From Glaciecola sp. (GTDB lineage: Bacteria > Pseudomonadota > Gammaproteobacteria > Enterobacterales > Alteromonadaceae): a stretch of 64,000 bases of DNA. The position numbers were made by a program, and so were the translations under genes. The DNA lies in NCBI GenBank assembly GCA_029246415.1, contig JAQWNF010000002.1, forward strand, positions 1 to 64,000, written 5' to 3'. The notes under the pieces were generated by a model. The model ran no database searches. It was not told where the DNA came from and was given only the letters and a program-made list of their open reading frames with translations. This document shows, in pieces, positions 1-64,000 of the stretch (position 1 is the stretch's first letter; the number at the start of each line of letters is the position of its first letter).

Positions 1-49
1 TTCGTCGCGCCGATGAGCTGGCTTGTAGCCCCTCTCAATCGGGATGCGT

Positions 50-77
50 ATAATACGCTTTTGAATCTGGTTGTCAA
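50..77 (-). promoter_or_regulatory. Stable-RNA promoter P2 (leftward)
   Basis: On the minus strand a perfect -35 TTGACA (72-77) is followed after 16 bp by TATTAT (50-55). Transcription would leave the window at base 1. Together with the second promoter about 150 bp upstream, the layout resembles the P1/P2 pair of a ribosomal RNA operon, but the RNA gene itself lies outside the window, so an rRNA or tRNA operon is inferred. Confidence 0.6.
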
Positions 78-202
78 CGTTTTATTTGAAGTTTTTCTTA
101 ATGAATCATCAATCAAACCACTTAATTAAAACATCTTCAAACACTTGCTGCTACTGGCTCTGTCGTTGCCGACTTGCCGTTGTTGCCTCAAGCGAGGAGC
201 GC

Positions 203-230
203 ATTCTACAGACTTATTTTGGTGCGTCAA
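203..230 (-). promoter_or_regulatory. Stable-RNA promoter P1 with AT-rich upstream element (leftward)
   Basis: On the minus strand TTGACG (225-230) and TAGAAT (203-208) are separated by 16 bp. The -10 is followed by a GC-rich discriminator, GCGCTCC, typical of stringently controlled rRNA promoters. The roughly 60 bp upstream (231-290) is A/T-rich like an UP element. Bases 291-367 hold nothing I can name. Confidence 0.6.
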
Positions 231-367
231 CACAGTATAGTAATAAAATTGAAATAAAGTGATATTTATTGTTTTTAGTTGAAATATTACCCGTTTAGTT
301 TGTTTAACAATCAACATTGGCCTTTATAACGTTTTCAGCATGAACGACCTGTTGATTATTTGTGCAT

Positions 368-832
368 TTACATTGCGTCTACTCTTGGTTTTAGTAATAT
401 CTTCCAGTAATAGATGATAAAGCAGCTAAAAGCAATGATTCACAAGCCACCAGATACCCCCCACCATAACAATGCCTGACTTGGAACTGCTGCCATTAAC
501 ACACTGCGTATTAGTCCTGCCGCCAAGACTGCAACGAATGCGATTACTATTATTGGTTTACTGTGAAGTTTTTTCCAGTGTGACCTAAAGACACTCGCGC
601 CTTCATTGCCAAAATCATTCCGCTTATGACCTCTACCGTCAAACTATGTAATGCAGTGCTTATACTAAGGGTGTTTATTAAGTAGTGAATACTTAATAAT
701 GTTAAACCAATAGGTATAAATGCTAATGATAAATGTAACGACTCGTCCACCGATAACAGTGATTAATATAGTCGCCAACAGGACCATTCCATGTAAGCCT
801 TGATATAGAAAACTAGGTGCAAATCCTAAATT
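368..832 (-). pseudogene. nnrS: nnrS remnant (NnrS-family membrane protein), frameshifted
   Basis: Conceptual translation of the minus strand gives NnrS-family pieces in order. Near 750-830 is a helix ending in ITVIGGRVVTF. Near 550-680 follow ALHSLTVEVISGMILAMKAR and VSLGHTGK. Near 440-540 is a hydrophobic stretch in a different frame, and the tail ends in KPRVDAM at 368. The pieces are split by frame changes, and an in-frame TGA near 440 stands where the family has a sense codon. NnrS proteins are haem- and copper-containing membrane proteins linked to nitric oxide stress. Only the second half remains, so it is non-functional. Its upstream edge abuts another broken gene, which suggests a deletion between two neighbours. 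Confidence 0.65.
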
Positions 833-892
833 AGGTTAATAGGTCATTACATTTGCACTTGTCATAAGCAATAGAATAGGAACCAATATCAA

Positions 893-1475
893 ATTTCGAT
901 ACTGTTTTATCTAAATCCCCCGCCTCAGGCAATGTTTCAAACACTTCCGAGAGTAACCATAACAACACTGTGGCATAGAGCTTGGGTGACTGGTTAATCA
1001 ACTGATTCACCGCAAAAATATTAATTACGCCTCGACCAGACATATCCGTCGTCATCAGATCATGTATATAGTACTCCTGTTTGGGTATCATTTAATTGCA
1101 GTAAATTCGTCATGAGTAATGGCCCGATTTCACTGACGGTGGTGCGCATTGGTTGACCCGATTTACCAAATACATCCCAGAACACCACAGGGTTAGGGGT
1201 AAAAGCATGATCATCAATGCCAATGTAGGTTAATCGTTCTGTTATTTTAGGGTGTGCTTTTCCTGCGCAGGCTAAGCCAGATAAGTCGCCTTTTACATCG
1301 ACGAAGAAAACAGGCACCCCCGCATGAGAAAATTGTCCGCTAAGGTCTGTAAGCTCACGGTTTTGCCAGTGCCTGTTGCCCCTGCAATCAAACCATGCCG
1401 ATTAGCCATTTTAAGATTTAATGAAACGTGCTGCTGACCATTACCGCCAAGGGTAATATGAGAGGGAGATTGCAT
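893..1475 (-). pseudogene. HerA/YjgR-like ATPase (DUF853) remnant
   Basis: The N-terminal piece (1293-1475) contains [20 protein letters not shown], a Walker A motif typical of the YjgR/DUF853 HerA-like ATPases. A frameshift near 1325-1332 moves the reading to [20 protein letters not shown] (1060-1317). A jump near 1075-1090 then removes what would be about 80 residues in the E. coli protein, before [20 protein letters not shown] and LPEAGDLDK (about 903-1050). Similarity stops just before the expected Walker B segment. With a frameshift, an internal deletion and the loss of the C-terminal half, this cannot make a working ATPase. Confidence 0.75.
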
Positions 1476-1490
1476 AGCCTAAATTCGTTT

Positions 1491-1741
1491 TTAGATTGAT
1501 TCCTTTACCTTAGACCTAAATCTGGATAAATCCCGCTGTAAAAAGGTATTAAACTGTGCCACTACAAACCACCCCATACTTGGTATGTAGCTAGAGATCA
1601 GTTGTTGAGCACTTTGAATGTTTGGTAACTCGGACTCAAACCGATTGAAAGCTAGCTTGGTTAATAGAGCTTGTGCAGCTGCATCGGAATAATGTTGTTG
1701 CAGCGATGTTTAACTAGGCTAGTAACGGTTTTGTGAAACAT
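1491..1741 (-). pseudogene. Unidentified small ORF, probably frameshifted
   Basis: From an ATG at 1739-1741 the minus strand reads MFHKTVTSLVKHR. A frame change near 1700 then leads into about 67 open residues containing AAAQALLTKLAFNRFESELP and ending at a TAA (1491-1493). I do not recognise the family. The stretch lies between the HerA-like remnant and the trhA-like gene and may be another decaying gene. It could also be a chance open frame; no ribosome binding site is clear. Confidence 0.25.
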
Positions 1742-1758
1742 CGATATCTCCAAAATCA

Positions 1759-2451
1759 CTACGCAATCACGTATCTATATATAGCAAAGAAATGACACCC
1801 CGCACCTAACAAGACAAATACATGCCATATCGCATGAGTAAATTGTGTTTGTTTGGCCATATAAAATGGAATACCTAAACTATATGCCAAGCCACCTAAA
1901 AACAGCAAAGCAAATCCCATAAATGGCAACGCGTTGTATATAGGAACAATAATCACTAACGCTAACCAGCCCATGACAGCATAAGTCGCGATAGCAAGTT
2001 TGGGGTATTGATTATGAAACAGTGTCTTGAACAACACGCCTAATAGCGCAATGCACCAAATACTAATGATACTAACAGTAGATACCCAGCCCTCTAGCGA
2101 AACTAATAAGAATGGCGTGTACGAGCCAGCGATTAGTAAGTAAATCGCAATATGATCTGCTCGTTTGAGTATTGCTTTCCAATGTGCATCATCAACCCAA
2201 TGATATAATGTGGATGCCCCAAACAATAATATCATCGAGCTACCAAAAACCACAGATGACACATTTTCAATCAGGGTTTGGCTTTTTAACACCAAGGCAA
2301 TGGTGCCAATAATGGCTAATATCCAACCCAGCAAATGACTCAACGCATTAAGCTTTTCTTCTAATGCGCTATAACTTTGAATCGCCTTGTCATAAGTCGG
2401 CGGTTTACCCTTTGACTGCGTATGCTTAGGCCGTATATTGCTGGGCTGCAT
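1759..2451 (-). CDS. trhA: Hemolysin III / TrhA (YqfA) family membrane protein
   Basis: A 230-residue integral membrane protein with seven hydrophobic segments, belonging to the PAQR/hemolysin III superfamily. Diagnostic motifs are ALEEKLNALSHLLGW before the first helix, the conserved histidine and aspartates in STLYHWVDDAHW and RADHIAIYLLIAGSYTPF, and the C-terminal WHVFVLLGAGCHFFAIY. These His/Asp residues form the putative metal site of the family. E. coli YqfA/TrhA has been linked to membrane energetics, but the activity is unsettled. The first 25 or so residues are a charged extension not usual in the family. The gene follows the DUF3297 gene by 18 bp and is probably cotranscribed with it. 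Confidence 0.85.
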   Translation of the reverse strand: MQPSNIRPKHTQSKGKPPTYDKAIQSYSALEEKLNALSHLLGWILAIIGTIALVLKSQTLIENVSSVVFGSSMILLFGASTLYHWVDDAHWKAILKRADHIAIYLLIAGSYTPFLLVSLEGWVSTVSIISIWCIALLGVLFKTLFHNQYPKLAIATYAVMGWLALVIIVPIYNALPFMGFALLFLGGLAYSLGIPFYMAKQTQFTHAIWHVFVLLGAGCHFFAIYRYVIA

Positions 2452-2469
2452 ATTTTGAGGGATCAGCGT

Positions 2470-2718
2470 TTATTTATAAAACGCTTTAACAGTCCCTTTA
2501 AGCTTGATCAACATTGGCTGACCACGGCGGTCGAGTGCTTTAGGTGATGGCACTTTGATCCAGTTTTCGCTGATACAATATTCATCTACGTTGGTGTGCT
2601 CTCTGCCATTTAACGTAATACCGATATCACTTTGAAATACCTCTTCAATATAATGTGGGCTACGTGGGTTAGTAGAAAGACGGTCTGGTAATGCAGGCAA
2701 AGATTGTGAATCACTCAT
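2470..2718 (-). CDS. DUF3297 family protein
   Basis: An 82-residue soluble protein that matches the small DUF3297 family along its length: ALPDRLSTNPRSPHY near the start, ITLNGREHTNVDEYCISENW in the middle and RRGQPMLIKLKGTVKAFY at the end. The function of the family is unknown. An AAGG-type ribosome site lies a few bases before the ATG. It sits 18 bp upstream of the trhA-like gene and is probably the first gene of a two-gene unit. Confidence 0.8.
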   Translation of the reverse strand: MSDSQSLPALPDRLSTNPRSPHYIEEVFQSDIGITLNGREHTNVDEYCISENWIKVPSPKALDRRGQPMLIKLKGTVKAFYK

Positions 2719-2789
2719 GTAGATAACCTTGAATATAATAATTGTGCGCTATTGTAGGGAATATACGGCATTTGCTCAAGGTGAATTCG

Positions 2790-3662
2790 TTATCGTCGCT
2801 GTGAGCCTTGTATTTGCGCTAGCCATGCTTGTTTATCTGCTTCTGACAAAAAGCTCGCCTGGAAACTATTGCTAATTAATTGCACAATTACAGCACTATT
2901 TAAGTTGAGTTTTTCTACTAATCCGTTGAAATTTTCATGCAGGTAACCACCAAAATAAGACGGGTCATCCGAGTTCACCGTCACCAGCAAGCCTTGCTCA
3001 AATAAACTCAAAATATTATGTTCAGCCAAATCATCCACCACGCACAATTTGACATTACTCAAGGGACACACGGTTAATGGGATCTGCTTATCGCGTAAAT
3101 ATTCCATCAACACAGGATCTTCTTGGCTGCGTACACCATGATCGATGCGGTCAACGTGCAGGTCGTTAAGTGCCCCCCAGATATATGCAGGTGGACCTTC
3201 CTCACCTGCATGTGCCACTAATTTAAAGCCTAAGGCTTTTGCTTGCGCGAACACCTGAGTAAATTTCTCCGGAGGATTACCGAGTTCAGAACTATCTAAG
3301 CCTACTGCTTTAATCATCGAATAATACGGTTTTGCAGCGGCTAAAGTCTCGATAGCGCTTGCTTCATCAAGGTGGCGTAAAAACGACAGAATCAGATAAA
3401 CAGAGATCCCGTACCGCGTTTTAGCTTGTGCTATAGCGCGTGCAAATCCCGCCATAAAAACAGGATAGTCAATGCCTCGTTGAGTGTGAGTTTGAGGATC
3501 AAACATGATCTCTGTGTGCACCACGTTTTGTTCGGCACATTTACTTAGATATGCCCACATTAGTTGGTAAAAATCATCCTCATCTAGCAGTACATTCGAG
3601 CCTTGATAATACAAATCTAAAAAACTTTGTAAGTTATCAAACTCATACGCGGCAGTAATCAC
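2790..3662 (-). pseudogene. Adenine/adenosine deaminase, N-terminally truncated
   Basis: The frame encodes 290 residues of an adenosine deaminase-family enzyme that most resembles the adenine deaminase subgroup (hydrolysis of adenine to hypoxanthine). Retained motifs are HAGEEGPP (residues 151-158), RIDHG (172-176), [11 protein letters not shown] and [11 protein letters not shown] (230-240), which carry late zinc ligands and catalytic residues. The family normally has about 50 more residues at the start with the metal-binding HLHLEG motif. Here the frame opens with a GTG directly before [16 protein letters not shown], and the in-frame upstream stop is the stop codon of trxC. The missing segment appears deleted, so deaminase activity is unlikely. 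Whether the truncated protein is still made cannot be told. Confidence 0.7.
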
Positions 3663-3689
3663 CTCAACATTCGCAAACGGTTCACTTCC

Positions 3690-4127
3690 TTACAAATATT
3701 GCGCTAGCCACTGCTTAAATTGCGGTTTGGGTAAGGCACCAGACATGCGCGCGACTTCTTTACCGTGCTGAAAAATCATCAACGTCGGTATCGAACGAAT
3801 TGTATAGCGACTAGCCGTTTGCTGCTGCTGTTCGGTATCTAACTTTATAAAGCACGCTTTAGTCGACATCTCGGCAGCAACGTCTTGGAAAGTAGGTGTA
3901 AATTGCTTACAAGGACCACACCAAGGCGCCCAAAAGTCAACAACCACCGGCAAACCATTGTCCGTCAGATAACGATTAAAGTTATAATCAGTCCCTTCGA
4001 TTGGACGAATTGAGAGTACCATTTCACCGCACTTACCACATCGAGGCTCATCATTGAGCTTTTCTCTAGGTAAACGGTTTTTGGTACCGCAATGGGCACA
4101 CACTATTTGTATTGGCATATCTGTCAT
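3690..4127 (-). CDS. trxC: Thioredoxin 2 (TrxC)
   Basis: A 145-residue thioredoxin with the N-terminal zinc-binding extension that marks TrxC: cysteines at 10, 13, 30 and 33 (CAHC and CGKC). The thioredoxin fold carries the active site WCGPC at residues 69-73, and the cis-proline segment RSIPTLMIF follows. It reduces protein disulfides in the cytoplasm and is an oxidative-stress-associated paralogue of TrxA. The start is supported by GAGGA about 7 bp upstream. Its stop codon lies only 27 bp before the truncated deaminase frame, which marks a probable deletion end point. Confidence 0.95.
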   Translation of the reverse strand: MTDMPIQIVCAHCGTKNRLPREKLNDEPRCGKCGEMVLSIRPIEGTDYNFNRYLTDNGLPVVVDFWAPWCGPCKQFTPTFQDVAAEMSTKACFIKLDTEQQQQTASRYTIRSIPTLMIFQHGKEVARMSGALPKPQFKQWLAQYL

Positions 4128-4185
4128 AAAAAATCCTCAGAAAAATCGCCGCTGAATATCAACAATACCACAATGATGTGTGTTG

Positions 4186-4533
4186 TTATAAATCTAACGC
4201 CGCAAACTGACTCAAAGCTTGCATCGCCTCTATACCATACACCACTGAGGGCCCGCCCCCCATCAAAATTGCAACAGCAACCGTTTCGGCGACTTCTTCT
4301 TTACTCGCGCCTGCTTGCATCGCATCATGCACATGAAAAGAAATACACCCATCACACCTCACAGTAATGGCGATACCTAATGCAATGAGCTCTTTGGTTT
4401 TGCTATTTAACGCGCCTTCTCTCAGGCTAGATTCATGCAGAGCACCAAAGCCATGCATAACGTCGGGCATTGCTAGCCCAAGCTTATCCATCCAAGAATT
4501 AAGTTCTTGGTAATGATCTGGGAAATTTTTCAT
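4186..4533 (-). CDS. Carboxymuconolactone decarboxylase / AhpD-like protein
   Basis: A 115-residue protein of the carboxymuconolactone decarboxylase/AhpD superfamily. Its redox motif is the CDGC at residues 60-63, followed by histidine 67 and the family segment HDAMQAGASKEEVAETVAVA. Such proteins are small alkylhydroperoxidase-like disulfide enzymes; the substrate here is unknown. The frame is open for 15 more residues upstream, but GTGAGG stands about 8 bp before the ATG at 4533, so that start is chosen. Its position next to trxC is compatible with a thiol-redox role, although the 58 bp between them may hold a separate promoter. Confidence 0.8.
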   Translation of the reverse strand: MKNFPDHYQELNSWMDKLGLAMPDVMHGFGALHESSLREGALNSKTKELIALGIAITVRCDGCISFHVHDAMQAGASKEEVAETVAVAILMGGGPSVVYGIEAMQALSQFAALDL

Positions 4534-4713
4534 GAATACCTCACAATAATAATCAATAAAATGTTGATAAATTGGCAATCGCAGATGTGCCGTATATAAC
4601 AGACTTCATTATTAAAATTAGGTGCTATTGAGAGTTATTGAAAGTAGATCGTCACAAAGCTTGCGCTAGATCATGTTTATTTACGGCTATCAATAACAAA
4701 TAACAACAAACAC

Positions 4714-4743
4714 TTGATAATGATAATCGTTATCATTTAGAAT
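4714..4743 (+). promoter_or_regulatory. Fur-box promoter for the DUF6746 gene
   Basis: GATAATGATAATCGTTATC at 4716-4734 matches the classical 19-bp Fur consensus at 18 positions. It lies over the spacer between a -35 TTGATA (4714-4719) and a -10 TAGAAT (4738-4743), 18 bp apart, so iron-bound Fur would block RNA polymerase. The downstream start codon is at 4787. I infer iron repression. The rest of 4579-4786 shows no other clear element. Confidence 0.8.
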
Positions 4744-4786
4744 GAAGACGCTTAATTCTGTCTTATCACTTATAGAGTAGTCACTA

Positions 4787-5218
4787 ATGAAAAATACGTT
4801 TATCAACCAGACCTGCGCTTCGGTCGCTTTATTTTTTAGTGTTATCGGTATGAGCCAAGCGCTCAGTGATGGTAATGCTAGTGCCAATCATTTTCCATCT
4901 GTTGCATCAGCATCTGTTGCACAAGCACAATGTAACCTTGCCAAATATAACGCATCATTACAGGATATTATCAACCAACCTAAACTGACTGTCACAGATA
5001 TGCTAAGTGTCCATGAGTTAACGTACACACTTGAGCAAGCCATACAACGACTTCAAGTGTCACTCGCTGACGTGGCAGAAGAATTAGAAAAAGTTCACAA
5101 AGCCTCAGAGCATTTAGACCCGAACGTCATCGTCAGTTCAGGACAAATCTATCAAGAAAAACTACAGGCTATTTTACAAAATGCTCAATGCCCGATAGAC
5201 ACAGTAAGTGCTAATTAA
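4787..5218 (+). CDS. Secreted DUF6746-like protein, iron-regulated
   Basis: A 143-residue protein with a signal peptide (hydrophobic core ASVALFFSVIGM, likely cleavage near residue 27). The mature part is predicted helical, with TVTDMLSVHELTYTLEQAIQ and a segment LEKVHKASEHLDPNV, and resembles the DUF6746 family of small periplasmic proteins. Two cysteines (QAQC near residue 49 and NAQC near the end) could form a disulfide. The function is unknown. The near-perfect Fur box in its promoter suggests expression under iron limitation. Its stop codon overlaps the stop of a glutathione S-transferase remnant on the other strand. Confidence 0.65.
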   Translation: MKNTFINQTCASVALFFSVIGMSQALSDGNASANHFPSVASASVAQAQCNLAKYNASLQDIINQPKLTVTDMLSVHELTYTLEQAIQRLQVSLADVAEELEKVHKASEHLDPNVIVSSGQIYQEKLQAILQNAQCPIDTVSAN

Positions 5219-5301
5219 GTTGTCATTGCGACATAATTAGGCTGAGCTTGAATGCGAGCGAACCAGGCGTGAAGTGCAGGGTATCGCTCCAGACTCAGTT
5301 C
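5215..5301 (-). pseudogene. Glutathione S-transferase C-terminal remnant
   Basis: In the minus-strand frame ending with the TAA at 5215-5217 the sequence reads LERYPALHAWFARIQAQPNY and then VAMTT, a typical end of the C-terminal helical domain of bacterial glutathione S-transferases. No start codon or upstream GST sequence precedes it. Instead it joins, in another frame, to the cut end of a lipoprotein gene. It is interpreted as the tail left by a deletion. Confidence 0.65.
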
Positions 5302-5546
5302 AAAATGCCATCACTATCTTCATCGAGTGTCATATAAATACTAGGAGAATCCGGGGATGCATTATAAAACTTAATATACGTTTCCGTATCCGTTTCATCA
5401 CTGCCACCACATGCTGATAATAAAACGATTGAACATAAGGCACTGATACTTTTTATGGTATTTATTATTGATTTTTTGCTGTCACTAGTGGAAATACTCT
5501 TGCTGGTAATTGAATACTGGGAACACACATGAGCGGTGTTGGTCAT
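5295..5546 (-). pseudogene. DUF4397 lipoprotein, C-terminally truncated
   Basis: Eighty-three residues with a lipoprotein signal (IVLLSACGG, lipobox LSAC) followed by TYIKFYNASPDSPSIYMTL, the opening strand of a DUF4397 domain. Full-length members are several hundred residues long, but here the frame stops after DEDSDGILN. Directly downstream lies the tail of a glutathione S-transferase in another frame, so a deletion probably removed most of both genes. The start is supported by AGGAGA about 10 bp upstream of the ATG. A secreted stub might still be made. The 165 bp upstream (5547-5711) contain no recognisable gene. Confidence 0.65.
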
Positions 5547-5711
5547 GTTGTTACATCTCCTAAATGCTATTGAAATCTCATTATGAGTGAATGATAGATC
5601 GATAACAGGCTAGAGAGTTCATAGCTTTACAATTCTTTACACTGCCCCCACAGGTTCTGCACAATTGCTCGATAAAAAGTCTACCTACAACTTTCCTTGG
5701 AGCGTTAAAGG

Positions 5712-8402
5712 TTAGGATTTGGGCTTCATCGAACGCCCAGGACTAGCTAATAACGGCTCTTCTGGCCAACGATGTTTCGGGTAACGTCCTTTCATATCCT
5801 TGCGTACATCAAAATACGAATTACGCCAAAAATGCGCTAAATCACTGGTGGTTTGCAGCGGTCTGCGTGCAGGAGATAACAACGTAAAGCACAACGGTAC
5901 CTGTCCTTGCGCAAGCAAAGGAGAACTCAGTTGACCGAACATTTCTTGTAAAATTACGTGTACCGATGGCGCTTGATGCGCAGTGTAAGTAATCGTAACG
6001 TGTTGTCCGTTCGGCGTTGTATAATGAGTCGGTGCGTGAGATTCGAGGAATTGTTGTTGCTGATAATCTAAGATCGCCGTTAACAACGGTTTAAGTGCAA
6101 ATGCTTGTAACTGACCTATCGATTTGATGTTGGCACAATAAGGAAACAACCACTCATCTAACGTATCGAGTAATGTCTGGTGTGAAAGCAACGGGATAGC
6201 GTCAGGACATAACTGAGCTAACCAATTGACTCTTTGTAGCCAGTTTTCACAGTGTTTATCCCATGCTAAAAAACCTAAACCTTGAGCTTGGATCACTTCT
6301 GCAAAACACGCTAAACGGTCTGCTTCGGGGATCGTAGTGATGGGTGTTTCTTGGATCACTATCTGTCCAATACAGGTTTGTTTACGCGCAATCAACTTGT
6401 TACTTTCAGGCGCGTAACGATAAGTATTGCGACTAATCACTTGCGGTAACGCTTGGATAACTGACAAGGTAATACTGACCGCCAAATACACGCGACCATC
6501 AGTGTTTTGCCCATCACAATCCACAACCACACACCAAGGCGATTGCGCTAAAGGTTCATCATTAAACATACTGACACCCCGACCATTGGCCAACGTAAAC
6601 CCAATATGAGTACCCGAAATTGGATTGTTACCGTGTTTTTGACCTTGGCTATTGCGCCGTTTTGCAATGCGATCAGCAAAAGCCACAGCGCACAAACGTG
6701 AGACTTGATGGTCAATATCGACGAGCTGGGCAAGACTAGAGGGCAGCGACACAGCTGACTGATTAACATTATCACTGACTTGTACAGCCCGATACCACCG
6801 CTGCGCTAATTGCAGCACTTGAAACATGATTCCTCGGGTGGGCTTTTGCTGACTTTTTCCTGCTTGTCCTGATTCAATACAGCTCAACACTAAGCGGACT
6901 CGCGCAAGTAAATCGACACCGAACGAATAACGCGCAAAGGCAGGATCACGGCCAATATCTCGCTCTGATAATAGCGCGGCAATGACGCAAGCAAGTGCCT
7001 GAATACTAGGCGTTTTATCGTGTAATAACATCGCACCTAAACGAGGTTCAATGCCTAATGCCAATACTTGTTTTCCTTGTAGACTGATCTGTCCATTCGC
7101 TAACTGGGCACCTAAAGCTAGGTTTAGCGCATGCGCTTGCTCCACATGCGTGACAGGAGGCGCATCTAACCAATTTGCTTGTGTTGCGTCCAAAATACCC
7201 CACGCACTTAAATCCAATACCAAAGAGGACAAATCAGTTTGCATCACCGCTAACGGCGCAAAATCAGATAATGCATTATGCTGAGGCTCAGACCACAACC
7301 GTAAGCAATACCCTGCCTGCACACGACCGGCTCGCCCGGCACGTTGATCAGCTGATGACTTGGCAATGCGTTGGGAGACTAATTTTGATAAGCCGCTTTT
7401 CACATCAAACACTGAGACCTTTTCTAACCCCGTATCAATGACACAAGTGACATTCGGGATCGTCACACTGGTTTCTGCAATATTAGTGGCTAATATAATA
7501 CGTTGACCTGTCGTACTAAGATCTGGGCGAATAATCGCTTCTTGTTGTGCTAATGGCATAGCCCCATACAATCCATGCAATGTAATCGATTGTGCATGTT
7601 GCTTAATGACAGGGGGTAACGCAGATAAACATTGTTGAATTGCCCCTTGGCTAGGTAAAAATACCAGTACATCACCACCCATGTCAGATAACACATTTGA
7701 ATCGAACAGCACATGTGTCACAGCCTGAGTCACTTGTGCTGCAATATCACGATTAGACCAATGCTGAATGCCGCCACTATTACCTATACTATGATTTCTG
7801 CCCTTGGTTAATTGCAATTGCGGGGTAAAATACGCTATATCGACAGGATAACTACGACCGGGACATTCAAGTATTGGGGCAGCATCAAGATAAAGAGACA
7901 CCGCTTGCGTATCCATTGTTGCCGACATGACCAACACCCGCAGATCATCACGTAAGCCTTGTTGCACCTCTTGGCAAAGTAATAATGCTAAATCCGCATG
8001 TAATGCCCGTTCATGAAATTCATCAAAGATCACCAGACCCACACCAGATAGTTCAGGATCAGCTTGTAAGCGACGAGTGAGTATTCCTTCAGTGATAACT
8101 TCTATACGAGTATGACGAGAACGCTTGCGCTCATTCCGGATCTGATAACCGACGGTTTGCCCTATAGACTCGCCGAGTTGCCGCGCTAAGTATTGTGCGA
8201 TTGCTTTTACCGCGACCCGACGCGGTTCGAGGATCAATATCGTATCTGATTGATTCAACCACGGGGCGTTTAATAATGCCAACGGCACTTGGGTGGATTT
8301 GCCTGCGCCCGGTTGCGCAGCTAATATCACTGATGGGTATTCAGTTAGCAACGCATGCAGCTTAGGTAGTACAGAATGAATGGGGAACGTATCAATGCTC
8401 AT
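5712..8402 (-). CDS. hrpB: ATP-dependent helicase HrpB
   Basis: A DEAH/RHA-type helicase of 896 residues. Walker A is QPGAGKSTQVPLALL near residue 30, the DExH box is IFDEFHERALHADLA, motif III is VMSATMD and motif VI is SADQRAGRAGR, followed by the HrpB-specific C-terminal domains. HrpB is widespread in proteobacteria; its in vivo RNA or nucleoprotein substrate is poorly defined. The frame is open for 30 more residues upstream, but the ATG at 8402 begins where family members begin, and the extra residues overlap the end of the macro-domain gene. The protein is slightly longer than usual because of asparagine- and glycine-rich inserts such as the one near residue 240. Confidence 0.92.
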   Translation of the reverse strand: MSIDTFPIHSVLPKLHALLTEYPSVILAAQPGAGKSTQVPLALLNAPWLNQSDTILILEPRRVAVKAIAQYLARQLGESIGQTVGYQIRNERKRSRHTRIEVITEGILTRRLQADPELSGVGLVIFDEFHERALHADLALLLCQEVQQGLRDDLRVLVMSATMDTQAVSLYLDAAPILECPGRSYPVDIAYFTPQLQLTKGRNHSIGNSGGIQHWSNRDIAAQVTQAVTHVLFDSNVLSDMGGDVLVFLPSQGAIQQCLSALPPVIKQHAQSITLHGLYGAMPLAQQEAIIRPDLSTTGQRIILATNIAETSVTIPNVTCVIDTGLEKVSVFDVKSGLSKLVSQRIAKSSADQRAGRAGRVQAGYCLRLWSEPQHNALSDFAPLAVMQTDLSSLVLDLSAWGILDATQANWLDAPPVTHVEQAHALNLALGAQLANGQISLQGKQVLALGIEPRLGAMLLHDKTPSIQALACVIAALLSERDIGRDPAFARYSFGVDLLARVRLVLSCIESGQAGKSQQKPTRGIMFQVLQLAQRWYRAVQVSDNVNQSAVSLPSSLAQLVDIDHQVSRLCAVAFADRIAKRRNSQGQKHGNNPISGTHIGFTLANGRGVSMFNDEPLAQSPWCVVVDCDGQNTDGRVYLAVSITLSVIQALPQVISRNTYRYAPESNKLIARKQTCIGQIVIQETPITTIPEADRLACFAEVIQAQGLGFLAWDKHCENWLQRVNWLAQLCPDAIPLLSHQTLLDTLDEWLFPYCANIKSIGQLQAFALKPLLTAILDYQQQQFLESHAPTHYTTPNGQHVTITYTAHQAPSVHVILQEMFGQLSSPLLAQGQVPLCFTLLSPARRPLQTTSDLAHFWRNSYFDVRKDMKGRYPKHRWPEEPLLASPGRSMKPKS

Positions 8403-8455
8403 ACTCACAATGATACAGGAAATTACCGAACGTCCAATGTTAAAATATGGTGACG

Positions 8456-8980
8456 CTAAAGGCAGCCGAATTTTTGCGTAAAAATATGCCATTCAACATA
8501 GGGTAGTTTAAGCAGTATCTTTTCAAACAAATCGTTAACTTCCTTAAAAGGCAATGCTGTTTTGTTATCCCAAACAGGCAAAGACACACAACTCAATCCC
8601 AAACGATCCACCTCTACAACCAAGGCTTCAAGGCTTGCAGAGAGATTTTCTAATGTTAGTTCATCGTCCCAATGTTGTTTAACCACTGCATTGATAATGA
8701 AGTAAGGCCCCTGAGACGCCCCCTCGGTATTCTTAACCGACAAAATGTCTCCAATGTGCATAGAATGATTTGCACATGCCGCTTGATAAATTTGCTGGTT
8801 ATACGAAAAATTAGCATTTACTTCAGCGAGTAAGCCAAATCTGGCCTCTCCATCACAATTAGTAGGAATGACGAGCGCACAAGACTTTTTGTTTTGAAAT
8901 TCGCCAATTTGATAATGGATTTTGGCAGGTGAGTGCTCAGACTCTATCGACAATGGAAAGTTAAAAATATCTTGTTTCAT
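8456..8980 (-). CDS. Divergent DarG-like macro-domain protein
   Basis: The 174-residue protein is best matched by the macro domain of DarG-type DNA ADP-ribosylglycohydrolases. NQQIYQAACANHSMHIGDIL, YFIINAVVKQHWDDELTLEN and LEALVVEVDRLGLSCVSLP fall in the family order. Two hallmark regions are altered: the early glycine/lysine segment (GKGLALQFK in DarG) reads ARFGLLAEVNANF, and the glycine-rich loop (PPLGCGxGGLxW) reads PVWDNKTALPF. Catalysis is therefore doubtful, and ligand binding may remain. No DarT toxin is nearby. The start at 8980 is chosen for GGAG about 9 bp upstream. It lies 22 bp after cydC and 53 bp before hrpB and may be cotranscribed with both. Confidence 0.5.
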   Translation of the reverse strand: MKQDIFNFPLSIESEHSPAKIHYQIGEFQNKKSCALVIPTNCDGEARFGLLAEVNANFSYNQQIYQAACANHSMHIGDILSVKNTEGASQGPYFIINAVVKQHWDDELTLENLSASLEALVVEVDRLGLSCVSLPVWDNKTALPFKEVNDLFEKILLKLPYVEWHIFTQKFGCL

Positions 8981-9002
8981 GATAGTGCTCCATTTTTGCT
9001 GG

Positions 9003-10541
9003 TTAACTAACGTCATCTAAATTTAACGTTATATCTTGATCAACATTCATAGGAAACAAATGAGTGGCAACAACGACACAATGTTCAGCGGCGTAATCAC
9101 TAATTAATGCATATATACACATTTGATTTTGACTATCTAATCCTTCAAAAGGTTCATCAATTAATAATACATCTGGTTGACGCAATAAAGCTCGAGCAAG
9201 GGCAAAACGTTTTATTTCACCACCCGATAACTGCCGAGCATTTCCACCAATCCAACTACTTAATTGATCGGTCAAGTTTGTCAAACCGACCGCACATAAC
9301 ACCTGCTGTAATTGCTCATTGGTAAGGGTTACATCCCCCATTCTTAAGTTATCTTCGATACTTGTAAATAATATTGTAGGATGCTGCTGGACTAATTGCC
9401 AATTATCATGAAAGCCGAATCGAGGGTAACGATCATTTAATTGACATAGCGCATGTTTAGGATACATTCCTTGCATAATCTCTAATAAACTTGACTTACC
9501 CGAGCCTGAAGAGCCGGTGATCCAAAGAGGAACACCCTTTCTTATTTGGATGCCTGGATATGTTTTTTGTCTATATGGCAAGCTAACTTTAGACCAGCGA
9601 ATGGTTTGTATTCCATCCGCTAAGATTCCTGTGTCCTCAAACTTTCCATTGTCACTATCTGGCTTGAGTTGTACACCAGAGATATGTGTTAGGCGCTGTT
9701 GGCTTTGTTGAAAAGTTAATAACTCAGGTTGTGCTTGAAACCACACTAGCGCCCAATCTTGAGCGGCTAAAAACACAATAGAAGGAACGACCAATAAGGC
9801 ATTGCCCAACATATTATCGGGTATGTGTGTTAGCGTATAAACTAACCCTGCACTTGTTAACACCAATAAAAACACAATCCCACGCTGAACCTGCCCTTGT
9901 ACCTGAAAATAAACCTGCCAATATTGAACGGGATTAATCGTCGGTGTTTGAGCGTATAAATGCCATAAACTAGTGCTATTTAAGGTATGGTTGATATTAT
10001 CTCGCAGGGCGGTTTGAGCGCTAACCAATGCCCTAACCACGCTATATGATTGCCATAATAGCATCGCCCATACTAGCGCTAGAGTGACCGCGAATCCGCC
10101 CCAAATTAGCGCGTCATGCGGGGTTAATACAATAATAATAATCTGACATAAAATCAGCCCTATCACCACAGAAGCATGCTGAACTAACCAATTCACCCAC
10201 GCACCCGCTATGGATAACGTATCTTGTTCTAATTGGGTTTCGAGCTCTGCATTTCCGGTTAAAATGGTGTTTTTTAAGCGTGCAAACAATGCCGCTCGAG
10301 TTTGCCGTAGGCGCACAAATAAACGTTGATGTCCCCACCATAAGTGGCCATAACCAGAAGCAATACGGGTCAACGCTAACGCCCTAATAGCCACCGCAGG
10401 CAACATATAGTTGAACCCAACCGTTGCCGTTGCACAAGCAGCCAAAAACCAAGTTGCAAAAATAACCAATAGCAGGCCTGCGATCTGATGAATCACCCCA
10501 ATACCAAAACTAAACCAAGGCTTGGTTAAACGCTTTGTCAT
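9003..10541 (-). CDS. cydC: CydC, heterodimeric ABC exporter subunit
   Basis: A 512-residue half-transporter: six hydrophobic segments in residues 1-280, then an ABC ATPase domain. It has Walker A GSSGSGKSS, the signature LSGGEIKRFALARALLR and Walker B DVLLIDEPFEGLD. With CydD it forms the inner-membrane CydDC exporter, which is needed to assemble cytochrome bd and has been associated with thiol export and haem binding. The ATG overlaps the cydD stop by 4 bp, so translation is coupled. Order and orientation are cydA-cydB-cydX-cydD-cydC, matching its role in oxidase maturation. Confidence 0.93.
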   Translation of the reverse strand: MTKRLTKPWFSFGIGVIHQIAGLLLVIFATWFLAACATATVGFNYMLPAVAIRALALTRIASGYGHLWWGHQRLFVRLRQTRAALFARLKNTILTGNAELETQLEQDTLSIAGAWVNWLVQHASVVIGLILCQIIIIVLTPHDALIWGGFAVTLALVWAMLLWQSYSVVRALVSAQTALRDNINHTLNSTSLWHLYAQTPTINPVQYWQVYFQVQGQVQRGIVFLLVLTSAGLVYTLTHIPDNMLGNALLVVPSIVFLAAQDWALVWFQAQPELLTFQQSQQRLTHISGVQLKPDSDNGKFEDTGILADGIQTIRWSKVSLPYRQKTYPGIQIRKGVPLWITGSSGSGKSSLLEIMQGMYPKHALCQLNDRYPRFGFHDNWQLVQQHPTILFTSIEDNLRMGDVTLTNEQLQQVLCAVGLTNLTDQLSSWIGGNARQLSGGEIKRFALARALLRQPDVLLIDEPFEGLDSQNQMCIYALISDYAAEHCVVVATHLFPMNVDQDITLNLDDVS

Positions 10542-12094
10542 AGGATTAATTCTCCACTTTCAGAAACCCGCCACTGCTCAGTGAACCATGTCGGCGGTAA
10601 CCCTTTATGTGATACCCAGATGACATGTTTATGTGCAAACACGGTATGCATCAGCCCGCTTATCTCATTGTGTAGTTGTGCTGTTAAAAATGCCGTCGGC
10701 TCATCTAACAAGACAATATCTACATCCAACAACATAATGCGTGCCAATGCAATGCGCCGTGCCTCGCCTCCAGATAGTGGCGGATAGTCCCCCATTTCCG
10801 TCGCTAGCCCTTGTGGTTGTTGTAATAACCATTCTGCTAATCCGACTTGAGTCAGGACGTGAATAATCTCTGCAGTTGGGTATTCTCGATCAAGACAGAC
10901 ATTTTCACGAATTGATCCCGGTAAAATAACCGACTCTTGAGTGAGCATTGCCACTTTCAACTGCAAAGACGAAGGATCTCGTAACAGCAGCTCAAATATA
11001 CCTTGTAATAAACGCGTCTTGCCTGCTCCAGATGGACCCGTCAACGCGATCCAATGTGGCTTAGGAGGTGTGCTTGTGGAGCTAACGAGTTCATCTAATC
11101 GCGCAATGGCTTGGTTGGCCACCTCAGTTGGAGCATACGTTAAATCAACTTCTAGCGCAGCACTCGCTGCGATTGCCGCTTCTTTTTGATGATATAACTG
11201 GCCAAGACGTTTGAGTTCGGCAAACAACAGCGGAACCACTAACAAAATGAACATCCCATCGACAAACTGAATACTGATCCCAAAATCGATTTCACCCAAT
11301 AACGAAAAACCAATATAAACCGCGATAATTGCAATCGACAGGGTACTAAAAAAATCGAGCAATGAACTTGATACAAACGCTAGTGTCAGCACGTGCATCG
11401 TTTTAATATTATATGCTGTACTGGCTTGATCTAATATTTTGGCCTGCGCATCATGGTGCTTAAACTGAGCTAACAATTTACTATTTCGTAAGCGATCAGC
11501 AAACAATGTCCCCAGATCAGCCAACGCCTGGAAGTGAGCTTGATGGCGATGTGCCGTGCCTTTGCCAACCAATATCATAAACACAGGTAGTAGAGGAAGA
11601 GTAACGAGTAGCGCGATACCAATCAACCAATTAATCGCAGTAATAATTCCAATTACTAGTAATGGAATTAACGCTGAAAGCCATTTTTGCACGACAAAAT
11701 CAAAGAGGTAATTAGCTACCGTAGGGATATGCTGTAACCATATTTGCTGCCAAGCATACATACTTTGGCTGCGGATCTGATGCTGGCTCGCTTGGGCGAG
11801 ATCTTGACTGAGTTGTTGATGAATCGACTGTTGATAAGTCATCTTTAACTGAGTCCGTACCTGCGCCAATACAGCATAGGCGATGCACATACCAATACTG
11901 CTGACTAACAAGATTTTGAGAGTCTCAACACTCACAGGCTGACGCTGAATTAACAAGGCGGCAAAACTTTGAGCTAGCGCCCACAGCGCGCCTATTTTAC
12001 ATGCGATGTAAGCACATTGTAATAGCAAAACAATAAGCAAAGCGGGTCGTTGTTCCACGCTTTGCTTAACTAACCAGTCTTGAGACAACTTCAT
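10538..12094 (-). CDS. cydD: CydD, heterodimeric ABC exporter subunit
   Basis: A 518-residue half-transporter with an N-terminal six-helix domain and a C-terminal ATPase. Walker A is GPSGAGKTRLL, the signature LSGGEARRIALARIML and Walker B IVLLDEPTAF. It pairs with CydC to export reducing thiols to the periplasm during cytochrome bd assembly. It begins only 6 bp after the cydX stop codon and overlaps cydC by 4 bp, so the whole cyd set appears to be a single transcription unit read leftward from the promoter near 15000. Confidence 0.93.
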   Translation of the reverse strand: MKLSQDWLVKQSVEQRPALLIVLLLQCAYIACKIGALWALAQSFAALLIQRQPVSVETLKILLVSSIGMCIAYAVLAQVRTQLKMTYQQSIHQQLSQDLAQASQHQIRSQSMYAWQQIWLQHIPTVANYLFDFVVQKWLSALIPLLVIGIITAINWLIGIALLVTLPLLPVFMILVGKGTAHRHQAHFQALADLGTLFADRLRNSKLLAQFKHHDAQAKILDQASTAYNIKTMHVLTLAFVSSSLLDFFSTLSIAIIAVYIGFSLLGEIDFGISIQFVDGMFILLVVPLLFAELKRLGQLYHQKEAAIAASAALEVDLTYAPTEVANQAIARLDELVSSTSTPPKPHWIALTGPSGAGKTRLLQGIFELLLRDPSSLQLKVAMLTQESVILPGSIRENVCLDREYPTAEIIHVLTQVGLAEWLLQQPQGLATEMGDYPPLSGGEARRIALARIMLLDVDIVLLDEPTAFLTAQLHNEISGLMHTVFAHKHVIWVSHKGLPPTWFTEQWRVSESGELIL

Positions 12095-12100
12095 CAGGAG

Positions 12101-12202
12101 TTATTCTTTATCCATATTATCATTGGCTTCTAACCACATCGCATTAATAATACCAAATGAACATGCTAACAACACACCTAATATCCAAGCAAAATACCAC
12201 AT
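12101..12202 (-). CDS. cydX: CydX, cytochrome bd oxidase small subunit
   Basis: A 33-residue ORF starting with MWYFAWILGVLLACSFGIIN and ending LEANDNMDKE. The MWYFAWILG opening, the single transmembrane helix and the acidic tail are diagnostic of CydX/YbgT, the small subunit that stabilises the haem b595/d site of CydAB. AGGAGT stands about 6 bp before the ATG. It lies 8 bp downstream of cydB and 6 bp upstream of cydD, the expected position. It is short enough to be missed by automated callers. Confidence 0.93.
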   Translation of the reverse strand: MWYFAWILGVLLACSFGIINAMWLEANDNMDKE

Positions 12203-12210
12203 AATAACTC

Positions 12211-13347
12211 CTAATAAATTGTATGAGACTGATTGAGATCTTGAGTACTAATTCGACCTCGCATTACCCAAAAACCATATAATGTATAGCCCAATACAAT
12301 CGGGACAAAAATACACGCAACAACAAACATAGTCTGCAACGTTAGCTCACTGGAGCTGGCATCCCACAATGTAAGACTGGCATTAGGCATATTGGCACTG
12401 GGTAAAATAAATGGAAATAATGAAAATCCAGCAGTCAATATTACCCCAGTGATCTGACTTGCGCTGCCCACAAACGCTAGCCATGCGTTACCTTGACGAG
12501 AGGCAAACCAGCACAGTAGACCACCGGCAAAGGCGATAATTGGTGCGCTGATCATCCAAGGGTACAGACTATAATTGTTTAGCCAAGCGCCACTTTCTAT
12601 CACAACTGTTTTGTTAACAGGGTTAGACGTAGCACTACTATCAATGACAGAAGTAATCACCATACCATCAACACCCAATGCTAAATATACACCACTAATA
12701 GCAAATAACCCCATAGTTACCAAGGATAATTTTGCACTCACTGAACGCGCTTTGAGTTGTAAGTTATCTGTGGTTTTCATTTGTAACCACGCTGCACCAT
12801 GAGTCAAGATCATACCAACAGACACTAAACCACTGAGCAAAGCAAACGGTGTTAATAATCCAAAAAATGAGCCGTGATACGTTGAACGCAATGTCTCATC
12901 CACCGAATATGGTACACCTAAAAACAAGTTGCCAAACGCGACTCCAAAAATAAGCGCGGGAATAAAACCACCGGCAAACAATGCCCAGTCCCATGATTTT
13001 CTCCAAGTCGGATTGCTTAATTTTCCGCGGTAATCAAAGCCTAACGGTCTCATCCACAACGCAATTAAGGTTATCGCTAAGGCAAGGTAAAAACCGGAAA
13101 ATGCGGTGGCATATACCATTGGCCATGCAGCAAAAATAGCCCCTCCTGCAGTAATAAACCACACTTGATTACCATCCCAATGTGGCCCGATAGTGTTTAT
13201 CATGACACGTCGCTCAGCATCGTCTTTGCCGACTAAGGTTAATAATGCGCCCACCCCTAAATCAAAGCCATCAGTTACCGCAAATCCGATTAAAAGCACA
13301 CCGACTAACACCCACCATACGAGGCGTAAAAATTCATAATCAATCAT
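12211..13347 (-). CDS. cydB: Cytochrome bd ubiquinol oxidase subunit II (CydB)
   Basis: A 378-residue polytopic membrane protein, the usual length for CydB. The N-terminal LRLVWWVLVGVLLIGFAVTD and GFDLGVGALL and the conserved GPHWDGNQVWFITAGGAIFA are clear family blocks. Together with CydA it forms the high-oxygen-affinity quinol oxidase, which reduces O2 to water while generating a proton gradient. Its ATG overlaps the cydA stop by one base (TAATG), with GGAG a few bases before it, so the two subunits are translationally coupled. Confidence 0.95.
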   Translation of the reverse strand: MIDYEFLRLVWWVLVGVLLIGFAVTDGFDLGVGALLTLVGKDDAERRVMINTIGPHWDGNQVWFITAGGAIFAAWPMVYATAFSGFYLALAITLIALWMRPLGFDYRGKLSNPTWRKSWDWALFAGGFIPALIFGVAFGNLFLGVPYSVDETLRSTYHGSFFGLLTPFALLSGLVSVGMILTHGAAWLQMKTTDNLQLKARSVSAKLSLVTMGLFAISGVYLALGVDGMVITSVIDSSATSNPVNKTVVIESGAWLNNYSLYPWMISAPIIAFAGGLLCWFASRQGNAWLAFVGSASQITGVILTAGFSLFPFILPSANMPNASLTLWDASSSELTLQTMFVVACIFVPIVLGYTLYGFWVMRGRISTQDLNQSHTIY

Positions 13348-14939
13348 TATTTAACTCCTTGAGGATCTAATGTAGGTGTCAACACGGGGGCTAACATTGC
13401 GGCTTCTTCGGCTTGTTGCTTGGCATAAGCTGAAGGACCCATTCGTGCAAATTTTTGCATGAGATAAAACGCGATAATAAACATCACTAAATAAAATGTT
13501 GAATAGCCAACTAATGTAAACACAACATCACCCACAGATAAATTCGATACTGATGCATGAACCGGCAAGATCTCAGCAATAGACCAAGGTTGACGCCCAA
13601 ACTCAGCCACGAACCAACCCGCTTCTGAAGCGACCCAAGGCAGAGGTAATGCAAACAGAGCCGTTTTTAATAACCAACGAGGTTTAGGCGTTTGCTGTTT
13701 GGCACTGTAATAAAATGCTAAACCGAAAATCACGAGCATAGCAAACCCAGCTCCGACCATGATTCGGAAACTCCAAAACAGTGGTGCAACAGGCGGGATA
13801 CTATAATCCACAGCTTGTTCTATATTTTCGGGTGATATGTTTTGTAACTTATCGGTAAATGGCTCCAATAACATGCCATACCCTAAGTATTCTTTGGTTT
13901 GCTCAAAGATCGCTTGCTCAGCTTCCGTGGCCGTACCGCTACGGATCTCATCTAGCAAGACATACGCTTTCGCGCCTTCGATGATTTTTTCGCGGTGAGT
14001 GTCGCGGATCTGATCGAGTCCTTTTACTTCTTCGTCCAAAGAACGAGTTGCAATCAAGCCTAACATCCACGGAATTTTCACCGCATAATCTACATGTTGT
14101 GTCTCGTCATTGGGTAACCCTACTAACGTAAAAGGAGCTGGTGCAGGTAATGTCTGATATTCGGCTTCAATTGCAGCGAGTTTCACTTTTTGTACGTCAC
14201 CCATTTCATAGCCGCTTTCATCGCCTAATACGATAACGGATAAGGTGGCAGCTAAACCAAAGCTGGCAGCAATGGCAAACGAGCGTTTGGCAAATGCCAC
14301 GTCAATATTTTTGAGTAAGTAATAACTCGAAATCGCCAATACAAACATCGCTCCTGTCACATAACCTGCGGAAACAGTATGGACAAATTTGACTTGCGCA
14401 ACAGGGTTCATCACCACTTCCGCAAAACTAGTCATTTCCATACGCATGGATTCGTAGTTAAACTGTGAACCGACTGGATTTTGCATCCAACCGTTTGCAA
14501 TCAAAATCCACAATGCAGAAAAATTAGATCCGATGGCCACTAACCATGTCGCCATTAAATGTTTTACTTTAGACATCCGATCCCAACCAAAGAAAAACAA
14601 TCCGACAAAGGTAGACTCAAGGAAAAATGCCATTAAACCTTCAATAGCCAAAGGCGCACCAAAAATATCACCCACGTAATGTGAATAATAAGACCAGTTC
14701 ATGCCAAATTGAAACTCCATGGTTAACCCAGTGGCGACACCGATAGCAAAGTTTATCCCAAACAACTTACCCCAAAACTTGGTCATTTGTTTGTAGACTT
14801 CTTTGCCTGTCATCACATATACCGATTCCATTATCGCGAGCATAAAGCTCAACCCTAACGTCAAAGGTACAAAAATAAAATGGAACATTGCAGTCATTGC
14901 AAACTGCCAACGCGATAGCTCTATCAGGGTTTCATTCAT
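13347..14939 (-). CDS. cydA: Cytochrome bd ubiquinol oxidase subunit I (CydA)
   Basis: A 530-residue membrane protein carrying the haems b558, b595 and d. Visible landmarks are the N-terminal LSRWQFAMTAMFHFIFVPLT with the haem-ligand histidine, the quinol-binding Q-loop between roughly residues 250 and 380, and the block EAGWFVAEFGRQPW (consensus GWxxxExGRQPW). It is the first gene of the cyd operon. Its leader contains a sigma-54-type promoter 60 bp upstream of the ATG and further regulatory sites toward the divergent activator gene. That points to expression under a specific signal, probably low oxygen or redox stress. Confidence 0.95.
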   Translation of the reverse strand: MNETLIELSRWQFAMTAMFHFIFVPLTLGLSFMLAIMESVYVMTGKEVYKQMTKFWGKLFGINFAIGVATGLTMEFQFGMNWSYYSHYVGDIFGAPLAIEGLMAFFLESTFVGLFFFGWDRMSKVKHLMATWLVAIGSNFSALWILIANGWMQNPVGSQFNYESMRMEMTSFAEVVMNPVAQVKFVHTVSAGYVTGAMFVLAISSYYLLKNIDVAFAKRSFAIAASFGLAATLSVIVLGDESGYEMGDVQKVKLAAIEAEYQTLPAPAPFTLVGLPNDETQHVDYAVKIPWMLGLIATRSLDEEVKGLDQIRDTHREKIIEGAKAYVLLDEIRSGTATEAEQAIFEQTKEYLGYGMLLEPFTDKLQNISPENIEQAVDYSIPPVAPLFWSFRIMVGAGFAMLVIFGLAFYYSAKQQTPKPRWLLKTALFALPLPWVASEAGWFVAEFGRQPWSIAEILPVHASVSNLSVGDVVFTLVGYSTFYLVMFIIAFYLMQKFARMGPSAYAKQQAEEAAMLAPVLTPTLDPQGVK

Positions 14940-14998
14940 GGGATACTCTCTTGCTTGTGACTAAATTATAAAATTTGGTTCGCTATTGTTAGTTTAAC

Positions 14999-15014
14999 TG
15001 CAACCTTTATGCCA
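14999..15014 (-). promoter_or_regulatory. Sigma-54 (-24/-12) promoter of the cyd operon
   Basis: The minus strand reads TGGCATAAAGGTTGCA, matching the sigma-54 consensus TGGCAC-N5-TTGC with the essential GG-N10-GC spacing intact. The only deviation is T for C after TGGCA. The -12 element lies about 60 bp before the cydA start codon. The gene diverging on the other side encodes a sigma-54 activator, which makes use of this promoter likely. This is inference from sequence only. Confidence 0.75.
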
Positions 15015-15036
15015 TCAAGCTAAACCCCTGTGTTTG

Positions 15037-15050
15037 TTGACCTGTATCAA
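15037..15050. promoter_or_regulatory. FNR-like box in the cydA/regulator gap
   Basis: TTGACCTGTATCAA agrees with the FNR consensus TTGAT-N4-ATCAA at 9 of the 10 defined bases. It lies 23 bp upstream of the -24 element of the cyd sigma-54 promoter. Oxygen-dependent FNR control of cyd genes is known in enteric bacteria; here it is an inference. Confidence 0.5.
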
Positions 15051-15089
15051 TTTAATCTTGTCTTTTAATTCATTTGGCGAAGCCTTTTA

Positions 15090-15124
15090 TGTCATTCCTG
15101 ACAAACTTCTTGCCATAAATGACA
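15090..15124. promoter_or_regulatory. Paired enhancer (UAS) for the sigma-54 activator
   Basis: Two related inverted repeats, TGTCATTCCTGACA (15090-15103) and TGCCATAAATGACA (15111-15124), share the form TGYCA-N4-TGACA. Their centres are exactly 21 bp apart, two helical turns, so bound dimers would face the same side. They lie about 75-110 bp upstream of the -24 element, a typical enhancer distance, and 45 bp before the activator's own start codon, allowing autoregulation. Apart from these sites and the FNR-like box, the 229-bp gap shows nothing else I can name. Confidence 0.65.
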
Positions 15125-15168
15125 GGTGGAGTATGCTATGAGTATTATTTTCTTAGGTATGTCCCAAT

Positions 15169-16482
15169 ATGAATATTCCATTAGTTCAATCAATGATCAA
15201 AGCCATTGATAAACCAGCTATTTTTATTGATTTAAACTATTCGATACTCGCTGTTAATCAAGCGTATAGAGACACCTACAGTCAAGTAGTACAAACCGGT
15301 AAAAGTAAATGCTATGAAGTATCACATGGGCAATCAGTACCTTGCGATCAAGCCGGCGAGGAATGCCCTTTACAACAATGTAAAACAACCGGCAAGGTCA
15401 GCTCAGTCGTTCATATACATCAACTGCCCAAAGGGAAAAGTTATTGTGATATCGTGATGCGTCCCGTTGTTGATGATGACGGTATGACGATTGGGTATAT
15501 TGAAATACTCGATAAAGTAGAATTTGCCAGTCATCAAGCATCGCCTAATGTCGATCCGAATACCATGATCGGACACTCTCCTGCTTTTAAGCAGCTGATT
15601 AATCAAATCAATCGCGTCGCACCGACTCAAGCCAATACCTTATTACTTGGCGAAACAGGTACGGGTAAAGAGCTAGTGGCACAAGCTATTCATCAATACA
15701 GTCAAACCAAAGATAAACCTATGGTGATAATCGAGTGCACGGGGATCACGGATAACTTATTTGAATCAGAGTTATTTGGACATGAAAAAGGGGCGTTTAC
15801 TGGCGCGACGAGTGCAAAGAAAGGGCTGGTTGATTTGGCTGATGGCGGTACCTTGTTCTTTGACGAGATTGGTGATGTGCCTTTGAATATTCAAGTTAAA
15901 TTATTACGCTTAATTGAAACCGGTACCTATCGTAGTGTCGGGGGGGTAAAACAAAAACACGCTAAATTTAGACTTATCTGCGCTACTCACAAACAGCTTC
16001 CTGAAATGGTTCAGGCGCAAACATTTAGAGCTGATTTATATTACCGTATCGCAACTTTCCCAATCCAGTTACCTCAACTACAATCGCGGGCAGAAGATAT
16101 CCCTGAGCTAGCGAGATTGTTTTTGCAACAGATCGGCTTTAAACATAAATCATTTACCACAGCAGCAATGGCACAGTTAATCCAGTATTCCTTTCCAGGG
16201 AATATCCGTGAGTTAAAAAACATGGTGGAATACGCAGCGATCATGAGCCATGACCTGCTTATTGACACTGAACATTTGCCTTTATCGATGAAAAGTACTG
16301 GAGCGGATCTTGATAATACTGAACAACCAGTGATCCCTTTAGCCCAATTAGAGCCTAATTATTTGGCAAACGTCATCGCGCAATATCCTGGTAATATGAA
16401 GCAGCTCGCCCATGATCTGCAGATCAGTGAACGAACGCTATATCGAAAATGCAGTCAATATGAACTCAAATTAGAAAACTAA
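15169..16482 (+). CDS. Sigma-54-dependent activator with cysteine-rich PAS domain
   Basis: A 437-residue enhancer-binding protein. Residues 1-120 form a PAS-like sensor with a cysteine/histidine cluster: C48, H53, C59, C66 and C71, in [13 protein letters not shown] and ECPLQQC. It could hold a metal or Fe-S centre or act as a thiol switch. The AAA+ domain follows, with Walker A GETGTGKE (161-168), the sigma-54 contact loop GAFTGA (208-213) and Walker B TLFFDEIG. The C-terminal Fis-type helix-turn-helix includes [18 protein letters not shown]. There is no receiver domain, so it is probably controlled by direct sensing. Its position and the sites in the gap identify the cyd operon as the likely target. 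Confidence 0.88.
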
Positions 16483-16485
16483 AAA

Positions 16486-16764
16486 CTATCCGTAATAACA
16501 CAAATACGCACATGGTTGTGCAATTTTGACATTAAACTCTACATTAGCAACCACATTAAACTCTGCCCCTTGAGCGATAGTCTGCCATGCATCAGAACCG
16601 GGTAACTGTACCGTCATTTTTCCGTGTACAACCACCATGCGCTCAGCTTGTGATGTACCAAACGTATATTCACCTGGAGCCATTACACCAGAACTGACCG
16701 GACCTTGCTCTGACTCAAAGCCAATAGACACAACATTGTTGTCAAAATAATGATTAATTTCCAT
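16486..16764 (-). CDS. ppnP: Pyrimidine/purine nucleoside phosphorylase PpnP (YaiE)
   Basis: A 92-residue single cupin domain matching the PpnP/YaiE (formerly DUF1255) family across its length: NVVSIGFESEQGPVSSGVMA, PGEYTFGTSQAERMVVVHG and the end FNVKIAQPCAYLCYY. The E. coli protein phosphorolyses several ribonucleosides to the free base and ribose 1-phosphate. It ends 3 bp from the stop of the sigma-54 activator on the opposite strand and has its own upstream gap of 55 bp, so it is a single gene. Confidence 0.9.
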   Translation of the reverse strand: MEINHYFDNNVVSIGFESEQGPVSSGVMAPGEYTFGTSQAERMVVVHGKMTVQLPGSDAWQTIAQGAEFNVVANVEFNVKIAQPCAYLCYYG

Positions 16765-16819
16765 GGGATTTCCTTAATAAATAAAAATGAATTGAAAAAA
16801 TTGAGAATACATCACGTAG

Positions 16820-17404
16820 TTATTCAATTAAACGTGATTGAATTTGTTGCATAAATAGCGACTTAGCGGATTCTGGTAACGCTATATTTAATATGGAGTG
16901 CGAACTATATGCACACTCTTCTACGAGTCCATGATACTGCTCCACACAATGCCGAATATACTGTTCGTCTTTGAATGCTACAGCAACGCTAATATGGGAG
17001 AGTGGAATATAAGGTGTTGTCGCCAAGTTTTCAAGCACTAAGCCCGTCGCTTTACTATAAGCGCGCACTAATCCACCCGCGCCGAGTTTAACACCACCAA
17101 AATACCGGCTGATCACCACCATGACGTTACCTATTTCACCATGTTGTAATACGTTTAACATGGGCTTGCCAGCGGTACCACTTGGCTCACCATCATCATT
17201 GCACGCTAAGGTGATTGGTTGGCGCGGATCACCAATCAAATATGCCCAACAATGGTGACGAGCATCAGGGTAGATAGCTTGTTGCTGTGCCAAAACTTGC
17301 ATGGCTTGTTCACGGGAGTTCGCTGTATCTGCGAAAGCGTGAAATAAACTCTTTTTTTCTTCGTAGGTATGAGCATGGCCTGAACTAGGGAAATGGTAGG
17401 TCAT
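16820..17404 (-). CDS. yigZ: YigZ / IMPACT family protein
   Basis: A 194-residue protein with the UPF0029/IMPACT N-terminal domain (EEKKSLFHAFADTANSREQA and a central NDDGEPSGTAGKPML). The block VMVVISRYFGGVKLGAGGLV is the family signature. The C-terminal 65 residues form the DUF1949 ferredoxin-like domain. Bacterial members are linked by structure to nucleic acid or ribosome binding, with no settled reaction. It is divergent from the DTW-domain gene, and the two 5' regions nearly touch. Confidence 0.9.
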   Translation of the reverse strand: MTYHFPSSGHAHTYEEKKSLFHAFADTANSREQAMQVLAQQQAIYPDARHHCWAYLIGDPRQPITLACNDDGEPSGTAGKPMLNVLQHGEIGNVMVVISRYFGGVKLGAGGLVRAYSKATGLVLENLATTPYIPLSHISVAVAFKDEQYIRHCVEQYHGLVEECAYSSHSILNIALPESAKSLFMQQIQSRLIE

Positions 17405-17452
17405 GTTAGATTCACTTATTGGTTTAGCTTGATTCCTGTTATCCTAGTATAT

Positions 17453-18046
17453 ATGAATAAATCCTCGCGACGCTACTGTACTCAATGCCATTATCCTCAA
17501 ACGACTTGCATCTGTGAGCACATCACGGTGCTTAACTGTCCAGTTCAGATCACTGTGTTACAAGATAGCAGCGAGGTCAATCATGCTAAAAACACAGTGC
17601 GCTTATTACAACTTGCGATCCCGACAACACAGGTTATCGTTGTCAATGAAGGTATGATATTAAGCGAAGCGATGCTTGACGATGCCGTGATCATTTATCC
17701 TTGTGATCACGCCTCGCCGCTCGAGCTACGTACTAGCCAGGCTTCAGATAAACTACCTCAATTACCTAAGCATATTATCTTGCTAGACGGGAGTTGGCGT
17801 AAAACACATAAAATTTGGATGCAATACCCACAATTACATGCAATCCCAGCATTAACATTTACGCAAGCTGCGGCGACACAATATCGCATTCGCAAGGCTA
17901 ATAAACCTAATAGTATGTCGACCTTAGAAGCCTGTGCATATACGTTGGAACAGTTATATGACATGGATTGTAACGCATTACATCAGCTACTCGCTGCGAT
18001 GCAAGGTCACTGGGAAAGGTTTGCCTTACCGATAGCAGATGATTAA
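17453..18046 (+). CDS. DTW-domain tRNA aminocarboxypropyltransferase (TapT-like)
   Basis: A 197-residue DTW-domain protein. The N-terminal cysteines YCTQCHYPQTTCIC form the family's zinc-knuckle-like motif. The signature is LLDGSWRKTHKIWMQYPQL, with G in place of T in the eponymous DTW, followed by YRIRKANKPNSMSTLEA. TapT transfers the 3-amino-3-carboxypropyl group of S-adenosylmethionine to uridine in tRNA (acp3U). The frame is open for 20 residues upstream, but those overlap the divergent yigZ leader, and the ATG at 17453 begins directly before the conserved cysteines. It ends 10 bp from the convergent TraB/GumN gene. Confidence 0.85.
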   Translation: MNKSSRRYCTQCHYPQTTCICEHITVLNCPVQITVLQDSSEVNHAKNTVRLLQLAIPTTQVIVVNEGMILSEAMLDDAVIIYPCDHASPLELRTSQASDKLPQLPKHIILLDGSWRKTHKIWMQYPQLHAIPALTFTQAAATQYRIRKANKPNSMSTLEACAYTLEQLYDMDCNALHQLLAAMQGHWERFALPIADD

Positions 18047-18056
18047 ACAGATATAA

Positions 18057-18941
18057 TCAATCGACAGCCGTGACTTTATATCCTTTATCACGTAATAGCT
18101 GAACGACAGAATCACTTCCAACAAGATGCCCTGCACCTACTGCAAAAAAATCCGTACCTGATTTGGCTAGTTCTTGCTCTATAATCGCTACCCACTTTAG
18201 ATTTCGTTGCGTGAATATCAAATCATAAATCTGTGGATAAAGGGTTTTAGTTTCTTGAATCAACAAGCTATCTAATTGCGATAAGTCACCTTTGCTCCAA
18301 GCATTAGCAATATCCCTTAGTAATTCAGCGCCATCTTGCGTATCGTCCAAAGTACTTTCTAAAAACATTGCTTGCTGGGCATCACTCATAGTACTAAACA
18401 AGGTAATTTGAAAACTTGCCGTTTCTAACCCTTTCACTGTCTTGTTTTGGGTCATAGGGCGTAAAACCGCTTCCACCCCATTTTCAGCGGACCAACCATT
18501 GCGTTGTAATTCAATATTCATAATGGTCAATGCCAATAACCAAGGTTGCATTGTTTGTACTTGTGTTAACGCAATATTGTTCACAGCCAGATATGCCGTC
18601 AATTTTTTGAGTAATCCAGGGGCAAGAGAATCACCCAACGAACCAGCTTGATAACCATGTTTGGCTAGCAATGTACTCATATTTTGTTGATCAAGCTCAT
18701 CAGGGATCACCTCGAACCAGACTTCTTGGGCATTATTGATAACGCGCTTGAGCTCGGGAGTTTGCCATTGCATTTTTTCCGGGAGTAAATGCACCGTAGG
18801 ATAAAGTGTAACGGTACTGTCATTATCAGTGATTTGCCACATCTTAGGAGCAGCTTGAGTGAGTGCTGAAAACAAGACTCCACAAGTTAAAAACGGCAGT
18901 ATGAGAAAGGTTGCTAGGATCTGACGCGTGTTATTATTCAT
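18057..18941 (-). CDS. TraB/GumN family protein, exported
   Basis: A 294-residue protein with a signal peptide (ATFLILPFLTCGVLFSALTQAA). The mature part shows the TraB/GumN features: the first-strand motif TVTLYPTVHLLPE with a conserved histidine, a glutamate in EVWFEVIPDEL, and the second motif FFAVGAGHLVGSDSVVQLL near the end. The Tiki/TraB clan is thought to be metal-dependent proteases, and several bacterial members are periplasmic. No partner gene is apparent. The downstream 28 bp separate it from the HNH nuclease gene on the same strand. Confidence 0.85.
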   Translation of the reverse strand: MNNNTRQILATFLILPFLTCGVLFSALTQAAPKMWQITDNDSTVTLYPTVHLLPEKMQWQTPELKRVINNAQEVWFEVIPDELDQQNMSTLLAKHGYQAGSLGDSLAPGLLKKLTAYLAVNNIALTQVQTMQPWLLALTIMNIELQRNGWSAENGVEAVLRPMTQNKTVKGLETASFQITLFSTMSDAQQAMFLESTLDDTQDGAELLRDIANAWSKGDLSQLDSLLIQETKTLYPQIYDLIFTQRNLKWVAIIEQELAKSGTDFFAVGAGHLVGSDSVVQLLRDKGYKVTAVD

Positions 18942-18969
18942 AGTTATTGCTTTTCATATTGATTACTTA

Positions 18970-19557
18970 TTATAGCTGGATGCTGCGACATTCATTAATA
19001 AATGCACGATAAAAATTAATGGCGCTTGGCGGCGGCGTTAAGTCGTAGGTGCGTATGACTCGAAAAAAACGCGCCACATATGCACATTGATTTTTAGGAG
19101 GCAGCCATTGCTCTGGGCCTTTTGCGCCTTTTTGTCGATTTAAACTCGCTTCTACAGACAACAAGTTTACCGGATCATTAGCAAAAACGATGCGTTGTTC
19201 ACGCGTCCATTGTGCTGCCCCATTGAACCACGCCCATTTGAGAGGAACAAGATGATCAATATCAATACTGGTAGGATCTTGAATGACTTTATTAGTAAAT
19301 ACAGAGATCCAACGACCTGCAGTTATATGACACTGCTTGTTTGAGCGAAAACGGACAGGGGCAGTCGATTGTGCATTCAAGACTTCCATACGTGTATTCT
19401 GACAATCTTTATCACTATCAATCCAGCCAGCCCCAAATTCACTGCGAGCATAGACAGATTGTGCATACGCACTATCAATTGATGCGGAGATGACACAGCC
19501 TACTAAGATTATGCTAAATAAAATGAATACGAATGAAGTCTTTTTGATTATTGACAC
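18970..19557 (-). CDS. Secreted HNH endonuclease (DUF1524-like)
   Basis: A 195-residue exported nuclease. The N-terminus has a hydrophobic stretch with a possible lipobox (ILVGC) or a signal-peptidase site after DSAYA. The catalytic region holds DIDHLVPLKWAWFNGA, with the DxDH metal/active-site motif, then NDPVNLLSVEASLNRQKG and GPEQWLPPKN, the same order as in secreted HNH nucleases of the GmrSD C-terminal (DUF1524) type. Four cysteines (DKDCQN, NKQCHI, KNQCAY, NECRS) could form disulfides. It may degrade extracellular DNA for nutrients; no immunity or secretion partner is adjacent. Confidence 0.82.
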   Translation of the reverse strand: MSIIKKTSFVFILFSIILVGCVISASIDSAYAQSVYARSEFGAGWIDSDKDCQNTRMEVLNAQSTAPVRFRSNKQCHITAGRWISVFTNKVIQDPTSIDIDHLVPLKWAWFNGAAQWTREQRIVFANDPVNLLSVEASLNRQKGAKGPEQWLPPKNQCAYVARFFRVIRTYDLTPPPSAINFYRAFINECRSIQL

Positions 19558-19717
19558 AATGTGTTTAAGCTAGTGAATTATCACCAGATAATAGCATGGT
19601 TATCGATAACTATGGCATACTTGCATGAGTGTTATCACTGTCTGTAAGATCAGAAAGCACAAACATATCACTTAAATTAAGACGTCAAAAATCACTCAGT
19701 CGGATATACACTTTCCT

Positions 19718-20758
19718 ATGAATAATCAGTTCGTAAACGATATATTATTTCGCCACTTTACGACGCAGGCGATACATAAAACGCATACAATCCAACGTTT
19801 GTGGAGTGGTTACGGAGAAATTGCTAAATATCAGGTTGGTAAGCAATCACTAATTGTTAAGCATATTGATTTAGGCTATGCCAATAAGCACAATATCCAA
19901 CATCCAAGAGGTTGGCATAGTGATTTTGGCCATAAACGTAAATTATCTTCGTATCGCAATGAAATGCGTTTTTATCAACAATTAGCGCCGCTTACCTCGT
20001 CAGAATGCAGAGTGCCAAAGCTATATGTCAGCCAAGATGAATCTCAACAACTGGTACTAGTAATGGAAGATTTAGATGCACAAGGATTTCCCCTACGCTA
20101 TGAAGATGCGCCGATATTGACTAATATAGAAGAGACAAGCATCACCTTAGCCAAACTCAGTCCCGTCGCTGCAAGTGTGATTAAATGGTTAGCGAATTTT
20201 CATGCTCAATTTATGCAAGCGCCGTCGAGTAAACCGATTGATATCTCCGGGCAATGGCCGCAAGGCTCTTATTGGCATTTAGCAACTCGGCCAGATGAAT
20301 ATGCCAAAATGCCTGACTCGCCACTAAAAAAAGCTGCTAATAATCTCGATCAACAATTACGCAGTGCCTCATTTCAGACGTTAATTCATGGTGATGCAAA
20401 GATTGCTAATTTTTGTTTTAGCAAAAAAAATGGGGAAATTGCAGCCGTTGATTTTCAATATTGTGGACAAGGTGTCGGTATTGTCGATGTGGTGTATTTT
20501 CTCGGAAGTGCGTTTTCTTCACCAGTACTCACTAAATTTGCTCCATTGATGTTAGAAAATTATTTCGCTCATATCCGACATTCCTTAAATGACCGATTTG
20601 AGCAAGTTCAGTTAATGCGTCTAGAGCAAGAGTGGCGTGCCTTGTACCCCGTTGCATGGGCTGATTTTGAGCGGTTTTTAAGTGGTTGGTCACCTAATCA
20701 TTACAAACTTCACACGTATTCTCGTACACAAACCACTTTAGCTATTCCGCCATATTGA
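19718..20758 (+). CDS. Phosphotransferase (APH / ecdysteroid-kinase-like)
   Basis: A 346-residue protein-kinase-fold phosphotransferase. The N lobe carries GEIAKYQVGKQSLIVKHID with the ATP-binding lysine, and LVMEDLDAQGF is the hinge. The catalytic loop is LIHGDAKIANFCF (HGDxxxxN), and the metal-binding aspartate is in AAVDFQYCGQGVGIVDVVYF. It is closest to the DUF1679/CHK (ecdysteroid kinase-like) branch. Bacterial members are uncharacterised small-molecule kinases, so the substrate is unknown. The 160-bp upstream gap contains a 12-bp palindrome, GTTATCGATAAC (19599-19610), of unknown role. A small winged-helix gene follows. Confidence 0.75.
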   Translation: MNNQFVNDILFRHFTTQAIHKTHTIQRLWSGYGEIAKYQVGKQSLIVKHIDLGYANKHNIQHPRGWHSDFGHKRKLSSYRNEMRFYQQLAPLTSSECRVPKLYVSQDESQQLVLVMEDLDAQGFPLRYEDAPILTNIEETSITLAKLSPVAASVIKWLANFHAQFMQAPSSKPIDISGQWPQGSYWHLATRPDEYAKMPDSPLKKAANNLDQQLRSASFQTLIHGDAKIANFCFSKKNGEIAAVDFQYCGQGVGIVDVVYFLGSAFSSPVLTKFAPLMLENYFAHIRHSLNDRFEQVQLMRLEQEWRALYPVAWADFERFLSGWSPNHYKLHTYSRTQTTLAIPPY

Positions 20759-20808
20759 GTTATAATTGAACAGTGTGTTAGATAATGCTGTACAAGGATT
20801 AAATAGTT

Positions 20809-21150
20809 ATGGCGAGTAATAATGTGTATTTCAAGTTTTTGCATTTGGCGCAAGCTGTGCAAAAGCTCCCATCGTTTCCGGAGTTAGATTCGGTCGAAGA
20901 GCGCTTAATAAATGTGTGCGCCAGCGTGTGGTACAGTGACATGAAAGTTTCTGTAACGGAAATTGCCAATATGTTACCAGGTACCTCTGAGCGAACCAGT
21001 CATCGACGGATAAAGTCGTTACTGGCTAAAAATATGATCGTACTGAAAAACGACGACAAAGATAAACGCGTCAAGTACATCATGCCGACCCAGCTTGCTG
21101 ATAAATACTTTAAGAAAATGGAAGATTGTTTGCAATTAGCGTGTCGCTAA
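20809..21150 (+). CDS. Small winged-helix (MarR-like) regulator
   Basis: A 113-residue protein with a winged helix-turn-helix: VSVTEIANMLPGTSERTSHR as the recognition region, IKSLLAKNMIVLKNDDKDKR as the wing, and a C-terminal helix with two cysteines near residues 107 and 112. It resembles MarR-type regulators but is shorter than most and may lack full dimerisation helices. Its stop lies 3 bp before the flavin reductase gene, so it may regulate its own operon. The ligand is unknown. Confidence 0.6.
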   Translation: MASNNVYFKFLHLAQAVQKLPSFPELDSVEERLINVCASVWYSDMKVSVTEIANMLPGTSERTSHRRIKSLLAKNMIVLKNDDKDKRVKYIMPTQLADKYFKKMEDCLQLACR

Positions 21151-21153
21151 ACA

Positions 21154-21780
21154 ATGCATATCGATTTATCACAACTAAGTAGCAGTGGCGTTTATCATTT
21201 AATGACGCAAACGATTATTCCTCGGCCTATCGCATGGGTGCTTAGCCGCAACGAGGATGATTCTCACAACCTTGCTCCTTTTTCCTATTTCAATGCGGTT
21301 TGTAGCGATCCACCCTTGATGATGTTATCTATGGGTAAAAAGCCTGACGGTTCAGCCAAAGATACGGTAACCAACTTACAGGTTGGAACTGAATGTATTG
21401 TCCATATAGCTAATGCAGCACAAGCTGAAACAGTCACTCAAACCGCCGCGAGCATGGCTTACGGCGAAAGTGAAATCACTGCAAATAACATTGAGTTAAT
21501 AGACCATCAAGGCTGGCCACTCCCGCGTATCAAAGAGTGCCCGATAGCTTATCATTGCAAAGTCCATAGCACGCAAGAGATCGGTAATACGCCACAACAG
21601 CTCGTATTTGTCGAAGCGTTATCTTTGTATGTCGATGATAGGGCTGTAGTGTCTAGTGAAATAGATGTACAAAAGGGGCGTGTAACCATAAATGCCCTTG
21701 CAATTAACCCTCTGGCGCGACTAGGCGCGGCGCAATATGCTGATTTGGGATCGGTGTTTAGTAAGGTGAGGCCGGAATAG
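21154..21780 (+). CDS. Flavin reductase-like (FMN-binding split barrel) protein
   Basis: A 208-residue protein of the flavin reductase/DIM6-NTAB family. PRPIAWVLSRNEDDSHNLAP and FSYFNAVCSDPPLMMLS form the FMN-binding part of the split barrel, and DTVTNLQVGTECIVHIA follows as in the family. Members bind FMN and reduce flavins or related substrates with NAD(P)H; the partner enzyme is not identifiable. The ATG begins 3 bp after the winged-helix gene with no strong ribosome site, suggesting coupled translation. Confidence 0.8.
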   Translation: MHIDLSQLSSSGVYHLMTQTIIPRPIAWVLSRNEDDSHNLAPFSYFNAVCSDPPLMMLSMGKKPDGSAKDTVTNLQVGTECIVHIANAAQAETVTQTAASMAYGESEITANNIELIDHQGWPLPRIKECPIAYHCKVHSTQEIGNTPQQLVFVEALSLYVDDRAVVSSEIDVQKGRVTINALAINPLARLGAAQYADLGSVFSKVRPE

Positions 21781-21796
21781 TAATTCAGGTTATGTA

Positions 21797-22042
21797 TTAG
21801 CTTGAGGCCAATTGATAATCCATGATTAAGCTCTCTAGTGGAATATTTAATTGAGCATGTAAATTGCGGATCATACTCATACTTAATTTTCGTTTACGAT
21901 TCAACACTTCAGATACTCGACTACGTTGCCCAAAAATTGGGACTAAATCTGCAGCGGCTAAACCTTGTTGTTCCATGCGAAATTTAATCGCCTCGATAGG
22001 GTCAGGTGAGTCGAATAGCCTGCGACTTTTAGTATTTGACAT
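21797..22042 (-). CDS. HigA-like XRE-family protein lacking the N-terminal half
   Basis: An 81-residue protein matching the C-terminal DNA-binding half of HigA-type antitoxins: PDPIEAIKFRMEQQGLAAAD, then RSRVSEVLNRKRKLSMSMIR, and IPLESLIMDYQLA. Usual members carry about 45 additional N-terminal residues ending in a proline-rich YPI segment, absent here. It starts 5 bp downstream of the RelE/ParE-like toxin gene, so the operon order is phd-relE-higA'. It may act as a DNA-binding subunit or be a leftover of another toxin-antitoxin pair. Convergent with the flavin reductase gene. Confidence 0.75.
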   Translation of the reverse strand: MSNTKSRRLFDSPDPIEAIKFRMEQQGLAAADLVPIFGQRSRVSEVLNRKRKLSMSMIRNLHAQLNIPLESLIMDYQLASS

Positions 22043-22047
22043 AAATT

Positions 22048-22392
22048 TTAGTACAACAGCCTATTTGCCAATGCTTTTTGCAGTGATTGCTTTTCATGTA
22101 AGATCATCACAATAATAATAGTCTTTTGTTTTGCGTCGTTTATTTGAATTTTGTAAATCAGTTTGAAAGGTTTACAGATATGCTGTCTATAAATATTGCC
22201 TAAGTATGGACCTATCAATGGATGATTTTTTCCAATTTCTGGTTGGGCAGATATTAATGCAAAGGCACTCTGTAAATCGTTAAGGGTTTTATCAATTGAA
22301 GCTTTATTTACCACGGATAAATAAAAATCACTAATTTGCTGAATATCTTTTACCGCAGAATCAGTCAAACGTACTTCGCACATTGTCATCAT
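22048..22392 (-). CDS. RelE/ParE-family toxin
   Basis: A 114-residue protein of the RelE/ParE fold: VRLTDSAVKDIQQISDFYLS as the first helix pair, NHPLIGPYLGNIYRQHI and a core strand PFKLIYKIQIND, ending with ILHEKQSLQKAL. ParE members poison DNA gyrase and RelE members cleave mRNA; the sequence does not decide between them. It overlaps the antitoxin stop codon by one base (TAATG), the usual coupled arrangement. Confidence 0.8.
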   Translation of the reverse strand: MMTMCEVRLTDSAVKDIQQISDFYLSVVNKASIDKTLNDLQSAFALISAQPEIGKNHPLIGPYLGNIYRQHICKPFKLIYKIQINDAKQKTIIIVMILHEKQSLQKALANRLLY

Positions 22393-22664
22393 TATTTTGC
22401 TAAACGTTTTTTAATATCATTAATAACATCCTCTGCATTGACTGTTGCATCTTTAACGATGTCTTGCTCGCTCTGCGCAATCATCTTCAACATAGCCAAC
22501 ATATCTTGAGTTTGCTCATATTCATGAACCGACTGAACCACCATAGCTGGTTCACCGTTTTGTGTGATCACGTAATGCTCGCCTTCTTCTCTCAACTCAT
22601 TAGCAATACTAGATGCATGTGATTTTAAATAGCTGATCGGCTTGGTGTTTGTCAGTAAACTCAT
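22392..22664 (-). CDS. Phd/YefM-family antitoxin
   Basis: A 90-residue antitoxin with the Phd/YefM DNA-binding fold: ISYLKSHASSIANELREEGE and then YVITQNGEPAMVVQSVHEYE. The C-terminal half, rich in charged residues, would wrap the toxin. It is the first gene of the toxin-antitoxin operon, 24-30 bp downstream of a promoter with a palindrome in its spacer, consistent with autorepression. Its toxin follows with a one-base overlap. Confidence 0.88.
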   Translation of the reverse strand: MSLLTNTKPISYLKSHASSIANELREEGEHYVITQNGEPAMVVQSVHEYEQTQDMLAMLKMIAQSEQDIVKDATVNAEDVINDIKKRLAK

Positions 22665-22694
22665 AAGTAACTATCTTTAATAAATGTTAAACTA

Positions 22695-22722
22695 AATATA
22701 GACTAAATTCAGTCTTATGCAA
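22695..22722 (-). promoter_or_regulatory. Toxin-antitoxin promoter with palindromic operator
   Basis: On the minus strand TTGCAT (22717-22722) and TATATT (22695-22700) are 16 bp apart. The spacer contains the inverted repeat AGACT-N6-AGTCT (22700-22715), a fitting operator for the Phd-like antitoxin. No competing operator is seen in the 66 bp upstream of the start codon. Confidence 0.5.
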
Positions 22723-22730
22723 ATGTACAT

Positions 22731-23153
22731 TTAACTCATCACACTAATTACCAGATTACGCGACCCACCATGATCACGATGCTCACCTAGGTAAATCCCT
22801 TGCCACGTACCTAATGCTAAGCGACCGTTCATAATAGGTATCGTCACACTCGAGCCATATAACGAGGCTTTTATGTGTGCCGGCATGTCGTCATCGCCTT
22901 CATAGGTATGAATAAAATATGGTTCGCGCTCAGGAGCAAGTTTGTTGCTATAGGATTCTAAATCAACACGCACACTTGGGTCTGCATTTTCATTAATCGT
23001 CAACGATGCACTAGTGTGTTGTATAAATACTTGCAACATACCATCTAGCGGTAACCTTCCTAGATTTTCCTCACAAGCACGTTCAATCTCATCAGTAATA
23101 ATGTGAAAACCTCGATTAAATCTAGGTAACGTAAGTTGGATGTGAGTAATCAT
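22731..23153 (-). CDS. yjbQ: YjbQ family protein (UPF0047)
   Basis: A 140-residue protein of the YjbQ/UPF0047 family. Conserved blocks are GFHIITDEIE, VFIQHTSASLTINENADPSV, SLYGSSVTIPIMNGRLALGT, WQGIYLGEHRDHGG and RNLVISVM, with the histidines that form the family's metal-like site. Some members can synthesise thiamine phosphate weakly in vivo; the true role is unknown. The ATG at 23153 is preferred over an upstream one because GGAAGA precedes it and the length then equals the family norm. Confidence 0.9.
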   Translation of the reverse strand: MITHIQLTLPRFNRGFHIITDEIERACEENLGRLPLDGMLQVFIQHTSASLTINENADPSVRVDLESYSNKLAPEREPYFIHTYEGDDDMPAHIKASLYGSSVTIPIMNGRLALGTWQGIYLGEHRDHGGSRNLVISVMS

Positions 23154-23260
23154 AAATATCTTCCAAATCAATGTATTATGAGCTTACAATATCAGTCTTT
23201 GTGTTCCTGTGACAATATACTCTGTCATTATTTTATAAGTACTAGAGAGCTTGCGACAAC

Positions 23261-24160
23261 ATGCTTAATTCAACCACAGACCCTTCACCTTCCATCAATC
23301 CGACTTTTATTGGCGTGCTCGCGATCGCCATGTGGGCTGCCTTAGCATTACTAAGTGTATTAACGGAGTCACTTTCGCCATTTTTATTATTGGCGTTATG
23401 TTTTTTTATATCTGGATTACTTGTTTTAATTAAGCGCGCTTGCAATCGCGAACCCTTACTCTCCCTCCCTGCACTAACTAAAATGCAATGGCTAGTCGGC
23501 GTGGGTGGGTTATTTGGGTTTCATTTTTTTTACTTTATGGCTATCCGTCACGCCCCGCCCATACAAGTTAGTTTAGTATGTTACTTATGGCCGTTATTGC
23601 TGGCGTTATATGTCTCAGCAAAGGGTAATCGCTGGCTTACTTTACTGGGTGCAAGCCTCGGATTTATGGGTGCCGGAGTAGTCATTACTGATGGCGCTTT
23701 ATTTAACGTTGCTAATAGCTTTGCCAGTAACGATGCCGTTGGGTATGGCTATGCATTAGTTGCTGCGCTAATTTGGTCAAGTTATTCGTGGTACATGGGT
23801 AAAAGTAACAATAATGTCGAAGATATTGGTTGGATGAGTATGGCTGTCGCCATTTTAGCGTTTATCTGTCATTTACTTTTAGAGCCTAGCTCCTTGTCAA
23901 CACTAACGCAATTAGATGGCATAACCCTTTTAGCCATTCTATTACTTGGTTTAGGCCCCGTCGGTGGGGCTTTTTATCTATGGGACATTGGCATGAAGTT
24001 TGGCAAGCAATCTTGGCTAGCCTCATTGAGTTTTGCTACACCCGTTTTATCGACAATGCTACTTGCGTTGTTTGGTATCGGGACACTCAGTATCAATGTA
24101 TTGATTGCACTAGCCTTGATTATGGTAGGCGCAGGTATATGTAACATTAAGCGTGATTAG
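23261..24160 (+). CDS. DMT superfamily (EamA) transporter
   Basis: A 299-residue inner-membrane protein with ten predicted helices arranged as two EamA repeats. The repeat signatures are FFYFMAIRHAPPIQVSLVCY with LWPLLLALY in the first half and LGLGPVGGAFYLWDIGMKFG in the second. It resembles the aromatic amino acid/YddG-type drug-metabolite exporters. Substrate and direction are not deducible. It diverges from yjbQ and converges on the pirin gene, so it stands alone. Confidence 0.82.
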   Translation: MLNSTTDPSPSINPTFIGVLAIAMWAALALLSVLTESLSPFLLLALCFFISGLLVLIKRACNREPLLSLPALTKMQWLVGVGGLFGFHFFYFMAIRHAPPIQVSLVCYLWPLLLALYVSAKGNRWLTLLGASLGFMGAGVVITDGALFNVANSFASNDAVGYGYALVAALIWSSYSWYMGKSNNNVEDIGWMSMAVAILAFICHLLLEPSSLSTLTQLDGITLLAILLLGLGPVGGAFYLWDIGMKFGKQSWLASLSFATPVLSTMLLALFGIGTLSINVLIALALIMVGAGICNIKRD

Positions 24161-24167
24161 TTTTACT

Positions 24168-24854
24168 TCACGGCAAATCAAACCACAAGGCTTCTATGTT
24201 TGTCTTTGCTAACAACGCTACTTTTTCATGTTGCCCTAACGCAAACGCATCACCCGCTGTAAACACTTCGCCTGCAGCTGACAACTCTCCTTTCACTATA
24301 TGTAAATAGCCATGACGTTCGGCGTTAGCTAGTGTTAACTCTTCATCTTTCACCATGCGCAGTTGATATAAACTTGCATCTTGGTTCATCGTTAAACTGC
24401 CTTCGTGTCCATCTGGGGTCACTAAAGGCGTAAATGTTCCTTTGGACTGTATTGTCATTTGTCCATAAGCAGGAACCACACCTTTTTTATTTGGTTGGAT
24501 CCATATTTGTAAAAAATTAGTTTCAATAGCATTCGAAGGATTAAATTCTGAATGGCGTATACCGCGTCCGGCACTCATTATTTGTACATCCCCTGCAGGT
24601 ATAATTGCTTCGTTTCCTTCACTGTCTTTATGTGCAACAGCACCACTGACTACATACGAAATAATCTCCATATCCTTGTGACCATGAGTAGCAAAACCTT
24701 TCCCCGGTTGTACAATATCGTCATTAATGACTCGTAATGCTGATATCCCCATATATTCTGGATCATGGTATTCGCCAAACGAAAATGTATGATGGCTGTG
24801 TAACCAACCTAAATCAACTACTCCGCGATCGTGTGATTTTCTAATAAATTGCAT
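24168..24854 (-). CDS. Pirin family protein (YhhW-like)
   Basis: A 228-residue bicupin of the pirin family. The N-terminal cupin has the family start GVVDLGWLHSHHTFSFGEYH, the metal-binding block FATHGHKDMEIISYVVSG and MSAGRGIRHSEFNPS, together supplying three histidines and one glutamate. Such proteins, for example E. coli YhhW, can show quercetin 2,3-dioxygenase activity, but the physiological substrate is unclear. It converges on the EamA gene with a 7-bp gap. Confidence 0.88.
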   Translation of the reverse strand: MQFIRKSHDRGVVDLGWLHSHHTFSFGEYHDPEYMGISALRVINDDIVQPGKGFATHGHKDMEIISYVVSGAVAHKDSEGNEAIIPAGDVQIMSAGRGIRHSEFNPSNAIETNFLQIWIQPNKKGVVPAYGQMTIQSKGTFTPLVTPDGHEGSLTMNQDASLYQLRMVKDEELTLANAERHGYLHIVKGELSAAGEVFTAGDAFALGQHEKVALLAKTNIEALWFDLP

Positions 24855-25063
24855 ATCTACCTCTCTTTTAATATTCTCTAATTTGTCTATATAATGATAG
24901 GCAACAATTTAATAGAATTAAACATCGTAAAATTTGCTATAACATGCGAATTAATCGAATTTTCTTTTAAATTACTTTCACTATTGTGCAACTTACTGTT
25001 AATACGTCTATGGTTAATTTAAACGTGTTTCCACGTTTTCATTTAACTGATAAGGATATTATT

Positions 25064-25447
25064 ATGCAAGCACTGATCGAACTTCTTACAAACCAACTCA
25101 ATATTGATTCTGCTCAAGCAGAAGGTTGTTTAGGCGCAATTGCCAAATTAGCTCAAGACAAACTTGGCTCAGCTGATTTTAGCCAGTTAACCGATGCTAT
25201 ACCTGATTTTGATACTTTGGCAGCTAATTCGCCAGAAGCTGAGAGTGGTGCCCTAGGTGGTCTATTTGGCAGCGCTATGAGTGCATTTGGTGGAGAAGGT
25301 GCCGGAAATATTGCTCAACTTGTTGGCATGTTTGATAAAGTTGGCTTAGATGCTGACATGGTTACCAAGTTTGCACCAATTGTTATGCAATTTGTAGAAG
25401 AACAAGGTGGTGAAGGCGCAATGGGTCTATTGAAGAAATTGTTTTAA
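25064..25447 (+). CDS. DUF2780 family protein
   Basis: A 127-residue helical protein of the DUF2780 family: LIELLTNQLNIDSAQAEGCL and GAIAKLAQDKL at the start, a glycine/alanine-rich middle (GALGGLFGSAMSAFGGEG), and KFAPIVMQFVEEQGGEGAMG and LLKKLF at the end. The function is unknown. No signal peptide is seen with this start. The frame is open for 26 residues upstream, but AAGGA stands 8 bp before the ATG at 25064 and homology begins there. It converges on the ATP synthase operon and shares its terminator. Confidence 0.8.
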   Translation: MQALIELLTNQLNIDSAQAEGCLGAIAKLAQDKLGSADFSQLTDAIPDFDTLAANSPEAESGALGGLFGSAMSAFGGEGAGNIAQLVGMFDKVGLDADMVTKFAPIVMQFVEEQGGEGAMGLLKKLF

Positions 25448-25507
25448 ATAGACGTTTTTTAATGGTTTTCCATAGAGTACGACATTACACTTATAATTTT
25501 CTCATAA

Positions 25508-25533
25508 AAAAACCCAGCAAAAGCTGGGTTTTT
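25508..25533. terminator. Bidirectional terminator between DUF2780 and atpC
   Basis: A perfect 11-bp stem AAAAACCCAGC/GCTGGGTTTTT with a 4-base loop gives T-runs on both strands. It would end the leftward ATP synthase operon and the rightward DUF2780 gene. Confidence 0.93.
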
Positions 25534-25556
25534 AATAACTGACTATAACTAGAAAA

Positions 25557-25970
25557 TTAGCCGCGTAATTGCTTAATTAAGCGTAATTGCGCTAATGCTT
25601 CTTCAAGTTGTAATGTTGCAGCACTATGGTCAAAATCAGCACTTGGATTCGCAATCATCTCTTCAGCATGACGTTTAGCTTCTTCAGCACCACTTTCATC
25701 CAAATCATCAGCACGGATAGCCGTATCTGCTAACACAGTCACTGTGTTAGGTTGAATTTCAAGGGTACCACCAGCAATGTAGATAAACTCTTCTTTGCCG
25801 TTTTGGACCAAACGTACCATACCAGGACGAATGTTAGTTAGTAATGGGGCATGACCAGGATGAATACCTAGCTCACCTTCACTACCAGTAACCTGAATCG
25901 CTTCAACATCACCAGAAAAAATCGCTTCTTCTGCACTTACCACGTCAAGACGTACGGTAACTTCTGCCAT
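25557..25970 (-). CDS. atpC: ATP synthase F1 epsilon subunit
   Basis: A 137-residue epsilon subunit. The N-terminal beta-sandwich contains [20 protein letters not shown] and [20 protein letters not shown], and the C-terminal helix pair includes [17 protein letters not shown]. It couples rotation of the central stalk and can inhibit ATP hydrolysis. It is the last gene of the operon, 44 bp after atpD and about 23 bp before the bidirectional terminator. Confidence 0.96.
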
Positions 25971-26014
25971 GTGACCTCCTATATTAGGGTATTGTGTAGC
26001 ATGGAGCTAAAGCC

Positions 26015-28292
<2,278 letters not shown>

Positions 28293-28353
28293 GACTATTT
28301 CTCCGATTACCTAACGAAACGCTCTAGTAAGTTACCCTACTAGAGCTCATTGA

Positions 28354-29895
28354 TTACCATGATTGTGTATTTACAAACTTGGTTAAAGCATCGTTAAGCT
28401 GCTTTTCAATGTCGCCGTTATAGTTACCAGTCTCATTGATAGTCGCGACTAACTCAGCATGCTCAGCACCCATATATGAGTGTAAAGATGCTTCGAAATC
28501 TAGGACTTTATTCAATTCAACATTTTTCAAGAAACCTTTCTCAATCGCGAACAATGATAATGCCATATCAGCAACCGATAACGGTGCATATTGGTTTTGC
28601 TTCATTAGTTCGGTTGCGCGCTCACCATGCTCTAATTGAGCACGTGTTGCGTCATCAAGGTCAGATGCAAACTGCGAGAATGCCGCAAGTTCACGATACT
28701 GTGCTAGGGCTAGACGAATACCGCCACCTAGTTTCTTGATAATCTTAGTTTGCGCAGCACCACCAACACGTGATACTGAAATACCGGCGTTAACCGCTGG
28801 GCGAATACCCGCGTTGAACAAGTCAGTTTCTAGGAAGATCTGACCATCGGTAATCGAGATTACGTTAGTTGGTACGAATGCAGATACGTCACCTGCTTGC
28901 GTTTCGATGATAGGTAGAGCAGTTAATGAACCTGTTTTACCTTTAACTTCACCGTTTGTGTATTTTTCAACATAATCAGCGTTAACACGAGCAGCACGCT
29001 CAAGTAAACGTGAATGAAGATAGAATACGTCACCAGGGTATGCTTCACGACCAGGAGGACGTTTAAGAAGCAATGATACTTGACGATACGCTACAGCTTG
29101 CTTAGATAAGTCATCATATACGATTAACGCATCTTCACCGCGGTCACGGAAGTATTCACCCATAGTACAACCAGAGTAAGCTGATAAGTACTGCAATGCT
29201 GCAGACTCAGATGCTGATGCTGCCACTACGATAGTGTTAGCAAGGGCACCGTGCTCTTCTAGTTTGCGTACAACGTTAGCAATAGTAGAAGCTTTTTGGC
29301 CAATCGCTACGTATACGCATTTAATACCTGTATTTTTTTGGCTGATAATGGCATCGATTGCAAGTGCAGTTTTACCCGTCTGACGGTCACCGATGACTAG
29401 CTCACGCTGGCCACGACCGATTGGGATCATCGCATCAACAGACTTATAGCCTGTTTGTACTGGTTGATCAACTGACTGACGTTCGATAACACCTGGTGCG
29501 ATTTTTTCTACTGGCTCAAAACCAGCAGCGTCGATCGCGCCTTTACCATCAATTGGCTCACCTAGTGTGTTTACAACACGACCTAGTAGACCTGGGCCTA
29601 CTGGTACTTCTAAGATACGACCAGTTGATTGTACTTTATTACCTTCTTGAAGATCCTGGTATGGACCCATAACTACTGCACCAACAGAATCTCGTTCTAA
29701 GTTAAGTGCGATAGCGTAGCGGCCACCAGGAAGCTCGATCATTTCTCCTTGCATTACGTCGGCTAAGCCAGTAATGCGGATGATACCGTCGGTTACACCA
29801 ACAATGGTACCTTCGTTTCGAGCTTCACTTACTACTTCAAACTTCTCAATGCGTTGCTTGATCAGTTCTGCAATTTCAGTGGAATTAAGTTGCAT
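28354..29895 (-). CDS. atpA: ATP synthase F1 alpha subunit
   Basis: The regulatory nucleotide-binding subunit, 513 residues, the same length as in E. coli. Landmarks are Walker [17 protein letters not shown], the segment [20 protein letters not shown] and [20 protein letters not shown]. The start [19 protein letters not shown] is canonical. It is placed between atpH (13 bp upstream) and atpG (61 bp downstream). Confidence 0.97.
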
Positions 29896-29908
29896 GCTCT
29901 TATCCCCG

Positions 29909-30442
29909 TTATGCTTGTAACGCGTCTGCTAGACGGTTTAATTTAGTATGTATGGAACCATCGATAACTGTGTCACCGGCTTTGATTACTAAGCCAGCTA
30001 CAATTGCCTTGTCCACGTTACAAATCAGATTTACTTTGCGTGACAAACGTTTTTCTAGCGCTGCACCGATGCTGGTTTGTTGTGCTTTGGTAAGTTTGAT
30101 AGCAGATGTAACATCTACTTCAATTTCTTTATCAAAGTCAGCTTTATACTGATTAAACAACGTTGCCACATCAGGTAGTGCTGATAAGCGTTTGTTTTCT
30201 GCCAAAACCTTAATCAAGTTTTGCCCGTTTTCGTCGATTTGTTCACCGCAAACACCGATAAATATCTCAGCTAGCTTGTCAGCAGAGTAGGCACCTTTCA
30301 ACACTTGTTTGATTGATGCGTCCTGTGCAACAGCGCCAGCGAATACCAGCATTTCTTGCCATTGGGCGACGGTTTGTTTCTCGACCGCGAAATCAAAAGC
30401 CGCTTTGGCGTAAGGGCGAGCAACGGTAGTCAATTCAGACAT
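29909..30442 (-). CDS. atpH: ATP synthase F1 delta subunit
   Basis: A 177-residue peripheral-stalk subunit. The start [20 protein letters not shown] and the later [20 protein letters not shown] are the two conserved halves of the OSCP/delta family, ending [20 protein letters not shown]. It joins the b-subunit dimer to the top of F1. It lies 13 bp from both atpF and atpA. Confidence 0.95.
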
Positions 30443-30455
30443 GGCTCATTCTCCC

Positions 30456-30926
30456 TTATAGCTCGTCGACAAGTTTTGCAACAATGTCGGCTTGCGCATC
30501 TTTATCGATTTCACGTGCTAATATTTTTTCAGCACCCGCAATAGCTAAAGCAGATACTTGCTTACGCAAATCTTCTTTGGCACGATTACGTTCAGCGTCA
30601 ATCTCAGCATAACCCTGAGCAATGATTTTCTCACGCTCTGAATGGCCACGTTGCGTTTCTTCGTCAACTAAGACGTTTGCACGCTTTTTGGCTTGCTCGA
30701 TAATGTCCGCTGCTTGCGCTTTGGCTTCTTTAAGTTGTTCAGCAGCTTGTGCTTGAGCAACCGCTAGATCTTTTTCAGCTTGGTCAGAAGCTTCAAGCCC
30801 ATCGGCTATCATCTTTTGACGCTCTTCAATTGCGCCTAGTAGTGGTGGCCACACGAACTTCATGCAGAACCATACAAAAACAGCAAATGCGATTGCTTGA
30901 CCTATTAGAGTGGCGTTAATGTTCAC
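30456..30926 (-). CDS. atpF: ATP synthase Fo b subunit
   Basis: A 156-residue subunit, as in E. coli. One N-terminal membrane helix ([20 protein letters not shown]) is followed by a long charged, alanine-rich coiled coil (residues 30-150) that forms the peripheral stalk and ends [26 protein letters not shown]-type ribosome site stands before the ATG. It acts with the delta subunit to hold F1 against rotation. Confidence 0.95.
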
Positions 30927-30974
30927 GTCGACTCCTCCTATTTAATGTTCGCTAAACTTTCGGGTTTAATAAAA

Positions 30975-31226
<252 letters not shown>

Positions 31227-31251
31227 TTAAAGTTAAAGTTAAAAAAAACTA

Positions 31252-32498
<1,247 letters not shown>

Positions 32499-32541
32499 TA
32501 CTCTAACTCTCTTACTTTATATCCTAACTTTAGCGGATGGA

Positions 32542-32569
32542 AGTATACTGAGACTGTGGATTATTTCAA
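32542..32569 (-). promoter_or_regulatory. Promoter of the ATP synthase operon
   Basis: On the minus strand TTGAAA (32564-32569) and TATACT (32542-32547) are separated by 16 bp, about 44 bp upstream of the atpI start. The spacer contains TAATCCACA, one mismatch from a DnaA box. No other element was recognised in 32499-32720. Confidence 0.6.
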
Positions 32570-32720
32570 CTAATAAAGATCAATGATAATTATGATGCTG
32601 TGCATACATTCTAATGATAATACACTGTAATTAGGTGCTCTAGCCCTTTAAATCCCTAGATAGCGATAAAGTAGTAGATCCAAAGTCGTAAACATTTCCG
32701 ACCAAACTAATGTGTTTTTC

Positions 32721-33608
32721 TTACTTGAAAAAGCCTAAGATGCCGTCTAATTGATCTAAATCCGCAAAATCGATGACGACTTTACCTTTGCCTTGTTTAT
32801 TAGCATTGATTTTTACCTGAGCACCAATTTTTTCGGCTAAATCAGTTTGCAGTTGTGCCACATCAGGATCAACTTTTTTGGGTGGGACTTGTGTCGGTGG
32901 ATTTAGTAATTTGCGTACATAGTTTTCAGTTTCACGAACACTTAGCCCTTTGCCAGCTACATGTTTACCCGCTTCAACTTGCATATCATCTGATAACGCA
33001 AGTAATGTTCGAGCATGACCCATTTCAATATCACCATACTCAAGCAGTTTTTTAACTTCGTCCGTCAATGAATTTAAGCGTAACAAATTTGTCACTGTTG
33101 TACGTGATTTGCCCACTGCTTGTGCTACTTCTTGATGGGTTAATTCAAATTCTTTCATCAGGCGATCAAGTGCTTGTGCTTCTTCCATCGCGTTGAGATC
33201 TTCGCGTTGAATATTCTCAATTAACGCAATGGCAACAGCTGCTTCATCTGGCACTTCTTTGATTAAACAAGGTACTTCATGTAATTTTGCCATTTGAGAT
33301 GCACGCCATCGACGTTCACCCGCAATAATTTCGTACTTGTTTTCACCTATACTGCGAACTACTATTGGTTGAATAATACCTTGGGCTTGAATTGACGTTG
33401 ATAATTCTTCAAGGGCTTCAGGTGACATATCTTTTCGCGGTTGATATTTACCCGGTTGTAAAAATTCAATTGGAATATGACGTAATGTGCCGTCAAGGGA
33501 AACTGAACTTGGCTGACCATCAGAAGTAACTTCATCAGGGGCAGTAGCGCGCGAAGAGGTTAACAACGCATCTAATCCTCTACCTAACCCTTTACTTTTT
33601 CCAGCCAT
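32721..33608 (-). CDS. parB: Chromosome partitioning protein ParB
   Basis: A 295-residue ParB/Spo0J. The N-terminal CTP-binding domain carries IIAGERRWRASQMAKLHEVP and the arginine-rich block IALIENIQREDLNAMEEAQA. The helix-turn-helix is LTHQEVAQAVGKSRTTVTNL, and the C-terminal dimerisation segment ends ADLDQLDGILGFF. It loads at parS and spreads as a CTP-dependent clamp. Two parS sites are present in recF within the same window. It follows parA by 13 bp. Confidence 0.96.
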   Translation of the reverse strand: MAGKSKGLGRGLDALLTSSRATAPDEVTSDGQPSSVSLDGTLRHIPIEFLQPGKYQPRKDMSPEALEELSTSIQAQGIIQPIVVRSIGENKYEIIAGERRWRASQMAKLHEVPCLIKEVPDEAAVAIALIENIQREDLNAMEEAQALDRLMKEFELTHQEVAQAVGKSRTTVTNLLRLNSLTDEVKKLLEYGDIEMGHARTLLALSDDMQVEAGKHVAGKGLSVRETENYVRKLLNPPTQVPPKKVDPDVAQLQTDLAEKIGAQVKINANKQGKGKVVIDFADLDQLDGILGFFK

Positions 33609-33621
33609 TTTATGTTAATTC

Positions 33622-34410
33622 CTATGCAATTTTTTGTGTAGCGACAGTATCTTTTCGACGAAGAATTTCTCCAGCTAATGCTAGATAAGCTTTGGCACCG
33701 GTTGAAGATTTATCATAATACATCGCAGGTGTGCCATAACTTGGTGCTTCTGCTAAACGAACGTTGCGTGGGATCACCGTGCGATATACTAATTTTCCAA
33801 AATGTCGTTTTAGTTGTTCTGAGACATCATTGGCTAATCGATTGCGCGGATCGTACATGGTTCTCAAAATTCCTTCAATGCATAAATCTTTGTTTACCAC
33901 TGACGCTAACTTTTCAATTGTGCCCATTAATTCAGTTAAGCCTTCCAACGCATAATACTCACATTGCATAGGAACGATCACCGAATCAGCAGCGGCTAAC
34001 GCATTCACTGTCAATTGTGACAGCGAAGGCGGGCAATCAATAAAAATAAAATCATAATCATCACGAACCGAATCAAGTGCATTGCGCAAGCGAACTTCTC
34101 GAGCATACAGTTCCATTAATTTAACTTCGGCCGCGGTATTATCAGAATTGCCCGCAATCAAATGATATTTCCCACTGGTTTCTGTGATAATCACTTCTTT
34201 GGCAGGTTTATCTTCAATCAATAATTCATAACACGTATTTTCTACATCGTGTTTTGACACGCCACTGGCGGTCGTTGCATTTCCTTGCGGGTCAAGATCA
34301 ATCAATAAAACCCGACGTTTAGTTGCAGCCATTGATGCCGCGACATTCACTGTCGATGTGGTTTTACCTACTCCACCTTTTTGATTCGCTATTGCAATAA
34401 TTTTAGCCAC
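33622..34410 (-). CDS. parA: Chromosome partitioning ATPase ParA (Soj)
   Basis: A 262-residue ParA/MinD-type ATPase. The deviant Walker A is KGGVGKTTSTVNVAASM, switch I is LLIDLDPQGNATTASGV, and the Walker B-like segment is DFIFIDCPPSLSQLTVNALA. ATP-bound dimers coat the nucleoid and pull ParB-parS complexes. It lies between rsmG (21 bp) and parB (13 bp), the standard mnmG-rsmG-parA-parB order of origin-proximal operons. Confidence 0.96.
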   Translation of the reverse strand: MAKIIAIANQKGGVGKTTSTVNVAASMAATKRRVLLIDLDPQGNATTASGVSKHDVENTCYELLIEDKPAKEVIITETSGKYHLIAGNSDNTAAEVKLMELYAREVRLRNALDSVRDDYDFIFIDCPPSLSQLTVNALAAADSVIVPMQCEYYALEGLTELMGTIEKLASVVNKDLCIEGILRTMYDPRNRLANDVSEQLKRHFGKLVYRTVIPRNVRLAEAPSYGTPAMYYDKSSTGAKAYLALAGEILRRKDTVATQKIA

Positions 34411-34431
34411 GCGGCATTCTCTTTTATCTGA

Positions 34432-35094
34432 TTAAACAGTTGATTTAATTCTGATCAAGTGACGATCACCAATCAGTTGCGGTACATGAAGTTGTACGGA
34501 TTCAGTGAGTACATAACCAGCCGGCATATCGGTCAATTCGTTTTCTGGGTATTGCCCTTTTAACGCTAAAAACTCACCGTTAGTATTTACCAAATGACCG
34601 CACCAGTGCAACATATCTTTTATACTTGCAAATGCACGCGATATCACACCGTCGAAACCATGCGGGTCCGTGTATTCTTCTACCCGTGATTGCACTGGCA
34701 AAATATTACTCAATTTTAACCCATATGCAACTTGTTGCATAAATCTTACGCGTTTTCCTAATGAATCTAACAACACAAATTCGTAATCAGGATGCATAAT
34801 AGCCAATGGAATACCGGGTAATCCAGGTCCGGTACCCACATCGATAAAGCGTTTTCCTTTCAGGAGCGGCGCGACCACTATAGAATCTAAAATATGCTTA
34901 ACCAACATATCATCAATCTGACGAATAGAGGTCAAGTTATACGCTTTGTTCCACTTGTGCATCATCTCGATGTACATCACCAATTGCTGTTGCTGCAAAT
35001 CTGACACATCCAAATCGGTTTTACTGATCAAAAATTGTAATTTTTGTACCAATTGTTGGTCGTTTGCTTGTAATACTTGTGACTGTTGAGTCAT
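34432..35094 (-). CDS. rsmG: 16S rRNA G527 N7-methyltransferase RsmG
   Basis: A 220-residue S-adenosylmethionine-dependent methyltransferase (GidB). The cofactor motif is [20 protein letters not shown], and the N-terminal [19 protein letters not shown] is typical. It methylates N7 of G527 in 16S rRNA; loss causes low-level streptomycin resistance in other bacteria. It starts 29 bp after mnmG. Confidence 0.96.
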
Positions 35095-35123
35095 TTACTG
35101 CGCCTTATTTTTTTTGCAAAAAT

Positions 35124-37013
35124 CTATGCAGACTTACGCAGCATGTTATGTTTTTTCAAATATACCAATAGCAATGAAATCGCTGCAGGCGTGATCCCTG
35201 AAATACGTGAAGCTTTACCTAATGTTTCTGGACGAGCATCGGTTAATTTTGCCACCACTTCATTGGATAATCCTGAAATTTGCGAATAATCAAATTCTGG
35301 TGGTAACAAAGTCATTTCATGACGTTGGGTTTTAGCTATTTCTTCTTTTTGGCGTTCAATGTAACCGGCATACTTAATTTGTATTTCAACTTGTTCGGCC
35401 GCTTGCATGTGCGTTAAGCCTGGACCTAAACTTTCTATTTCCATTAATTTGGCATAAGTCATTTCTGGTCTGCGGATCATTTCTTCCAGTGAATGTTCAC
35501 GGTTAATTGCATTTTTTAACATTGGATTTAACACAGGCACCGCTTCGTGGTTAGGATGGATCCATTGACCTTTCAAGCGCTGTCTTTCTAATTCAATTAA
35601 TTCTAATTTTTCGTTAAATGCAGCCCAACGCGCATCATCTACTAATCCAATTTCACGACCTAACGGCGTTAAACGCATATCTGCGTTGTCTTCACGTAGC
35701 AATAATCGATATTCTGCGCGAGATGTGAACATGCGATACGGTTCTTTGGTACCCATAGTTGCTAAATCATCAATCAACACGCCGATGTATGCTTGATCTC
35801 TACGTAAACTGATCGCTTCTTTATCTTGAGTTTGTAATGCAGCATTAGCACCGGCAATTAATCCTTGTGCACCAGCTTCTTCATAACCAGTAGTACCATT
35901 GATTTGCCCAGCAAAAAATAATCCACCAATAAACTTGGTTTCTAAGGATTGTTTTAAGTCTCTCGGATCAAAAAAGTCATATTCAATCGCATATCCAGGA
36001 CGAATGATGTGAGCACTTTCAAATCCTTTAATGGAACGTACCAAATCAAACTGTACATCAAATGGCAATGACGTTGAAATACCATTGGGATAGATTTCTA
36101 TTGAGTTTAACCCTTCAGGCTCAACAAATATTTGATGCGAGTCTTTATCGGCAAAACGATTAATTTTATCTTCAATACTTGGGCAATAACGTGGCCCAAT
36201 GCCTTCAATGACTCCGGTGTACATGGGTGAACGGTCTAATCCACCACGAATTATCTCATGTGTACGTTCATTGGTATGTGTGATGTAGCATGGAATTTGT
36301 CGAGGATGTTGAGCGACATTGCCCATGAATGAAAATACTGGCAAAGGTGTATCACCTGGTTGCGGTTGCATCACATCATAATTTAACGTTCGGGCATCTA
36401 AACGGGCAGGGGTGCCTGTTTTTAAACGATCAACTCTAAATGGTAATGCGCGTAAGCGCTCAGCGAGTGCTATTGATGGTGGATCGCCGGCTCTGCCACC
36501 TTTATAATTCTCTAATCCTATGTGAATTGTACCACCGAGGAAAGTACCCACTGTGATGACGACAGTTTTTGCTTTAAATTTTAAACCCATTTGTGTTACC
36601 ACACCAGTAACACGGTCTTGTTCAACGATAATATCATCACAAGATTGTTGGAAAATGGTCAAGTTTTCTTGATGCTCAAGCATATTTCGTACGGCATTTC
36701 GATATAAGCTTCGATCAGCTTGTGCGCGCGTAGCGCGCACCGCGGGGCCTTTCGACGCATTCAGCGTTCGAAATTGGATCCCAGCTAAATCAATAGCATG
36801 TGCCATAGCACCACCAAGTGCATCTATTTCTTTGACTAAATGTCCTTTTCCAATCCCACCAATGGCAGGATTACAAGACATTTGTCCTAACGTATCCATG
36901 TTATGCGTTAACAATAACGTTTGCGCACCCATGCGGGCAGCAGCAAGCGCAGCTTCGGTGCCGGCATGACCACCACCTACTACAATGACATCGTATGCTT
37001 TTTCGTAAAACAT
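35124..37013 (-). CDS. mnmG: tRNA uridine 5-carboxymethylaminomethyl modification enzyme MnmG
   Basis: A 629-residue FAD-dependent enzyme (GidA). The dinucleotide-binding motif is [19 protein letters not shown], followed by [20 protein letters not shown] and [13 protein letters not shown], with the C-terminal helical domain ending [17 protein letters not shown]. With MnmE it installs the cmnm5 group at U34 of several tRNAs. It is transcribed away from the presumed oriC, exactly as gidA in E. coli. Confidence 0.97.
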
Positions 37014-37039
37014 GTAACTTGACCTATAAAATTTGACGT

Positions 37040-37390
37040 TTGCATTTTAGCTGATTTGCTAGAAAGTTAACAATGCTTTGTGAAAAGCATCTCCTCTAAT
37101 ATATATAAGCTTTTAAATAGAGTATAGATTATTACTATTATTATTAAGGGTGGTGTTTTCTGTGTGTAAGGCATTTTTTTCTATATAAATTATAAACTTA
37201 CAGCGATCATAACTGTCCTTAAGCAGCGTTTGTAAGTGCGTATAGCTTGTGTATAACATGCCTAGTTATCCACAAGGCATATTTGAAGAAAAGTTATGAT
37301 CTTAATATACAGTAGTTGAACTCAAGTTATTTGTGTAGTTATCCACATATATGTATATGCTTTGATCAACTTGTGGGTAAATATGTATAT
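37040..37390. other. oriC: Probable chromosomal origin, oriC
   Basis: An AT-rich non-coding stretch upstream of mnmG. DnaA boxes: two perfect TTATCCACA on the plus strand (37266-37274 and 37339-37347), one TTATACACA on the minus strand (37248-37256), and weaker TTACCCACA (37372-37380) and TTACACACA (37161-37169), both minus. Three GATC sites lie at 37205, 37299 and 37364. The run of A/T at 37085-37200, with little G or C, would be the unwinding element. Position beside mnmG agrees with E. coli and Vibrio; a second DnaA-box group before dnaA is the main alternative. Confidence 0.65.
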
Positions 37391-38311
37391 CTACATTAAG
37401 TTATTGATATTATTGTTTTTTCGTATTTTAACACTACCACCTGATGTGTGTAATATTAGTTTTGGACCACCACCATTAATTTTGCCCTCAATTTTGCGTT
37501 TACTGATCTCACCATTGACTAAAAAATCAGATGATACTCGACCACCAGAAGTACTAGCCTTTAGATCTACTCGGATTTGAGCAGGTAAAGTGGCCTCAAT
37601 ACTGCCTCCAGACGTTTTTAATTCTGTATTCTGAGTAATTTGTTGTGCAAACGTGGCTTTAATACTCCCTCCTGAGGTTTTAGCGCTCAGTTCACCCTGA
37701 ACTTCACCTACTTTAATGCTGCCTCCAGAAGTATATAGCAGGACGTTACCATTGATATTACCTGCCTTAATGGTGCCACCGGATGTTTTTGCTTGTACGT
37801 CGCCGCTGATATTACCGAGGTCAATGCTGCCACCAGATGTGTGTATATCGACATTTCCGATTAAATCTTCTATACGTAAACTGCCACCAGCGGTGCTCAG
37901 TTGCACATTATATTTACTTGGCACTGTTATATTGAAACTAACGCGCAATTGTTTGCTCCAGCGCCAGTTGTTATTTTTGTTATAGCGATCACCGATAATT
38001 TGTAGATTTCCATTTTTAGGAATAAATTCAACACTAAAATCATCTTGATCTTGTCCATCTATTTCAACTTTTACCAAAATAGTAGGATTATTATGAGTAG
38101 TTACGTTAATTTTTCCGGCATCAGTTTTGACTTGTAAACCGCCACCAGGCGAAGCTGAAAAGCTTTCTTGTAACGTTTTTGCATGAATAGAGAAGCTAAT
38201 CGTTGCCGAAATAAAGATAAATAGGGTGAGTGTTAGAGTGAGCGGTAGGTTAAACAGCTGGTTAACAAAGGCTGGAGTAGTAGCCCATTGCTTGCGTTGA
38301 AGTAGTTTCAT
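37391..38311 (-). CDS. Exported DUF4097 beta-repeat protein
   Basis: A 306-residue protein with an N-terminal hydrophobic signal region (LPLTLTLTLFIFISATISFS), followed by a right-handed beta-helix-like region. Copies of the short unit TSGGSI recur about every 18-22 residues (for example SGGSIDLGNISGDVQAKTSG), the DUF4097 pattern. The function is unknown; related proteins occur beside membrane-stress and LiaI-type genes. The stop codon sits at the edge of the oriC candidate, so its transcript would run into the origin. It separates oriC from the rest of the mioC side. Confidence 0.78.
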   Translation of the reverse strand: MKLLQRKQWATTPAFVNQLFNLPLTLTLTLFIFISATISFSIHAKTLQESFSASPGGGLQVKTDAGKINVTTHNNPTILVKVEIDGQDQDDFSVEFIPKNGNLQIIGDRYNKNNNWRWSKQLRVSFNITVPSKYNVQLSTAGGSLRIEDLIGNVDIHTSGGSIDLGNISGDVQAKTSGGTIKAGNINGNVLLYTSGGSIKVGEVQGELSAKTSGGSIKATFAQQITQNTELKTSGGSIEATLPAQIRVDLKASTSGGRVSSDFLVNGEISKRKIEGKINGGGPKLILHTSGGSVKIRKNNNINNLM

Positions 38312-38408
38312 AATGACTATCCTGTTGTATTGATTGATTTTGTATCAGTCTTAACAGTGTAGTCGCAAGCAATGGGTAAAAGGTTGTAAAAAGCGTAAGC
38401 AAATATGT

Positions 38409-39890
38409 TTATTTTATACTTTCATCTTTAATATCAATAGTTTGTAAAACTACATTATTGTTAATAGTAACAATGCTAGCAGTATGATTATGGGTATCTA
38501 CATGTAAACAAATCACATCTTCAGCTAATTGCCACTGCAAGCTAAGTACCTTTTCATCAAGTGTAATGGTAAATTCACCATTAAATGCTGGATGGCTATT
38601 ACGTAATTGTATCAAGGTTTTCATTGCAGCAAAAAATGGTGTAGCCAATGCATTTTGCAAAATGGTTTCATCTAAGTAAGGTCTATTAATATCACGACCT
38701 ACTTGTGATTTGGCTAACAAAGGCATGTCATTGTTTAGGCCTAACACCCCTGTATAATAGACTTGAGGGATCCCAGGCGCAAAAAATTGAATTGCTCTTG
38801 CCAACAAATAATCTTGTTTGTTATTCCCTAATGCATCGAGATACGTGCAGTTAACCTGGTATAAATCGACGTTACTTGCCGCAGCGCCTGTAGCTTTTCT
38901 GCTTTCATCTTGTGAATTACGGTGAATTGATTCGACTAAGTTATCTATTTGTTCATGCGTTAACAAGCCTGGCTTATCGCCTTCAGGTCCTATATCAACA
39001 ATACCAATACCATCGTGTGTGTCTAATACTGTGACACAATTACGTGGTGCGATACTCAACCAATCATACAATGCTTGAGGATCGTTGTTAAACAAAGTGT
39101 GCAGTACCAAAGGCGGTAATGCAAAATCATAAACAGCTTCGCAACGTTTGGCTATTTCTATTTGAGTTTTGTAATACGAGTGTATTTCTACTAAACAATT
39201 CATACCACGAGAGTTAGCCTTAGCTGATAGTGCATTGATAAAATCAAATGTATCATCCAGCATAAAGCAATTAGTCCCGGCTTTTTTAATTGCATATCCA
39301 GCTGCATCAAGGCGTATTAGTTTGATATTGTTTTGTTCAAATGTATCTAGAATACGGTCTAAGTAGGCTTGGCCTTGTTCACCAGTAACATCGATATCAA
39401 TTTGATTGGAAGTAAAAGTCGTCCACACATTCATTACTTCGCCTGTGGCACAGGTCATAGGAGTAAAACAAGGAGTAGGGCGCGGGCGGTAAATTTTATC
39501 TATATCTGCCTGTGACGCCTCATTGCCAAATACTTTTTCTTTGGTCATGATCAAGTCAAAATAGGGAGATTGTGAACCTTTTGCTAATACATCTTGGAAA
39601 ACTAAAGATTGCGCAGACACATGGTTGACGATCAAATCTGCCATAATATCGTGAGTAGCCCCAATAGAAGCAATGTCTGCCCAAGTACCAATACGTGCAT
39701 CAACTTCAGTATGGTCGATGGGATCAAATCCAGCATCTTCGCCATCAATTGGGTTGAAAAAAGGTAATAGGTGAACGCCACCAAACAGACCTGCAAATTC
39801 GTTTGTAAGCAGTGTATCGAGTTTATCCAATCCGCCATTAGCAAGGCGATCTACATAGGTGATAAGTTGAACTTTATTTTTTAGTGACAT
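38409..39890 (-). CDS. gtfA: Sucrose phosphorylase
   Basis: A 493-residue glycoside hydrolase family 13 enzyme of the sucrose phosphorylase type. The N-terminus has VQLITYVDRLANGGLDKLDT and GVHLLPFFNPIDGEDAGFDP. The catalytic nucleophile aspartate is in LIRLDAAGYAIKK, the acid/base glutamate in NCLVEIHSYYK, and the transition-state aspartate in VLDTHDGIG. It converts sucrose and phosphate to glucose 1-phosphate and fructose, saving one ATP. It is divergent from a fructokinase that would take the fructose. No sucrose transporter or repressor gene is in the window. Confidence 0.93.
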   Translation of the reverse strand: MSLKNKVQLITYVDRLANGGLDKLDTLLTNEFAGLFGGVHLLPFFNPIDGEDAGFDPIDHTEVDARIGTWADIASIGATHDIMADLIVNHVSAQSLVFQDVLAKGSQSPYFDLIMTKEKVFGNEASQADIDKIYRPRPTPCFTPMTCATGEVMNVWTTFTSNQIDIDVTGEQGQAYLDRILDTFEQNNIKLIRLDAAGYAIKKAGTNCFMLDDTFDFINALSAKANSRGMNCLVEIHSYYKTQIEIAKRCEAVYDFALPPLVLHTLFNNDPQALYDWLSIAPRNCVTVLDTHDGIGIVDIGPEGDKPGLLTHEQIDNLVESIHRNSQDESRKATGAAASNVDLYQVNCTYLDALGNNKQDYLLARAIQFFAPGIPQVYYTGVLGLNNDMPLLAKSQVGRDINRPYLDETILQNALATPFFAAMKTLIQLRNSHPAFNGEFTITLDEKVLSLQWQLAEDVICLHVDTHNHTASIVTINNNVVLQTIDIKDESIK

Positions 39891-39905
39891 TTTGTAACCT
39901 TTAAT

Positions 39906-39934
39906 TTGATACTTAATCGATTAAGCTATATGAT
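39906..39934 (+). promoter_or_regulatory. Fructokinase promoter with LacI-type operator
   Basis: TTGATA (39906-39911) and TATGAT (39929-39934) are 17 bp apart on the plus strand. The perfect 14-bp palindrome CTTAATCGATTAAG (39912-39925) fills the spacer. A CG-centred palindrome of this kind is typical of LacI/GalR-family operators, so repression in the absence of sugar is inferred for the divergent pair. The regulator is not encoded in the window. Confidence 0.6.
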
Positions 39935-39991
39935 ATAGTTTACATCGTATTTACATAAATACAATACAAAAATTTTAAATAGGAGCGTTAC

Positions 39992-40927
39992 ATGGCTATT
40001 ATTTCATTCGGTGAGGCATTAATTGATTTATTACCTTCAGATACTAATCCATCACACTGTATTAAATGTGCTGGTGGTGCCCCTGCTAATGTAGCTGTAG
40101 GCGTGGCTAAATTAGGACAAAAAAGTGTTTTTATTGGCACTTTAAGCACCGATGCGATGGGACAGTTATTAAGATCTGAATTAGAAGGTGTAGATGTCGA
40201 TCTTGTATTTAGTCCTGTATCTGAAAATTCAACTGCCTTAGTTTTAGTTAGTTTGGATAACAGCGGTGAGCGTTCTTTTCAGTTTTATCGTCATAATACT
40301 GCAGATTTAGATTTTACTGCAGAGTCGTTAACAGCCTATCCATTTACTTCTGGCGATATTATTCATTTGTGCTCGAATACGTCTACATTACCAGCTAATC
40401 ATAATGCAACGTTATTAGGGTTAATGGCAATCCAAAAAACGGGTGCGTTAATCAGTCTTGATGTCAATCTACGAGAAAACCTGTGGCCAGTAGAACAAGT
40501 CCAGTATTTACCAGAGAGAGTAGGTGACTTGATGATATTGGCTGATATTTTGAAATTTAGTAAAGAAGAATATGCCCATTTAGAAACTGTTATTCCTAAT
40601 TTTACAACAATCATTAATGATAGTGTTGCCAATGGTGCGGTGATTTTGATTACCGATGGCGCTAATCCTATTACGGTGATCAATAAATCAGTGAATGATC
40701 TTCATATCACACCTTACATGCCGCAAAAAGTAGTGGATACCACTGGTGCAGGTGATGGATTTATTAGTGGTTTTTTAAGTTACTGTACAATGCATGATAT
40801 CAGCTCAACTCAGTCCTTTGATGCTGATACATTGATTAAAGCAGTTAAGTTTGCGAGTCAAATTGGGGCTAAAACTTGTGAAAAGAAAGGCGCATTTAAC
40901 GCCTTACCCCACTTAAATGAATTGTAA
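39992..40927 (+). CDS. Fructokinase (PfkB/ribokinase family)
   Basis: A 311-residue PfkB-family sugar kinase. Signature 1 is GGAPANVAVGVAKLGQKSVF and signature 2, with the catalytic aspartate and anion hole, is DTTGAGDGFISGFLSY. AGGAG stands 7 bp before the ATG. Placed back to back with sucrose phosphorylase, it most likely phosphorylates the released fructose to fructose 6-phosphate. Other sugar kinase activities cannot be ruled out. Confidence 0.9.
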   Translation: MAIISFGEALIDLLPSDTNPSHCIKCAGGAPANVAVGVAKLGQKSVFIGTLSTDAMGQLLRSELEGVDVDLVFSPVSENSTALVLVSLDNSGERSFQFYRHNTADLDFTAESLTAYPFTSGDIIHLCSNTSTLPANHNATLLGLMAIQKTGALISLDVNLRENLWPVEQVQYLPERVGDLMILADILKFSKEEYAHLETVIPNFTTIINDSVANGAVILITDGANPITVINKSVNDLHITPYMPQKVVDTTGAGDGFISGFLSYCTMHDISSTQSFDADTLIKAVKFASQIGAKTCEKKGAFNALPHLNEL

Positions 40928-40956
40928 TATAGGCACTAATAGAGTGTTTTAAACAA

Positions 40957-41889
40957 CTACTTATATAAGTCCTGCCCTGGTCGGTAACCACCTTGAGGTC
41001 GATTAGTATAGTTACTATGTGTGGGAGCTTGCGCAGGGGGTTGTGGATAAGTTTGACCTGCATTTTTAGGTACACCAGCAGAGTGCTGCACCGGAGTGCT
41101 AGTAATCGCCTCTGGGCCAAGTTGTTCTCGACGACTAGGGCCGGTAAACCTTACTTTGTACTTATCGTATTCGTTAATCGATTCGGCGCAATACTTACCT
41201 AATGCTATTTCTAGATCAGGGAGATCATGGTTAGTAATCAATATACAATTTTTATGATTGACCAAGCGTTGGCGCAGTAAATTACCTAACCAGCTCTGTG
41301 CATTTTTCTTAAGCATAGTCTCGTTGACACACACTTCATCCAAAATAAGTAAATCAACATTAAGTAAATCCCGTTGTAGACGACGGAAATTTTCACCTAC
41401 GCTATCTTTAGAATTAAAATCATAAGAGAAAAAACGCATATCTAACAGTGAACTTAACTGGCGGTACAAGACGCTCGTTTCATATTTTTCTATTAACTCA
41501 TGCGCAATTGCACCCGCAATATGAGATTTTCCTCGGCCATAATCCCCATAAAAAATCATCATGTGCGAGCTGTTATTACGCCAATGAGGATCATCATGTG
41601 CGGCAATAAACGACTGGGCAATACTGATTGCTTCATTAACATCATCGGCATCATTAACTAGTGTGGTAAAACGCCAATCGGGATTAAGATCGGCATTACC
41701 ATGCAAAGATGCGATGCGATCTTTTTTGGTTGCGTGTTGTAATTGCCTGATCTCAGCATTAGCTTTAGATTCATAATCACTACGTAAGTTTTCATAGCTA
41801 ATATAATCTGTCTCTAGAGGAGTGCGCTTCCCTAAAGTTTTGGCTAAACGATCAATTTTATCTGCAATATTATCCACAATTATTCTCAA
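40957..41889 (-). CDS. dnaC: DnaC-like replicative helicase loader
   Basis: A 310-residue AAA+ ATPase of the DnaC/IstB group. Walker A is MIFYGDYGRGKSHIAGAI, Walker B DLLILDEVCVNE and sensor I NCILITNHDL. A long N-terminal segment (1-105) would contact DnaB. The C-terminal 50 residues are proline- and glycine-rich and probably disordered. E. coli DnaC is 245 residues, so the tail is extra. It loads the DnaB helicase at oriC and at restart sites. It overlaps the dnaT-like gene by 4 bp and ends about 3.6 kb from the oriC candidate. Confidence 0.82.
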   Translation of the reverse strand: MRIIVDNIADKIDRLAKTLGKRTPLETDYISYENLRSDYESKANAEIRQLQHATKKDRIASLHGNADLNPDWRFTTLVNDADDVNEAISIAQSFIAAHDDPHWRNNSSHMMIFYGDYGRGKSHIAGAIAHELIEKYETSVLYRQLSSLLDMRFFSYDFNSKDSVGENFRRLQRDLLNVDLLILDEVCVNETMLKKNAQSWLGNLLRQRLVNHKNCILITNHDLPDLEIALGKYCAESINEYDKYKVRFTGPSRREQLGPEAITSTPVQHSAGVPKNAGQTYPQPPAQAPTHSNYTNRPQGGYRPGQDLYK

Positions 41890-42545
41890 TCTTCGTTATT
41901 AGGTTTATTATATTTTTCAACAAGGGCTCGGGTTTTATCATCCGCTACAATGCCTGCGGTTACTTTGACTTGTTGACTGCCTATCAATGTTTGTGCTGTC
42001 TGTTGTCGACTACTACGTTGTGCAAATTGCTTACGTTGTAATACAAATTTTTGGGTCCATTGAAATAAGGTAAAACGATTTTGTGGTCGCCCTAACCAAT
42101 AAGCGACAAACTCACCGACATCTTCTAATGTATAACTTTTATCGATTAACCCTACCAATGATGATAGTTCTTGGTACAAGGTTTCATCGGGCAACCAATC
42201 AGGCTGCATTGCAGAGACCGCTCCGTGTAATACATGATAAGCGTCATCTTTTAATACCATTAATGGTAGCGCAACACGTTGATCTTGGATACTGCGCGAA
42301 AGATCGGTTTTAGCATTGATATTGACTAGCCCAACATCTATTAACTCTTGGAGCACTGAATTAATCTGTCTGCCTTGCGTAAATGATTTATATTCATCAC
42401 CTAATAATAGGCCTATCGCTTTGTTTTTAATAGGTTCACTTGCGGCACTCAAACTATTTGCATGCGGCCGTAAATACACACAATATAAAACGCGTGCGTA
42501 ATGACTGATAGGTTGTTGCAAAGCATGGAGTTCAGCTTGATTCAT
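41886..42545 (-). CDS. dnaT: DnaT-like primosomal protein
   Basis: A 219-residue protein. The N-terminal 90 residues resemble a winged-helix domain (FTQGRQINSVLQELIDVGLV). The segment VGEFVAYWLGRPQNRFTLFQ and WTQKFVLQRKQ at about 142-172 matches the DnaT single-stranded-DNA-binding domain. In E. coli DnaT works with PriA/PriB and DnaC in replication restart. The adjacent, overlapping dnaC-like gene supports the call. It lies 9 bp after mioC, in an apparent operon yajQ-mnmE-mioC-dnaT-dnaC. Confidence 0.75.
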   Translation of the reverse strand: MNQAELHALQQPISHYARVLYCVYLRPHANSLSAASEPIKNKAIGLLLGDEYKSFTQGRQINSVLQELIDVGLVNINAKTDLSRSIQDQRVALPLMVLKDDAYHVLHGAVSAMQPDWLPDETLYQELSSLVGLIDKSYTLEDVGEFVAYWLGRPQNRFTLFQWTQKFVLQRKQFAQRSSRQQTAQTLIGSQQVKVTAGIVADDKTRALVEKYNKPNNED

Positions 42546-42554
42546 ATTAATGCT

Positions 42555-43004
42555 TTATTCACCGCAGGTATTATTAAGTGCTGTCAAATGCGGCGTGATC
42601 CATGTCATTACCACATCTTCTGGAATCGGGTGGTGCAATACATCAACTAAATAGGGGGGTTGCAAAGCAGTTGCACCGGTATTTAGCATAGTATCATACA
42701 ATGTTTGTGCACCTTGGCAGTAGGTATCGTAGCTACTGTCACCTAAGCCGACTATTAAAAACGAATTGGTTAAGGCACAATCTTGTAATTGTTTATTAAA
42801 TGCTTGAATATTATCAGGTAAATCGCCAGCTCCATGGGTTGAGCTACACACTATCCATGTTGCATCAGGATTAATCTCTATAAAATTAGGCGAAAAATGC
42901 ACATTGGCCGTTAATTCAAGCTCTTGGCATGCCGCTGCAATTGCATCTGCTACATATTCTGTTGCGCCTAGTACTGAGCCGACAATAATTTCAATTTGTT
43001 GCAT
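42555..43004 (-). CDS. mioC: Flavodoxin-like protein MioC
   Basis: A 149-residue flavodoxin-fold protein. The FMN phosphate loop is IIVGSVLGATEYVADAIAAA, and ATWIVCSSTHGAGDLPDNIQ and FLIVGLGDSSYDTYCQGAQT are the other FMN-binding loops. In E. coli MioC is encoded next to oriC and is an FMN protein implicated in biotin synthase activity. Here it is only 2 bp from mnmE and 9 bp from dnaT; oriC lies more than 5 kb away. Confidence 0.9.
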   Translation of the reverse strand: MQQIEIIVGSVLGATEYVADAIAAACQELELTANVHFSPNFIEINPDATWIVCSSTHGAGDLPDNIQAFNKQLQDCALTNSFLIVGLGDSSYDTYCQGAQTLYDTMLNTGATALQPPYLVDVLHHPIPEDVVMTWITPHLTALNNTCGE

Positions 43005-43006
43005 GA

Positions 43007-44413
43007 TTATTTACCAATACAGAATGAAGAGAAAATTTTACCTAATAAATCATCAGAACTAAATTCGCCTGTAATTTCATTAAGTGATAATTGCGCTAAA
43101 CGTAATTCTTCAGCGAGTAATTCACCTGCAAAATGAGATTCGAGTTGTTCTTTACCTGTATATAGATGATTAGCCGCATCTTCAATAGCCAATACATGGC
43201 GACGCCGAGCGATAAACTGACCTTCGCTAGTGGTATCAAAGCCCATGCAATCTTTTAAATGCGCAGTGACCAGATCAACACCATCTTGTAATGCTGCGCT
43301 GATTGTAAATGTAGGATAACCATGATCATTACTAAAACCAACAGGCGCACCACTTAAATCTGCTTTATTACGGATCACAGTAACCCCTAATTCTGGCGGC
43401 AGTTTTGCCATAAATTCAGGCCAAATTTGATGCGGATCAGTACTGTCATCAGCTTGAGTATGGCTATCAACCATAAATAATACACGATCGGCATTTTGAA
43501 TCGCTTGCCATGCTCGTTCAATGCCAATTTGTTCTACAATATCTGGGCTATCGCGCAGTCCTGCAGTATCAATGATATGCAGTGGCATGCCATCAATATG
43601 AATATGTTCGGACAATACATCACGTGTAGTCCCTGCTATTTCAGTCACAATAGCAGCATCTCGTCCTGATAACGCATTGAGCAGACTCGATTTGCCAGCA
43701 TTAGGACGACCAGCGATCACTACTTGCATACCTTCGCGCAAAATACTGCCTTGTTTAGCTTGTTGCTGTACATTGGCAAGGGTAGTGACAATATGGTTTA
43801 AATCGCCTTGAACTTTACCATCGGATAAAAAGTCGATTTCTTCTTCTGGAAAATCAATAGCAGCTTCTACATACATACGTAAATGAATGATGCTTTCTAC
43901 CAGTTCATTGATACGTTTTGAAAACTCACCTTGAAGTGAGCGCAATGCGCTGCGTGCCGCTTGCTCCGATGATGCATCGATTAAATCTGCTATCGCTTCG
44001 GCTTGTGCCAAATCTAATTTATCATTCAAAAATGCACGTTCAGAAAATTCACCAGGCTTGGCTAAACGAATATTAGGTTGAGCTAGGATAGCTTGGATCA
44101 GCATGTCCATAATGATCTGACCGCCATGCCCTTGTAACTCAAGGACATCTTCGCCAGTGAATGAATGCGGATTGGGAAAAAAGATCGCAATCCCTTGATC
44201 AAGTACAATGCCATCAGTGCCAACAAAGTCACCATAATGGGCATAACGTGGGGCGGGGCAATGACCAATAATTGCCTGCGCGACAGTTTGCGCTTGAGGC
44301 CCCGATACACGAATGATACCCACTCCGCCTTTTCCTACAGCAGTAGCTTGCGCTACTATGGTATATTGATGAAAAACATCAGGGCTGGCAGTAACTTGAT
44401 CAACAACACTCAT
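43007..44413 (-). CDS. mnmE: tRNA modification GTPase MnmE
   Basis: A 468-residue GTPase (TrmE). The N-terminal tetrahydrofolate-binding domain starts [20 protein letters not shown]. The G domain has [25 protein letters not shown] and DTAGLRDS, with RNKADL as G4. The C-terminus is FCIGK, the cysteine motif required for function. It works with MnmG to modify U34 of tRNA. The first 14 residues are an extension relative to E. coli. Confidence 0.97.
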
Positions 44414-44419
44414 AGTGAA

Positions 44420-44902
44420 TTAGTCTCGGAAGTTTTCAAACTGAAATGGTTGGTCTAAGTCAGCAGATTTTACTAACTGCATGACTTGCTGTAAATCATC
44501 ACGTTTTTTACCAGTAACACGAAGCTTTTCACCTTGAATAGCTGTTTGTACTTTCATTTTGGCATCTTTAATCAACTTAACGATTTTCTTAGCGGTAGCT
44601 TGGTCGATCCCTTCTTGGAATACTATTTTTTGTTTATGTAATTTACCTGTGCGATCGACACTTTGCATATCTAGAGATTTAGTATCGACACCGCGTTTGA
44701 CACAAGAGTTACGCAATATGTCCATCATTTGTTTAAGTTGAAACTCACCTTCACCGATGATTTCAACGGTTTCATCAACCAGTTTAAACGAGGCTTCTAC
44801 GCCACGAAAATCAAAGCGTGTTGCCAATTCACGATTAGCATTATCAACAGCATTAGCGACTTCAACTTTATTAATTTCAGAGACAATATCAAAAGTAGGC
44901 AT
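44420..44902 (-). CDS. yajQ: YajQ-family cyclic di-GMP/nucleotide-binding protein
   Basis: A 160-residue YajQ protein with the two ferredoxin-like repeats: [20 protein letters not shown] and [19 protein letters not shown], then the later [20 protein letters not shown]. Some homologues bind cyclic di-GMP; the molecular role here is open. It is the first gene of the apparent yajQ-mnmE-mioC-dnaT-dnaC unit, a position different from E. coli, where yajQ lies elsewhere. AGGTTTCC-type ribosome site before the ATG. Confidence 0.92.
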
Positions 44903-44974
44903 GGAGGTTTCCTTATAAAAAATGGTTGTTGCATATTATACGGTGCTTTTAGGTCACAAGTACAATTTGCCAAT

Positions 44975-45021
44975 AAAAAAGCCGTTTGCTTTTATCAAGA
45001 CAGGCTTGAAACAAACGGCTT
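44975..45021 (-). terminator. Terminator of the rpmH-rnpA-yidD-yidC unit
   Basis: On the minus strand AAGCCGTTTG and CAAACGGCTT form a 10-bp stem, followed by TTTTTT. It begins about 20 bp after the yidC stop codon and ends that transcription unit before yajQ. Confidence 0.85.
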
Positions 45022-45041
45022 ATCGATATGGTGTTAAAAGC

Positions 45042-46748
45042 TTAGTGTGCTTTTATGCCACGTTTTTCCATTGATGCATAAATCATTTTTGCTTGGATCA
45101 ACGTAATAACGTTACTTACTAACCAATACAGTACTAGACCGGCTGGGAACCACATAAAGAAAATGGTCATCATAACAGGCATAAACTGCATGATTTTCTT
45201 TTGCATTTCATCAGTCACAGTCATTGGCTGAAGTTTTTGTAACATGTACATTGAAATACCAGTTAATATTGGTAGGACAAAGAATGGATCTTTGGTTGAT
45301 AAATCCGTGATCCACAATACAAAGTCAGCTTGACGTAATTCCACACTTTCTAGGAATACCCAGTATAAGGCTAGGAAGATTGGCATTTGTAATAAAAGAG
45401 GGAAACAGCCACCCATAGGGTTAACTTTTTCTTTCTTGTATAACTCCATCATCGCTTGAGACATTTTCTGACGATCATCGCCAAAACGGTCTTTTAGCTG
45501 AGTCATTTTAGGTCCTAATACGCGCATCTTTGCCATCGACTCATATTGTTTTTTGGTCAGTGGATACATGATCCCTTTAACAATAATGGTGATGATAATA
45601 ATAGCTACACCCCAGTTAACCACAACACCTTGGATGATTTGTAGTAACCAGAATAACCATTCAGAGATAAACCATAAAAAGCCATAATCGACAGTTAAGT
45701 TTAAGCCTGTCGCATATTGCTTGAGTGTATCTTGGTCTTTTGGACCTAAATATAGAACACTTTCTAACGTTGCCTGTGTACCAGCAGCAATACTGATAGG
45801 TTCAGAGGTATAACCGATTGTTGCATACTCGTTATTGATTGAACGCGTATAAATAGTGTTAGTTTTATCTTGCGGTGGTACCCAAGCTGATAAGAAATAA
45901 TGTTCAATCATTGCGATCCAGCCAGCTGGTGTCGCTACGCGTAGATTTTCTTCTTCAATATCGCCAAATGAATGCTTTTGATATTGTTCTTGCTCTGTTC
46001 CGTATGCTGCACCGCGATATGTTGGCATAAACATATTGCCTTCAGGCAAAGCGAAAGTTTGTTTTAACTGTGCATATGGCTGAACAATAGCAGTGTTACT
46101 AGAGTTGTTAGCAACAGTTTGTTGTAATTCAATAGCATGACTACCACGGGTAAATACAAAATTCTTGCTAATTTGAATGCCATCATTACCGACCCAAGTT
46201 AGCGGGACAGTTAAGGTATCGTTGCTCATTGTATATTGCATGCTACCCGTTGTGTATAAAGGGCGACCTTCAGGATTTGCATCTGGGCCATTTGCACCAA
46301 TTAAACCACTTTGTGCGACATATAATGCTGCAGCGTTAGGACGTAATAAACTATACGAATCGCTAGAACCTTCTGTTACTGGATATTTGACTAAATTAGC
46401 TTTAACAACATCGCCACCTAGTAAATCAATAGTAACCAATAATGTATCAGTAACTACATCTACAAAACGCTGACTTTGACCTTGTTGATTTTGTGCAACA
46501 GGAACATTAGGTTGACTTGCCATTCCTGCGGGTACATCAACGGCACTGTTAGTAGCCGAGCTGTTTTGTGAGATAGGGACGGTTGAATTAGTACTCGCGA
46601 CAAATTTAGCTTCTGGTAACGCTAATTCATTTTGTGATTGCTCTACTGGCGTGACCGCTTTTGGCCCGTATGCTAACTGCCATTCTTGCCAGAGTAAAAA
46701 ACTCACTAGCGCAAGGGCAATAAGCATAAAACTACGTTGTGATTCCAT
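45042..46748 (-). CDS. yidC: Membrane protein insertase YidC
   Basis: A 568-residue insertase. One N-terminal helix (SFMLIALALVSFLLWQEWQL), a large periplasmic beta-sandwich (about 60-350) and five C-terminal helices are visible, with QYESMAKMRVLGPKMTQLKD and NPMGGCFPLLLQMPIFLALY holding the hydrophilic-groove region. It inserts membrane proteins such as the ATP synthase c subunit, alone or with Sec. It is 9 bp from yidD. Confidence 0.96.
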   Translation of the reverse strand: MESQRSFMLIALALVSFLLWQEWQLAYGPKAVTPVEQSQNELALPEAKFVASTNSTVPISQNSSATNSAVDVPAGMASQPNVPVAQNQQGQSQRFVDVVTDTLLVTIDLLGGDVVKANLVKYPVTEGSSDSYSLLRPNAAALYVAQSGLIGANGPDANPEGRPLYTTGSMQYTMSNDTLTVPLTWVGNDGIQISKNFVFTRGSHAIELQQTVANNSSNTAIVQPYAQLKQTFALPEGNMFMPTYRGAAYGTEQEQYQKHSFGDIEEENLRVATPAGWIAMIEHYFLSAWVPPQDKTNTIYTRSINNEYATIGYTSEPISIAAGTQATLESVLYLGPKDQDTLKQYATGLNLTVDYGFLWFISEWLFWLLQIIQGVVVNWGVAIIIITIIVKGIMYPLTKKQYESMAKMRVLGPKMTQLKDRFGDDRQKMSQAMMELYKKEKVNPMGGCFPLLLQMPIFLALYWVFLESVELRQADFVLWITDLSTKDPFFVLPILTGISMYMLQKLQPMTVTDEMQKKIMQFMPVMMTIFFMWFPAGLVLYWLVSNVITLIQAKMIYASMEKRGIKAH

Positions 46749-46757
46749 TTTGGTCTC

Positions 46758-47027
46758 TTACTTAGGTTTATGGTTTTTATTGTTATCAGGCACGGGATCA
46801 ATCCCACCTGGATGAAACGGATGACATTTTAATATGCGACGGCCAGATAACCAAACACCTTTTATACATCCATAGGTCTTAAATGAATCTAATGCATACT
46901 GAGAACACGTTGGATGAAAACGACAATTACTGCCTAAAAAGGGAGAAATCGCGATTTGGTAAAACCTAATCAGCGCTATGAATGGAAAAATTAAGATTTT
47001 TCGCAGCGTGTTTTTAGTTTTTTCCAT
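46758..47027 (-). CDS. yidD: Membrane protein insertion efficiency factor YidD
   Basis: An 89-residue protein with the family motif [20 protein letters not shown] and the histidine/proline segment [18 protein letters not shown]. It is an amphipathic inner-membrane-associated protein that assists YidC. Its start overlaps the rnpA coding sequence by 37 bp, the usual arrangement. Confidence 0.95.
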
Positions 47028-47353
47028 AGGGTGTTAAGCAGTTCATTAAATTCTTGATTGCTAAGAGTATCAAGATTACTCTTTCCGATCACGATAATAT
47101 CAACATTTGGTAAAAAATGCTGGTAATGACGGAAACTTTCTCTGATAACGCGCTTTAATCTATTCCTGTCGTGTGCTTTCTTAACACGATTTTTGGCAAT
47201 AGTGATGCCTAACCGAGGATGGTTATTTTGCGGATTAGTTCTAGCTAATATTGTGACGTGTTTTGAAGGTGCAGGAATAGCTTCAGCAAAAACATAACTA
47301 AAGTGGGCCGGAGTTAACAGGCGCAACTCCCGAGTGAACGATACGTTACCCAC
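46991..47353 (-). CDS. rnpA: Ribonuclease P protein component
   Basis: A 120-residue basic protein. [20 protein letters not shown] followed by [11 protein letters not shown] contains the RNR signature that binds RNase P RNA. It supports 5' maturation of tRNAs. It is 24 bp downstream of rpmH and overlaps yidD by 37 bp. Confidence 0.96.
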
Positions 47354-47377
47354 TTTAATAATCGTTATGTGTTTTGA

Positions 47378-47512
47378 TTATGCAGATAAACGTGCGCGAC
47401 CTTTTGCACGACGATTTGCAAGAATCTTACGACCATTTTTAGTTGCCATGCGAGCACGGAAACCATGTGAACGAGCGCGTTTTAAATTGCTTGGTTGAAA
47501 TGTTCTTTTCAT
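47378..47512 (-). CDS. rpmH: 50S ribosomal protein L34
   Basis: A 44-residue basic protein, [20 protein letters not shown] followed by [20 protein letters not shown] and RLSA, which matches L34 essentially throughout. It is the first gene of the rpmH-rnpA-yidD-yidC unit and diverges from dnaA, the classical origin-region arrangement. Confidence 0.98.
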
Positions 47513-48075
47513 TACCTAAGTCTCTACTTTATAGTTTAGTTAAACACAATGCGTAAAAAATGTTGTTACTGGCTGAACATATACCACTATATAAATATAG
47601 GTTCGATTAAGCCAATGACGTGAAATTCATCAATACCGCTGTAAAAGGACGCGCAATAATAGAGATCTAATCCAGCTTTGTCAATGATTATTGCTCCGTT
47701 TATTGTATAAATAGCACAGAAATTGATCAAACGTTTTTAGCTTACAATCTGTTTATTCGTTTTCTAGTTTTTGAACGATTATTATTATTTTCTTATTCTT
47801 CACTTTGGTGCATGCGTTGGATAATTATTAATGTTTATTTTTTATCCACAGTACCTTTTTGTAACGGATTTTCATTTGCTGTTTTTTACTCTAAAACGTT
47901 CTTTTTAGAATACTTTATTGTTGTAAAGCTAATTTTATCGATCTTTTGATATTTTTTATCCACAAGTAAAATATCAGTAATAACATAGTGTTAATGCGTT
48001 TACTGACAATAATTATTGTCTGCCCTGTGGATAGGCGTATACTTAGCCACAGATAATAATTATAAAGGGTGAGTC
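47513..48075. promoter_or_regulatory. dnaA/rpmH divergent region with DnaA boxes
   Basis: The 563-bp gap contains two perfect DnaA boxes TTATCCACA on the plus strand (47842-47850 and 47956-47964) and one CTATCCACA on the minus strand (48026-48034), spread over A/T-rich DNA. Divergent promoters for dnaA and rpmH must lie here. Autoregulation of dnaA by DnaA is the simplest reading. In Pseudomonas the origin itself occupies this gap, so it could be a second or the true origin. Confidence 0.6.
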
Positions 48076-49503
48076 ATGCAACTTTGGGAGCAATGTCTAG
48101 AGCGTTTATCGCTTGATTTAGACGCACAGCAATTTAATATGTGGATAAGACCATTACAGGCTGATCTACAATTAGAAGATGGTCAAATAGTTGCTATTAC
48201 ACTTTTTGCACCAAATCGTTTTGTACTTGATTGGGTCAGAGATAAATACCTAAATCAAATTTCTCATTTGATCACTGAATACCACACGGGTTCAGGAGAG
48301 ACTCCGAAGTTAATATTGGATGTGTTTGCAAAGCGCACTATCCAAGCAAATAGCGCAGTCACTTCTGCTGTCTCAAATTCATCTATTCAGACCAGTTTAC
48401 CCAATACTACAAATGCACAACCAGAGGTAGCTACTCCAAGTGTGGCTGCTCCGACAAATATTCCTGCGATGGTGTCACAGCATAAAAGCAATATTAACCC
48501 CACTTATCAATTTGATAATTTTGTCGAGGGTAAATCAAACCAGTTAGCTCGTGCTGCTGCGACTTCTGTTGCAAACGATCCAGGTGGCGCTTATAACCCG
48601 TTATTTATTTATGGTGGAACGGGTTTAGGTAAAACTCATTTACTACATGCTGTTGGTAACGGTATTGCCGCGACTAAGCCTAATGCTAAAATTGTGTATA
48701 TGCACTCTGAGCGTTTTGTTCAAGATATGGTTAAAGCACTACAAAATAACGCAATTGATGAATTTAAACGGTATTACCGATCGGTCGATGCATTGTTGAT
48801 TGATGATATTCAGTTTTTTGCAGGTAAAGACCGCTCTCAAGAAGAGTTCTTTCATACCTTTAATGCCTTACTTGAGGGCAACCAACAAATCATTCTTACT
48901 TCAGATAAATACCCCAAAGAAATTGTTGGGGTTGAAGATAGACTTAAATCTCGCTTTGGTTGGGGATTGACGATAGCGATCGAACCACCAGAATTAGAAA
49001 CTCGTGTTGCGATTTTAATGCGTAAAGCTGAAGAAAATAAAATTAAGTTACCCAACGAAGTTGCTTTCTTTATTGCCAAACGATTACGTACTAATGTTCG
49101 AGAATTAGAAGGGGCGTTAAATAGGGTAATAGCAAACGCTAATTTTACGGGTCGAGAAATTAGTATTGATTTCGTTAGAGAGGCGTTACGTGATTTATTA
49201 GCATTACAAGATAAATTAGTTACCGTTGATAATATTCAAAAGACAGTTGCTGATTATTATAAAATTAAAGTTGCTGATATATTATCCAAACGCCGAAGTC
49301 GAAGTGTTGCTCGGCCAAGACAGATGGCTATGGCACTTGCTAAAGAGTTGACTAATCACAGTTTACCGGAAATTGGTAATGGATTTGGGGGTAGAGATCA
49401 CACCACCGTCTTACATGCTTGTCGAAAAATCGAACAGCTAAAAGAAGAAAGTCATGATATAAAGGAAGACTATAAGAATTTAATTAGAACTTTGTCTTCT
49501 TAA
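48076..49503 (+). CDS. dnaA: Chromosomal replication initiator DnaA
   Basis: A 475-residue initiator with all four domains. Domain I begins [20 protein letters not shown]. Domain II (about 90-140) is a low-complexity Ser/Thr/Ala/Pro linker. In domain III, Walker A is [17 protein letters not shown] and Walker B is [14 protein letters not shown]. Domain IV holds the DNA-binding signature [15 protein letters not shown]. It opens oriC and recruits helicase loading. It heads the dnaA-dnaN-recF-gyrB cluster. Confidence 0.98.
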
Positions 49504-49554
49504 GCATTAGAATGGCATAATAAGATAACGCTTACAGCCAATGAGATCCTGACC

Positions 49555-50661
49555 ATGAAATTTACGATCAGCCGTGAACAATTTTTACAACCGTTGCAAT
49601 TAGTTTCTGGCGCAATTGAACGTCGCCATACATTGCCAATTTTATCTAATATTTTATTAGTCGTAAAAGATGGTACGTTGACTTTAACGGGAACAGATTT
49701 AGAAGTAGAACTAATTTCTCATCTTGCATTATCTTCTGAAGGATATGAAGAGGGTGAAATTACTGTCCCTGCTAAAAAGTTAGTAGATATCTGTCGTGGT
49801 CTTTCTGATGGTAATGATATTACTTTCCAAGTTGATGGTAATAAAGCGACGATCCGTTCAGGTCGTGGTCGTTATACTCTTTCTACATTAAATGCTGCTG
49901 ATTACCCTAACCTAGAAGATTGGCAAGCTGATGTTGAGTTTGTTATTTCTCAAAGTGATTTAAAACATTTAATTGATAGCACTAGTTTTGCAATGGCGCA
50001 GCAAGATGTACGTTATTACCTAAATGGTATGTCTTTAGAAACTGAAGAAAATAACATTCGAACTGTCGCTACCGATGGTCACCGATTGGCATTATGTAAC
50101 TTAGCGTATACAACGGAATCACTACCAGTACGTCAGGTTATTATTCCTCGTAAAGGTGTGCTTGAAATTAATCGATTGATTGAAGCGAATGACAGTTCAG
50201 TAAAAATTAAAATTGGCTCGAACCATATTAGTGTTAAGTCAGCAGATTTTGTTTTTACATCTAAATTAGTTGATGGCCGTTTCCCTGATCACCGTCGTGT
50301 GTTGCCGAAAGAAACTACAAAAGCGGTGATTGCCAATAAAGATGTAATGAAGAAAGCATTTAGTCGTGCGTCTATTTTATCAAACGAAAAATTCCGTGGT
50401 GTACGTTTAAACTTATCTAATGGTGAGTTAAAAATTACTGCCAACAATCCTGAGCAAGAAGAAGCAGAAGAAATTGTTGATGTTAACTATCAAGGTGAAG
50501 ATCTTGAGATTGGTTTCAACGTTGCTTACTTGATTGATGTGATGAACGCATTAAAAACTGATGATGTGAAGTTTAACTTATCAGATTCAAATGCAAGTGC
50601 GTTGATTGAAGATGCGATGGATAGTTCGGCATTGTACGTTATCATGCCAATGCGTCTATAG
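49555..50661 (+). CDS. dnaN: DNA polymerase III beta sliding clamp
   Basis: A 368-residue clamp with three topologically similar domains: FTISREQFLQPLQLVSGAIE at the start and the C-terminal ALYVIMPMRL, the typical ending that lines the partner-binding cleft. The gene is 51 bp after dnaA and 21 bp before recF. It tethers polymerase III and many repair proteins to DNA. Confidence 0.97.
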   Translation: MKFTISREQFLQPLQLVSGAIERRHTLPILSNILLVVKDGTLTLTGTDLEVELISHLALSSEGYEEGEITVPAKKLVDICRGLSDGNDITFQVDGNKATIRSGRGRYTLSTLNAADYPNLEDWQADVEFVISQSDLKHLIDSTSFAMAQQDVRYYLNGMSLETEENNIRTVATDGHRLALCNLAYTTESLPVRQVIIPRKGVLEINRLIEANDSSVKIKIGSNHISVKSADFVFTSKLVDGRFPDHRRVLPKETTKAVIANKDVMKKAFSRASILSNEKFRGVRLNLSNGELKITANNPEQEEAEEIVDVNYQGEDLEIGFNVAYLIDVMNALKTDDVKFNLSDSNASALIEDAMDSSALYVIMPMRL

Positions 50662-50682
50662 TCCCTCTAGCTTGAATTCATT

Positions 50683-54214
<3,532 letters not shown>

Positions 54215-54246
54215 CTGCTAACGATCAAGTGTGAGTAGTAGAATTT

Positions 54247-54289
54247 AAAAAAGCCTTTTACTGAGATAAACCAGTAAAAGGCTTTTTTT
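54247..54289. terminator. Terminator after gyrB
   Basis: A stem of about 16 bp (AAAAGCCTTTTACTG paired with CAGTAAAAGGCTTTT) with an 8-base loop, ending in seven T on the plus strand. The complementary A-run makes it potentially bidirectional, also ending the leftward lipoprotein unit. Confidence 0.92.
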
Positions 54290-54360
54290 ATCAATCAATT
54301 TTATTGTTGGCTAAACTCAGAATTAACTGAAAATAACAGCTAATTGAAATCGAATAGCAG

Positions 54361-54816
54361 TTAAATATCCACTCGAGTAATTATTAGTGTAGGATTACCA
54401 TTGGCTAGCAATTTAAAACGGTAAGTGCCTGTTTCTGATGGGATAAATTGTAGATTGTGAGATCCTGATACACACACTAGATCGCGAGTTTTACCCTGTG
54501 CTAAAGGTGTGTCAGGTGTATCCGCACCACAATTGAGTTCACTAGTGTAATTACTATCAGCAAAACGAAAGTCATATGGTTGACCATCTGCGATAAGTTT
54601 TACGTCAACATAAAAACCATCATCTCCAGATACAACTAAGTAAGCTGGCTCAGCTTCCCACCAATTAAAAATACCACGTAGATACAAGGCTTCATAATTA
54701 ATCGATGGGGTAGTTGATACAACCGGAAAGTATTCACGGATGTTGACATTAGTTGCACAACCACTGAGAGAGATCGCAGCGGCGAGTACTAGCAGTCGTA
54801 ATTTTTGAGAAAGCAT
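54361..54816 (-). CDS. Predicted outer-membrane lipoprotein
   Basis: A 151-residue lipoprotein with signal LLVLAAAISLSGCATN (lipobox LSGC). The mature part contains LYLRGIFNWWEAEPAYLVVS, similar to the start of carbohydrate-binding immunoglobulin-like modules, and an ending YRFKLLANGNPTLIITRVDI. Two later cysteines may pair. No function is established. It follows glyS by 17 bp and is presumably cotranscribed with it. Confidence 0.7.
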   Translation of the reverse strand: MLSQKLRLLVLAAAISLSGCATNVNIREYFPVVSTTPSINYEALYLRGIFNWWEAEPAYLVVSGDDGFYVDVKLIADGQPYDFRFADSNYTSELNCGADTPDTPLAQGKTRDLVCVSGSHNLQFIPSETGTYRFKLLANGNPTLIITRVDI

Positions 54817-54833
54817 ATTACAGCATGGATCCT

Positions 54834-56906
54834 TTATTTGTTCGCTAGCACAGAAATATCTGCGGTAGATAAGAACAATGTACGAAGTTGTAGCAATAAC
54901 GCTAACCGGTTTTGACGTAATGACGCATCATCACTCATGACCATTATGTTATCGAAAAATGCATCAACCGCATCTTGTAATTGAGCTAACGAGGTTAAAA
55001 TAGTCGTATAGTCATTAGTAACTAACGCTGAGTTAACTGTAGCTTGTTGCTGAGTAATTTGCTGATATAAATTGCTTTCTTGGGTTTCATTCAGCAATGA
55101 TTCATCCACGCTAGAACTGTCAGGAACTTCATTCTTCGCCAGAATGTTTGCAACGCGTTTATTTGCCGCAGCTAGGGATTGGGCTTGGGGCAGTGCTTTA
55201 AACGCGGCTACGGCGTGTACACGAGCCGCAAAATCTGCGGGTTTTGAAACATTTCTTGCACTGACTGCTTGAATGACGTCTGTATCAATACCTTGATCTT
55301 GATACATTGCACGGAAACGACCTAAAACAAATTCAACCGCATTATCCAATGTGTCAGCATTAGTGAGCTTGTCACCATAAGTGGCGACTGCAAATGCCAA
55401 TAGTTCACGCACATCTAAATCATAATCACGTTCGGTAATAATACGTAACACACCAATTGCTGCACGGCGTAAAGCAAACGGATCTTTATCGCCTTTAGGT
55501 AACATGCCAATACCAAAGATACCGGCAAGGGTATCTAATTTATCCGCTAAAGCGACTGCCGCACTTACATCACTAGAAGGTAGCGCATCACCAGATTGGC
55601 GTGGCATATATTGTTCAGCTATCGCCTGTGCAACACTGCTATCTTCACCATCGTTTAATGCGTAGTATTTACCCATCACACCTTGAACATCTGGAAATTC
55701 CATAACCATTTCAGTCATTAAGTCTGTCTTGGCAAGTAAACCAGCACGCGCAGCATGATCTGCATTCGCACCAATTGACTGAGCAATAAACCCAGCAACT
55801 TGTTCAATACGTTTGGCCTTTTCAGCCAACGTACCTAATTGTTTTTGGAATAAAATACTGTTGAGTGATTCTAAACGCGATGCTAGAGAGTGCTTTTTAT
55901 CGGTATTAAAGAAAAACTCAGCATCAGCTAAACGAGGACGAATAACTTTTTGATTACCCTCAATAACGTGTTCAGGTGCAGATGATTGAATATTACTTAC
56001 AAACAGGAACGTCGACGATAAGTTGCCTTCACTATCTAACAAAGGCACATATTTTTGATCGTCTTTCATCGTGTAGATCAATGCTTCTTTAGGGACGGCT
56101 AAAAAGCGTTCTTCAAAACTAGCTTGGAGCACTACAGGGTATTCAACCAACGACGCAATTTCTTCTAATAACGCTTCATTATAATCAGCAGTTAAACCAA
56201 GTGCTTGGGCCTGGTCATTCAGACCTTGCGCAATATCAGCTTGGCGCACAGCATAATTAGCGACGACGAAGTGTTCGCGACACGCCGCTTCATAGTTATC
56301 AGCATGGGCTAAAGTAAATGTACGTGGACCATGAAAACGGTGACCTTGTAACACATTATTAGAAGGCATATCTAGTACGCTAGCTGGTAAAACATCAGCG
56401 CCATACATTGCCGTAAATGTGTGTACTGGCCGAATAAATTGCGTGTCACTATCACCCCAGCGCATTGGCTTAGGGATAGGAAGTTTAGCTACAGAACGGC
56501 TAACAATCCCTTCAATTAATACGTCTAAGGCTTGGCCGGTGACTTGTGCTTTATGTAGCAGCCATTCACCTTTGTCGGTAACTAAACGCTGTGCATCGGC
56601 AACGTCAATACCATTACCACGAGCCCAACCCATTGCTGCTTTAGTCGGTTGACCGTCTTCAGTGAAGGCTGCGCTCACCGCTGGGCCGCGTTTTTCAACA
56701 ACAGTATCAGCTTGTTGATATGCTAAGTCAGCAAATTGCACGGCTATACGGCGTGGACTAGCAAACCATTTGACGTCACTGTAAGCAAGCTGGGCTTCAT
56801 CAATCTCTTTTTGCACATTCGATGCAAAAGCAGTGGCGAGTGTTTTAAGTGATTTTGGTGGTAACTCTTCGGTTCCCAATTCAATTAATAGGGTTTCGGT
56901 GCGCAT
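54834..56906 (-). CDS. glyS: Glycyl-tRNA synthetase beta subunit
   Basis: A 690-residue beta subunit, the expected length. The start TLLIELGTEELPPKSLKTLA, the block ADAEFFFNTDKKHSLASRL and the C-terminal anticodon-binding region are conserved. It forms the alpha2beta2 glycyl-tRNA synthetase with GlyQ and contributes tRNA binding. Its ATG overlaps the glyQ stop by one base. Confidence 0.97.
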   Translation of the reverse strand: MRTETLLIELGTEELPPKSLKTLATAFASNVQKEIDEAQLAYSDVKWFASPRRIAVQFADLAYQQADTVVEKRGPAVSAAFTEDGQPTKAAMGWARGNGIDVADAQRLVTDKGEWLLHKAQVTGQALDVLIEGIVSRSVAKLPIPKPMRWGDSDTQFIRPVHTFTAMYGADVLPASVLDMPSNNVLQGHRFHGPRTFTLAHADNYEAACREHFVVANYAVRQADIAQGLNDQAQALGLTADYNEALLEEIASLVEYPVVLQASFEERFLAVPKEALIYTMKDDQKYVPLLDSEGNLSSTFLFVSNIQSSAPEHVIEGNQKVIRPRLADAEFFFNTDKKHSLASRLESLNSILFQKQLGTLAEKAKRIEQVAGFIAQSIGANADHAARAGLLAKTDLMTEMVMEFPDVQGVMGKYYALNDGEDSSVAQAIAEQYMPRQSGDALPSSDVSAAVALADKLDTLAGIFGIGMLPKGDKDPFALRRAAIGVLRIITERDYDLDVRELLAFAVATYGDKLTNADTLDNAVEFVLGRFRAMYQDQGIDTDVIQAVSARNVSKPADFAARVHAVAAFKALPQAQSLAAANKRVANILAKNEVPDSSSVDESLLNETQESNLYQQITQQQATVNSALVTNDYTTILTSLAQLQDAVDAFFDNIMVMSDDASLRQNRLALLLQLRTLFLSTADISVLANK

Positions 56907-57814
56907 TATTTCGCCTCCTTATTACACATAGGAAAGCCTAACGCTTCACGCGCTGCAAAATAACTTTCTGCTACTGCTTTAGCTAATGTTCTGACTCGTA
57001 AAATATAGCGTTGACGTTCGGTTACACTGATAGCATGACGGGCATCGAGTAAGTTAAACGAATGCGATGCTTTCATGACTTGCTCATAAGCAGGTAATGG
57101 CAGGTTATGCTCAATCAGATTTAGTGCGTCCTTTTCTGACTGATCAAATGCTGCAAACAAGGCATCCACATCGGCGTGTTCAAAGTTATATGCACTTTGT
57201 TCAACTTCATTTTGATGGAACACATCGCCATAAGTAACCGGACCATTTGGACCATGAGTCCAAACTAAGTCATAAATACTATCTACGCCTTGAACGTACA
57301 TTGCCAGACGTTCTAAGCCATAAGTGATTTCGCCAGTAACAGGTTTACATTCAATGCCACCGACTTGCTGGAAATAGGTGAATTGAGTCACTTCCATGCC
57401 ATTTAACCAGACTTCCCAACCTAAGCCCCAAGCGCCTAGAGTGGGGGATTCCCAGTTATCTTCAACAAAGCGAATATCATGTACGAGTGGGTCAAAGCCG
57501 AGTTCTTTTAATGAACCAAGGTACAACTCTTGAATATCTTTTGGAGAAGGCTTAAGCATGACTTGAAACTGATAATAATGTTGCAAGCGATTTGGATTGT
57601 CACCGTAACGACCATCTGTAGGACGACGGCAAGGTTGCACATAAGCGCTTGAAATTGGCTCAGGACCAAGAGAGCGTAAAAAAGTCATTGGGTGGAACGT
57701 ACCCGCACCGACTTCCATATCTAATGGTTGAATAATGACACATCCTTGACGAGCCCAATAATCTTGTAGCGCTTGGATCAATCCTTGAAAGGTTTTTACA
57801 TCGTAATTTGACAT
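56906..57814 (-). CDS. glyQ: Glycyl-tRNA synthetase alpha subunit
   Basis: A 302-residue class II catalytic subunit. [20 protein letters not shown] and [17 protein letters not shown] lead into the motif [20 protein letters not shown]. The enzyme charges tRNA-Gly. It is the first gene of the glyQ-glyS-lipoprotein unit. Confidence 0.97.
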
Positions 57815-57916
57815 ACTATATTTACTTCGTTGTGCTTGGGATAATTATGTAAGATAGTATAACGTGACTTGTACAACGAATGTAGTGTAAATGTATAGTT
57901 TACTTAGGAAAAAAGT

Positions 57917-58393
57917 CTAAATAGTGGGGTGATAGTCACGTAAGAGGGTTACTTCAGCAATGATCGCACTTTCAAACGTGGCTTCGATTGCTTCTCTAGC
58001 GAGATCTTGTTCTCGACGGGCTTTTTTGGTTAGTGCCGCTCGTGCTTCATGTGTCGCAAAATCCGCAATTTTAGCGTGTAATTGGTATATATTTGGGTAA
58101 ATATCAGCAAATTGTGGTGCAGGGTTGATTGGTAAGGCGTCTAACAGATTGGTTAAGCGGATAACCCCTTCAGATAAATCACATTGTTGTTGTTCAACAG
58201 CAAGCGCAATCGTATGAACGGACATCATGATGTTGTCGACACGTTTTGCTCTGACTTGCGCTTGTTTTGCTTTAGCTTCGGCAAGTTTTACTTTTTGTTC
58301 ATTGAGTTGTGATAATAATTTTCCGGCATAAAAAGCTAAGCCTGCAACTACTATCACTCCTAATATTACCAAAGCTATAAACATACTACTCAA
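57917..58393 (-). CDS. DUF2489 family membrane-anchored protein
   Basis: A 158-residue protein: one N-terminal transmembrane helix (IALVILGVIVVAGLAFYAGK), a coiled coil rich in Lys/Ala/Glu (QLNEQKVKLAEAKAKQAQVR), then the DUF2489 domain with EQQQCDLSEGVIRLTNLLDA. The function is unknown. It lies 11 bp downstream of yihI, a linkage seen in related genomes. Confidence 0.75.
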   Translation of the reverse strand: MSSMFIALVILGVIVVAGLAFYAGKLLSQLNEQKVKLAEAKAKQAQVRAKRVDNIMMSVHTIALAVEQQQCDLSEGVIRLTNLLDALPINPAPQFADIYPNIYQLHAKIADFATHEARAALTKKARREQDLAREAIEATFESAIIAEVTLLRDYHPTI

Positions 58394-58404
58394 TCCACAC
58401 TATA

Positions 58405-58932
58405 TTATTTAAAATCGTTAATATTAATAGACTCAAACGTCTTAAGCGGATCATCATCAGTACTAAACTCTTTACTCTCATCGTGGCTTTCATCTTCTTC
58501 GTCTTTGATGCCTAACAAATCGCATAAGACTTGATGACGTGCCATTTTTTCTTCCATGTACTGTTTTTCTTCTTTACTTAAGCGCTGACCGTCATCATAT
58601 TTGTCGATTAATACGGCTAAACGGTCATCTGCTTCTAAGGCAGCAAGCTCTTGAGCTGGAGTTGCGTAGCGTTTAATTTTAGGCTCTATCAATTTATGTT
58701 TAGTGGCGATTAAATCAATTTTTTTGGTACTGCCGATACGTGGATCTTTTTTGGGGCCTTTGATGACTGTTTTATCAGAAATAGGTGCCGAGTGACGCGA
58801 ACCTGCCGGTCGTCCGTTATCTTTTTTTACGGAAGAAGGTTTTTTTGATTTAGTTTTATGACTACCGTATTTATCGTTACTATTTGCAATGCCGATTGGA
58901 CCTGCTTTTCTGGATTTTTTAACGCGTGGCAT
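58405..58932 (-). CDS. yihI: Der GTPase-activating protein YihI
   Basis: A 175-residue protein. The basic, disordered N-terminus has MPRVKKSRKAGPIG, then GRPAGSRH. The conserved acidic C-terminal half has DDRLAVLIDKYDDGQRLSKE and MARHQVLCDLLGI. YihI stimulates the ribosome-assembly GTPase Der. An upstream in-frame ATG 8 codons earlier is possible, but the ATG at 58932 matches the family start. Confidence 0.88.
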   Translation of the reverse strand: MPRVKKSRKAGPIGIANSNDKYGSHKTKSKKPSSVKKDNGRPAGSRHSAPISDKTVIKGPKKDPRIGSTKKIDLIATKHKLIEPKIKRYATPAQELAALEADDRLAVLIDKYDDGQRLSKEEKQYMEEKMARHQVLCDLLGIKDEEDESHDESKEFSTDDDPLKTFESININDFK

Positions 58933-59016
58933 GATTGACTCTGTAATATGTTGCAATTCAATGGTGGATTATACAACAGATTATCGATGTTTAGTAAGAG
59001 ATAGAAAAGAAAAAAG

Positions 59017-59039
59017 GTGATAATCGAAATTATCACCTT
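59017..59039 (-). terminator. Leftward terminator downstream of cytochrome c4
   Basis: AAGGTGATAAT and ATTATCACCTT form an 11-bp stem around about 59018-59039, followed on the minus strand by TTTTTT. It could end the cytochrome c4 transcript, whose stop lies about 255 bp upstream, or a transcript starting in that gap. Confidence 0.7.
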
Positions 59040-59218
59040 ATTAGGCTGGTTTACACTTCTCCCGTATTGCTTGTCCGTCTTACGCGGCTTTAGCTGGATG
59101 TATACCAACAACTCTACTTTTTATTATTTTTGACAGAGTAATAACTTGTTTTGGGTCTTCCTGACACTTTATTGTACGTTCCGTCAAGTTGTTGACAGAA
59201 TACATGAATTATTTTCAT
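59040..59218 (-). pseudogene. Degenerate short ORF in the cytochrome c4 downstream gap
   Basis: From an ATG at 59216-59218 the minus strand reads 34 residues beginning MKIIHVFCQQLDGTYNKVSG and ending in a TAG. A +1 shift just before that stop continues as RVVGIHPAKAA and then a second stop. I do not recognise a family. The composition looks protein-like rather than random, but this is weak evidence. Confidence 0.25.
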
Positions 59219-59294
59219 TTACAACTCATTTACATTAAAAAGACAAATAAATACTACTTTAGTTGTAAATAATTAAGCGAAAGTTAGTTATAGT

Positions 59295-59918
59295 TTAGTG
59301 TAGACCAGCAAGATAATTCGCTAAGATCGTAATATCTTCGTCAGTTAACTTGGCTGCAATATCACGCATCATGCCATTTAAGTCATTATGACGGTCGCCA
59401 GAACGAAACATTTTAAGCTGACTTATCGTGTAATCCACGTGCTGACCAGAAATATCAGGAAAGCCTGCTTGACCCATTCCATTACCACGAGGACCGTGAC
59501 ATGCTATACATGCTGTAATTTTACGTTCGGCATCGCCACCACGATATAATGCAGCACCTGGCGCAATGTATTCCTCAGGAGTTGCACCAGCTTTAGCGGT
59601 TTGGCTAGCAAAGTATGCAGAAATATCCAACATATCTTGTTCTGAAAGGCCTACAGCCATGCCATTCATCACGGCGTTGTTACGGCCTTCTTTACCACTG
59701 CTCATAGCTGCGGCTTTGAATTCTTGTAACTGTTTTACAAGGTACTTATTGTGCTGACCAGCAAGCTTGGGATTCATTGGAATCATGCTGTTTCCATCTG
59801 AACCATGACATGCTGCACATGTTGCTGATTTCGCTTTACCTGCTTCTGCATCACCTTGTGCCAAAGTAAAACCGCTAATAGTCAATGATAGGCAGAACAA
59901 CAAACTTAGTTTTTTCAT
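59295..59918 (-). CDS. Dihaem cytochrome c4
   Basis: A 207-residue periplasmic dihaem cytochrome. The signal peptide ends near residue 20 (SLTISGFTLA). The haem motifs are CAACH (34-38) and CIACH (137-141), and each half carries a downstream methionine ligand region (MNGMAVGL and LNGMMRDIA). Cytochrome c4 passes electrons to terminal oxidases. In Alteromonadales and Pseudomonas it often sits next to engB and polA, as here. Confidence 0.93.
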   Translation of the reverse strand: MKKLSLLFCLSLTISGFTLAQGDAEAGKAKSATCAACHGSDGNSMIPMNPKLAGQHNKYLVKQLQEFKAAAMSSGKEGRNNAVMNGMAVGLSEQDMLDISAYFASQTAKAGATPEEYIAPGAALYRGGDAERKITACIACHGPRGNGMGQAGFPDISGQHVDYTISQLKMFRSGDRHNDLNGMMRDIAAKLTDEDITILANYLAGLH

Positions 59919-60094
59919 ACGAGTACTCTTAAAAAACGTTAATAATCTTTATGCACATATGTGCTATGATGCGTATATTACACATTTACAGACAGATTAA
60001 AAACCATTCGCTGCAAATGTATTGAAAAAAACATGTAAAATATACAACTCTATATCGAAGCATATCCTAGATTACTTAATAAGAAATACCTTCA

Positions 60095-60748
60095 ATGACC
60101 TATTATACTAAAGCAAAATTCCTCACTAGTGCACCAGATATTCAGCATTTAGACCAAAGTAGTGGCGTAGAAGTCGCATTTGCAGGTCGCTCCAACGCTG
60201 GAAAATCCAGTGCTTTAAACACCTTAACCCGTCAAAAGGGTTTAGCACGTACCAGTAAAACCCCTGGTCGAACTCAGTTAATCAATGTGTTTGAGTTAGA
60301 TGAAAAACGCCGATTAGTGGATTTACCTGGATATGGATATGCCAAAGTACCGCTAGCAATGAAGTTAAAATGGCAAAAATCACTAGGTGAGTATTTGCAA
60401 AAACGTAAGTGTATATCAGGGCTTGTAGTACTAATGGATATTCGTCACCCATTTAAAGATCTGGATCAGGAGTTGATTCAATGGGCGGTTAATGCAGAAA
60501 TTCCAGTATTAGGCTTACTGACTAAAGCAGACAAACTTAAATCGGGTAAACGCAAAGCCCAAGTCTTGATGGCGCGCGAAGCGGCTATGGCTTTTTGTGG
60601 TGACGTAACAATCCATGCTTTTTCTTCATTAACTCGTATAGGCTTAAATGAACTAGAGCATAAGCTTGATGAATGGCTACAACTAAAAGCGCCAGAGCCA
60701 AAAGAAAGCATTGATGTAGATACAATAAATCAAGCACCGAACGAATAA
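60095..60748 (+). CDS. engB: Ribosome biogenesis GTPase EngB (YihA/YsxC)
   Basis: A 217-residue TRAFAC GTPase. Motifs: G1 [16 protein letters not shown]2 with [15 protein letters not shown]3 [11 protein letters not shown] and G4 [10 protein letters not shown]. EngB is essential for 50S ribosomal assembly. The acidic C-terminal tail (about 20 residues) is non-conserved. It diverges from cytochrome c4 and converges on spf and polA, as yihA does in E. coli. Confidence 0.95.
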
Positions 60749-60836
60749 CGACATTGTGTTTTTGTAAAAAAGTGTAAGCTTAGAGCACTTTGCATATAAA
60801 GTCCTGCCAACATATTCCTGCCAGCAAATCGTAGGC

Positions 60837-60864
60837 AAAAAAAAGCCCCAGCACACTCTGGGGC
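60837..60864 (-). terminator. Second leftward terminator behind spf
   Basis: On the minus strand GCCCCAG and CTGGGGC form a 7-bp stem with a 6-base loop, followed by eight T. There is no T-run on the other strand, so it does not serve engB. It ends either read-through from spf or a second small RNA. The stem is the same as that of the E. coli Spot 42 terminator. Confidence 0.85.
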
Positions 60865-60956
60865 AGTTCAAACAAGGGAAAAACACACATTAACAGTACT
60901 ATAGAGAGTACTTGTTTGGATTAGTTCAAATTATTTCAAATCTTTTTTACGAGCAT

Positions 60957-61023
60957 AAAAAAAGCTCCAACAAAAAATGCTGGAGCCTAAACAAAGGTTT
61001 TAATATAAACCTCTGTACCCTAC
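60957..61023 (-). ncRNA. spf: Spot 42-like small RNA
   Basis: The minus strand from 61023 begins GTAGGGTACAGAGGT, identical to the first 15 bases of E. coli Spot 42. After about 20 variable bases a hairpin (CTCCAGCA with TGTTGGAG) and a run of T give an end near 60957, a 67-nt RNA. It lies between engB and polA on the polA strand, exactly as spf does in E. coli. Spot 42 base-pairs with mRNAs of carbon metabolism with the help of Hfq; its targets here are unknown. It is shorter than the 109 nt of E. coli. Confidence 0.8.
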
Positions 61024-61030
61024 AACATCT

Positions 61031-61058
61031 ATTGTAGGCACAGTTAAAAAATTATCAA
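61031..61058 (-). promoter_or_regulatory. spf promoter
   Basis: On the minus strand TTGATA (61053-61058) and TACAAT (61031-61036) are 16 bp apart. The -10 is 7 bp from the G at 61023 where the E. coli-like RNA begins. The surrounding 61059-61160 is A/T-rich and holds no other feature I can name. Confidence 0.75.
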
Positions 61059-61160
61059 GAAAAATGTAATAAAATTACAAAAATATTCTATATTTATTTT
61101 GTAAATGTTAACAGTTTTACGGCATGTCTTATGCTCAGCTTAACTCTCTCTTTACCTCTA

Positions 61161-64000
61161 CTAATGGGCTTGCTCCCAATTGTCTCCAATGTCATATTCA
61201 ACAATCAATGGCACCGACAACGACACAGCTGTTTGCATTAAGTTAACAATTTTGCGTGAAAACTCTTCGACTTTTTGTTCTTTTATTTCAAAAACCAATT
61301 CATCATGCACTTGCATTATCATACAAATATCACTGGGATCTTGTGTTTGTAGCCATCTATCCACCGCTAACATAGATAACTTGATAACATCTGCTGCTGT
61401 TCCTTGCATTGGCGCGTTAATCGCTGCTCGTTCAGCACCAGCACGACGAGCACCATTACTTGATTTTATTTCTGGTAAATATAAACGACGACCAAATACG
61501 GTTTTGACATAGCCTGAAGCCTTAGCTTCTTCGCGGGTCGCTTCCATATACTGCAACACACCAGGGTATCGTTCAAAATAGGTATTCATATAGGTTTGCG
61601 CTTCATTACGTGGAATATTCAGTTGTTTGGCTAAGCCAAATGCTGACATGCCATAAATCAAACCAAAGTTAATCGCTTTAGATGAGCGGCGTTGATCACT
61701 GGTGACACTCTCTAAAGGTACACCAAATACTTCTGCGGCGGTCGCCTTGTGAACGTCAAGGCCATTGGCAAAGGCATGAAGTAAGCCTGGATCTTTGGAT
61801 AAATGGGCCATGATGCGTAATTCAATTTGTGAATAATCCGCAGCGACAATTTTATACCCAGGCCGTGCAACAAAAGCTTCTCGCACTTTACGTCCTTCAG
61901 CGGTTCTAATCGGTATATTTTGAAGGTTTGGATCGGTTGACGATAAACGACCGGTTGCGGCGACGGCTTGTTGATAGGATGTGTGGACTCGACCAGTACG
62001 GTGATCGATCATCTTAGGTAGTTTATCGGTGTATGTGTTTTTCAGTTTACTTAAGCCCCGAAACTCCATAATTGCTTTAGGTAGCGGGTAATTGAGCGCT
62101 AGTTCTTGTAATACTTCTTCAGCAGTTGAAGGTGCGCCTTTGGGTGTTTTCTTTAACACCGGTAAATTCATTTTATCAAACAATATGGTTTGTAATTGCT
62201 TTGGAGAACCTAAGTTAAAAGCCTCACCAGCCATTGCATGCACATCTTTTTCCAGTGCAACAATACGCTCTGCAAGTGATTGTGATTGCTGTAACAGTTG
62301 TTGCGAGTCAATTAACACACCGGCTTGTTCCATGCGAGAAAGGACTTGCGATAAGGGGACTTCAAGTTCACTGACGACATTAGCTAATTCTGGTTGGGCA
62401 ACAAGTTGCGGCCACAATACTGCGTGCAAACGAAATATCACTTCGGCATCTTCTGCAGCATATGGGGCTGCTTCAGCTAGCGCTATTTGATTAAAGGTAA
62501 GTTGCTTAGCACCTTTACCTGCAATGGTCTCATAATTAATTGTTGCATGTCCCAAGTAATGTTCTGCTAGTGCATCCATATTATGTTTGGTTGTGACACT
62601 GTTCAGTACATATGACTCAAGCATAGTGTCATAAGCGACACCATTGAGGGTAATTCCGTGATTTGCGAGGACATTTTTATCATACTTAATGTTGTGTCCA
62701 ATTTTTTGCGCTTTGGTGTTTTCTAAGAGTGGCTTACATTGTGCTAAAACCCAATCGCGATCAAGTTGTTCTGGTGCATCAGGGTAATCATGTGCTAATG
62801 GAATATAACAGGCTTCTCCGACGCCAACGCAGAGCGATAAACCAACAATTTGTGCTTCCATATAATGTGAACTGGTGGTTTGTATATTCATAGCAAATAA
62901 CGGAGCGTTGCGGCATTTTTCTAACCACATTAATAATGCAGCTTCATTTAATACCACTTCATAGTTGTCATGATTGACCGGAGGCATTGCTGTGGTTGTG
63001 ACATTACCTGGTACTGCGCCAATATCTTCGTTTTTGGGACTTTCTGCAGAAGTGGATCCTGTTACAGCCACGGATTTTTTCGCAGCAGTCATTGCTGGCG
63101 CCGAGGCTTTAGCAAAAGTTTCTCCGGTTATCTCGCTATACCAACGTTTAAACTCAAAGGTCTGAAATAGCTCGGCAAGCGCATCTTTATCTGCGTCTTT
63201 GATGATGAGCTCATCAGGGGAGTAATCTAATGGAAGATCAATCGCTATTGTTGCCAATTCATAGGATAAGCGGGCATTTTGCTCATGCTCTTGCATTTTT
63301 TTAGCCATGGTTTTGGCACCACGAAAATCCAAGCTAGCAATTTTATCTAGGTTGTTATAAATCGCATCAACCCCACCAATCCCTTGTAGTAACCCTAGAG
63401 CTGATTTATCTCCGACTCCAGGTACACCTGGAATGTTATCAACTTTGTCGCCTTTTAATGCCAAGAAATCAATAATGAGCTCTGGACCCACCCCAAATTT
63501 TTCTAGCACCCCAGGCACATCCATAAGCGTATTATTCATGGTGTTGATTAATGTCACATGGCTATCTACTAACTGCGCCATGTCTTTATCACCTGTACTG
63601 ACTAATGAGCGCATTCCCAAGGCCGTTGCTCGTTTAGTTAATGTACCAATGACATCATCGGCCTCAACATTCGGTTCAACAATTAACGGCAAGCCCATCG
63701 CTTTAATGATGGTATGTAATGGTGCAATTTGTGAGCGAAGTTCATCCGGCATCGGAGGGCGGTTCGCTTTATACTCCGGATAAATATCATCCCGAAAGGT
63801 TTTTCCTTTCGCATCGAAAACCACTGCAATATGAGTCGGGTCATAGGTGCGCAATAAACTTTTGAGCATATTAATTACGCCATAGATGGCGTGAGTGGCT
63901 TGTCCTTGTGAATTTGACATCGGAGGCATGCCATGAAAAGCACGGAATAAATAAGATGAACCATCAACTAAGACAAACGGAGGCGGAGTAATTTCAGACA
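61161..64000 (-). CDS. polA: DNA polymerase I, start codon cut by the window edge
   Basis: A near-complete polymerase I of 946 residues in total. The 5' nuclease domain (first about 290 residues) includes LLRTYDPTHIAVVFDAKGKT and LKGDKVDNIPGVPGVGDKSA. The 3'-5' exonuclease domain follows. The polymerase domain has DYSQIELRIMAHLS (motif A), RRSSKAINFGLIYGMSAFGL (motif B) and MQVHDELVFEI (motif C). The frame continues past the ATG at 63929 through SEITPPPFVLVDGSSYLFRA to base 64000, so the A of the true ATG is base 64001. It fills gaps and removes RNA primers. Confidence 0.97.
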   Translation of the reverse strand, partial: SEITPPPFVLVDGSSYLFRAFHGMPPMSNSQGQATHAIYGVINMLKSLLRTYDPTHIAVVFDAKGKTFRDDIYPEYKANRPPMPDELRSQIAPLHTIIKAMGLPLIVEPNVEADDVIGTLTKRATALGMRSLVSTGDKDMAQLVDSHVTLINTMNNTLMDVPGVLEKFGVGPELIIDFLALKGDKVDNIPGVPGVGDKSALGLLQGIGGVDAIYNNLDKIASLDFRGAKTMAKKMQEHEQNARLSYELATIAIDLPLDYSPDELIIKDADKDALAELFQTFEFKRWYSEITGETFAKASAPAMTAAKKSVAVTGSTSAESPKNEDIGAVPGNVTTTAMPPVNHDNYEVVLNEAALLMWLEKCRNAPLFAMNIQTTSSHYMEAQIVGLSLCVGVGEACYIPLAHDYPDAPEQLDRDWVLAQCKPLLENTKAQKIGHNIKYDKNVLANHGITLNGVAYDTMLESYVLNSVTTKHNMDALAEHYLGHATINYETIAGKGAKQLTFNQIALAEAAPYAAEDAEVIFRLHAVLWPQLVAQPELANVVSELEVPLSQVLSRMEQAGVLIDSQQLLQQSQSLAERIVALEKDVHAMAGEAFNLGSPKQLQTILFDKMNLPVLKKTPKGAPSTAEEVLQELALNYPLPKAIMEFRGLSKLKNTYTDKLPKMIDHRTGRVHTSYQQAVAATGRLSSTDPNLQNIPIRTAEGRKVREAFVARPGYKIVAADYSQIELRIMAHLSKDPGLLHAFANGLDVHKATAAEVFGVPLESVTSDQRRSSKAINFGLIYGMSAFGLAKQLNIPRNEAQTYMNTYFERYPGVLQYMEATREEAKASGYVKTVFGRRLYLPEIKSSNGARRAGAERAAINAPMQGTAADVIKLSMLAVDRWLQTQDPSDICMIMQVHDELVFEIKEQKVEEFSRKIVNLMQTAVSLSVPLIVEYDIGDNWEQAH

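Follow-up and report, generated by a model that had tools for sequence, protein, structure and literature searches.

The cydABX(DC) operon of this Glaciecola genome is likely to be transcribed from a sigma-54 promoter by a divergently encoded activator that would sense sulfane sulfur (persulfide, polysulfide) in the manner of FisR. Taken separately, the proposal that the adjacent activator drives cydA through sigma-54 appears highly probable from the sequence of the control region and its conservation, and there is a good, somewhat lesser probability that sulfane sulfur is the signal the activator receives. The features concerned lie as follows in the window, by which we mean the whole 64-kb stretch of DNA that was analyzed.

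9003..10541, minus strand: cydC-like ABC exporter gene (NF008364 and TIGR02868, both below cut-off)
10538..12094, minus strand: cydD-like ABC exporter gene (TIGR02857, E 4.9e-82, below its cut-off)
12101..12202, minus strand: small subunit of 33 aa (MWYFAWILGVLLACSFGIINAMWLEANDNMDKE, from the translation), which we take to be cydX-like from its likeness to CydX
12211..13347, minus strand: cydB, cytochrome bd subunit II (TIGR00203, above cut-off)
13347..14939, minus strand: cydA, cytochrome bd subunit I (PF01654, E 4.9e-174)
14940..15168, no strand: control region of 229 bp that separates cydA from the divergent activator gene (from ORF calls and sequence)
14999..15014, minus strand: predicted sigma-54 promoter TGGCATAAAGGTTGCA, directed towards cydA
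15037..15050, no strand: FNR-like box TTGACCTGTATCAA, 9/10 fixed positions
15090..15103, no strand: promoter-proximal putative activator palindrome TGTCATTCCTGACA, 10.7 bits, matrix rank 12 in the window
15111..15124, no strand: promoter-distal putative activator palindrome TGCCATAAATGACA, 17.5 bits, matrix rank 1 in the 64-kb window
15169..16482, plus strand: FisR-like sigma-54 activator, 437 aa (PF08448, PF00158, PF02954; alignment)
15310..15366, plus strand: candidate sulfur-sensing cysteine codons C48 (15310), C59 (15343) and C66 (15364)

The sigma-54 consensus TGGCAY-N5-TTGCW with GG-N10-GC is matched exactly at 15014-14999, and from the position of this site we infer a cydA transcription start near 14988. 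The two palindromes (TGYCA-N4-TGRCA) are 21 bp apart from start to start, with centers at about -108 (proximal) and -129 (distal) relative to that start. The distal one also lies 45-58 bp before the activator start codon, and autoregulation of the activator is therefore possible. When the gap was shuffled 20,000 times (the shuffles throughout this work keep base transitions to first order but not the exact number of each dinucleotide), at least one palindrome of this kind arose at a frequency of 0.00085, two arose in 0/20,000, and the full sigma-54 consensus arose at a frequency of 0.0008. An earlier note on this DNA had recognized the promoter at 14999-15014 by GG-N10-GC, which appears in 46% of the gap shuffles, so that the weight lies on the full consensus; with the consensus present, that promoter stands, and so do the two inverted repeats it had described at 15090-15124 and its FNR-like box at 15037-15050 (P about 0.02 for a 9/10 match). 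In an alignment with two relatives (L008 and L009) whose regulators are about 90% identical to that of the window, the sigma-54 consensus, both sets of palindrome arms, and the 9/10 FNR-like box are all kept; the closest named matches of the window are Glaciecola MAGs, in which the regulator is 90% identical.

Over the 2.96 Mb of the genome there are 11 exact matches to the sigma-54 pattern TGGCAYNNNNNTTGCW and 37 to the palindrome TGYCANNNNTGRCA, where the reversed controls give 2 and 12. Only two of those 37, the pair upstream of cydA, stand 40 bp or less apart. A palindrome matrix for which only 20 sqr-adjacent regulator loci were used in training, with the window and its close kin left out, likewise places qualifying pairs in the 64-kb window only within the cydA/activator gap. 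The same matrix gives a 16.4-bit match at 34009-34022, which lies within a parA-like coding sequence, has no partner site, and is probably due to chance.

The activator combines a PAS-like R domain with an AAA+ sigma-54-interaction domain and a C-terminal Fis-type HTH, and its translation contains GAFTGA, the sigma-54 contact loop. The first five columns of this motif (208-212) hold G in 62, A in 59, F in 61, T in 61, and G in 62 of the 62 rows of the regulator alignment, which represent 61 loci and the window protein again (as reg and as L001); the cysteine alignment omits two near-duplicate loci, L017 and L018. C48, C59, and C66 are invariant (62/62 rows), as is H53 (62/62). The earlier note had spoken of an adjacent PAS-type activator, in agreement with the PAS-like domain and GAFTGA; the FisR-like identity and the link to sulfide oxidation formed no part of it.

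In a homolog from Cupriavidus metallidurans CH34 (L111), which is encoded divergently from PDO-like and SQR genes, the equivalent cysteines are C53, C64, and C71, the last of which is presumably also the third FisR cysteine of Cupriavidus pinatubonensis. FisR of C. pinatubonensis JMP134 (Li et al. 2017, as described in papers that cite it) has the same domain plan and R-domain cysteine spacing as the window activator. It is reported to use three conserved cysteines (PMC9774590) and to carry a tetrasulfide between C53 and C64 (PMC8614764). For both proteins, family members are found beside sulfide-oxidation genes; in the accounts of C. pinatubonensis FisR its target is the sulfide-oxidizing genes, whereas the window activator has two phased palindromes and a divergent cydA. 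The invariant cysteines at FisR numbering and the sulfide-oxidation neighbors of the family are the reasons for which the window protein is called FisR-like, a term set here against the C. metallidurans homolog and not the C. pinatubonensis sequence, and denoting likeness rather than proven membership.

These neighbors are best seen in the relatives. Among the 47 regulators of the family Alteromonadaceae, sqr adjoins 20 (divergently), cydA comes next in 19, directly or behind one small gene, and something else is found in 8. At 11 of the 20 sqr-linked loci, cydA of this type and then cydB follow within the 8 kb read, and in 7 of those 11 a DUF3365/Tll0287-like gene lies between sqr and cydA, with PF11845 confirmed for one. 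The sqr product shows a full-length match to solved SQR structures (PDB 3sz0, E 2.5e-158). More distant regulators adjoin persulfide-dioxygenase-like genes (NF040641, below cut-off) and sulfur-transferase/SQR fusion genes, and persulfide-dioxygenase-like and SQR genes are found at L012, L016, L069/L100, and L111. On the regulator tree, the cyd-next and sqr-next labels take four changes each, at least two being forced by well-supported branches.

It is conceivable, though unlikely, that sigma-54 and the adjacent activator do control cydA but that the signal is not sulfane sulfur, with the R-domain cysteines binding a metal or Fe-S, or sensing oxygen, nitric oxide, or the quinone redox state. 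The PAS-like character of the R domain and the invariance of H53 beside the cysteines would suit such a role, and cytochrome bd is responsive to oxygen and NO in other bacteria. Moreover, the FisR of Acinetobacter baumannii, in which the cysteines are not conserved, unlike in the window activator, is described as responding to sulfide nonetheless (PMC7315123), so the cysteines are not the sole possible sensor. Sulfane sulfur is favored over these signals by the repeated linkage of the regulator family to sqr and persulfide-dioxygenase-like genes and by cysteines that have the spacing and numbering of FisR.

The coupling of the activator to cydA was followed across Alteromonadaceae as a module, consisting of a palindrome pair 15-32 bp apart and then a sigma-54 site, within 600 bp upstream of cydA. 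The regulator was found in 47 of 196 family genomes (E 1e-100 or better), and cydA of this type in 57 of the 196 (at 1e-150), of which 34 have the regulator and 23 do not, absence here meaning no match at E <= 1e-100, so that weaker homologs may remain. With thresholds that were fixed after many of the sequences had been looked at, the module precedes cydA in 24/34 regulator-bearing genomes, 0/23 regulator-free genomes, and 0/1140 shuffled sequences. Fisher's test on the contrast of 24/34 with 0/23 gives P 2.9e-8 with shared ancestry ignored. The earlier note had put forward, as a check, that relatives with the regulator should keep the repeats before cydA, and this is what is observed. The window genome also contains rpoN (PF04552, E 1.4e-70), and this, together with the module contrast and GAFTGA, supports the further claim of that note that cytochrome bd is switched by the adjacent activator.

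Part of this contrast is confounded with lineage, as 20 of the 23 regulator-free cydA genes encode a distant CydA type (<=70% identical to that of the window). Among genomes whose CydA is at least 74% identical, the module is present in 21/28 with the regulator and 0/3 without; at 70% or less, the corresponding values are 3/6 and 0/20. One genus (g24) has the module in 4/4 genomes with the regulator and in 0/2 without (P 0.067 alone). The 24 module-bearing genomes belong by label to 10 genera and share ancestry. In 10 of the 24, the palindromes adjoin the regulator gene and could therefore serve either gene. In the other 14, the module lies beside cydA, apart from the stretch upstream of the regulator, and it is still found at cydA where cydA and the regulator are on different contigs (G044) or about 3.1 Mb apart on one contig (G082).

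Pairs in the 24 modules are 21 bp (16 cases), 22 bp (4), 19 bp (1), or 31-32 bp (3) apart, and none falls at 23-30 bp, though the test allowed it. The 20 sqr promoters, which are the loci on which the matrix was trained, have two or more sites in 18 cases, and 16 of these 18 contain a pair at 20-22 or 30-32 bp and one a pair at 29 bp; the sqr promoter of L041 has overlapping sites only. Such phasing is consistent with dimers that bind the same side of the DNA at an interval of two or three helical turns. The strict sigma-54 filter missed many of the sqr promoters. In a relaxed scan of L020-L042, at least 9/20 have TTGT for TTGC in the -12 element.

In 10 of the 34 regulator-bearing genomes, the cydA promoter has no scored module. 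At five of these loci (L133, L134, L135, L137, and L138), a single strong palindrome is present near cydA, at about -207 to -232, together with a weaker GG-N10-GC site that overlaps an FNR-like box, and L135 has a further pair farther upstream, adjoining the regulator. At L121 and L149, cydA stands behind a small gene that adjoins the regulator, and at L179 the second palindrome is just under the threshold. At L173 and L176, no module elements were found upstream of cydA.

In E. coli, cydAB is controlled by ArcA and FNR with sigma-70. The FNR-like box is common to both systems, whereas the main promoter in the window is of the sigma-54 type. That cydA is under sigma-70 control by FNR (and ArcA) here as well, with palindromes that are autoregulatory only and a sigma-54 match that is fortuitous or minor, is very improbable, for although FNR-like boxes (9 or 10 of 10, within 400 bp upstream) precede 27/57 cydA genes against 2.9% of shuffles, an FNR-like protein is encoded in the genome, and a 10/12 sigma-70-like site is present at 14992-14965, 14 genomes have the module beside cydA and away from the regulator, and L008 and L009 do not preserve the sigma-70-like site, which is of a kind equally common in shuffles (5 vs 5.1). 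Its TATAAT hexamer (14970-14965) falls in an unconserved, gapped stretch of the alignment with these two loci. The values 5 and 5.1 are the sites found in a sigma-70 scan of 14000-16000 and those expected from shuffles, and with such sites as frequent in shuffles the scan is not informative.

The FNR-like box itself is probably real. It is found at 18/34 cydA genes with the regulator and 9/23 without, and the FNR-like protein (G000:C28), whose cysteines are FNR-like by eye, is the genome's one Crp-family HTH protein. The box is not at a fixed place with respect to the sigma-54 site and is therefore best read as an input of its own, which seems to provide a separate, oxygen-linked control that operates with or without the activator.

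Placed into physiological context, the preferred reading, in which a sulfane sulfur-sensing activator works through sigma-54, can be set out as a sequence of steps. Sulfide would be oxidized to sulfane sulfur, which, by analogy with FisR, would crosslink C48, C59, and C66 of the R domain. Activator dimers on the two palindromes, placed by the phased spacing on one helix face two turns apart, would then give rise to an AAA+ oligomer, whose GAFTGA loops would open the sigma-54 RNA polymerase that stands at a distance of about 100 bp, at 14999-15014. The sulfide-resistant cytochrome bd so produced could keep the quinone pool oxidized, including the electrons that come from SQR, with FNR supplying a second input, tied to oxygen and indifferent to the presence of the activator. 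If this is true, the cell keeps respiring oxygen while sulfide poisons its other oxidases. As a specific candidate sensor, its predicted sites, and a predicted promoter have been located, and their presence and absence among genomes give them support, sulfide switching of the terminal oxidase is directly testable.

Elements of this scheme have counterparts in known systems. According to PMC7315123, cytochrome bd resists sulfide and is induced by it, the latter in A. baumannii, E. coli, and M. tuberculosis. Like the activator of the window, the A. baumannii FisR is encoded divergently from an operon that has a predicted sigma-54 promoter, in its case PDO-SQR, and sulfide raises cydAB there too, but cydAB is at another locus than FisR, and no regulator for it is named at the four places where the main text mentions cydAB (PMC7315123). 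E. coli YgaV also exerts sulfide-responsive control over the cytochrome bd genes, but it is described as repressing them without sulfide, and the account of it that we drew on mentions no sigma-54 or enhancer (PMC11858517). A search of open-licence papers returned no direct FisR control of cydAB among the matches listed, and the main text of a PLoS One survey of sigma-54 regulons (PMC12316311) was found to contain no cydA, cytochrome, oxidase, or Alteromonas. The FisR-type regulon here appears to include a terminal oxidase, and the direct link between FisR and cydAB that this implies appears new to the open-licence literature searched, among the matches listed. If it holds, sigma-54 and FisR-type control would be extended to a core respiratory oxidase.

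Other candidate targets can be recognized in the window's own genome. A palindrome pair precedes two of the genome's 11 exact sigma-54 sites, that of cydA and that of a DUF2202 lipoprotein-like gene on contig C6. The pair at the second gene (17.4 and 14.1 bits) has a spacing of 21 bp and lies 110 bp before TGGCACAACCTTTGCT, forming a second complete module (L047) with these parts.

L047, 1370-1404: palindrome pair
L047, 1501-1516: sigma-54 site
L047, 1606-2289: DUF2202 lipoprotein-like gene

The regulator is on contig C20 beside cydA, and sqr and a PDO-like gene are on C35 and C38; it is thus not adjacent to sqr or pdo in this genome, adjacency being the usual context of FisR and not a strict definition. 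No exact palindrome is present in the 12 kb read around the genome's own sqr, so that the sulfur link of this organism comes from the cysteines and from its relatives, and no matrix site of 8 bits or more occurs in the 1.5 kb upstream of its sqr or PDO-like gene (L109, L206). This single sqr homolog belongs to a gene cluster headed by an MMPL gene. A matrix pair, 20 bp apart, lies within the MMPL gene 4.7 kb before sqr (L114 7146-7179, contig C35), about 320 bp downstream of a sigma-54-like site TGGCGTTCTTTTTGCT (L114 7501) that stands just before that gene. This intragenic pair may serve as a downstream enhancer for a relocated sqr cluster, which is suggestive only.

At the level of the Alteromonadales, it could be speculated, with about even chances, that the FisR-like regulon joins sqr and cytochrome bd into one sulfane-sulfur-triggered electron chain from sulfide to oxygen, with phased site pairs at sigma-54 promoters and an oxygen input through FNR, and that sqr was lost from some clusters, leaving cytochrome bd as the regulator's neighbor. 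Were this true, the palindrome matrix would represent a binding motif with which the remaining regulon could be found in marine Alteromonadales. In one genome (G036, L059/L103), a C-terminal sqr remnant lies between the regulator and cydA, suggesting that an ancestral regulator-sqr-cyd cluster lost its sqr by deletion.

A Tll0287-like (PF11845) gene with a CxxCH heme motif is a frequent member of these clusters (L061, L045, and others), either adjoining the regulator or between sqr and cydA. At L187 (2837-4379, G357), the cydA match is in two pieces in different frames, possibly from a frameshift or an assembly error. Finally, at L133, L134, L135, L137, and L138, some 100 bp upstream of cydA, the FNR-like box GTGATATGGATCAA shares bases with the -24 part of a sigma-54-like site (TGGATCAAAACTTGCT or a close variant), and this overlap could make the two inputs exclusive.
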